From positions 1 to 30,713 of IMG/VR virus record IMGVR_UViG_3300017989_000317: a stretch of DNA of 30,713 nt, one strand, 5' to 3'. This DNA is from a virus. This document shows, piece after piece, positions 1 to 30,713 of the stretch. The notes under the pieces are model-generated. The model was not told the DNA's origin. It saw only the letters and a list, made by a program, of their open reading frames with translations, and ran no database searches. Position numbers and translations under genes: made by a program. Positions within the stretch are counted from its first letter, which is position 1. Every line of letters begins with the position of its first letter.

Positions 1-12
1 ACACCAAGCATT

Positions 13-219
13 TCACTTGCTCGGTGCAGCCCCACTAACTGTTCCTGCATTTTCTAATTCGCTCACTTCATTCAATATGATCTCCTGCCAGTGGTCGTAG
101 ATTGCTTGAAATTCCTCTACGGTCGGAATTTCGTCCAATGGTTCGACATGCGGGAATACCCGCCCGTCTTCTAATTCAAATTCGGTCTTAGAGACACGGA
201 CAACCTTTGACATGTTCAT
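13..219 (-). CDS. Small hypothetical phage protein, 68 aa
   Basis: I do not recognise a family. The protein begins MNMSKVVRV, has a short basic/hydrophobic start (KVVRVSKTEFELEDGRVFPH) that reads like a small beta domain, then an acidic predicted helix rich in Glu, Trp and His, and ends with a low-complexity tail. An AAGGAG ribosome binding site lies about 6 nt before the first ATG (and 12 before the second), so the first is preferred. It is the last gene of the leftward accessory block, after the zinc-ribbon gene and the broken small gene. The 70 nt upstream contain a short inverted repeat (ATTAC/GTAAT, around 243-256) but no convincing promoter. Small proteins of this kind are common in early or accessory regions of large phages. 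Confidence 0.75.
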   Translation of the reverse strand: MNMSKVVRVSKTEFELEDGRVFPHVEPLDEIPTVEEFQAIYDHWQEIILNEVSELENAGTVSGAAPSK

Positions 220-292
220 ATTCTACTCCTTTATATCGTCAATTACAATAGTAATTCTTTAACTTTCTTTCAGATTTTTGTAGGTTTTGGGG

Positions 293-446
293 CTACTGTT
301 CACAACCCCTACAAACGATCAGGTCGAACTTCTTGTCGGTATCCCAATTAACCTTTCCATCTATCCAATCTGGTCCGGTGACGTAGGGAGCAACCAACAA
401 TGGTAATCCCAATCCATATGCGATTGATTGAGATAACCTTCTTCAT
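293..446 (-). pseudogene. Small protein gene broken by a 4-nt tandem duplication
   Basis: An ATG at 446 overlaps the TGA of the zinc-ribbon gene (ATGA) and follows GGAG, a well-placed start. Read straight, it gives a 32-aa peptide ending at 348 with a chance lipobox-like IVGC. The sequence at 422-429 is a tandem AATC-AATC (minus strand). Removing one unit restores one open frame down to TAG at 293-295 and gives a 49-aa protein that starts MKKVISIAYGLGLPLLVAPY, continues through VTGPDWIDGK and ends LIVCRGCEQ with a CxxC pair. The downstream frame looks more like protein than the 32-aa frame does. Explanations are a frameshift mutation, slipped-strand phase variation, programmed frameshifting, a sequencing error, or a TTG start at 412. 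The family is not recognised. Confidence 0.45.
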
Positions 447-808
447 TGTTTCTTCTCCGCTCCACATTTGGGGCAAAGAGTTCCATCTTTACCCGTCCAT
501 TCGTGCTGACATTCAACACATTGCCAGCGGGCAATCTGGTCGTCACCTGTTATGTCGTAGACATTGTCCTTGGTGCCACAAGTTGGGCATGTGGAATCGC
601 TATAGACGGGCGGATCTGATTGCAAATCATCTGTTCTTGCCCACTCGTTTTTGCATCCAACGCACTTGAATTTTCTTTCGGGCTGGTGGATGCCATGAAG
701 TAGTTTGTGACCAAAGTAGAACAATCGGGGAATTGCCGTATCCGGCAATTCCCCTTTTTCTACGAGATCACACAATTTCAGCAATTCTTTACCCGCACTC
801 TTATGCAT
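443..808 (-). CDS. Double zinc-ribbon protein, 121 aa
   Basis: The C-terminal two thirds contain two four-cysteine zinc sites: C49/C52 with C74/C77 (KCVGC ... CPTCG) and C97/C100 with C112/C115 (QCVEC ... CPKCG). Both are rubredoxin-like knuckles as in many nucleic-acid or protein-binding ribbons. The N-terminal ~45 residues form a predicted helix (MHKSAGKELLKLCDLVEKG). I chose the ATG at 808 because it overlaps the TAA of a short upstream ORF (TAATG) and has AAGGTGG about 5 nt upstream. A longer reading from a GTG at 931 is open but has no ribosome site and lies over that ORF. The target is unknown; such phage ribbons may modulate transcription, but that is inference. The end overlaps the next small gene by ATGA. 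Confidence 0.75.
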   Translation of the reverse strand: MHKSAGKELLKLCDLVEKGELPDTAIPRLFYFGHKLLHGIHQPERKFKCVGCKNEWARTDDLQSDPPVYSDSTCPTCGTKDNVYDITGDDQIARWQCVECQHEWTGKDGTLCPKCGAEKKQ

Positions 809-915
809 TATTCCACCTTCGTTACTTTCCCGAAGATTGAGTTGAATCCGATGGTTTCCAATCTGAAATCGTTTGCCGCCCATTTTTTGCTGGATACTTT
901 GAACCAGATGGACAT
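808..915 (-). CDS. 35-aa small protein coupled to the zinc-ribbon gene
   Basis: The ATG at 915 is preceded by AAAGGAAAG with 4-5 nt spacing, the best ribosome site in this stretch. The peptide begins MSIWFKVSSKKWAANDFR and ends GKVTKVE. Its TAA overlaps the ATG of the zinc-ribbon gene, and its last codons contain that gene's AAGGTGG site, a typical translational-coupling arrangement. It could be a real microprotein or a leader peptide controlling the downstream gene. It has no recognisable family and is basic and aromatic-rich. Promoter distance: the minus promoter at 1144-1171 lies about 230 nt upstream. Confidence 0.5.
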   Translation of the reverse strand: MSIWFKVSSKKWAANDFRLETIGFNSIFGKVTKVE

Positions 916-986
916 AGTGCTTTCCTTTCACTTTGCAGAAAACAATGTCGCAAAACTCGCTTCGCTCAACTCACTCTCAGTGCCAG

Positions 987-1007
987 CATTTTTGCGTTGC
1001 AAAAATG
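987..1007. repeat. Perfect 9-bp hairpin in the zinc-ribbon operon leader
   Basis: CATTTTTGC, a 3-nt loop, then GCAAAAATG form a perfect inverted repeat. It lies in the predicted 5' leader of the minus-strand zinc-ribbon operon, between its promoter (1144-1171) and the first start codon (915). There is no T-run after it on either strand beyond the stem itself, so it is more likely a leader structure or operator than a terminator. Confidence 0.5.
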
Positions 1008-1143
1008 TCATGGTTTTACGCCGCCGATTATAACCATTGGGGTACTATCCCCCACACACGCCCAAACGGGCTGGTCATTGTATTCAAAGGGCGAAAAATG
1101 CCCGGTAACGTCAATTCTGCGGATTTTTTTTTCGATTTCACGA

Positions 1144-1171
1144 ATTATAGCCTATTCTACGGGTTTGTAAA
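1144..1171 (-). promoter_or_regulatory. Sigma70-type promoter, leftward
   Basis: On the minus strand TTTACA (1171-1166), a 16-nt spacer and TATAAT (1149-1144) match the bacterial housekeeping consensus at 11 of 12 positions. It would start transcription near 1137 and drive the 35-aa ORF and zinc-ribbon gene after a leader of about 220 nt that includes the 987-1007 hairpin. It lies back to back with the rightward promoter at 1201-1228. Confidence 0.65.
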
Positions 1172-1200
1172 GTAACCCATAGGTGAGGAAGACATTCCGC

Positions 1201-1228
1201 TTGACAGTCAGGAAATTTACACTATAAT
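1201..1228 (+). promoter_or_regulatory. Perfect-consensus sigma70 promoter, rightward
   Basis: TTGACA at 1201-1206 and TATAAT at 1223-1228 match the consensus exactly with a 16-nt spacer. Transcription should begin near 1235. No plus-strand protein-coding gene follows: the next 150 nt are a structured, GC-richer stretch, and beyond it lie genes on the opposite strand. This suggests the product is an RNA. Confidence 0.7.
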
Positions 1229-1234
1229 CCGGTT

Positions 1235-1377
1235 TGCCAGTTTCGGTGGATGCTCTAGATGAGTCGAAACCCTGCGTAGGTATCGTCGGGGCCTGCAAGG
1301 ATGCCGGGGCCGTGTTCCGCATTGTTAGTCCAGCAATGCGTCGGTTGCAAACGCCCCGACCTCTTTAGGGTCGGGGT
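1235..1377 (+). ncRNA. Candidate structured noncoding RNA
   Basis: Downstream of the perfect promoter at 1201-1228 there is no open frame, but several complementary blocks are present. GTTTCG (1240-1245) pairs with CGAAAC (1265-1270), with an inner CTC/GAG stem. CGCATTG (1318-1324) pairs with CAATGCG (1334-1340). GTCGGGGC (1285-1292) is perfectly complementary to GCCCCGAC (1353-1360), closing a multibranched domain. CCCCGACC (1354-1361) can instead pair with GGTCGGGG (1369-1376), so the last two helices are mutually exclusive. The 3' hairpin lacks a good U-run, so the exact 3' end is uncertain. It ends just before the stop of the convergent 48-aa ORF. I recognise no known class: it is not a tRNA, and tmRNA was considered and rejected. 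A leader or riboswitch role is less likely because no plus-strand gene follows. Confidence 0.45.
1354..1376. terminator. GC-rich hairpin, possible convergent terminator
   Basis: CCCCGACC and GGTCGGGG form an 8-bp stem with a 7-nt loop. It sits 5 nt beyond the stop of the minus-strand 48-aa ORF and at the 3' end of the proposed plus-strand RNA, so it could end both transcripts. Neither side is followed by a T-tract (TAGTTC on plus, CGTTTGC on minus), so intrinsic termination is doubtful. Confidence 0.35.
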
Positions 1378-1380
1378 AGT

Positions 1381-1527
1381 TCACCTCTCAAGTACCACAA
1401 CTTCTTGAGTATCCATTTGGAATGTTTCCATTAGGAAGAGCAAGTCCCTTCCCATCTTTTCGGTTTCTTCTATCTTTTGTGCCAAGATACTCACGTTGGT
1501 TTCTTGTTCATTTTGCTTTTGAGGCAT
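1381..1527 (-). CDS. 48-aa charged small protein overlapping the DUF1003 gene
   Basis: The ATG at 1527 lies inside the last codons of the DUF1003 gene, in another frame, and the ORF runs to TGA at 1381-1383. The peptide (MPQKQNEQETNVSILAQKIE at the start, VVVLER at the end) is highly charged and looks like a single amphipathic helix with a leucine/methionine face. It has RNY-type codons, no low-complexity sequence and a weak GGAAA ribosome site. The 20-nt overlap and common direction suggest co-translation with the membrane protein. The function is unknown; a cytosolic partner of the membrane protein is possible but is only inferred from position. Confidence 0.55.
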   Translation of the reverse strand: MPQKQNEQETNVSILAQKIEETEKMGRDLLFLMETFQMDTQEVVVLER

Positions 1528-1948
1528 TTTTGTTTCCATTGGCTTCTTCATAAAGTTTTTGGCATGGCTGAACCATGCGTTCCATCATCTTTTCTATGTG
1601 TGCAATCGCTCGATAGGCATCATCGGCACGACGGCGATCTTTCTTTTCTGCCCTATTCGAAGCCATTAGGATAAGCGGGGTCGCAAAAGCCGCTTGGAAT
1701 GAAAGTACCAAATTCAATAGAATGAATGGATATTTATCGAATGCAAAGCTAAAGACATTGATGAGTATCCAACCCACCAATATTATTGATTGCATTATAA
1801 GGAACTTCCAACTCCCTAAAAAAGAGACAATCGTATCCGAAAGTTTATCAGCAAGAGTTGCTCTGCTGTTTCCGTGTTTCAATGCAGAAAGTTCCTTTAG
1901 GATTTTTTTCTGCGTATCGATAATGTCTTTGATTGCATTATTATCCAT
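1508..1948 (-). CDS. DUF1003-type small membrane protein, 146 aa
   Basis: The order of features matches the DUF1003 family. There is an N-terminal charged helix, then the family signature with GSWKFLIMQSIILVGWILIN (first membrane helix), the FDKYPFILLNLVLSFQAAFA block (second membrane helix) with the family-typical 'YPFILLNL.LS', then a SNRAEKKDRRRADD stretch and a C-terminal helix. The protein therefore has two transmembrane segments around residues 48-67 and 74-95, with cytosolic ends. The biochemical role of the family is unknown; in a phage it could act at the host membrane. The start at 1948 follows AGGAAG with ~8 nt spacing. The end overlaps the 48-aa ORF. A palindromic terminator (2026-2063) separates it from the protease gene. 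Confidence 0.8.
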   Translation of the reverse strand: MDNNAIKDIIDTQKKILKELSALKHGNSRATLADKLSDTIVSFLGSWKFLIMQSIILVGWILINVFSFAFDKYPFILLNLVLSFQAAFATPLILMASNRAEKKDRRRADDAYRAIAHIEKMMERMVQPCQKLYEEANGNKNASKAK

Positions 1949-2025
1949 AGGCTTGCTTCCTATGAATATCTATGCACAATCACTCAACAAGGACTCTTAC
2001 TTGGTGAATTTTTTAGCCGGAAAAC

Positions 2026-2063
2026 GGGAGGGTTCCCTTAACATATGTTAAGGGAACCCTCCC
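2026..2063 (-). terminator. 38-nt perfect palindrome, terminator of the protease gene
   Basis: GGGAGGGTTCCCTTAACAT is followed at once by its exact reverse complement, giving a 19-bp perfect inverted repeat. It starts 25 nt after the protease stop codon on the minus strand and is followed there by GTTTTCC, a short T-tract. It is well placed to isolate the protease transcript from the DUF1003 gene. A perfect palindrome this long could also extrude as a cruciform. Confidence 0.75.
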
Positions 2064-2088
2064 AGAAGAAAGGAACGATGCGATGTTG

Positions 2089-3009
2089 TTACTTTTTCAC
2101 ACGAAGTAGGGTCTTAAACTCTTTTTTATCACAGGGTTTATCTTTGTCTACTTTAGCATTGAAAGAGAAGCCACTATCTTCAATAGGCAAATTCTCTAAT
2201 TCCTTTTCTGTTGGTGGGGGTACATTGTCGTTCAGTGCCCAAAGTACACCGGCCTTTTCGGCCCAACGGGCCATTCTCCTGACTGGAACCATAAGATTGA
2301 AACCTTCTCCAGCCCCTCTTACAATCATGCCGACGTATGCACCATTTTTCAAATACACACCGCCTCCAGAAGATCCTGGGAAGCTCGTAGCGGTTGTTTG
2401 GTCGTATTCTTCTTTGCCATCGTCAAGAACACGTCCAACTTGAGAAACAATACCACTGGTCATTGAGTTAGATCCTAGTTGTCCTAGCAAACTACCAACA
2501 TGATACACGTCTGTTCCGATGCTAGGAATCTTCTTGTCTTGATAGAAAACAACGCTAGCTGACACAAAATTGGTCTTTCGGACTCGCAGAAGGGCTAAGT
2601 CCTCTTGCTCATTATAGCGAATAACCTCGGCCTGCATTTTGAGTTCTCCTACCTTACGACCGTTCTCTACAAGTTCCTTGATAACATCTGCGTCGTCAAA
2701 CTTAACAACTATTCGCTGTGTACCGGTCTTTGAATCAATCACCTTCTTTTCTGTTCGTAAACTGTCTACGACATGAGCCGCAGTCCAAACAAAATTGACC
2801 TTAACATCTTTTCCGTTTCTCTTCATGGTGATTGTCTTAATGACTCCTGAACCTTCACCCATGCCAGAATTGACCGTCACAGAAATGTCTTGTAGATACT
2901 GGGCAACGTCATCTTGGGCCGGAAGGGTTTCTTTCCATGTCGCCTCACCCGCGAATGAGGTGGTGCAGAGCAAAAGTGCGACAAGCATCGCAACAACAAT
3001 TTTTCGCAT
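2089..3009 (-). CDS. Secreted trypsin-like serine protease, 306 aa
   Basis: The N-terminus is a signal peptide: MRKIV, a hydrophobic core AMLVALLL, then TTSFA|GEA as a likely signal peptidase I site (after A20). The chymotrypsin-fold triad is visible: His79 in WTAAHVVD, Asp137 in EQEDLALLRV, and Ser214 in SFPGSSGGGVY. No PDZ domain follows; a short C-terminal tail with 'PPPTEKELENLP' ends the protein. I chose the ATG at 3009 over upstream in-frame codons because it begins the signal peptide and is preceded by a GGAGAGAGAAAG purine stretch. It would act outside the cytoplasm (periplasm or surface) of the infected cell. It ends before the 2026-2063 terminator. No clear promoter is seen in the 187 nt shared with the divergent Hsp20 gene. 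Signal-peptide-bearing HtrA-like proteases are unusual for phages. Confidence 0.85.
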   Translation of the reverse strand: MRKIVVAMLVALLLCTTSFAGEATWKETLPAQDDVAQYLQDISVTVNSGMGEGSGVIKTITMKRNGKDVKVNFVWTAAHVVDSLRTEKKVIDSKTGTQRIVVKFDDADVIKELVENGRKVGELKMQAEVIRYNEQEDLALLRVRKTNFVSASVVFYQDKKIPSIGTDVYHVGSLLGQLGSNSMTSGIVSQVGRVLDDGKEEYDQTTATSFPGSSGGGVYLKNGAYVGMIVRGAGEGFNLMVPVRRMARWAEKAGVLWALNDNVPPPTEKELENLPIEDSGFSFNAKVDKDKPCDKKEFKTLLRVKK

Positions 3010-3109
3010 AACTTTCTCTCTCCATTTCTTAATTTGTAAGTGCCCTAAGCACTGGTTGGTTTTCAAACCTATTAGAGAGAGCATTGTAAAAATTTTTGAC
3101 CGAAAAACT

Positions 3110-3122
3110 CTAAATAAGATAG
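3110..3122 (+). promoter_or_regulatory. Late-promoter-like motif upstream of Hsp20
   Basis: CTAAATAAGATAG lies 75 nt before the Hsp20 start. The same 12 nt (CTAAATAAGATA) recur upstream of the minus-strand operon at 7064-7051. The core resembles the T4-family late promoter TATAAATA. A TTGACC at 3097-3102 precedes it, so a sigma70-like reading is also possible. Confidence 0.4.
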
Positions 3123-3196
3123 AGTCCGTGCCACACAGGGCGGGCGAAAAACCATGCACACTTTCGTGGTGGTTAATACAAGCTAAGGAGAAAAAA

Positions 3197-3727
3197 GTGT
3201 TAAAGAAAAAACTATTGAAGGAAATGTCTCCCTTCACACGCGACGAATTTGGTTCCCCTTTTAATCTCGAAATTGACAAGTTGTTCAACAACTTTTTCGG
3301 GAAACAATTCTTTGACGGGGTCAAGAAATCGAATTTCCCAAAACTGGATGCTTACTACACGGAAATACATGATTTTGGGCCCAATAAGGGCACCAAAAAT
3401 AAGTTGGTAGTAAATTTCGCCGTTGCAGGAGTCGAAAAAGACGATCTTGTTGTCAGAATTGACAATGATGTGGATTGTTTTGGAATCGACCGTGGCAACA
3501 TTCTAGAAGTTTCCGGCAAGATTTCTGAGCAGTATTCTTCGAAGAATGAGAAACAATGCCCAATACGAGAATTGGTCTCGGGTTCCTTCAAAAGACAACT
3601 ACGACTCCCCCCAGAGGTGGTGCCTGAGCCCGAGGCAACACTCAAGGATGGCATCTTGAGTCTGGTTTTTACTGTTAAAGAACCAGAACCCGAAGAACCG
3701 AAAGGCAAACGGATAGAAATTAAGTAA
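3197..3727 (+). CDS. Hsp20 family small heat shock protein, 176 aa
   Basis: The protein has a ~60-residue N-terminal arm (FGSPFNLEIDKLFNNFFGKQ), then an alpha-crystallin domain. The sHSP features are FAVAGVEKDDLVVRIDND (the 'PG..kedi.v...' block), ILEVSGKI, SFKRQLRLPPEV, and ATLKDGILSLVF, the family's 'A.l.dGvL.i' signature. A C-terminal IEIK stands in for the I-x-I tail motif that mediates oligomer contacts. The GTG start at 3197 has AAGGAG 6 nt upstream. Small heat shock proteins bind unfolding proteins without ATP and are known in T4-like cyanophages, where they are proposed to help fold virion proteins. The gene is isolated: divergent from the protease and closed by the palindromic terminator at 3738-3771. 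Confidence 0.88.
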   Translation: MLKKKLLKEMSPFTRDEFGSPFNLEIDKLFNNFFGKQFFDGVKKSNFPKLDAYYTEIHDFGPNKGTKNKLVVNFAVAGVEKDDLVVRIDNDVDCFGIDRGNILEVSGKISEQYSSKNEKQCPIRELVSGSFKRQLRLPPEVVPEPEATLKDGILSLVFTVKEPEPEEPKGKRIEIK

Positions 3728-3737
3728 CAATGCAACT

Positions 3738-3771
3738 AGACCCGCTTCGCTTCGCGAAGCGAAGCGGGTCT
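3738..3771. terminator. 34-nt perfect palindromic terminator between convergent genes
   Basis: AGACCCGCTTCGCTTCG and its exact reverse complement form a 17-bp stem with no loop, 11 nt after the Hsp20 stop. It is followed by TTTCATC on the plus strand. It lies between convergent transcription units (Hsp20 rightward, glycosyltransferase-like leftward) and may serve both, although the T-run is better for the rightward one. The stem contains an internal GCTTC repeat. Confidence 0.75.
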
Positions 3772-3781
3772 TTCATCAAAA

Positions 3782-3847
3782 ATGAAAATAAAACCTGACG
3801 ATTGGCAATTGGATGAAATTGGGTGGTTCAAGGAAGAGGCTAGCTAG
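3782..3847 (+). CDS. Possible 21-aa microprotein or gene remnant
   Basis: Just after the palindromic terminator an ATG opens a 21-codon frame (MKIKPDDWQLDEIGWFKEEA and a final Ser) that looks like natural protein sequence: acidic, two Trp, no low complexity. Its TAG overlaps the end of the convergent glycosyltransferase-like gene. There is no ribosome binding site. It may be the 5' remnant of a deleted gene or a chance frame. Confidence 0.2.
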   Translation: MKIKPDDWQLDEIGWFKEEAS

Positions 3848-4656
3848 GAACGCGAGTCAATGACCTTGTGGAGAAAATTCATGGCTTCGCTTGGATTGTG
3901 TTGTCTCAACAACTCGTAGGGATTTCCATGAATCTGGAGGTTCTTTTGTGCGTAGTATTTCTTTGAGAATATGGGCGGTAGTCCTCGACTGTAGTGTATG
4001 AAGTGAGTGGGTTTATGTTTTTGAATCAACTGGCATTCCAAGGGCATGCCGACGCACGTTTTCAATGCGACTACTTCGTAGGCCGACAGCATCCACGCTA
4101 CTTTTGCTATATCCCATTTTCGAGTTGGCCCAAATTTTGAACGAAGCCACTGCATCCAGCGATAGGTTCTAAAAAAGAAATTTTCGTTCATATCATTGAA
4201 AATCATAACACCACCGAGAAGCAAATTTTTGGGCAACGATTTTGGATCGATATCGATGCTTTCTGCTAGATATGACCGTACATCTTCTATGAGAGGATTT
4301 AAACTGAAATCAGGGTGAAAGACGAGGTTCGCTTTTGGGACTTCAGGTTCGTTGACTAGAATCATGTCTGGATGCAAAAGAGTGAACGGAAATCTGAGGC
4401 CGTTTTCAAGAGCAGCCATTACTGCAAAGGGTTTATTTTGTGGCAAGTAATTGGCTTCTGCACCCACATTTCGATGTATAAATTTCCGTGGGTGAGCCAT
4501 AAGATTTTTAGTGTATTTGGGATTTTTAGGTTGATCGTTTTGGGCGATGCCGATAAGAAGCTTATCTTCTATGCCCTTCATTTTGAAGCTCTCAATCAGC
4601 AACTCTATCTGCCAGTAAAAATAATTCGTATTTTCGATACTGACAAAATATTGCAT
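3844..4656 (-). CDS. Putative glycosyltransferase-like protein, 270 aa
   Basis: The start MQYFVSIENTNYFYWQIELL was chosen because its ATG follows CGGAGACAAT; an upstream in-frame ATG at 4713 lacks a ribosome site. The layout resembles a GT-A fold: an N-terminal strand and helix, a strand with LLIGIAQNDQP, and then FPFTLLHPDMILVNEPE at about residues 107-123, where a DxD-type metal motif would be expected (HPDMIL here). Further features are a GGVMIFNDMNENFFF segment and, near the C-terminus, a FIHYSRGLPP block. There are no membrane segments. I infer sugar transfer only weakly; the acceptor is unknown. It is the last gene of the three-gene operon with the nucleotidyltransferase, 46 nt downstream of it. 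Confidence 0.5.
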   Translation of the reverse strand: MQYFVSIENTNYFYWQIELLIESFKMKGIEDKLLIGIAQNDQPKNPKYTKNLMAHPRKFIHRNVGAEANYLPQNKPFAVMAALENGLRFPFTLLHPDMILVNEPEVPKANLVFHPDFSLNPLIEDVRSYLAESIDIDPKSLPKNLLLGGVMIFNDMNENFFFRTYRWMQWLRSKFGPTRKWDIAKVAWMLSAYEVVALKTCVGMPLECQLIQKHKPTHFIHYSRGLPPIFSKKYYAQKNLQIHGNPYELLRQHNPSEAMNFLHKVIDSRS

Positions 4657-4702
4657 ATTGTCTCCGTGGGTTTGCTTTAAAAGAGTGGAATATGTGAAAT
4701 TA

Positions 4703-6271
4703 CTAGAGTTCAAACTTATCGAACTGCTTTCTCAACAATTCTCGATTGATTGCCTGAACCACAGCGGAACGTGATTGTGGTGCGACCATGTGTTGTCCTC
4801 TTCTGACGATTTCGGGATGGACTCCAGCTTTGTGGAAACCTTTGTAATCGCAGTAGGCACAACCTTCTCCTTCACATTCGGGGCAACGGCTTCGCTCCAT
4901 CCACTGCACCAGTTGTTCGGGATCTGGCTGGAAAGCTGCAAATTTCTTTACGTCGGCTCTCCATTTGGGGCCCATTGTGCTTTTGATCCTTCCTTCATCG
5001 TTTGTATCAAAAAGTTCCACCCATTGTCGAATCTGTTTCTTGGTTATGCCCGAGACAGTTCTGTGTCTCAGCAGCGGTTCTAGATCGTCGGGATCGAAGT
5101 CTTTCAGATTGACCAGGAAGATCACGGCATCTCGTTCTCGGGTCGGCCAGCCAGTGGGTTTGTCTCCACGCTTGGGGCCCAAGACTTCAGCGATCTTTTG
5201 GACAGGATTATCTTGCAGAATCCAGGCCAAAGCGAGGATCTTATCCTCTTTATCCCTCAGTTGCGGCGGAACATTGAAGTTAAGTTGTACACCGGGGAAG
5301 ACTTTGTTGATATATCCAGTTCTGTGGTAGATTGATAAGAAGCATTTAGGATCTACATCTTTGCTGGTAAGACCGGAGGTAAATTCTTTCCTGACCCGTT
5401 CCAGAGCTACACCTTCTAAATCTTTAAATTCAGGAAGTGCCTTTTCGATATCTTCGTGCATTCGAAAGCCTTTGCCGAAGCGACAATGAAATCGAATTGC
5501 CCTAAGAGTTCTCAATGGATCTTCTTGAAATCTTTCTCTTGCATTTCCAACCGCTCTAACGATTCCGTTGCGAATATCATGCCAGCCATTATGGGTCGGG
5601 TCATAAAGTTTGCTGTTGTCGCCCTCGGAATTTGTGAGTTCGATGTACATTGCGTTGATCGTAAGGTCTCTTCTCTTGGCATCTTCGACCGGGTTATCTA
5701 CGAAGTCCACTTCTGCCTGTCCCTCAGTTACTTTGGCATCTCTTCGGAATGTCGCGATTTCAAACGATTGACCATTGACGGTTGCTTGAATCACAAATGG
5801 TTTTCGTTCTTTGCTATTGTCACGACCAATGAGGACCCATTTTTTGTTGTCACCTCGTTCAGCACGTTTGGGTCGGAAGCCCAATTGAAATTCAGGACCT
5901 TGTTTCCCACTTCGGTCATACACTCCATCTTCGGGCACCTTAAATCCAGCGGTATCAAGAATCCTAGCGATCTGGGCGGGGGTGGCATTGGTTGCTAGAT
6001 CGAAATCATGAGGAGTTTTACCTCTCAGGAAATCACGAACGGCACCGCCGACCAGAAACAGGGATTTCTTCGGCATCGTTACTGCTTTCGACGTATCCTG
6101 AGTTAACGGAATCTTGTTGCTGTTCTGAAATGCCTCAATGATCGGCTTGAGATTTTTGCAGTGAATCTCAGGATTGAAACCTTTGGCTAGTTTTCGATAC
6201 TCTTGCTTCCAGTCTTTTTCAACCGATTCCTCTGCTTCTTTGATAACAAGAAAATCTTTGAACGATTGCAT
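4703..6271 (-). CDS. CCA-adding tRNA nucleotidyltransferase / poly(A) polymerase family, 522 aa
   Basis: This is a class II nucleotidyltransferase. The motifs are LFLVGGAVRDFLRG (residues 71-84), the catalytic pair D89/D91 in HDFDLAT, RRDLTINAM (200-208), and the head/neck block LYDPTHNGWHDI ... EDPLRTLRAIRFHCRF. The family adds CCA to tRNA 3' ends or A tails to RNA using CTP/ATP; the sequence alone does not tell which. Three oddities stand out. There is an insertion around residues 130-170 between motifs. A C-terminal four-cysteine site (C463, C466, C471, C474; CPECEGEGCAYC) looks zinc-binding. A ~60-residue N-terminal extension begins MQSFKDFLVIKEAEES, matching the neighbouring gene's N-terminus and resembling the T4 capsid-targeting tag. 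The ATG at 6271 follows GGAG and lies 8 nt after the preceding stop. Confidence 0.88.
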   Translation of the reverse strand: MQSFKDFLVIKEAEESVEKDWKQEYRKLAKGFNPEIHCKNLKPIIEAFQNSNKIPLTQDTSKAVTMPKKSLFLVGGAVRDFLRGKTPHDFDLATNATPAQIARILDTAGFKVPEDGVYDRSGKQGPEFQLGFRPKRAERGDNKKWVLIGRDNSKERKPFVIQATVNGQSFEIATFRRDAKVTEGQAEVDFVDNPVEDAKRRDLTINAMYIELTNSEGDNSKLYDPTHNGWHDIRNGIVRAVGNARERFQEDPLRTLRAIRFHCRFGKGFRMHEDIEKALPEFKDLEGVALERVRKEFTSGLTSKDVDPKCFLSIYHRTGYINKVFPGVQLNFNVPPQLRDKEDKILALAWILQDNPVQKIAEVLGPKRGDKPTGWPTRERDAVIFLVNLKDFDPDDLEPLLRHRTVSGITKKQIRQWVELFDTNDEGRIKSTMGPKWRADVKKFAAFQPDPEQLVQWMERSRCPECEGEGCAYCDYKGFHKAGVHPEIVRRGQHMVAPQSRSAVVQAINRELLRKQFDKFEL

Positions 6272-6279
6272 GTATTCTC

Positions 6280-7035
6280 CTATCTTTCCGCTATAGCTTG
6301 TGCCCGTTGTTGTGCTATATCAGCACCAATACGTGGGAACATTCCGATTATCGTCATTGTGGGTTCAGGACCTTCGGGATTGATTTTGGGTTCCCACTTT
6401 GCATCATAGAAATCAACGTTATCTAGTTGTCCGTTTTTTTGCAATGTTTCGTACATATCCCGTTGGATCATGGCCCGAGTAAAAGCAATTGCTGCTTCTC
6501 TTTCGTTGACATCATCCAAACGAGGCGAAACAACCACATATTGCTTAGAGTTTTCTTTGAATTTCTGGGAGAGTTTAAGATGGTGCCGCATAGCAGATTC
6601 TCGTTCGCCCATTTGTTTGAATTGGTCATGAAATTCCCAGTCAATTTGACAGTCGCAATTAGGTTCGCATCCAGGGAAACAATTTTTGTTTTTAATTGCA
6701 ACGAGTTGAAGCGGTAGAGTAATATCGAGAATGACGTGCCTATCTGTAAACTGCTGTCTAATGCCCTGCCAAGCAAAAGTCGGTACTTGTCCTGGATCTC
6801 GTCCCAGTGAATCCTTAAAAGATTGGCCTATTGCTGCTATGGGGGCGGATACTAGTTTTTCGGCTGCTGTTTGTACTTTCCGAGGTTCGTGCCCAAACGT
6901 CGCAGACGGCCCCCAATATTGACTTGTGTTAGAAACAAAATTTCTATCCGGTTTTGGTCGTTGAGTGCCGCCCGCTTTTCCGGGCGAGGCCGCTTTCGCT
7001 TCTTGCAACTTCATCCACTCGCTAAATGACTTCAT
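6280..7035 (-). CDS. Unknown protein with capsid-targeting-like N-terminus, 251 aa
   Basis: The family is not recognised. The N-terminus MKSFSEWMKLQEAKAA aligns without gaps with the nucleotidyltransferase start (MQSFKDFLVIKEAEES) and ends with an LQE|A site like the T4 prohead protease consensus. Residues ~14-35 are a Gly/Pro/Lys-rich linker. The body has a CFPGCEPNCDCQ cysteine cluster (about residues 119-130), a charged helix (DQFKQMGERESAMRHHLKLSQKFKENS), YVVVSPRLDD and a C-terminal FPRIGADIAQQRAQAIAER helix. The start follows CGGAGAAGAT. It leads the leftward operon; a late-promoter-like CTAAATAAGATAAG lies just upstream at 7064-7051. It may be an internal virion protein packaged with DNA, which is inference from the tag. 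Confidence 0.7.
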   Translation of the reverse strand: MKSFSEWMKLQEAKAASPGKAGGTQRPKPDRNFVSNTSQYWGPSATFGHEPRKVQTAAEKLVSAPIAAIGQSFKDSLGRDPGQVPTFAWQGIRQQFTDRHVILDITLPLQLVAIKNKNCFPGCEPNCDCQIDWEFHDQFKQMGERESAMRHHLKLSQKFKENSKQYVVVSPRLDDVNEREAAIAFTRAMIQRDMYETLQKNGQLDNVDFYDAKWEPKINPEGPEPTMTIIGMFPRIGADIAQQRAQAIAER

Positions 7036-7050
7036 ATCTTCTCCGATTGT

Positions 7051-7064
7051 CTTATCTTATTTAG
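7051..7064 (-). promoter_or_regulatory. Late-promoter-like motif upstream of the leftward operon
   Basis: On the minus strand CTAAATAAGATAAG ends 16 nt before the ATG at 7035. Twelve nucleotides are identical to the motif upstream of Hsp20 (3110-3121), the only other gene here with it. The core resembles T4 late promoters (TATAAATA). It would start transcription just before the GGAG ribosome site. Confidence 0.45.
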
Positions 7065-7093
7065 GCCCACTCCACACTTTTATACGAATGGTT

Positions 7094-7124
7094 CTGACAA
7101 TTAACAATCTTTGACGTATATACT
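7094..7124 (+). promoter_or_regulatory. Possible promoter for the rightward morphogenesis block
   Basis: CTGACA (7094-7099), a 17-nt spacer and TATATA (7117-7122, overlapping TATACT at 7119-7124) give a moderate sigma70-type match. The -10 ends only 5-7 nt before the ATG at 7130, so transcription would begin at or near the start codon. It may be spurious. Confidence 0.3.
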
Positions 7125-7129
7125 GTACC

Positions 7130-7594
7130 ATGAAAAAAGATCCAAAAGCTTCGGGTGATCTCATCAAACCCGATGAGAATTTGCCCACTTTGGCACCAGG
7201 GAATCATCTCGATCTGATAAGCGATGAGAATCTTCTAGGTGTATATGAGGAAATTATCTCAAATTTACGCCAGGACAGGCAACAAACCTCAGAATTGTTA
7301 GATGAGTTCTCAGAAATGGTCATCAACGGAGGAGATGCGTCGAATGCCAGTAAAGAAGCTTTGGTGAATTTGGTTCGCCATAAGATTGATACCGCCGATA
7401 AAATGGCGAAGGTGGCCGAATTGATGACCCGTATCAAATTGAAACAACCCTACGGTGAATCAAAGGGCTATCTGAATAAGGGACAAACTTCTGGCAACAA
7501 CACGATAAATATCTACGATCAAGGCGGGCTCAATAAGCGGGCACTACTAGATACTATCGAAAAAGCCCAAAAGAAGAAGAAGGGGAATAAATGA
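7130..7594 (+). CDS. Unknown 154-aa phage protein, possibly small terminase
   Basis: This is the first gene of the rightward block. The centre is helical (residues ~35-105, with VYEEIISNLRQDRQQTSELL and LVRHKIDTADKMAKVAELMT), followed by a polar linker, a short NTINIYDQ strand and a Lys-rich C-terminus (EKAQKKKKGNK). Helical core plus a short beta segment with 'NTxNIY' and a basic tail is reminiscent of small terminase subunits, but no DNA-binding motif is certain and no large terminase follows. Treat this as a suggestion. There is no ribosome binding site before the ATG (GTATATACTGTACC), unlike nearly all other genes here. The stop overlaps the next ATG (ATGA). Confidence 0.55.
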   Translation: MKKDPKASGDLIKPDENLPTLAPGNHLDLISDENLLGVYEEIISNLRQDRQQTSELLDEFSEMVINGGDASNASKEALVNLVRHKIDTADKMAKVAELMTRIKLKQPYGESKGYLNKGQTSGNNTINIYDQGGLNKRALLDTIEKAQKKKKGNK

Positions 7595-8925
7595 AAAATT
7601 ACGTTTTAGAGGATTGGCTAGGACAACTTAACGAACAGGGAGGATTCGGAGGCGATATTCCTGCTGCTGGTGGTCAACCAGATCCTTTTGGTATGACTCC
7701 ACAAAGCGATCCCTATGGAGTCGGTGCAATACCTCCCGATCCGAACATTGCTGATCCGGCTCAAGGCATGCCTCCTGAGCAAATGGGGGCCGAACAGCCG
7801 GTTGATGTGAGCCAAGATCCCCAGGTTCCAGAGATGCCCGAGGAAGAAGAAGCGACGGAAGATGATTTTGAAATTTGGAAGAAGAACTTTTTTAAGGAAT
7901 CCATTAAGGGCGATGTTCAAGCCATGAAAGAATCTATTGCTCCCTGGCTGGAAAAAGAAGAAGGGACGCTGGATTCTTATCAGAGCAAGTTCATCAATGA
8001 TAATTGGAATATTTTGCTGATAAGGGAGAACAACACCAATGTGGACAAGGCGTCCAAAGAGATTCGAAAAGCCATCAAAGAACAACTAGATCGTAATAAT
8101 CCAGCTACAACAGTTGCGGATCACATGGCTCGCGTCATGGAACCCGTACCCCTCTTAAACAACAAGCTAATTCAGTTTCTTGGTTACGGTGCCCTAAAAG
8201 GCGAATTACATCGCAAATATTTGGCCGCTTTGCTGGGGGCTGTTCAAGTGAGTAGTAGTCCCGATCAAGAGAATATTGTTTTCAATGAAGAAGACTATGC
8301 CATCATGATTTGCACTCGCATGAATGCCGACTGGGGAAATTTAGCTCTCGGAACATGGTGCTTAAAGGAAGATGATCCCGAACGATATCTTTCGGAACCA
8401 GAACTCAAAAGATTGGAAGAGGGCAGCCCCGAAGAGAAAGAGGTTTTAAGAAGAAGATTGGTCATTGAATCTATCGCAAAAGAATTTGATACAAAGGCAT
8501 ATCTCATCAATATTGTAGGGGAAGATGGAACCATCTATTTGATCGGTTGGGACATGTCCAACAGCTTGAGGGCCGCTTATGCCGAAGGCAAGGTGGTTGT
8601 GCGAACACGTAAGTCTGATAACTCGGAAGCAATGATTGATGATGATGGAAGAATTGTCCCGATGATCGACTTGAGCATTTATTTCGTGAAGGAAACAGGG
8701 GAACAGGACGAAGAGGGCAATCCTCAAATGGATGAAATCGAGTTCATGCAACGACGTAACGGCAGTCTGTTTTGGACAGCGGGATTGCAAACCATACGAG
8801 ATGCCTCCAGTGCAATGCAGGGACTTAGATTCAAAGAAATACCCTATCAGGGTAATCCAAGCGACCTCAAAGTCCTGAAGAGATGTGTTTATTCAGCCCA
8901 CGACTTAATAATGAAGGCATGTTAA
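7591..8925 (+). CDS. Putative virion structural protein with disordered N-terminus, 444 aa
   Basis: I recognise no family. After MKNYVLEDWLGQLNEQ comes a ~75-residue Pro/Gly/Gln/Asp-rich disordered stretch (residues 18-90, repeated 'DPFG', 'DPYG', 'MPPEQM' elements) ending in an acidic EEEEATEDDFE run. The rest is a folded domain of ~350 residues: a helical part (EIWKKNFFKESIKGDVQAMK onward) then mixed alpha/beta with YLINIVGEDGTIYLIGW. No catalytic motif is seen. ATGA overlap with the previous gene and 5-9 nt spacing to the next place it in the morphogenesis operon. The start resembles, but does not exactly match, the tagged N-termini of the neighbouring leftward genes. Confidence 0.7.
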   Translation: MKNYVLEDWLGQLNEQGGFGGDIPAAGGQPDPFGMTPQSDPYGVGAIPPDPNIADPAQGMPPEQMGAEQPVDVSQDPQVPEMPEEEEATEDDFEIWKKNFFKESIKGDVQAMKESIAPWLEKEEGTLDSYQSKFINDNWNILLIRENNTNVDKASKEIRKAIKEQLDRNNPATTVADHMARVMEPVPLLNNKLIQFLGYGALKGELHRKYLAALLGAVQVSSSPDQENIVFNEEDYAIMICTRMNADWGNLALGTWCLKEDDPERYLSEPELKRLEEGSPEEKEVLRRRLVIESIAKEFDTKAYLINIVGEDGTIYLIGWDMSNSLRAAYAEGKVVVRTRKSDNSEAMIDDDGRIVPMIDLSIYFVKETGEQDEEGNPQMDEIEFMQRRNGSLFWTAGLQTIRDASSAMQGLRFKEIPYQGNPSDLKVLKRCVYSAHDLIMKAC

Positions 8926-8934
8926 GGAGATATG

Positions 8935-9444
8935 ATGGCAACTTTTCGAGAGTTTGTAGACAAGAAAGCTAGAAAGGCTAAAAAAGAACTTGGTATTGTT
9001 GAGAAGATCCTTTCTCAAGCTGGAATTGCGGTTAAAAACTTTCTCGATGAAGACGAACCGTATATCTATGTGGAAAATCCTTCCGGTAATCTGCCATTTG
9101 AAGGAGTCAGAGTCTACAAAATTGGTGATGATATAGCCTACCGTGTTCAAAAAGAAGAAAAGACCCATCCGTATGGCAAAGCCTATCTTCTTGATGTCGA
9201 AGGCATGTATGATGATTTGATTTCGGACAACGTGAACGAAGAAAATGCAGGCAAAACTATTATCAAGGCAATCAATAGCGAGATGCGAAATTTTTTCACC
9301 AAAAGTGCCGAAGCCGAAAGAGACGTTAGGGCTGCCGAACTAGATCGTCAAACCGATCCAATGGGCAGGGTGCAGATAAGAAGCACGACCGGAACCGATT
9401 ATGCGAATACGATTCAAAATACAACAACGTATTCTCCAGTCTAA
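8935..9444 (+). CDS. Unknown virion-associated protein, 169 aa
   Basis: Two ATGs are adjacent (8932, 8935). AAGGAG at 8924-8929 lies 2 nt from the first and 5 nt from the second, so I prefer the second. The protein then begins MATFREFVDKKARKAKKELG, a basic amphipathic helix with the same M-x-[ST]-F-x-[ED]-[FW] pattern as two leftward genes but without a protease-like site. Next comes a mixed domain (YIYVENPSGNLPFEGVRVYK, DDIAYRVQKEEKTHPYGKAY). After it there is a helix and a polar C-terminal tail (RSTTGTDYANTIQNTTTYSPV). No family is recognised. It could be a small structural or head-tail protein. Confidence 0.7.
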   Translation: MATFREFVDKKARKAKKELGIVEKILSQAGIAVKNFLDEDEPYIYVENPSGNLPFEGVRVYKIGDDIAYRVQKEEKTHPYGKAYLLDVEGMYDDLISDNVNEENAGKTIIKAINSEMRNFFTKSAEAERDVRAAELDRQTDPMGRVQIRSTTGTDYANTIQNTTTYSPV

Positions 9445-9459
9445 ATTTGCCTTTTCGAG

Positions 9460-9467
9460 CATAAATA
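9460..9467 (+). promoter_or_regulatory. CATAAATA late-promoter-like motif
   Basis: CATAAATA matches seven of eight positions of the T4-family late promoter TATAAATA. It stands in the only sizeable gap (55 nt) inside the morphogenesis block, 32 nt before the ATG at 9500. It would launch the gene just before the tape measure. Confidence 0.45.
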
Positions 9468-9499
9468 ATTCCGTAATCCCTCCTTGTCTTCACTGAATT

Positions 9500-10015
9500 A
9501 TGGCTAATGCACCGAACATAAACCCTAGACTTACAGAGTTGATGTTCGGTGACCGTCCTACAGATCCTATGGAAATCTTGGGATGGATAATAAGGGGAGA
9601 CCTAATTTCGTTTTCATATGCGTTTTGGAAAAACGATCCACGGCCTCTTGTAATAGTAACAGATTCATGGCCAGGAGATAGAATACGTGGAGTTAACGTT
9701 AATTATCTGACTTTTCCCGAAATCAGAGTCTTATTGCAACATTGCAATAGCTCTGGTTTTAGCTACAGAACTTTCATGAACAATTATCGAGTTGTTGATT
9801 CGTTCAGAAGTTATCTGTGGGGCGGAATCAGGGAGATAAGAAAGTTAGATTGCAAATTCATAGCTAAGGTTATGAGCATGATAAGTCCAGCATATGATCC
9901 AGCAGAAATCGAAGCAATTAGGCAAGAGATCCACGAACAGGTTTCGAGGATAATCAATCCTCCGGTTCCGGCTCCTAATGAACCACCGGCTCCTGCCCCT
10001 GAAGGAGAAATTTAA
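9500..10015 (+). CDS. Conserved-looking tail/neck structural protein, 171 aa
   Basis: The central part (YAFWKNDPRPLVIVTD, RGVNVNYLTFPEIRVLLQ, FSYRTFMNNYRVVDSFRSYL, WGGIREIRKLDCKF) recalls a family of T4-like phage structural proteins with '..YDRFPLVLPL..DGFLGLNLHYLPP..R..L' and 'R.YLF..IRSR'. That resemblance is from memory. The C-terminus is a Pro/Ala linker (PPVPAPNEPPAPAPEGE), whose codons also carry the AAGGAG ribosome site of the tape measure gene. The ATG at 9500 has no ribosome site; the leader even contains CCCTCCTT, the complement of one. The TAA overlaps the tape measure ATG (TAATG). Confidence 0.65.
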   Translation: MANAPNINPRLTELMFGDRPTDPMEILGWIIRGDLISFSYAFWKNDPRPLVIVTDSWPGDRIRGVNVNYLTFPEIRVLLQHCNSSGFSYRTFMNNYRVVDSFRSYLWGGIREIRKLDCKFIAKVMSMISPAYDPAEIEAIRQEIHEQVSRIINPPVPAPNEPPAPAPEGEI

Positions 10016-13000
10016 TGGAAGAAGTCCGAGATAGCCTTGGCAACATTGGCAAGACACTTGAAAATTCCTATGACGCACTCAAACAACTCTTGGTATGCGA
10101 GTGTAGTAAGGTTACCAAAACTGCTCAAAAGGCGACCCCTTCTGAAACAGAGAGAAAAGACCTTCTGGAAGAAATTCGGGATATCCTTCAAGACCTCAAA
10201 GATGACTTTGAGGAAGAAATGGATAAGGCCAAAGATTATTCGGATGGTATTGTTGGAGCAATAGAAGATGCCGACAAGCAGGCCGGAAGAAGAACTAGAA
10301 CCAGTAAACAGACCAAACACTTTAGCGATGCCAGTGCAGCTTTACGTGATAGCACAAAAAACATAAAAGGAGCAGCAGACAAAATCAGTGAGGCGGTGGG
10401 CAATATGCCTAGTGCCATAGGTGTCGGTGGTGTGGGTGGTGGCCGTCGTGGAGGCGGTGGTGGCGGCGGCGGTGGTGGTGGTGGTGGCGATCCGTTGTTT
10501 GATCCCGACGAAGGAGGCAAGGCAGGACACGCATATGCGAAACGATTCACTGAAGAATTACACAAAACAAGTCGAAGAGGAGCAGCAACAAAACTTCATG
10601 ACCTAACAAAAGAATTTGTTGGTGGCATGGACCCCGTCCATATGCTAATCGAGGGCATGATTAGAGATACCACACAATTCCGCAAAGAAATGCGTAGAGT
10701 TGCTTTCGAAACACAGGGCATAACCGGAGAAACTCGGGGACTGCAAAAAGAATTTGCCACGCTAGGAGCTTCCGTAGCACAAACGGGACACTCATTAAAT
10801 CAAATGCAACAGACTTGGCTTAAAAACCTAAAAAGAGGTGTTAAGAGTCAAGAAGAAGGACTGGCAGTGGCCAAGACCGGCCTAAATCTATCAACAATGA
10901 TTGGTAGTTCGGCGGAAGGTACGGCTGATCTAATGCACGAATGGAATATGCAGCTTGGCTTTAGTGCCAATCAAATGGCTCAAGTTGGCAGAAACGTACA
11001 GGTTGTTGCCAGATGGACAGGAGTGACAGGGGATAATCTTCTCCAAGCTGTTCAGTCATCCCGAAGATTTCTAGACAACATGCGTAATGCCGGAACTTTG
11101 ACGGCATCAGCTACAAAACAAATCATCATGATGGTTGCTGAGGCTCAGAAATTGGGAATTGCTGACCAAATGGAAAGAGTTTTGGAAGCTTCTACTAGTA
11201 CCACAAAATTGTTTTATGAAGCAAGTGGTGAAACACAAAGATTGTTGTTTCAGGCAGCGGGTTCTGTTGGGAAAATGTATGAATTAACTCGGGGCACACT
11301 CATGACCACGCGAGGCGGCAAAGCCGCAATGGCAGAAGGTCTTGAAAATGTTTTGAAAAAATATGGAACGACGTTTGAAGAACTTGGCAATCTTTCTACC
11401 GAAGAATTAGCCAGAATCAACATGGCCATGAAGAAAGCATACGGTGTCGAAACAGAGGAATTGAATCGAATGTACCAAGTGGCCAAAAAGGGTTCCATGA
11501 GTCTTGGCGAACAAATGGAAGAAATGGAAAAGGAGATGAAAAACACAAATCTTACGACTGAAGAACAAACAAATCTTCAGAAGAAGATGAGAGATACCCT
11601 GATGGCTACCGGTTTTGAGTTCATGACAAAATTTGACGAACAGGCTGTGAAATCGGGCGATACTATGGCTGAGGTAGCGGCACAAGTTAAGGCTAAATTA
11701 AGTCCTGATGAATGGGAAGATCTGGCCACTTTTGGAAAAGAACTTGGACACACAATTGACAAAAGTTCGTCGGCTATGGACATTATGCGAGCAACGGCCA
11801 TGATGACCGCCAAACAGTTAAAAGAAGTAGGAGGTAAAGATTTTACCGCAGATTTACAAGCAGCCATGTCTGGTGGCGATATGGGCAGAGTCAGAGAATT
11901 GCTGGGCGAGATGAATGCCGAACAACAAAAATTGGGCGTCGATCAAAAAAAAGCTGTAGATCCTATTGATGATATAGCTCAAACAGTCAATGAGATCAAC
12001 GAAACCCTTCGTAATATGTCGGGCGGTATCATTGGTGGTTTAGTCGATCTCGTTGGTAAATGGGGTATCATGGCAGGCATTTTAACAGGCCTTGCCGCTT
12101 CATTCGTCAGTCTAACCGGAGGAGGTTTAGGTGGCGGATTACTTGGTGGTATTCGAGGCTTCTTCGGTGGTGGTGCTGCCGGTGCTGCTCCTGCCGGTGC
12201 TGCCGGTGCTGCCGGTGCTGCCGGTGCTGCCCCTACCGGTGGTATTGTAAGAGGTTTGGCGGAAAAAGCGGGATTAGGCAGATTTTTCGGAGAAGAACCA
12301 GCTACAACAGCAGAACGGGCTCCAGAACGAAGAAAAAGACGAGTCAGAAAGAGAAGACGAAGAAAAAGAACACTAAAAGAAGCACCCGAAATGACACTAC
12401 CACAATTGCCCAAGGTTCCCAAGGTTCCAAAGGGCATGGCATCCCAAGGATTGGAATTGGCAAAGTGGGCCGCTATTTTTGCAGTCTTAATGGTTGGAAT
12501 TGTTGCATTGGCCGCAGTTATCACGGCTGCGGCTGCGGCCATCTTGGGAGCTTTTAAACTAAATCCCAAGAAAGCTTTTGAAATAGGTGCAACAATCATA
12601 ATTATCTTGACTACAGCGGCAGCAATTGCTGGGGCTGTAATTCTTGCTGCTAAAGGCCTTGAACTCCTCAAAAAGATTCCAAAGAAAGCTTATGTGGATA
12701 TGCTTATTGGAGCAGGGATTTTATTACTCATGATTCCCGCTATGCTTTTGCTATCAGCAGCAATTTTAGGAATGGGAGCAATCGTAGCTGCCTTTATAAA
12801 ACCTTCGAAAGTTGTAAAAATAGTTGCGGCTGTGGCTGCTTTACTTGTTGGTGCTGGTTTAATAGCAATGGCAGTTTTAGGAGGAGCGGTTGCCCTTGCG
12901 GTTCTTGGGCTACTTGCGAGCAACGTATATGTTTTAGCCGCTGTTCCATATATGCTTCTTGGAGCAGGAATATTGCTTCTTATGGTTCCAGCTATGTTGC

Positions 13001-16000
13001 TATTGGCTACAGCGATTTTGAAGATGGGACAAATATTTGCCCCCGATCCAGCTTTTTCTGAGGAAATTGTTAAAAATGTTACCGCTCTGTTTGTTGGTGC
13101 AGGTAAAATTGCTGGTGCTGTATTAGTGGCTGCGGGGGCTCTATCTGTTCTTGGATTGCTCGCGATGACCGGAATAGGGCAAATGGCTGCACTACTTATG
13201 CCTGTTGGGGCTGGAATATTGTTTTTAATGATTCCTGGAATGATATTGTTGGCACAGGCAGTAGCAAAGATGGCCAGTCTAATCACATTTGATCCGGGAC
13301 CGGCAGCAGAAATCGCAGAAAATTTAGGCAAACTTCTGGGGGCAGCGGGTTCTATTGCTTGGTCGGTTCTCAAATTGGGCGGAACATTAACTGTTCTTGC
13401 ATTGCTCGCGATGAGCGGAATAGGGCAACTTGCCGCTGCTATTATGCCCCTTGGGGCTGCGGTATTGATAATGATGACACCACCAATGATTCTTTTGGCA
13501 ACGGCCATTGCTAAAATTGCACAAGCCACCATGGCAATATCAATGCCGGATAACATCGAAGAAATTCAAAAGAATTTGGAAGCAGTTTTTGGTATAGCAT
13601 GGACAATATCAAAGGCAATCCTGTTTTATGGTCCACTATTGGCCATTTTAGGAAGTATGGCTCCGCTTGCATTCTTGATGGCCGGATGGATGACAGCGGG
13701 AGTGGTTGCACTTGCTGTCTTATCGGCTCCAATTGTCCTTTTCATGGCCGAAATCATGGCTATTGGAAGAACCATAGCTGCATTCGTAAATCCCGAAGAA
13801 GCAGAAAAAACAAAAACAGCTTTGACAAACGTTGCTGCAATAGCGAAGGCATTATCGGATACTACAAATCTTCTTGTTGAATCAATTGTTCCATTGGTTG
13901 CTCCAGGTTGGTTTACGGCATCTCCCGGTCAGAAATTGATGGATGCGATGCCACAGTTTAGAGAATTATTTTCCAAGATTGGACCATTCTTACAGTATGG
14001 CATTATAATCCCGATCAAAGTCTCCTTCCCCAGCGAAAATGACGTAAAGAAAACTGTCCCTATGATTCAAGGTATGGCTAGTATTTTAGAAAACCTGAAA
14101 CCTGTTCTGGAGTTTATGCAAAACGTTGTCGGAAAATGGACAAAAACAGGCTGGTTCTCTGGTGAATCTATGGCTGATGCCTTGGTAGGACAGATGGATG
14201 ATTTTGCAAGGTTCTTCTTAACAGCGAGCCAGTTTCTTAATGACGCAATAATTGGTCCAATTCTCTCCTATTTCCCCACCGAAAGCTTGGTTCAGATGAC
14301 TACATCAATGCTTCAAGGAATGGCAAATGTCTTAAACCAACTAGGACCTGCACTGAAAACTTTAGATGCCGTTATAGGCGGATGGATGGACGAAGGTTGG
14401 TTCACTAGTTCGCCAGCCGAAACTTTACTGGAACGCACCGAAGCTTTTGGCAAGTTCTTTGAAGCTATAGCTTGGGCACTAAGAAGAGACATCATCGATC
14501 CGATCAGTACATATTTCCCCGACATCGGAGAATTGGAGGATGCCCTTGCAAAGCTTGACACCCTTGCCACGATTATGGAAGCTATTGTTGATTCCTTTGA
14601 TATATTAGCTTATGCAGCCGAACGAATGAAGGGCGGCGATTTTGCCGATCTTGAAGGAGTAGGTACAGAAATGAATAAAGTCCTAGCTGAAATGTCGGTT
14701 CTTAACCTGGGTGCCTTTGAACCTGGAAAAGCTAGAGAAGGTGCTTCTCTAGCAGTAGGACAGATGGCCGGGAGTCGTGCCGACATGAAAGCTACTCATG
14801 GAGTAAGTCCTGAAGAATTGCTTAAGATGCAAGAAGCTATGAAAGGGGCTGCGGGCCGAAGAAGGAAAGCTCGGGAAATCAAGAGGTTGCCTCGGGCAAT
14901 GGAACGCACAGCAAAGAGATCGGTTTTGGGTGATCTAATTACCGGAGGTATCTTTGCTCCTATCGTCGGTTTTGCAACAAAGCTTCTTGGTGGAGACAAG
15001 GCCAAAAGAGCAGAGCGTCAGGTTTTGCATACTAAGCGTAGAGGATCGTATTTCCAATCGGAAATGCTCTCAAATGTCTATGACGAAGGTTACACCAAGT
15101 TCAGCAAAGATACACTCAATGAAACACGCGAAGCCTATCAAGAAACTAGCGAGAATATGGGTCTAGTTGGTTCCATGATTAAAGGTATCACATCGACTGT
15201 TTTCGGGCCTATGCTTGGAGTTGCGGGAGCCGCTGTAAAGGCCGGTAAGGGCATACTGGATTGGGCGAAAGGGGGTGAAGCAAAACCAAGTAGAGCCAGA
15301 TTTACCAAAGCTGATCTACAAATGTTCTTAAAAGAAGAACAGGCTCTTCAGGCTCGCGATCCTTCTGCCAAGATGATGTGGGAGAAAACCGCTACTGGAG
15401 AAATTCGCCCAACCTTGCTTCATCTGGAAAAAACAGTAGAAGGACTGCAATCAACCGACAAAGCCATTCATGATTCCAGCGTTAGATTCTTAGAAAGAAT
15501 GGGTTGGACGCAAGCAGACCTACAAAAAGAAATTGCAAAGCAACAGGCTGAATCTATGACGAGCATGACGAAAGAAGTTGAAAAGGCTACCATTAAACAG
15601 CAAACGGCTGCGGATATGTCTGATTGGCAGCCAATGGTGGATATTAGTCCCGCCGAAAAAGCTCAATATGAGAGAGATTTTGGTAAACAAAGAGAACCTG
15701 AACACATTTCGTTATTAGCTGGCATACGAAAAGAAGCTCCTGCTCATTATAATGAAATGTATCAAGCATTAGAAGAAGTTAGAAGACAACTAAATGCTGA
15801 AGCCGAAGCGATAAAAATTTCAACTAAAACACAACAAAAAGTTACACAGCAACTTACTGCGGAGCAAAAATTAGCAGAAGTTTTTGAAGCCCAAAAAGAA
15901 AAAATGGTAGAGCAGGTACAAAAAGAAGTACAGGAAGGAAAGCTATCAGTACAAGAAGCACCAAAAAAAATTCAAAAACTAATGGCTCCTTTGGAATTAA

Positions 16001-16512
16001 GCTATAAAATGCAATTAGAAGCAATTGCTGCTAAACGTGCCGCTGGACCTATGGGACAGAGAGTGCCCGTTAGAGGAATGGCCGAAGGCGGTAGTTTTAT
16101 AGCTAGCGGACCTGAGCTTATCTTCGTTGGTGAAAGAGGTTCCGAAAGAGTCAATGTTGAACCGGCTGCGGGGGCACAACCGGCCCAACCAACGGCAGGA
16201 ACCGATGTTCAAACCACGATGATGCGAGAACGAGCCAGTACAGAAGATGGTGTTACGACTCTTAAGAGTGATGAATTGGCATCGATTGAAAATTCATCAA
16301 ATGCACAAGTAACCAAACTTGGCGAAATTGCAGCCCATATGTTGCAACTCATTGGTTTGATGAAACCAAGTGACATAATAGGAAGTTCAGAACAAGGCCG
16401 ACCCAGCACCAATCTTAGAACACTTCCAGTACAATCGCCACAGTATGGTTTGTGGAAGTATGGTAAACCGGGTGGTGGTCCGAACAGAAACGTTATAAAT
16501 GATGGATTATAA
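10015..16512 (+). CDS. Tail tape measure protein, 2165 aa
   Basis: Length, position ahead of the baseplate genes and architecture identify the tape measure, which sets tail length and fills the tube lumen. The order is: N-terminal charged helices; a 13-Gly run (146-158); a long helical region (~165-660); Gly- and Ala-rich linkers (AGAAGAAGAAGAA near 725-740); a basic patch RRKRRVRKRRRRKR (772-785); and hydrophobic helices from ~812. An ~82-residue module is repeated eight times (anchors at 896, 980, 1062, 1144, 1222, 1312, 1394, 1476), the first five membrane-like and the last three amphipathic with GWFT/GWFS starts. A coiled-coil C-terminal third follows. Near 2022 the MAEGGSFIASGPELIFVGER motif is typical of tape measures ('GG.i....l.lvGE.G.E.v'). 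AAGGAG precedes the ATG. Confidence 0.93.
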   Translation: MEEVRDSLGNIGKTLENSYDALKQLLVCECSKVTKTAQKATPSETERKDLLEEIRDILQDLKDDFEEEMDKAKDYSDGIVGAIEDADKQAGRRTRTSKQTKHFSDASAALRDSTKNIKGAADKISEAVGNMPSAIGVGGVGGGRRGGGGGGGGGGGGGDPLFDPDEGGKAGHAYAKRFTEELHKTSRRGAATKLHDLTKEFVGGMDPVHMLIEGMIRDTTQFRKEMRRVAFETQGITGETRGLQKEFATLGASVAQTGHSLNQMQQTWLKNLKRGVKSQEEGLAVAKTGLNLSTMIGSSAEGTADLMHEWNMQLGFSANQMAQVGRNVQVVARWTGVTGDNLLQAVQSSRRFLDNMRNAGTLTASATKQIIMMVAEAQKLGIADQMERVLEASTSTTKLFYEASGETQRLLFQAAGSVGKMYELTRGTLMTTRGGKAAMAEGLENVLKKYGTTFEELGNLSTEELARINMAMKKAYGVETEELNRMYQVAKKGSMSLGEQMEEMEKEMKNTNLTTEEQTNLQKKMRDTLMATGFEFMTKFDEQAVKSGDTMAEVAAQVKAKLSPDEWEDLATFGKELGHTIDKSSSAMDIMRATAMMTAKQLKEVGGKDFTADLQAAMSGGDMGRVRELLGEMNAEQQKLGVDQKKAVDPIDDIAQTVNEINETLRNMSGGIIGGLVDLVGKWGIMAGILTGLAASFVSLTGGGLGGGLLGGIRGFFGGGAAGAAPAGAAGAAGAAGAAPTGGIVRGLAEKAGLGRFFGEEPATTAERAPERRKRRVRKRRRRKRTLKEAPEMTLPQLPKVPKVPKGMASQGLELAKWAAIFAVLMVGIVALAAVITAAAAAILGAFKLNPKKAFEIGATIIIILTTAAAIAGAVILAAKGLELLKKIPKKAYVDMLIGAGILLLMIPAMLLLSAAILGMGAIVAAFIKPSKVVKIVAAVAALLVGAGLIAMAVLGGAVALAVLGLLASNVYVLAAVPYMLLGAGILLLMVPAMLLLATAILKMGQIFAPDPAFSEEIVKNVTALFVGAGKIAGAVLVAAGALSVLGLLAMTGIGQMAALLMPVGAGILFLMIPGMILLAQAVAKMASLITFDPGPAAEIAENLGKLLGAAGSIAWSVLKLGGTLTVLALLAMSGIGQLAAAIMPLGAAVLIMMTPPMILLATAIAKIAQATMAISMPDNIEEIQKNLEAVFGIAWTISKAILFYGPLLAILGSMAPLAFLMAGWMTAGVVALAVLSAPIVLFMAEIMAIGRTIAAFVNPEEAEKTKTALTNVAAIAKALSDTTNLLVESIVPLVAPGWFTASPGQKLMDAMPQFRELFSKIGPFLQYGIIIPIKVSFPSENDVKKTVPMIQGMASILENLKPVLEFMQNVVGKWTKTGWFSGESMADALVGQMDDFARFFLTASQFLNDAIIGPILSYFPTESLVQMTTSMLQGMANVLNQLGPALKTLDAVIGGWMDEGWFTSSPAETLLERTEAFGKFFEAIAWALRRDIIDPISTYFPDIGELEDALAKLDTLATIMEAIVDSFDILAYAAERMKGGDFADLEGVGTEMNKVLAEMSVLNLGAFEPGKAREGASLAVGQMAGSRADMKATHGVSPEELLKMQEAMKGAAGRRRKAREIKRLPRAMERTAKRSVLGDLITGGIFAPIVGFATKLLGGDKAKRAERQVLHTKRRGSYFQSEMLSNVYDEGYTKFSKDTLNETREAYQETSENMGLVGSMIKGITSTVFGPMLGVAGAAVKAGKGILDWAKGGEAKPSRARFTKADLQMFLKEEQALQARDPSAKMMWEKTATGEIRPTLLHLEKTVEGLQSTDKAIHDSSVRFLERMGWTQADLQKEIAKQQAESMTSMTKEVEKATIKQQTAADMSDWQPMVDISPAEKAQYERDFGKQREPEHISLLAGIRKEAPAHYNEMYQALEEVRRQLNAEAEAIKISTKTQQKVTQQLTAEQKLAEVFEAQKEKMVEQVQKEVQEGKLSVQEAPKKIQKLMAPLELSYKMQLEAIAAKRAAGPMGQRVPVRGMAEGGSFIASGPELIFVGERGSERVNVEPAAGAQPAQPTAGTDVQTTMMRERASTEDGVTTLKSDELASIENSSNAQVTKLGEIAAHMLQLIGLMKPSDIIGSSEQGRPSTNLRTLPVQSPQYGLWKYGKPGGGPNRNVINDGL
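10450..10488 (+). repeat. Poly-glycine GGN tract in the tape measure gene
   Basis: Thirteen successive glycine codons (GGA/GGC/GGT mix) follow GGVGGGRR. The run separates the N-terminal helical segment from the main body and probably acts as a flexible hinge. The triplet repeats make slippage-driven length change in units of one residue likely. Confidence 0.85.
12193..12228 (+). repeat. Four perfect copies of a 9-nt repeat (GCCGGTGCT)
   Basis: Four exact tandem units encode Ala-Gly-Ala and continue imperfectly on both sides, giving an AGAAGAAGAA linker in the tape measure. It joins a Gly-rich segment to the basic region at 772-785. In-frame copy-number change would lengthen or shorten the linker without breaking the gene. 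Confidence 0.85.
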
Positions 16513-16537
16513 ATGATGGATATACCTAAGGAGGAAA

Positions 16538-17095
16538 ATGCCAAAAGCAACATTTAGTGGTGGAAATTTAGCTCCTATTGACCAATGCTATTTGTTTATA
16601 CCAAGTATTGGCAACATTCCTCCTCGTCGCATAATCTTCAAAATTTTACCGGATATAACCGATCAGAAAGGAGCAGACTATAGTGATGAATCTGTTATTG
16701 GTAGGTCTAGTCCTTTAAAAACATATTCTTCTTCTCAAAACCGTACAATTGGTATGCAAATTCATTTCGTTATTTCTCAACCAGAGGAACGTCTTATCAA
16801 TTTGCAACATTTAAGAGCAATCGAGAGTTGTGTGTATCCAAGAACCGGTGCGGCTTCCGGTTCGAATGCTCCTTTCGTTCCACCTCCTATTTGCCAAATA
16901 AAATGCGGCAATCTTTTGGGCGATTCCCCTCTTTGTGTTGTTTTGAAAAGTTATTCTGTGAAATTTCCCACTGAAGTAGCATGGGACGAAACGTATTTTA
17001 CTCCTTTTAAATTTGACGTAGATACAAATTGGGACGTTGTTTACAGAACCTCAGATTTACCCGGACAGGCTAGAATTTTTAATTCAGGACGATAA
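16538..17095 (+). CDS. Baseplate/tail tube adaptor-like protein, 185 aa
   Basis: Mixed beta protein. After MPKATFSGGNLAPID come RIIFKILPDITDQKGADYSD (the part of tube-initiator or CIS tube-adaptor proteins that describes 'F.i.P....'), SPLKTYSSSQNRTIGMQIHF, LRAIESCVYPRTG, PPPICQIKCGNLLGDSPLCVVLKSYSV and a C-terminal FKFDVDTNWDVVY. The pattern of a strand with a tolerance loop, a helix with 'L.ai...vyP' and a strand pair 'PP...i..g.l......l.s.sv.f.......' resembles gp48/gp54-type or LysM/tube adaptor proteins between tube and hub. The exact counterpart is uncertain. The start follows AAGGAGG; the TAA overlaps the next ATG. Confidence 0.6.
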   Translation: MPKATFSGGNLAPIDQCYLFIPSIGNIPPRRIIFKILPDITDQKGADYSDESVIGRSSPLKTYSSSQNRTIGMQIHFVISQPEERLINLQHLRAIESCVYPRTGAASGSNAPFVPPPICQIKCGNLLGDSPLCVVLKSYSVKFPTEVAWDETYFTPFKFDVDTNWDVVYRTSDLPGQARIFNSGR

Positions 17096-17418
17096 TGGCA
17101 AACAAGATTCAAGAAACAAGTATTACTACTGATACAGTTGTACCAGTTACTAGTCGATATGCTGATAGCACCATTATCTATTATGGTGATGAAAATAGGA
17201 TGACTTTTTACACATATAAAAGGCAAGAAATTCCAGAAGATTCAGAAGACAAGTTTGCCGTAATCACTCCAGGTACTCAATATAGACCAGACCTAGTATC
17301 ACAAGATTTTTATGGTACTGTTGAGTTTTGGTGGAAAATCATGGAAGCCAATTTTATTTGGGATATTTGGGATTTCACAACAGGTAAAACTATTCGATTA
17401 CCGAAACAAATCTATTAA
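17095..17418 (+). CDS. gp53-like baseplate wedge protein, 107 aa
   Basis: The C-terminal half carries the family pattern RPDLVSQDFYGTVEFWWKIM, then ANFIWDIWDF and GKTIRLPKQIY. These correspond to the 'RPDllAy.fYGde.lWWviadaN.i.dP.e...G..L.iP' block of T4 gp53 and LysM-like phage proteins. In T4, gp53 joins neighbouring wedges around the hub. The protein is shorter than T4 gp53 and is mainly this domain plus a beta-rich N-terminus. Its start lies in TAATG with the previous gene. It sits directly before the hub gene, as expected. Confidence 0.8.
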   Translation: MANKIQETSITTDTVVPVTSRYADSTIIYYGDENRMTFYTYKRQEIPEDSEDKFAVITPGTQYRPDLVSQDFYGTVEFWWKIMEANFIWDIWDFTTGKTIRLPKQIY

Positions 17419-17427
17419 GGAAAACAA

Positions 17428-18966
17428 GTGGCACTTTCTCGCGGAAGAACAGATTGTTTAGTCGGATGTATTCAAAAATACAACTGCAAAGGTTTAAATG
17501 TACCACCCAACTATCATACCTTAGCACCATTTGTGGAAGCCACATTTATAGCTAAAAATCTTGTAATAACAGTCGGAAATGAATCTGCACCTTTTCGAAC
17601 TCCTCCTCATACCGTTGTCATCAAAAGTTTTGAGTATGGTCATACTGATGGTATAGAAATGAAATTGGAAATTATAGACGAGGAAGGGGGATCTTTTTCT
17701 CAATTTGTTCACAACATGATTAAATGTGCAAAAAAAGCTACCCAAGATAGAGTATTGGTGAAAGTTCGATTTGGTTGGATAGGAACAACTTGCGATAGAT
17801 TTTCCCGTGCTACGTTGGAAGCGACCCAACAACCAATTTGGGCGGGTTTACAAGACATGGAAGTTAATTTTACAGAAGGCAAATTCAAATACAATATTAC
17901 ATGTAAAGATGCAATGAATATGCTCTTTTCTACTAAAGAAGATTATGTATGTGGAGATGATGCGGCCCCTAAAAGGTTAAGGTATGCCATAGAAGAAATT
18001 TGTGGAGGCCCTCCTTCGATAAACGTAAGATTTAAACGAATAGATCAAAACGGAAAAGATGCAGGACCAATCGAATGGCTTGATGGTGGATCTGAGGGGC
18101 CTTTTGGTACTTGGGCAGGCAATAAATTAGATCGTTTGTCTACCATTAGAACATGGTTATCATCACACAGAATGAAACCGCGTGGCCAAAATACAAGTAG
18201 TGGAGTGGTTATTTATTGGGACCCCTTCGAAAAAAACACCCTTATTATACAACAAGAAGATTCGCCTATGGATGACTGCAAGTCAGCAAATAATGTAGGG
18301 ACCTTTATTGTTAATGGAGGCAAATGTAGCAATGTTCTGGAATTTAGTCCTAAAATGAACTATCCCTCAGCTTGGGCCCAATTTGGCACTGGTGGTACGG
18401 AAAGTAGTTCTGATAAGGGAGAAATGCAAACAAAAGAAAAAGATGCTGGAAAACTTGACTTTCAAAAAAAGCACGATGCTACCCCGAAAGGAGGCATGAA
18501 AGCAGGTCTTCAAGTAAAAATAGATGTCGATGAAAGAAATAGAATCAATAGGGCTCGTTCTCAACAGGCAAAAGAAACTGGTAAAGCTAATGAAGAACAT
18601 GCTAAAGCAAATGCGAAACTTGAGGAACTTATGCCAGTTTCAGCAGAAATGAGAATCGTAGGCGATCCCCGTGAAGAAATGCTTGATCCCACGAAATTCG
18701 GGACCATAACTTGTTCTATTGTAGTTATCAATCCTTTTCACATAAGGCCATTTAACAACCGTTGTGGCGAATGGATGGCAATGCCCGGCTGTAATACTGT
18801 TCTGAGTAATAAGGCTTGGAGAATACTGGGTACTAACCATACGATTAAAGAAGGTTCATACGTAACCACTCTAAAGCTCATGTTAGAAGTTCCTGATATT
18901 GATATTCCGGGTCAAACTTTCGGAGGAAGCGGAGGCAATTTCAAACCGGAAAATTTGTGTGATTAA
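17428..18966 (+). CDS. Baseplate hub protein (gp27/gpD-like), 512 aa
   Basis: Hub-type features: an N-terminal beta domain in which VVIKSFEYGHTDGIEMKLEI resembles the 'V..f.y.......a.l.l.d' strands; VLVKVRFGWIGT (about 109-120), the 'v.v.fGw' element typical of phage hub and late-control-D proteins; IWAGLQDMEVNFTEGKFKYN; and a C-terminal MRIVGDPREEMLDPTKFGTI segment like the final hub domain. Between them is a charged, helical and probably flexible linker (~330-400). The protein would form the trimer that caps the tube and holds the spike encoded next door. The GTG start at 17428 has AAGG 8-9 nt upstream. It is larger than T4 gp27 because of the linker. Confidence 0.75.
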   Translation: MALSRGRTDCLVGCIQKYNCKGLNVPPNYHTLAPFVEATFIAKNLVITVGNESAPFRTPPHTVVIKSFEYGHTDGIEMKLEIIDEEGGSFSQFVHNMIKCAKKATQDRVLVKVRFGWIGTTCDRFSRATLEATQQPIWAGLQDMEVNFTEGKFKYNITCKDAMNMLFSTKEDYVCGDDAAPKRLRYAIEEICGGPPSINVRFKRIDQNGKDAGPIEWLDGGSEGPFGTWAGNKLDRLSTIRTWLSSHRMKPRGQNTSSGVVIYWDPFEKNTLIIQQEDSPMDDCKSANNVGTFIVNGGKCSNVLEFSPKMNYPSAWAQFGTGGTESSSDKGEMQTKEKDAGKLDFQKKHDATPKGGMKAGLQVKIDVDERNRINRARSQQAKETGKANEEHAKANAKLEELMPVSAEMRIVGDPREEMLDPTKFGTITCSIVVINPFHIRPFNNRCGEWMAMPGCNTVLSNKAWRILGTNHTIKEGSYVTTLKLMLEVPDIDIPGQTFGGSGGNFKPENLCD

Positions 18967-18968
18967 AA

Positions 18969-21041
18969 ATGACTAAACAAATACAACCCAACATGTCACT
19001 AAGAGATCTTTTGGATGTTCTTAGAATGAGGATTGAGCAAATAGAAGGTAAGTTCTCTGAAATAGGATATACAACCAAAACATTTGTTCAATCAGAAATA
19101 AAAACCAGATGGAAGGTCCCGGCTCAAGCAACAACCTTGTTCGGTATTCATACTGCCATTTGTGTTGATACTTTTGATCCTTGGGGACAAAATAGAGTTC
19201 GATGGTTTAGTCCACATTTACTTGATCCTAGCACAACTATCTTACAACTTCCTTTTGCCACCCCTGTTTCAGCAATGGGCGGTTTTGATGATTGTGGTTT
19301 AAGTTGGGTGCCACCCGCTGGATCTAAATTGGTTTTGGTTTTTGAAGGAGGCAATCGAAATAAGGCCTTTTATCTAGGAACAACTTGGGACTGTGATATA
19401 GGTCCTACCGGGGATCATAGTTGGAATTATGCAGGAATGAAAGAATATCTCGAAATGTTCGAAGGAAAAAGAGATGGATATCTGAGTGGGAAAAATGATG
19501 GATCACAAAACTTCCCGCCTTGGAATACTTCACAATATAATTATCCAGATATAGATGACATTTCGACTTATCGTGACGATCCTGATGCTCCTTCGAAAGT
19601 AACTTGGCCGCATATATACGGATTCAAAACACCACAGAGGCACATGGTAGTTTTGGATGATGGCAATTACAAATGCAATCATCGTTGGTCTCGGGTCGAA
19701 ATCAAATCGGGCGGCGGCGGTTGTTTAATTTTCAAAGACGACCATCTTCATCCCTCTGGACAATGGCTTCATCCAAACTGTCAATGCGAAAGTAGCGGTG
19801 ATGTAACTGAATGTCATCAAGCTGGGGAGTATAATGACAAAGGCACCCCTACAGCTAACTCATCATATCAACAAGAGCCAACGTGTGCTAACATTTATCA
19901 TAAACATGAGAGTGAATGCAAACCTTATAGAGGGGTAGGAACACCCCAAAACAACAAAATAGATCTTCCGCAAACTGGTTTTCAAATCATTTCTCCTTCA
20001 GGCCACACATTATATGCTAACGACGAAGTCGAACAACCAATAGAAGAACCTGCCGATTGGTATCGCGGGGTAAGGCCATTTAATTTTGGAGAAACCGACA
20101 AATGTCTTTGCGAAACGGGTTGGATTTCTACGACAGGACACAAGATATGGATGAACGATGTCGAAAGTGACACCAATATAAGATCAGAAGAAAACGGCAT
20201 ATTCATTGAAACGGCTACAGGGCATTATCTCAAATTTAACGATCACACTATTTCTTGTGGACAAGGAGGGGCACAAGCAGGAAAGCAACGTGGTATTTGG
20301 ATGGGTTCTACGAGCGAGCATACGTTTGAAATGGCCGACGTAGACAACCTCCAATGTTCTCCTGAGAGAAAAGAAGGAGGAATACCAGATAATTCGGCAA
20401 CGCAGGCCTACGTCAAACTCAGAACAGGCTATGGTCTGGAACTGATGATGGAAGACGCAGATACACAAGAGAAAGAATGCCAACGACAATACATTCGTCT
20501 TTTCTGCCCACAATACAATGTGTGTTCGGGCCCTCATTTTATCCGAATGCAGGAAGATCCTGCGGGTGGTCAAATTCAAGTTCGTGCAGGGGGAGACTAC
20601 TTTCTTTCCACCTCAGGGGATTATTATGCCGTCATTGGTGCCGATGATGTTTCCGCACCTACGGGATTTAATGCCCCTTTAAACCAAGGCAATATTCCTA
20701 CCGAATGGTCCGAGTTCTGTGCGGGAGGGTGCTTGGGTCCGAGAAATTGGATAACAGTTGCTTCTCGAAATTCATTTCACGCTTCCTGTGAAATCTATTT
20801 CAATGTTGCAGACACACACTATTTCTTGGCTGATGAGGCTATCTACTTATTAGCAGGCGACGATGCCGAAACTCCAGATGGATGCGGGCCTTCAATCTGG
20901 CCAGTGTTGGTGCTACAGGGAAGCAGAGTAGTAGCCAGTACCAGAGTAAGAGCTTCTTGCCGAAATGATGATTTCGTCGTAAGCATTTTTAACTTGCAGC
21001 CTTTCCAAAGCGGGGCCCCATTGCCGCCTTGTAGTCAATAA
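18969..21041 (+). CDS. Central spike protein (gp5/gpV-like) without lysozyme domain, 690 aa
   Basis: An N-terminal helix leads into an OB-fold: TLFGIHTAICVDTFDPWGQN, RVRWFSP, then LSWVPPAGSKLVLVFEGGNR and KAFYLGTTWD. That is the standard phage spike signature. The C-terminal half has beta-helix-like repeats (GFQIISPSGHTLYANDEV, HKIWMNDVES, NGIFIETATGHYLKFNDHTI, QIQVRAGGDYFLSTSGDYYA) as in gp5C/gpV needles. No lysozyme domain with its Glu/Asp/Thr site is seen between them. Instead there is a 100-residue loop and a Cys/His-rich stretch (236-317, 7 Cys and 7 His) of unclear role. The spike pierces the outer membrane at contraction. It is next to the hub gene. The ATG has only a weak ribosome site. 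Confidence 0.85.
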   Translation: MTKQIQPNMSLRDLLDVLRMRIEQIEGKFSEIGYTTKTFVQSEIKTRWKVPAQATTLFGIHTAICVDTFDPWGQNRVRWFSPHLLDPSTTILQLPFATPVSAMGGFDDCGLSWVPPAGSKLVLVFEGGNRNKAFYLGTTWDCDIGPTGDHSWNYAGMKEYLEMFEGKRDGYLSGKNDGSQNFPPWNTSQYNYPDIDDISTYRDDPDAPSKVTWPHIYGFKTPQRHMVVLDDGNYKCNHRWSRVEIKSGGGGCLIFKDDHLHPSGQWLHPNCQCESSGDVTECHQAGEYNDKGTPTANSSYQQEPTCANIYHKHESECKPYRGVGTPQNNKIDLPQTGFQIISPSGHTLYANDEVEQPIEEPADWYRGVRPFNFGETDKCLCETGWISTTGHKIWMNDVESDTNIRSEENGIFIETATGHYLKFNDHTISCGQGGAQAGKQRGIWMGSTSEHTFEMADVDNLQCSPERKEGGIPDNSATQAYVKLRTGYGLELMMEDADTQEKECQRQYIRLFCPQYNVCSGPHFIRMQEDPAGGQIQVRAGGDYFLSTSGDYYAVIGADDVSAPTGFNAPLNQGNIPTEWSEFCAGGCLGPRNWITVASRNSFHASCEIYFNVADTHYFLADEAIYLLAGDDAETPDGCGPSIWPVLVLQGSRVVASTRVRASCRNDDFVVSIFNLQPFQSGAPLPPCSQ

Positions 21042-21049
21042 GGAGAATC

Positions 21050-21466
21050 ATGGAATTTAGAGGGGCACCATACCCAATCACAAAAACGGCCCGAGGATTG
21101 CTATATTCTCAATCAGGGGCCGATCTAATTAGATCCGATCTATTGCAGTTGTTGCTAACAAATCCGGGAGAACGAGTCATGCTTCCCAATTATGGAACCC
21201 CATTGGCGGAATTGATGTTTGATCCAAACGATGTTGAAATTGCCGAAACAGCAAGGCAAATGATAATTGACGCTATCGATACATGGGAGCCACGGATAGC
21301 TGTCACAGATATAGAGGTGGGTGTCGCTACGCAAGACGATCTCAATCCAACTGATCCCGGAACAGATATAGAACATGTTTTGTCGATTAAAATTTTATTT
21401 TCGGACTTCGAAGATATTACCGAAATACAGGAATTGAATTTACAAGTGCCTCTTGGAGGAGCATAA
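21050..21466 (+). CDS. gp25-like sheath initiator / GPW family, 138 aa
   Basis: The gp25 family order is clear: an N-terminal strand with PITKTARGLLYSQSGADLIR, the conserved LLLTNPGERVMLPNYGTPLA ('l.t..gEr.m.p.fG..l..'), LMFDPNDVEIAETARQMIID, and WEPRIAVTDIEV with the invariant EPR motif. In T4 gp25 starts sheath assembly and is part of the conserved wedge core with gp6 and gp7; the next two genes are its partners. AAGGAG precedes the ATG. The stop overlaps the gp6-like ATG (TAATG). Confidence 0.9.
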   Translation: MEFRGAPYPITKTARGLLYSQSGADLIRSDLLQLLLTNPGERVMLPNYGTPLAELMFDPNDVEIAETARQMIIDAIDTWEPRIAVTDIEVGVATQDDLNPTDPGTDIEHVLSIKILFSDFEDITEIQELNLQVPLGGA

Positions 21467-23037
21467 TGCCAGAAAATTGTCCAGCGGATGTTAAACCTTT
21501 TTCCCAGTCAGAAGTAATCCAAAATCCGACTATTTTCAATTTAAACTATACAAACCAAGAGTTCTGGTCTATGAAGACCCGAATGATTGAATTTATTAAG
21601 GAACGTTTTGGTGAAAACGGAACGGTAATACCCAACACCTTCAACGATTTTGTTGAAAGTGATTTGGCGATCATGTTGATAGAAAATTGGGCTTTTCTTG
21701 CGGACACCCTTTCTTTCAAAATGGACCAGATCATTAACGAATTATTCATCGACACAGTTACGGAACTCGATAACGCTTTCAGGCTATCGAAATTGGTTGG
21801 TTTTGAGCCAACGCCTCCAATACCCGCAAGGTCACTATGGTCTGCAACGATTTTTAACACCCTTACTTCTGATGTAGTTATACCCGCACCAGTAATTGTC
21901 GATACCAGCGTAAATGGACAACCGATTATTATAGAACTTTTTCCAGCCAATCCTGATAACGAACCTATTTTTAATGAAGATATTGTTATTCCGGCTGGCA
22001 GCCTTGTAAATCAAAATATTGTTGGACTTGAGGGAAACACAATTGTCGATACTTTCACGGGAACGGGCGAAACACTTCAAAGCTATCAACTCAATTCAAC
22101 CCCAGTTATCTTTGATTCCATTATTGTCAGTGTAGACGGTGTTGTGTGGGAAGAAGTTGACTTCTTCACCGATTCACAGCCAAGACGTGAATACAGGGTA
22201 GAATATGATTCTGAATACAGTGCGTACATTATGTTTGGCAACAATCGTGCGGGCTTGAGTCCCTCACCGGGATCTTCCATTGAAGTAACATATCGAACTG
22301 GCGGGGGGACGCGAGGCAATATTGTCACAGGATTCATTACAACAGAGCGAGCGGCTTTCGTGCCCGGTCTACAATTCAGTGTCACAGTATCCTTCACAAA
22401 CTACACTAGGGGAGAATTTGGCTATGATGGCGATACATTAGAAGATATTCGTCGCAAGCTGCCGGAATGGATAAGGACACAGGACAGAGCCGTTACGGGC
22501 TTGGATTATAAAACTTTAGCTGACCAATTCGCCACTCCGTTTCACGGCCAAGTGGGCAAGAGTACAGCCGTCTTGAGACAAAGCGGTTGTGCTGCCAATA
22601 TAGTCGATATTTATATTCTGGCGAAGGAAAATGCTGGTTTAGCAGAAGCAGGAGATGAATTAAAGGTGGGTTTGTTAGAGGAACTCAACTCTAAAAAGAT
22701 GTTGACCGATCACGTTTGCATCAAGGACGGAACACAAGTGTTGGTGGACACTTCCATAGAGGCTGTTTTGGATCGATTCAACAGAAAGTTCGAACAGGAA
22801 ATTAGAACTCAGATAATCCGAAGAGTCGATGCATTTTTCAATATCAACAACTGGGAGTTTGGCCAAACATTAGACGCAAGAGATCTTACAAAAGCCCTCG
22901 CAGACCTAAAACAAATTCAAGGGTATGAAATTACTTTCGTCACAAATGACGAGAATAACTCAGGTACAATTATTACTGCAAACTATAACGAAATAATAAG
23001 GCCGGATGATCTAACGATTTCATTCTTATTCACATGA
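21466..23037 (+). CDS. gp6-like baseplate wedge protein (baseplate J family), 523 aa
   Basis: Baseplate J features: an N-terminal helical domain (FVESDLAIMLIENWAFLADT, LDNAFRLSKLVGFEPTPPIP, typical 'll..laa......l...A...GY.p.P'), a beta sandwich (SLWSATIFNTLTSDVVIPA, FNEDIVIPAGSLVNQNIVG), EYRVEYDSEYSAYIMFGNNR with AGLSPSPGSSIEVTYRTGGG, then a C-terminal DRAVTGLDYKTLADQF region like that after the J domain. gp6 forms the iris ring of the baseplate with gp7 and gp25. The start has GGAGGAG; the TGA overlaps the next ATG (ATGA). Confidence 0.9.
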   Translation: MPENCPADVKPFSQSEVIQNPTIFNLNYTNQEFWSMKTRMIEFIKERFGENGTVIPNTFNDFVESDLAIMLIENWAFLADTLSFKMDQIINELFIDTVTELDNAFRLSKLVGFEPTPPIPARSLWSATIFNTLTSDVVIPAPVIVDTSVNGQPIIIELFPANPDNEPIFNEDIVIPAGSLVNQNIVGLEGNTIVDTFTGTGETLQSYQLNSTPVIFDSIIVSVDGVVWEEVDFFTDSQPRREYRVEYDSEYSAYIMFGNNRAGLSPSPGSSIEVTYRTGGGTRGNIVTGFITTERAAFVPGLQFSVTVSFTNYTRGEFGYDGDTLEDIRRKLPEWIRTQDRAVTGLDYKTLADQFATPFHGQVGKSTAVLRQSGCAANIVDIYILAKENAGLAEAGDELKVGLLEELNSKKMLTDHVCIKDGTQVLVDTSIEAVLDRFNRKFEQEIRTQIIRRVDAFFNINNWEFGQTLDARDLTKALADLKQIQGYEITFVTNDENNSGTIITANYNEIIRPDDLTISFLFT

Positions 23038-26000
23038 GCATAAAAACAATCTATCAAAACCCTTCGATAACCGACACGATTCTGTTCACACTCATAACGA
23101 CAGATTCGGATGGATGCCCTATTACCCCGTACAAGGTAGATAATGTAAAAATTTATTATGCTGAACGTGAGTTTGCAAACAGCAATTTTTCCGAGTACAA
23201 CAAGGAGATAATTGAAGAGCGTCTTATTCTGGAATATCGAGAGGCCAAAGAGGCTTATTGTAACGATCCCACAGAGGCCAACTTAAAGGCCTTGGAAAAT
23301 GTGGTGCAGGAAATTGAGGAAAGCAAAAAGACCAGCACTTTTTACTACAAAGACGCTCTTACTGTTGAAGTCTTTGGTTACGAAGATCCTACCGGAGCTA
23401 CCGAAGATTTTCCTGCGTGGCTCAATCCCGACTCTGTTCCACCAGATGAACGAGAGAAGGTAGAAGAAGACAACATCCTTATACCGGCAGAAGACGAAGA
23501 TGGTAACGTCATTGATGGTCAGTTTGAATTGTATTGGGAACCGAAGGGAATGCGGGAAGGTGATTACTTTATTTGCTGGACTTGGACACCCAATATAGCC
23601 GGTGATTCTATCACTTCTCATGAACAATTCTTTTTGTTTGGCAATACGGCCCTTACAACAAGTTTGCCGACACAACAAACCGATCCCGAAAAATACCCTA
23701 CATTACTAAGACGTTATCTGGCAAGCACTTACGAAACAAGGCTTGCCAATAATGATTTGTCTCCTGAAGTTCTGTTGGAATTTAACAACGCGATAGCGAT
23801 GGGATTTACTTGGCTAGAAGATCTTGCCAATCAGATGGTGGGAGTAATTGATGCGAACGTGACTCATGAAAGCTATTTGTCTGCATTCGGTAATCTTTAC
23901 GATCTTAAACTTCGGTCGTCCGATCCTATTCTTTGGAGAAGACAGATAAGACAGGCTCCGACCACCTATAAGAAAAAAGGAACCCAGGCGGGCTTAAGCG
24001 AGGCTCTGGGGGCTTCGGGTATGGTTTTAAATAATTTCACCCGACTATGGCAAGTCATTTCGGACTATACGTGGCAAGATTACTTTGAGGTCGAAGAAGG
24101 ACAGACCGAGTTCTCTCTATGTAAAAGCACACTTCCTCTAGATCTAGATAATTTTGAACTATACTATCGAGGAGTAAATGACGATGAATGGCAAGAATTG
24201 TCTGCTGATTATGTTGATCTAGATGATACAACCGACTCGTTTACCTGGATTGGCGACCAACTATCAGTAGACCCGATTGTTCTTGAGGAAGGAGATTCAA
24301 TAAGGATCATCTACAAGATAGTCGAAGTACCGGGACCGACCGAACAAGCTATAGAAAACTATGTGCGAAGCCTTCCATTGGCCGACTTGCGAGATGAGCG
24401 AGATCAATGCTACCCTCCTAAAAATTGGAATGTCCGAGTAATCGCTGAAGATGATCCGATGTTTGACGTTGTTATCACGATAAGACATCCATTACACGAT
24501 CCTGTAATGTTTGGACACATACGGACAGAATTTGGCTACAGCGAAAATGTCTATAACATGGATGAATATAACGGCAGTCTGAGGGAATCAACCAATCCCT
24601 GTCATATTGACAAGGATTTTGTTGATTGTTGCAAAAACTGTTTGGGAAGTCACTACAACGTCGATATTGAAATCGAATACATAACCGACGATAGGATTGT
24701 GGAAGCCCAAGACATTCTTAAAGAGTTTGTGCCATTTCAAGCGATTTTACACTCTATCAATTTCAATGGTGCCATCAACGAATTTGTTGAGCCTCCCATT
24801 GAAGAAATCACCGTGAACATACAACTCCATGGTGAAGAAATCCTACTAGCTGGAGAGGGTCAAGATATATTCAATCGGGTGGTGCCTTACGAAAATGCCA
24901 ACCTCATATTGAAAAGGACAATGCTGGCGAACATGGAAAACAAAGTTCTTTCGGCTAGCGGCACAGCATATAATGACAACGTTGCCATCTTTTCTCCTGG
25001 TACAACTTCGGGAGATGTGAAGGGAACGTTTGTGAAATTTGACGCTCTGGGAATCAATACCGAAAACATATCAGGTAGCCCATTGGACAATTCTAATTTG
25101 ATGGAAATTTACGCTCCACACACGCTCGCTGGCAAATATTCCTTGGGCGATCCGATTGGTTATTCGGCGGTAGTGGCGGCTGCTGACCCTCTGTACTCGG
25201 AACCCGTAAATGAATCTCAATTTACATTTCGCATATCCAATAAAATCATCACCGAAGATCCGGTTAATATCGATCAAGCTGACTACTTCACATTTAATGA
25301 CGATGATGTGGATTTTGCCGAACTCGGCACAAGAAGCGAATGGGACAAAGAACACACAGAGTATACCGGAAATGCTTGGGAACTTTCGGTTCCATCGTTT
25401 GGTGGTGGACCCTATCCAATCCTGAATGTTCTACCGGGAGGGATTCTTGTCCTAGAAGATGACGGAACCTTACCGACCTCCTACACATCGGGCTTAACTT
25501 GGACATTGAAAGATGATGGTGGCACCACCCGTGCCACAGGCACGGGTGGTGCCCTTTCCGTGCGTCGTCGTGGATTGGTCGATTTTAGGCCAGGAAGTGT
25601 GGCCACAACAATTGATGATGTAAGAAACATCCTCAGGATTGGCGATTATGTTCTTTACAGTGGCACACAATACCAGATTATTGCTTTTCACGAAAGCGAC
25701 AGCCACCAGTTTTACATAGATGAATATACAAGTGGAGATGTAGCGGGTGTTACAGTTGTCGTTTATCGGAGACTAGCCGATCAGGCGATAGGGCAATTTG
25801 GCTATCGTGGACTAACATTGGAGACATTAGTCGATCACGAAACAGGCCTCCCGATCCTGAATGGTGTCAATGCCGCCCATTTCCCAGATGGTTCTTTGGA
25901 TGCTTCGGAAAGTAGCAAGTTCAAAGAAAACTATCTAATCCTCATTGGCACCGATTATTATGCAATTACTGAAATAGATGGCAAAAAAATTACTTTGGCT

Positions 26001-26312
26001 GGACCGCCTAATGATTGGAAAACCACAGGGACGGCGGTTACCTACGACATTTACAGGTTCGCCAATCAGCCTTTGAGTATACCCGAAAGAACAGAACCAG
26101 ACAAACCAGGACATGATTTCACATTCGTGGATCGAAGAGGCAAGAGCATAATCGACGTAACCACAGAATATGGAACGCCAATGACACTTCGCATCCTAAA
26201 TACAGCCGAAGACAGACCTACGGAGCTTTTGGATGTCGTGCGTCAGGAAGAATCAATCACTTGTTTCATAGAATATGCAGATGGAACAAAAGACGAGATG
26301 GAGGTGCAGTGA
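23034..26312 (+). CDS. gp7 / tail protein I-like baseplate wedge protein, 1092 aa
   Basis: Residues ~220-330 match the tail protein I pattern: TLLRRYLASTYETRLANND, a helix ending VIDANVTHESYLSAFGNLYD ('l..LA..lgl'), and WRRQIRQAPTTYKKKGTQAG, the family's 'WR..i..a...yr.KGT..gl'. At ~1090 residues it equals T4 gp7 in size, and position after gp25 and gp6 supports it as the third wedge-core subunit. The C-terminal two thirds are beta-rich domains. Two local oddities occur: a Cys cluster (CHIDKDFVDCCKNC, about 523-536), and a Gly/Thr stretch at ~830-840 encoded by a 15-bp perfect inverted repeat (25521-25553). No ribosome site precedes its ATG, so translation probably depends on coupling with the gp6-like gene. 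Confidence 0.82.
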   Translation: MSIKTIYQNPSITDTILFTLITTDSDGCPITPYKVDNVKIYYAEREFANSNFSEYNKEIIEERLILEYREAKEAYCNDPTEANLKALENVVQEIEESKKTSTFYYKDALTVEVFGYEDPTGATEDFPAWLNPDSVPPDEREKVEEDNILIPAEDEDGNVIDGQFELYWEPKGMREGDYFICWTWTPNIAGDSITSHEQFFLFGNTALTTSLPTQQTDPEKYPTLLRRYLASTYETRLANNDLSPEVLLEFNNAIAMGFTWLEDLANQMVGVIDANVTHESYLSAFGNLYDLKLRSSDPILWRRQIRQAPTTYKKKGTQAGLSEALGASGMVLNNFTRLWQVISDYTWQDYFEVEEGQTEFSLCKSTLPLDLDNFELYYRGVNDDEWQELSADYVDLDDTTDSFTWIGDQLSVDPIVLEEGDSIRIIYKIVEVPGPTEQAIENYVRSLPLADLRDERDQCYPPKNWNVRVIAEDDPMFDVVITIRHPLHDPVMFGHIRTEFGYSENVYNMDEYNGSLRESTNPCHIDKDFVDCCKNCLGSHYNVDIEIEYITDDRIVEAQDILKEFVPFQAILHSINFNGAINEFVEPPIEEITVNIQLHGEEILLAGEGQDIFNRVVPYENANLILKRTMLANMENKVLSASGTAYNDNVAIFSPGTTSGDVKGTFVKFDALGINTENISGSPLDNSNLMEIYAPHTLAGKYSLGDPIGYSAVVAAADPLYSEPVNESQFTFRISNKIITEDPVNIDQADYFTFNDDDVDFAELGTRSEWDKEHTEYTGNAWELSVPSFGGGPYPILNVLPGGILVLEDDGTLPTSYTSGLTWTLKDDGGTTRATGTGGALSVRRRGLVDFRPGSVATTIDDVRNILRIGDYVLYSGTQYQIIAFHESDSHQFYIDEYTSGDVAGVTVVVYRRLADQAIGQFGYRGLTLETLVDHETGLPILNGVNAAHFPDGSLDASESSKFKENYLILIGTDYYAITEIDGKKITLAGPPNDWKTTGTAVTYDIYRFANQPLSIPERTEPDKPGHDFTFVDRRGKSIIDVTTEYGTPMTLRILNTAEDRPTELLDVVRQEESITCFIEYADGTKDEMEVQ
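25521..25553 (+). repeat. 15-bp perfect inverted repeat inside the gp7-like gene
   Basis: GGCACCACCCGTGCC, a 3-nt loop ACA, then GGCACGGGTGGTGCC. It encodes GGTTRATGTGGA without breaking the frame and is much richer in GC than the flanks. It is followed by CTTTCC. In mRNA it would be a very stable hairpin resembling a terminator or a ribosome-slowing structure. Confidence 0.85.
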
Positions 26313-26788
26313 AAATAACTGATACTATTCATTTAAAAGGCGAGATCGAATTAACCAAGACATGGAAAAACGGCAAAGAGGAAAAAATCGTTTTCCCAAA
26401 TGCCATACTCTTTAAGGGTAGGGACGCCATTGCCGCAAGTTTGGCGAACGACTATGGAAGCGAATATGATTTTTTCATTACCCGAATGATTTTCGGTGAT
26501 GGAGGGACAAGTGCCGATGGCCAGCCCAGGCATGTAAATGCTGAGAGAAATGGCCTTTATGGCACAACTGTAGTCAACAAACCAGTTATTAGTACGATTG
26601 ATCCCAACATTGCCAGTCAAGTAGTTTTTACCGCTGTCATCACGAACAGCGAAGGCAATGGTTATGTATTGAACGAAATGGCCCTTCAGATGAACTCTGG
26701 AGACCTTTATAGTATGGCCACATTTGGTGGAATTACCAAAAGTTCAATCATGCAACTTACTTGGGCTTGGCGATTGAGCTTTATCTAA
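26309..26788 (+). CDS. Unknown tail-tip / fibre-associated protein, 159 aa
   Basis: The GTG at 26309 overlaps the TGA of the gp7-like gene (GTGA) and has GGAGG 4 nt upstream, which favours it over an ATG inside the previous gene. The protein is beta-rich: KITDTIHLKGEIELTKTWKN, IVFPNAILFKGRDAIAASLA, FITRMIFGDGGTSADGQPRH, and QVVFTAVITNSEGNGYVLNE, ending LTWAWRLSFI. This arrangement resembles small phage proteins that decorate baseplates or fibre attachment points, but I cannot name a family. Its place after the wedge genes fits such a role. Confidence 0.65.
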   Translation: MKITDTIHLKGEIELTKTWKNGKEEKIVFPNAILFKGRDAIAASLANDYGSEYDFFITRMIFGDGGTSADGQPRHVNAERNGLYGTTVVNKPVISTIDPNIASQVVFTAVITNSEGNGYVLNEMALQMNSGDLYSMATFGGITKSSIMQLTWAWRLSFI

Positions 26789-27066
26789 TGAAAAAGATTT
26801 TTGAAATACAAGAGGTTTACGATCCTGAGACCGATCAACAATACCGGGCTCTCTCGATAGATCGAGAAATCTTCGACTGGGGCTTTGGGCCCGATGAAAT
26901 TAAAAAGGCCATGAAATTTTGTGGTGGAGATGGTTTCTTGGGCAAGACAGTTCAAGGCGATGTTTGTCGTTTCTTTCTGGAGAGTCTTGGAGAGGTGGTT
27001 GGCAGACCGGTAACCCTTGCCGAAGTGAACGAAGCGATAGAGAAAGGTTATTTGGAATGCAACTAG
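26788..27066 (+). CDS. Unknown small protein, 92 aa
   Basis: The ATG overlaps the previous TAA (TAATG). The sequence is MKKIFEIQEVYDPETDQQYR followed by a helical, acidic middle (FGPDEIKKAMKFCGGDGF, VQGDVCRFFLESLGEVVGRP) and a C-terminal LAEVNEAIEKGYLECN. No family is recognised. It overlaps the SET-domain gene by 10 nt, so the two are likely translated together; it might be a partner or substrate of that enzyme, which is only a positional guess. Confidence 0.65.
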   Translation: MKKIFEIQEVYDPETDQQYRALSIDREIFDWGFGPDEIKKAMKFCGGDGFLGKTVQGDVCRFFLESLGEVVGRPVTLAEVNEAIEKGYLECN

Positions 27067-27599
27067 TAGAGGAAACAGACAAGAGATTCTACCTAAAAGA
27101 ATCTACGGTGCCTAATGCAGGGTTGGGAGTATTTGCTGCTGAACCTCTGAAAGCTGGAGATTATCTGGAAATCATTGGTATACAGGTAAAAACGGGTTCT
27201 ATTGCGGATAAGTGTACTGCTTATGCCGACCGATACAAGTTCGCGGCATCGGGCAAATTGGTAAAAAAGCGACGAACAACGGATTTCACCCGAAAGGTTG
27301 TTCCCTTGGGTTACGGCGGCATGGTCAATCACGCTCCTAGTCCTGAATTGGAAAATGCGATGATCGACTATCATAAGGGTCCAACCAGAAACAAAAATGC
27401 AGGGCAACCGATATATCGATTCGTTCGCAACATCGCTCAAGACGAAGAGATTTTGGGAAATTACGGAGAACAGTGGGAGAAGATTATGGGTTGGGCCGAG
27501 GACAAGGCCGATGAACTTGGCAAGGATTGGAAAACCTTTTTGTCCTACGACCTATATAATCTCAAGGAACTGATGGGCGAGTTTGCCTCCAAGGAGTGA
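27057..27599 (+). CDS. SET-domain protein, putative lysine methyltransferase, 180 aa
   Basis: Compact SET domain. AGLGVFAAEPLKAGDYLEII (21-40) matches the opening 'G.Gvfa...i..G..i.ey.G'. MVNHA (89-93) matches 'NHsc' at the cofactor site. RNIAQDEEILGNYGEQW (124-140) matches '..i..geEl..dYg', with Tyr136 in the catalytic-tyrosine position. The expected Ser/Cys after NH is replaced by Ala. There is no cysteine-rich post-SET; the C-terminal ~40 residues are a Trp-rich helix. SET enzymes move a methyl group from S-adenosylmethionine to lysine in proteins. I chose the ATG at 27057 because it overlaps the upstream gene by 10 nt and opens the domain; longer in-frame reading would run inside that gene. 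Its last codons supply AAGGAG for the next gene. It is unusual within a tail operon. Confidence 0.8.
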   Translation: MQLVEETDKRFYLKESTVPNAGLGVFAAEPLKAGDYLEIIGIQVKTGSIADKCTAYADRYKFAASGKLVKKRRTTDFTRKVVPLGYGGMVNHAPSPELENAMIDYHKGPTRNKNAGQPIYRFVRNIAQDEEILGNYGEQWEKIMGWAEDKADELGKDWKTFLSYDLYNLKELMGEFASKE

Positions 27600-27600
27600 A

Positions 27601-28404
27601 ATGCCAGAAATTGATCTAATACAAGATGTCTTATACGAACCAATTTATCCTTACCATTGGCTTTACGACAATCTTCCTCTGCACAACATCCTTACGAGAA
27701 TCGATCTTGTCAATTTTCAGGTTGACATAGATGCTGACAATCTACGCAACTCCTCGGGATCAGCAGGAAGTTTGAAAAATCGTCTAAACCAATCTCTTGA
27801 AGAAAGTGGTGATCTGAAGGATTCGGCCATAGACGATGCAATGCACAATATTGCCTTCCATACTGATGGAAGTGATGGCATTTCTACGACTTATGTCCGA
27901 ATGACAGAATCGGAACGAGACAAATTGAGTCTCATTCAATCGGAAGCAAATTTGTTGGATGTTGAGGTCCAATCGCTTTCTACAACCGAATTGCTTACGA
28001 CGGGGACTGCCAGACTGCGACACTCAGATACGGTGACCTTCACTCTCGATGCTCCCGATATTATCAAAGCCCATACAGTTTTTCCGCCTGCGGCGGCTCA
28101 TCAGCATTTTTACGATTTAAAACCGGCTCATCTGACTCCCGGTTCTCCAGACTACAAGAACTATAAAACTACCTCGGTAGGAACAGCATTCATGACTGGC
28201 ACCCTGAGAGTTTATGTCAATGGCATCAGGTTAAGCGAAGATGAAGCTGTTTACGTCTATGACGGAAGTACGGGTCCTGACGGAACGTGGACATTGACTT
28301 ATGTCTCTGCGTCTACTCCCGCTTCCGGTACATTTACCATCAATCGTGCGTTAGATCCGGCAGACGTAATTAGGATTGATTTCGACCAAAGTTTAGCACC
28401 ATAG
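27601..28404 (+). CDS. Tail fibre/baseplate appendage-like protein, 267 aa
   Basis: The ATG at 27601 follows AAGGAG and lies 1 nt beyond the SET stop. N-terminal YHWLYDNLPLHNILTRIDLV resembles the attachment domain of phage distal tail proteins ('Dspl.nil.Ri.lvN'). Next comes a helical-to-beta stretch (HTDGSDGISTTYVRMTESER) and a C-terminal beta domain with HQHFYDLKPAHL, TLRVYVNGIRLSEDEAVYVY and RALDPADVIRIDFDQSLAP, like the sheet-forming modules of fibre and collar proteins. It probably sits at the baseplate periphery. No chaperone or tip-receptor region is recognised. Confidence 0.65.
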   Translation: MPEIDLIQDVLYEPIYPYHWLYDNLPLHNILTRIDLVNFQVDIDADNLRNSSGSAGSLKNRLNQSLEESGDLKDSAIDDAMHNIAFHTDGSDGISTTYVRMTESERDKLSLIQSEANLLDVEVQSLSTTELLTTGTARLRHSDTVTFTLDAPDIIKAHTVFPPAAAHQHFYDLKPAHLTPGSPDYKNYKTTSVGTAFMTGTLRVYVNGIRLSEDEAVYVYDGSTGPDGTWTLTYVSASTPASGTFTINRALDPADVIRIDFDQSLAP

Positions 28405-28416
28405 AGTAGGTAAAAA

Positions 28417-28983
28417 GTGACTCGATTCAAAAAGAAAGAATTGAGTTTCGGCTTTGTTGTCATATTGCCCGAGTACAATCCGGGAATGCTTCAGGGTACG
28501 ATGCGATCCATCAGGAATCGTTACGGCCAAGATTTTTCCGTTGTTTGTACCGTAGGCAAAGATTTTACTCCCGCCGAACTCAAAGAAGTCAAAGAACTGT
28601 GTCCCGCCCATCGAGGCAAACACACCATCACGTCTTTGATTAACACAGGAATCAAGAAGGGGAACAAAGACTGGAACATCATCGTGATGGCGGGAACTAT
28701 TGTCAGACCCAAACTAAATCACAGATATGCTTACTGGATAGAAAATGAAAAAGATGTACTCTATCCAATAGTTGTGACGTATAATCGAGATAGATACCCG
28801 ATCAAGATTTGCAATGAATTTTATGATGCCACGCTGAATGGACTTTGTATTCACCAAAAGACATTCAAGTCTGTTGGTGACTTTTCCGACAGCCCATTTG
28901 AGTGGTCGAAAAAGATTTGGGGCCTTGAGGCCGCAAGTCAAGGAGTTAGGTTTAAAGCCATCTTAGGACTTAAGATGTGTTGA
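28417..28983 (+). CDS. Family-2-like glycosyltransferase-fold protein, 188 aa
   Basis: A GT-A-like order is visible: FGFVVILPEYNPGMLQGTMR (the 'sviiPt.n....l...l.Si' opening, here ...GTMRSI), a strand and helix with FSVVCTVGKDF, then IIVMAGTIVRPKL where a DxD motif normally stands. Finally LCIHQKTFKSVGDFSDSPFE, followed by WSKKIWGLEAASQGVRFKAI, resembles the '...r..f...G.FDe......Ed.dl..ra...G.' end of the domain. The DxD aspartates are absent (VMAGT), so catalysis is uncertain. It is short (188 aa) for the family. The GTG start follows AGTAGG. It ends the rightward block, overlapping by 21 nt the convergent gene. It could glycosylate a virion protein or be a degenerate binding domain. Confidence 0.6.
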   Translation: MTRFKKKELSFGFVVILPEYNPGMLQGTMRSIRNRYGQDFSVVCTVGKDFTPAELKEVKELCPAHRGKHTITSLINTGIKKGNKDWNIIVMAGTIVRPKLNHRYAYWIENEKDVLYPIVVTYNRDRYPIKICNEFYDATLNGLCIHQKTFKSVGDFSDSPFEWSKKIWGLEAASQGVRFKAILGLKMC

Positions 28984-29574
28984 TTCAAAAATCTGATTTC
29001 GCTGCTTGATTGCCAGACGAATCAATTCCCATTCCTCGCTTAACGGCTTTTTCCCTCGATCCAGGGCAACCAGTTCGTCTACCACCTCTTCGATGGAATT
29101 GTAAACGTTTGCTTCTTGCTGGGCAATTATCGGATCGTCACTTTGGATTTTATCAATCACATCGAAAAGCCAACGAGGAAGTCCATAGAGACCCGCATCA
29201 CAGACAAAATAGCTGGGAATGTGCCGTCTTTCAGCGACATAGGTCTCATTTGCTGTACCCCACTGGGGTATGAGAGGATTTACAACAACGATAATGAAAT
29301 CGGCTGCGTCAGTCCCGTGAAGATCGTGGCGGCGGTAGGCTCTCACATATCTCTGAAGTTCCTTAAACTGTCCTCTTTTTTGAAGTTCGATCTGATAATT
29401 TGTGTCCTCCGCACCAATTTTGCCGTTTGGCTTGTCTGTCGGATCGAACAAACCGACATCCAGTTCGACTTTTTGTACCAAAGTGCTGAACTTACGTCGC
29501 CACGCAATCCCCGCATCAGGAACATATTCGATAGCCCCCGATAGATAGCCCAATGCTCCGCTCAATTTGCCCAT
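28963..29574 (-). CDS. Nucleoside 2-deoxyribosyltransferase-like protein, 203 aa
   Basis: The N-terminal LGYLSGAIEYVPDAGIAWRR plus GLFDPTDKP matches the deoxyribosyltransferase-like beginning 'YLaGpi....g..WR......l...G..v.dP'. The middle ADFIIVVVNPLIPQWGTANE followed by TYVAERRHIPSYFV matches the '.aD.i.v......GT..E...A....kpv...' block that carries the nucleophilic glutamate (here E in GTANE). Such enzymes exchange bases between deoxynucleosides and are used for nucleotide salvage; related phage proteins are frequent. The GAGGAA ribosome site precedes the ATG at 29574. It is the only minus-strand gene in the right half, divergent from the coiled-coil gene, and overlaps the glycosyltransferase-like gene tail to tail. 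Confidence 0.65.
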   Translation of the reverse strand: MGKLSGALGYLSGAIEYVPDAGIAWRRKFSTLVQKVELDVGLFDPTDKPNGKIGAEDTNYQIELQKRGQFKELQRYVRAYRRHDLHGTDAADFIIVVVNPLIPQWGTANETYVAERRHIPSYFVCDAGLYGLPRWLFDVIDKIQSDDPIIAQQEANVYNSIEEVVDELVALDRGKKPLSEEWELIRLAIKQRNQIFESTHLKS

Positions 29575-29587
29575 AATGATTCCTCTT

Positions 29588-29616
29588 TTGAAACTCTATT
29601 ACAATATAGCTATTGT
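29588..29616 (+). promoter_or_regulatory. Sigma70-type promoter for the coiled-coil gene
   Basis: TTGAAA (29588-29593), a 17-nt spacer and TATTGT (29611-29616) fit a bacterial promoter; transcription would begin near 29623, just before the AAGGAG site. The spacer and -10 include a small inverted repeat (ACAATA ... TATTGT, 29602-29616) that could bind a repressor, and overlap the start region of the divergent gene. Confidence 0.45.
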
Positions 29617-29633
29617 TACGAAGGAGCTAGAAA

Positions 29634-30299
29634 ATGTCAAGTGATATTTTAGGAGAGATAGAACAACTGCTTAAAGAAAACAGAGTAGTTAATAGGATGA
29701 GCCTTTTCCAGATGAAGCATTTTTTGATAGGAAAAGAGCCCACAATCCAGGCAAAATTGCGTTGCTGTCTAAATGAGCTTTCTGCTAGAAAACATTCTCT
29801 GAGAAATTTGGTTTTGGCAATTGAAGATACCAACGACGACATCCGTTTGTTGGAACTAAACATTGAAGAGCGATCTGTTTTGGCGGAAAATACACTAAAT
29901 AAAGTTGAGAAATGGGATATCGAGACTCGAAAATTAAATCGCAAGAAAGTCAAGTTGGAATTGACCCTTGAAGATTTGCTGAAGACCCAAAGAGAAACTG
30001 AAGAAGAGGCGAATTTCTTCCTTCAGGCCTTTAAAAAACTTCAGGAGATCGAACCTCTCAAGCCTTTCGACGATTTGCAGACGAACTTGGAACTTTGGAA
30101 TGAAAAGTACAGTGATGAAATCCATCTGCGGTTGTTGACTGGAAGACCTCTAGATTTGAATCTTGTTAAATGTATTTTGAATCTTGATAAAGAAACCCCA
30201 ATTCGAAAAGAACTGGTAAGCATGTTAGAACAAATAGAAAAGCAGGCAATTGAGGAAAAGAAAAGGCGTGCGTTGGTCGCTGATGACCACTCTCGTTAA
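29634..30299 (+). CDS. Coiled-coil protein of unknown function, 221 aa
   Basis: Almost entirely alpha-helical. Residues ~50-140 form a long heptad-rich segment, with NDDIRLLELNIEERSVLAEN and RKKVKLELTLEDLLKTQRET as clear parts, then a second helical region rich in Leu/Glu (PFDDLQTNLELWNEKYSDEI) and a basic end. No enzymatic motif is seen. It starts from its own promoter with AAGGAG 7 nt upstream of ATG. It may be a scaffold, internal or chaperone-like protein; position gives no more. Confidence 0.65.
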   Translation: MSSDILGEIEQLLKENRVVNRMSLFQMKHFLIGKEPTIQAKLRCCLNELSARKHSLRNLVLAIEDTNDDIRLLELNIEERSVLAENTLNKVEKWDIETRKLNRKKVKLELTLEDLLKTQRETEEEANFFLQAFKKLQEIEPLKPFDDLQTNLELWNEKYSDEIHLRLLTGRPLDLNLVKCILNLDKETPIRKELVSMLEQIEKQAIEEKKRRALVADDHSR

Positions 30300-30323
30300 G
30301 CCACCCAAACCACAAGGAGACTA

Positions 30324-30713
30324 ATGGCAGATCGAATTACCAGCTTGGATGTAGGATATCTTCCAGGTGATCTTTCGCTCTTTCCCGATGCAATAGACGA
30401 TAAAGAGAGCCTCTATGAGGTCAGAAATAATGCTCAAACTGTTTTGAAGCAGAGTCTTCCATATACTGCACAAAATATCATTGTTGAAGATGCCACAGAT
30501 TTTCCTCCGCACGGATTATTGAGATTGGGACCGCCTCCTGGAGAAATCGGAAATAGTGAGATCGTTTACTATGGATCTAGAACAGATTCGGTTTTCACTG
30601 AAACAATACGTGGTTTTGTGGGTTCTAGACAAAATCAGTGGACGGCAGGGGCTCATGTCATAAATGCTGTTATGGCCGAACCTCACAATACAGTGAAAGA
30701 TGCTGTCATTAAC
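30324..30713 (+). CDS. N-terminal part of a tail structural protein, cut by the window edge
   Basis: AAGGAG lies 6 nt before the ATG; 130 codons are open to the end of the window without a stop. It begins MADRITSLDVGYLPGDLSLF. A beta-rich domain follows with QNIIVEDATDFPPHGLLRLG, SEIVYYGSRTDSVFTETIRG ('E.i.Y...t...f..i.RG', as in phage adhesin or fibre domains that present a repeated strand pair) and AGAHVINAVMAEPHNTVKDA. The last phrase resembles the end of an N-terminal attachment domain before a repeat region. It is probably a fibre or appendage protein; the rest is outside the window. Confidence 0.7.
   Translation, partial: MADRITSLDVGYLPGDLSLFPDAIDDKESLYEVRNNAQTVLKQSLPYTAQNIIVEDATDFPPHGLLRLGPPPGEIGNSEIVYYGSRTDSVFTETIRGFVGSRQNQWTAGAHVINAVMAEPHNTVKDAVIN

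Follow-up and report, generated by a model that had tools for sequence, protein, structure and literature searches.

The locus considered here raises a double question, namely whether a promoter that points against all of its neighbouring genes drives the synthesis of a non-coding RNA in a phage, and to which class such an RNA would belong. The locus lies in the IMG/VR record IMGVR_UViG_3300017989_000317, the whole stretch of which (30,713 bases, referred to below as the window) was analysed, and which is probably a fragment. The structural proteins of the window have matches in huge phages; relatives of the portal protein occur on contigs of up to 381 kb, and the baseplate protein matches one from a 595-kb phage. 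An earlier note, made from the letters of the sequence, had described a perfect promoter followed by a structured transcript with no coding capacity, two competing helices and no resemblance to any known class. The feature is real, but new only in part: it is interpreted here, with moderate confidence, as an orphan small non-coding RNA gene of a huge tailed phage, the putative 3' end of which is the right-end hairpin of a transposon. The elements of the locus and its surrounding genes are the following.

443-931, minus strand: gene for a zinc-ribbon protein.
1144-1171, minus strand: divergent promoter TTTACA-16-TATAAT, 11/12 positions.
1201-1228, plus strand: sigma-70-type promoter TTGACA-16-TATAAT, 12/12 positions; RNA start expected at about 1235.
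1240-1270, plus strand: 5' hairpin GUUUCG/CGAAAC, ViennaRNA pair probability 0.67-0.73.
1270-1291, plus strand: conserved hairpin CCCUG-CG-[UAGGUAU]-CG-U-CGGGG, 18/22 identical to positions 1221-1242 of the related contig L003.
1308-1346, plus strand: central helix GGCCG/CGGUU, enclosing the hairpin CGCAUUGUU/AGCAAUGCG (1318-1340); found in the minimum free energy (MFE) and centroid folds.
1353-1384, plus strand: IS200/IS605 right-end hairpin with UUUA loop and TTCAC end, the putative 3' hairpin of the RNA; z = -4.64.
1385-1404, plus strand: would-be guide flank CTCTCAAGTACCACAACTTC, directly after TTCAC and antisense to the small ORF.
1381-1551, minus strand: small ORF of 56 aa.
1508-1948, minus strand: DUF1003 gene.
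2089-3009, minus strand: gene for a trypsin-like protease.

The feature sits in the intergenic gap 932-1380. As the earlier note had observed, it lies on the strand opposite to its neighbours, since all genes of the window up to position 3009 are on the minus strand. The claim that its promoter is perfect and the best in the window also holds: TTGACA (1201-1206) and TATAAT (1223-1228), separated by 16 nt, form the sole 12/12 site in the window, where 0.03 such sites are expected from first-order Markov controls. The only other site with at least 11/12 positions is the divergent promoter on the minus strand (1171-1144). Read as a sequence element, the promoter at 1201-1228 is real.

The conservation of this arrangement has been examined in L003 (IMGVR_UViG_3300018080_004698), a contig from a related huge phage whose portal protein is 72% identical to that of the window. 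In this contig, the small ORF, the DUF1003 gene (79-81%) and the trypsin-like protease gene (71-75%) are found in the same order and on the same strand. The corresponding gap contains a divergent minus-strand promoter, TTTACA-17-TATAAT, at the same place as that of the window, together with two tandem plus-strand units, each consisting of a promoter, an RNA and a terminator. Unit 1 starts with TTGACA-17-TATATT at 886, its terminator lies at 1061-1092 and its fold z is -5.05; this unit (886-1096) is not similar to the window RNA. Unit 2 starts with TTGACA-16-TACAAT at 1104; its terminator, at about 1315-1352, is a 14-bp stem with the tail UUUUU, and the fold z of the unit is -4.93. The promoter block of the window (1111-1228) matches the syntenic block of L003, with 0 of 5000 randomised controls being equally good, and the similarity between the window RNA body and that of unit 2 exceeds all 5000 randomised controls, which is not the case for unit 1. 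Both the promoter and the synteny are solid.

Within the RNA body, it is the 22-nt hairpin at 1270-1291 that has been conserved, and all of its 7 pairs are kept between the window and L003. Two of its four differences make up one compensatory pair change (C-G to A-U), another turns U-G into C-G, and the last one falls in the loop. The compensatory changes that the earlier note had asked for in homologous loci were therefore found for one hairpin and in one homologue, as one double and one single change between two sequences, while the other helices are not conserved; for example, the start of the L003 RNA also carries a 5' hairpin, but of different sequence. Such pair-preserving changes are supportive of a structured RNA, but not proof of it. 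In the isolated window RNA, the conserved hairpin has a pair probability of about 0.1, costs 1.7 kcal/mol if forced and does not belong to the MFE structure. Nevertheless, the divergent promoters and one hairpin are conserved in the syntenic gap of L003, and a conserved small-RNA gene, with its own promoter and a counterpart in a relative, is supported by them. The promoter-driven non-coding transcript of the earlier note is upheld to that extent, but not as regards its other helices or the switch.

Other relatives of the feature are scarce. When the neighbouring genes were used to search for homologous loci, only L003 spanned the locus, whereas L002 and L004 end before it and L048 is not syntenic. 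The phage and plasmid collections held no close DNA relatives, and the pattern of the 5' hairpin had no match in viral contigs. The motif of the conserved hairpin was found in viral contigs only in L003 and in one capsid-like gene; in GTDB genomes it gave 11 matches in 257 Gb, which is background, and all of these except two REP-like ones lie under open frames of more than 300 codons, on one of the two strands. A search for the RNA in about 1,170 bacterial genomes from three phyla yielded two short body matches of chance size and no right end.

The 3' end of the putative RNA, on the other hand, has many relatives. Its last 32 nt, GCCCCGACCTCTTTAGGGTCGGGGTAGTTCAC, are identical in 32/32 positions to a sequence of L061 and, with one more base, to one of L067; positions 1353-1384 match L065 and L077 in 31/32 positions, and several other copies likewise differ by one base. 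In L065, this right-end sequence comes directly after a TnpB gene coding for OrfB_IS605 and Cas12f1-like_TNB domains. In fact, the region past tnpB follows one common pattern in dozens of TnpB loci of phage contigs: a stem-1 hairpin with a GGRAY loop, scaffold motifs, a 3' stem that is often CTTTAG-looped, and then AGTTCA. The reRNA (omegaRNA) and right end of ISDra2 match this pattern (PMC8612924; PMC10097598), and the near-identical right-end copies located directly after tnpB constitute the 3' end of its guide RNA. Judged from its letters, the terminal hairpin of the window is an IS200/IS605 right end, an identity that is likewise solid: it has the subterminal hairpin expected for the right end of an IS200/IS605 or PATE element, and at 1353-1384 the 3' stem of an omegaRNA, with its UUUA loop and its UUCAC end before the guide. 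TnpB-linked omegaRNAs served to build two covariance models, R1 (20 sequences) and R2 (46 sequences). Under R2, a solo right-end palindrome of 39 nt (L062, 12939-12977), which stands alone in a 234-kb phage contig, scores 32.7 bits without an omegaRNA body; therefore, the hairpin can travel alone. In the window, the end of the hairpin coincides with the stop codon of the 56-aa ORF 1381-1551, and no canonical terminator is present at 1377, as the hairpin is followed by TAGTTCACC and not by a T run. The small-RNA unit of the window would thus end with a strong hairpin lacking a T run, and that of L003 with its 14-bp stem and UUUUU. The Rfam search proposed in the earlier note, run on the window and L003, gave no credible match either at the gathering threshold or at E 5 (riboswitches, tmRNA, HEARO, IS605-orfB and others included); the tRNA and tmRNA search found none, and no description matching the feature was met in the literature on phage small RNAs and IS605-type elements. 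The statement that the RNA belongs to no known class is consequently correct for its body, but not for its 3' end.

Several alternative explanations deserve consideration. That the feature codes for a protein is very improbable. The claim that it contains no ORF was nearly right, since a 44-codon TTG ORF (1234-1368) does overlap the RNA and its frame is open; however, no ribosome-binding site is visible for it, its start coincides with the expected transcription start, and the frame of L003 stops a few codons past the conserved hairpin. In addition, 3/4 of the substitutions with respect to L003 keep the pairs of this hairpin, which favours an RNA over a protein. A bistable switch or riboswitch-like attenuator can scarcely be more probable. 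Overall, the fold of the RNA is unremarkable, contrary to what the earlier note led one to expect: 1235-1384 has an MFE of -56.8, its shuffled versions average -51.7 (z = -1.25), 25/200 of these fold equally well or better, and the terminal hairpin is the only exceptional fold. Both of the proposed competing helices are present in the sequence, a long-range one between 1285-1292 (GTCGGGGC) and 1353-1360 (GCCCCGAC) and a terminal one between 1354-1361 (CCCCGACC) and 1369-1376 (GGTCGGGG), and the former is the MFE structure in transcripts stopped at 1361-1368, and only in these. In the full-length RNA, the competition is thermodynamically one-sided, with a predicted pairing probability of about 0 for the long-range helix and of more than 0.99 for the terminal hairpin, and the long-range fold costs 6 kcal/mol if forced. 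Moreover, L003 does not preserve the partner sequences, no same-strand gene lies directly downstream and Rfam returned no riboswitch matches. The switch was rejected on energy and conservation.

The main rival to the orphan small RNA, which may be considered possible but doubtful, is a diverged stand-alone TnpB omegaRNA. In this case, 1235-1384 would be a guide scaffold that lacks tnpB and possesses a promoter of its own, the guide would follow at 1385-1400, and TnpB would be encoded elsewhere in the phage or the host; in L003, the guide would have been lost and the scaffold turned into a decoy-like RNA. This explanation accounts for the 3' stem, UUUA loop and UUCAC end, which are identical to those of omegaRNAs, and it explains better than a small-RNA gene why the GGUAU loop of the conserved hairpin lies at -106 from the TTCAC end, within the range of the GGRAY loops of 11 TnpB-linked omegaRNAs (-101 to -117); its position fits that of a GGRAY stem-1 loop, but its sequence does not. 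Counted from this hairpin, the scaffold would be about as long as that of ISDra2, which has 116 nt, stem 1 at its 5' end, a UUUA tetraloop and a pseudoknot (PMC10097598). Related phages carry tnpB, and other phage contigs contain copies in which a well-scoring omegaRNA is present without tnpB. The window itself, however, scores 17.8 bits with R1 and 26.5 bits with R2, below the solo hairpin of L062 under the latter, and only its terminal hairpin aligns convincingly. By comparison, most tnpB-linked copies score from 40 to more than 100 bits, R1 gives 34-67 bits for many copies from outside its training set, some of them tnpB-less, and the syntenic RNA of L003 does not exceed 6.9 bits. The scaffold motifs GTGGAG, TAAGAC, TGAARC and GGRAY are all absent from the window RNA, which precludes a GAA/UUC pseudoknot of the ISDra2 type. 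No tnpB was found over the cut-off in the 30.7-kb window or the L003 contig, both of which are fragments, and the zinc-ribbon protein matches part of the TNB domain only, below the cut-off. Neither the window nor any fetched locus contains a second match to the flank 1385-1404. Full identity with an omegaRNA was rejected, as the body fails the covariance models and the whole scaffold is not matched. A bolder version, which seems unlikely, is that a guide-RNA scaffold devoid of tnpB has been domesticated in this lineage of huge phages and is retained there behind a strong host promoter. The copy of the window, which still ends in UUCAC, would carry the guide of a TnpB or Cas12-like protein supplied in trans, and the L003 copy, its guide end replaced by a terminator, would be a decoy tying up such proteins. 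Still less probable is an IS200/IS605 remnant or PATE-like insertion without RNA function, in which the promoter would serve nothing, or antisense transcription of 1381-1948. The right end at the 3' end, the overlap of the hairpin end with the stop codon of ORF 1381-1551 and the existence of PATE elements (PMC7290912) are consistent with such an insertion, but L003 shares the promoter and the conserved hairpin without having a right end at that place, and no left end has been identified upstream of 1201. Blastn of window positions 1-1450 against all fetched elements finds the right end only, and no left end with a matching hairpin beside a target motif.

The simplest account is that of a small-RNA gene with a replaced 3' hairpin, given that the promoter and the conserved hairpin are shared and the right end occurs in the window only. 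Orphan phage small RNAs transcribed by the host polymerase are known in principle. According to this account, the host-type sigma-70 promoter at 1201-1228, back to back with the divergent one, would start an RNA at about 1235 made up of the 5' hairpin, the conserved 22-nt hairpin with its 7-nt loop (YAGGUAU), the central helix and the 3' hairpin. The phage would thereby have the host polymerase synthesise a stable RNA. This RNA probably acts in trans by means of its constant hairpin, whose loop might be the active part, either in base pairing to a target RNA or in protein binding; the searches found no target or partner. In the window, a solo IS200/IS605 right end would have taken the place of the original 3' hairpin and, as a preformed 3' end, may protect the RNA or help termination, whereas L003 would keep a normal, long-stem, U-tailed terminator. 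Against the small-RNA gene stand its single homologue, a conserved hairpin that is not the MFE structure, the ordinary overall fold, a terminal hairpin without a U-tract and the placement of the hairpin loop at the position of stem-1 loops in omegaRNAs. Provided that the RNA is made, this lineage of huge phages would possess an orphan small RNA conserved beside a DUF1003-trypsin pair and without an Rfam match. The case also suggests that a transposon right end, usually the 3' part of a guide RNA, became the 3' hairpin of another transcript.

Compared with known systems, the feature shares with orphan phage small RNAs its intergenic location, a strong sigma-70 promoter, a structured nature and a length within 150-220 nt; it differs from them in that it matches no Rfam family at gathering score and is a candidate RNA without a known target. 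With the IS200/IS605 right end and the 3' end of the TnpB reRNA it has in common the 32 nt identical to right ends of phage contigs, the UUUA loop, the TTCAC end and the 31/32 match to a copy that follows tnpB; unlike the reRNA, its body lacks the scaffold motifs and the pseudoknot loop, it has its own sigma-70 promoter, and no tnpB is present in 30.7 kb. The PATE or stand-alone omegaRNA elements of phages (the L064 group, L074 and L067) resemble it in their right end, phage context and lack of an adjoining tnpB, but they score 36-78 bits as omegaRNAs, which the window does not, and a left end, not identified in the window, can be recognised in the L064 group and in L074. Such tnpB-less guide-RNA copies turned up in several phage contigs and may serve a phage or host TnpB in trans.

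Some additional observations concern these elements. L054, L064, L069, L070 and L072 are near-identical elements of about 350 bp (IMGVR contigs 3300022848_000033, 3300022848_000011 and 3300023240_000066), each with a left end, an omegaRNA (60-78 bits) and a right end, and with differing 3' flanks (guides). Two of them are located in contig 3300022848_000033 (35 kb), which has no tnpB over the cut-off. On the minus strand of the window, ATCGGCGGCGTAAAACC (932-1040) resembles by eye the left end of the L064 element, ATCGGCGGCGAGAAAACC; blastn gave no report of this. In L173, a 118-kb relative of the window phage, positions 1501-1650 contain a tnpB-less omegaRNA with a tandem duplication of its 3' part. 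The L061 contig comes from the same sample as L002, carries a tnpB and a separate omegaRNA copy, and codes at 850-1035 for a homologue (54%) of the 68-aa ORF at 13-219 of the window. Within the window, the plus strand has at 727-754 a 12-bp hairpin followed by TTTTT, which is terminator-like although it lies in the coding frame of the zinc-ribbon ORF, and a perfect 38-nt palindrome, GGGAGGGTTCCCTTAACATATGTTAAGGGAACCCTCCC (2026-2063), possibly a bidirectional terminator, separates the protease and DUF1003 genes. Finally, the genes for DUF1003, the trypsin-like protease and a small heat-shock protein (HSP20) adjoin one another in this phage, at 1508-3727.

Follow-up and report, generated by a model that had tools for sequence, protein, structure and literature searches.

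A capsid-targeting-like N-terminal tag shared by a tRNA nucleotidyltransferase, its neighbour and many other proteins of huge T4-related phages

The two-gene unit and its tagged proteins

The window, i.e. the whole 30,713-base IMG/VR record, is a fragment of a contractile-tailed phage, in which baseplate-type and other tail genes are present, while no head genes were found within its 30.7 kb. Beside the baseplate and tail genes lie two minus-strand ORFs (Table 1), the second of which, coding for a tRNA nucleotidyltransferase, starts 8 bases downstream of its neighbour. The sequence-only reading had claimed for positions 6236–7035 (the neighbour ORF together with the 12 tag codons of the nucleotidyltransferase) that both genes share a 12-residue N-terminal tag with an E12/A13 site, and this was confirmed by the ORFs and by a gapless alignment with M1, S3, F4, E12 and A13 in common. 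Both tags have the form F4-x-x-(F/W)7, represented by the pairs F4/F7 and F4/W7, followed by (I/L)-x-E12/A13 in the form of IKE/A and LQE/A.

Table 1. Positions of the two-gene unit, its signals and the third tagged gene in the window
Feature	Position	Strand	Remarks
Neighbour ORF	6280-7035	-	251 aa, start MKSFSEWMKLQEAKA
tRNA nucleotidyltransferase ORF	4703-6271	-	522 aa, start MQSFKDFLVIKEAEE
Neighbour tag, residues 1-12	7000..7035	-	MKSFSEWMKLQE; predicted cut E12/A13, then AKA
Nucleotidyltransferase tag, residues 1-12	6236..6271	-	MQSFKDFLVIKE; predicted cut E12/A13, then AEE
Neighbour protein body	6280..6999	-	no known family
Nucleotidyltransferase body	4703..6235	-	class II CCA-adding/poly(A) polymerase superfamily
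GGAG, Shine-Dalgarno-like, of the neighbour	7041..7044	-	read directly
GGAG, Shine-Dalgarno-like, of the nucleotidyltransferase	6277..6280	-	overlaps the last base of the neighbour stop codon
TAAATA, late-promoter-like core	7058..7063	-	22 bases upstream of the neighbour's ATG; candidate promoter for both genes
Third tagged gene, MATFREFVDKK	8932-9444 (start also given as 8935)	+	function not assigned

The nucleotidyltransferase body matched Pfam PolyA_pol (3.6e-26) and phrog_2244 of the PHROG collection (2.5e-48), a PDB profile search produced matches to CCA-adding enzymes, and the Foldseek search with the structural model retrieved the human mitochondrial CCA-adding enzyme (4x4w, 1.2e-15). 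Its catalytic motifs are intact (GGAVRD...DFD, RRDLTIN), and the GG-x-(V)-RD...DxD, RRDxTxN and DxxRxxR motifs are all present together with the fold of the class II CCA-adding/poly(A) polymerase superfamily. The catalytic domain and motifs are like those of class II CCA-adding enzymes and of the phrog_2244 phage nucleotidyltransferases, but the window enzyme has in addition the N-terminal tag, a folded segment at residues 21–69 and a Cys-rich stretch (CPECEGEGCAYC) close to the C-terminus. In the AlphaFold prediction, residues 4–19 had a pLDDT below 50 and lay outside the fold, with a short helix at 5–11, and the well-predicted body started at approximately residue 21; residues 21–69 are, according to this model, an extra folded group-specific segment separate from the tag.

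For comparison, a nine-member group was used, consisting of the window, seven related viral contigs and LR756511, a complete 595-kb huge-phage record and the best named relative of the window. All nine nucleotidyltransferases of the group were tagged, and F4 and E12 were the sole invariant columns before P34, despite an overall identity of only 27–35% among some of the enzymes. The enzymes of the phages phiM12, Atu_ph07, MD18 and Vibrio D181, which do not belong to the group, were untagged and started 5–25 residues before VGG, while two more huge-phage nucleotidyltransferases began in a tag-like manner with Y-x-x-F-L-E-S. The finding which would have spoken against a tag, namely that the first 15 residues are part of a conserved folded domain, turned out the opposite way: these residues are not part of the fold, and the phage enzymes of other groups do not have them. 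The expectation that untagged relatives would start near residue 66 held roughly, since VGG is at residue 74 in the window enzyme, but the folded body of the group enzymes begins already at about residue 21, leaving residues 21–69 as something other than tag. The DxD motif was degenerate in the nucleotidyltransferases of G005 (L210:7683-9134, NIE) and G013 (L203:12414-13877, NYD), both of which kept the tag; these two may be inactive relatives, and catalysis may, thus, not be the conserved function throughout the group.

The neighbour had no Pfam match and only a weak PHROG match. An orthologue with 34–35% identity was present in G028 (MKTFKKWLVLREA), in which F4, W7, L10, E12 and A13 are identical. 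Close relatives were found neither in phage records nor by peptide patterns, and one relative (L052) turned up only through the scan for the tag itself. A structure predicted from the two-sequence alignment was too low in confidence (pLDDT 41) to be of use. The gene in this position was tagged in five genomes, whereby the protein bodies fall into two or more groups between which no similarity could be detected.

The third gene had been described as sharing the pattern but lacking a cleavage site. This is correct for the immediate vicinity of the tag, where (L/I)xE is absent; farther along the protein there is a possible site, I21-V22-E23/K24, albeit with K at P1'. Its orthologues in several relatives retain the tag, e.g. 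MKTFREFVDKK, and those inspected have (I/L)-x-E stretches at similar positions. A 444-aa protein with a Pro/Gly/Gln-rich linker, encoded at 7591-8925 on the plus strand, starts with MKNYVLEDWLGQLNEQ; its orthologues keep a related start, several with LNE/Q or INE/Q, and perhaps this is a tag variant with another spacing. The window also encodes a trypsin-like protease with a signal-peptide-like start (2089-3015, minus strand), an ORF resembling a small heat-shock protein (3111-3727, plus strand) and a SET-domain protein (27042-27599, plus strand; Pfam 2.2e-5).

Frequency and cargo of the tag

In LR756511, about 35 of the 962 ORFs were tagged against 2–3 expected; among the 702 ORFs of at least 100 aa, 30–32 matched the tag, compared to an expectation of 1.4–4.3 when N-termini are shuffled or Met positions inside the proteins are used. 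The nine-member group contained 85 matches in 2301 ORFs, a count made with a simple ORF caller on related genomes and, hence, not one of independent events, while neutrally chosen viral loci with a total of 701 kb contained none in 1045 ORFs. The whole viral collection was further scanned for a ribosome-binding site followed by ATG and the tag, with permuted codon orders as a control. The pattern MKTFx.W occurred at 36 loci and its permuted version at 2; for MKTFxEF the numbers were 92 and 3, making in total 128 gene-start tags against 5 in all viral contigs. Chance similarity was rejected on the basis of the permuted-pattern and neutral-locus controls.

The tagged proteins formed about 60 clusters without detectable similarity outside the tag. 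Position 10 is free in the search pattern, yet Glu10 was present in 27 of the 41 MKTFxEF cluster representatives (66%), compared to a background of approximately 6%, and [LI]8-x-E10, the geometry of T4 IPII/IPIII, in 22 of the 41. Roughly half of the tagged proteins, and no more, had an (L/I)xE within residues 7–25.

The domains carried behind the tag were diverse. Pfam identified an RNA_ligase (8.3e-34, G028), HAD_SAK_1 (1.6e-15 in LR756511 and 1.1e-8 in G020), tRNA_lig_CPD (7.7e-9, LR756511), 2_5_RNA_ligase2 (2.3e-10, G002), RF-1 (8.2e-15, G020), NADAR (2.3e-19, LR756511), AAA_33/AAA_18 kinases (G005, G002) and a Peptidase_C39 (LR756511), with ART-PolyVal and 2H-SAK below the cut-off; many further tagged proteins had no known domain. 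The possibility that RNA repair genes are always tagged was rejected, as only one of six RNA ligase-family matches was tagged and several 2H phosphoesterases were untagged. Because of these untagged enzymes, RNA repair can be said to recur in the tagged set, but not to be a rule. The RF-1 protein, at the L180/L181 boundary (G020:19557-20030), is release-factor-like and includes GGQ; if injected, it could rescue stalled ribosomes.

The HAD phosphatase adjoining the nucleotidyltransferase was tagged in four relatives (LR756511, G001, G020 and G023) and untagged in three (G002, G005 and G013), indicating that the tag is detachable. Its separability from the folded cargo is also evident from the low pLDDT of residues 4–19 and from the untagged phage nucleotidyltransferases. 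Taken together with the bodies of the neighbour, which diverge while the tag stays, the HAD pattern and the untagged outside enzymes point to a detachable module under its own selection.

Head genes, promoters and virion proteins in related phages

In LR756511, the genes for gp21 (Peptidase S77, E 6.7e-28), a gp22-like scaffold and gp23 (E 5e-87) were adjacent and in the T4 order, with portal/terminase-like genes upstream of this cluster; gp22, portal and terminase were assigned from position and appearance. A second, divergent Peptidase_S77 match of 34.8 bits was located at 242621-242989 on the minus strand of the same record (locus L021), possibly representing a diverged prohead-protease paralogue. 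Among contigs above 50 kb, S77 was present in 12 of 26 tagged compared to 3 of 19 neutral ones; with p = 0.054 this co-occurrence is merely suggestive and was dropped as proof.

Of all 6-mers tested, TAAATA showed the strongest enrichment in front of the tagged genes (32/105 against 111/1833, p = 2e-13), while in the window overall it was not over-represented (10 sites against 18.5 expected). The exact T4 form TATAAATA was not enriched, the core of the group being TAAATA. The late promoters annotated in the record of the Dickeya phage LIMEstone1 have an almost identical core, CTAAATA or ATAAATA, and within the group TAAATA is also located upstream of genes with a scaffold-, terminase- or tail-like appearance. 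On these grounds, the tagged genes are probably late genes. In many of them, from LR756511 and its relatives (e.g. L171:13785 and L190:18022), TAAATA ended exactly 4 bases before the start codon and a Shine-Dalgarno sequence was absent, an arrangement which suggests leaderless late mRNAs in these phages.

One tagged family of the scan (L120) was conserved across the Ackermannviridae; its member in Klebsiella phage May starts with MKTFLEFFTEQ. LIMEstone1 encodes gp21, gp22 and gp23, and its published mass-spectrometry virion list includes the tagged ORF80, ORF82 and ORF173 (PMC3296691), which are also marked as confirmed virion proteins in the notes of its record. Their starts are MKPFIQYFNEQ, MSKPSFLQFMQE and MKTFLQYLQESE, respectively. 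Virion proteins made up 3 of the 8 tagged ORFs compared to 30 of the 213 untagged ones, and with p = 0.10 this enrichment was dropped as proof; LIMEstone1, thus, provides evidence for the existence of tagged proteins in particles and not for a predictive value of the tag. In ORF173 (L364:10190-10648), an ART-like YHGSN stretch comes directly after the tag, an arrangement reminiscent of a short injected enzyme of the Alt kind.

Probable capsid targeting and its alternatives

T4 IPII and IPIII start with MKTYQEFIAE/A and T4 IPI with MKTFKEFTSTTTPVSTITEAT, the latter being cleaved after ITE, which suggests that the spacing from the tag to the cleavage site can vary. The window proteins have the same start-anchored short tag with N-terminal aromatics at positions 4 and 7 and, shortly after, an (I/L)-x-E/A site, in front of unrelated cargo bodies; their predicted site at E12 lies between E10 of IPIII, two residues nearer to the start, and E19 of IPI. 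A further parallel with T4 is the gp21/gp22/gp23-type head module of the relative LR756511, and the late-type promoter core may be another. The assignment of the first 12 residues of both window proteins to the T4 internal-protein type of capsid-targeting sequences, already proposed in the sequence-only reading, is well supported at the sequence level by a modular tag on dozens of unrelated proteins, a conserved (L/I)xE, late-promoter-like sites and the gp21, gp22-like and gp23 genes of the relative. In T4 IPIII, published mutagenesis traced targeting mainly to residues 4 and 7 and processing to residues 8 and 10 (PMC9026906).

Packaging of the proteins by means of this tag is, on such grounds, likely. 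Late in infection, the aromatics at positions 4 and 7 would attach the protein to the scaffold core during its assembly, and a gp21-type prohead protease would then cut after E12, leaving the enzyme loose in the head with A13 as the new N-terminus. Packed alongside the DNA, it would enter the next host together with it, so that the nucleotidyltransferase would be available ahead of any phage gene expression. Its most likely task would be the re-tailing or repair of 3' ends of host or phage tRNAs damaged by host defences; such an injection with action on tRNA seems slightly less likely than not.

The tag could instead be a docking peptide for another compartment or complex that the phage makes within the infected cell, such as a replication or assembly site, and the proteins might never be packaged. 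Many partners could indeed be bound by a short N-terminal helix that is amphipathic and has two aromatics, and many of the tagged proteins are without a clear (L/I)xE site. However, the geometry of the tag equals that of the T4 capsid-targeting sequence, Glu10 is strongly conserved without a folding reason, LR756511 has the gp21-type head genes and tagged proteins occur in the LIMEstone1 virions, all of which makes this explanation unlikely. Less probable still would be that the tagged proteins belong to the normal structural or scaffold-binding components of the head, which remain in the virion or act while it is assembled, with the nucleotidyltransferase fold reused non-catalytically and nothing delivered to the host. 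The location of both genes beside baseplate and tail genes and the degenerate DxD in two relatives are in line with this, as is the fact that T4 prohead core proteins are gp21 substrates as well (PMC5694885), but the window enzyme retains its catalytic motifs, and the many distinct enzyme families behind the tag (RNA ligase, NADAR, release factor, ART) fit better with cargo.

A functionless resemblance of the N-termini, by chance or by common descent, might be considered from the facts that the two window tags have only five residues identical and that the relatives are not independent samples. It is highly improbable given the excess over the permuted patterns, the 60 unrelated clusters, the absence of matches among the neutral ORFs, and the invariance of F4 and E12 in enzymes with an overall identity down to 27%.

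Relative to T4, capsid targeting in these phages would involve an approximately tenfold larger set, i.e. about 35 ORFs in LR756511 against the three T4 internal proteins. The T4 internal proteins are GmrSD inhibitors (PMC12373910), while among the cargo here are a tRNA nucleotidyltransferase and domains for RNA repair; T4 has repair enzymes of its own, PseT and RnlA, but without the tag. T4 Alt, an injected ADP-ribosyltransferase, is another head-borne enzyme, to which the ART-like tagged proteins of G002, G005 and LIMEstone1 (ORF173) can be compared, but the tag is here of the internal-protein type and, in the window, precedes a tRNA nucleotidyltransferase. The inner-body and ejection proteins of the giant phages phiKZ and SPN3US are likewise packaged and injected, and trimmed by a prohead (morphogenetic) protease, as we infer for the window proteins; most of their propeptides exceed 100 residues (PMC5694885), in contrast to the 12 residues predicted here.

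The principle of capsid targeting is already known from T4, while in the open-access papers searched we found no description of a large, enzyme-rich tagged set in huge phages or of a tRNA nucleotidyltransferase tagged in nine out of nine cases. It is possible, although we lean to the doubtful side, that huge T4-related phages have a capsid-delivered set of enzymes with a shared cleavable tag, amounting to some 3–5% of their genes and including the tRNA nucleotidyltransferase, HAD-SAK phosphatase, 2H phosphoesterase, RNA ligase, P-loop kinases, release factor, NADAR and ART. Before the phage made its first transcript, such an injected kit would already repair RNA, rescue translation and rewire the host. 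As an address label, the tag would make it possible to predict, from nothing but the sequence, which of the hundreds of uncharacterised giant-phage proteins are carried in the head and reach the host first. To judge from the tagged nucleotidyltransferase, the particle may bring along a finished enzyme for repairing or tailing tRNA, which would be of consequence where the host defends itself by cutting tRNA.

Tag-like stretches were also observed away from the N-terminus. A 345-aa protein (L065) has MKTFSEFIEES at its N-terminus and an internal GTFEEFMVES before an acetyltransferase-like domain, and in LR756511 the minus-strand ORFs at 544812-545360 and 545369-545707 include KGFKEWLEEN and SNFADFVAQRDLMEAE.
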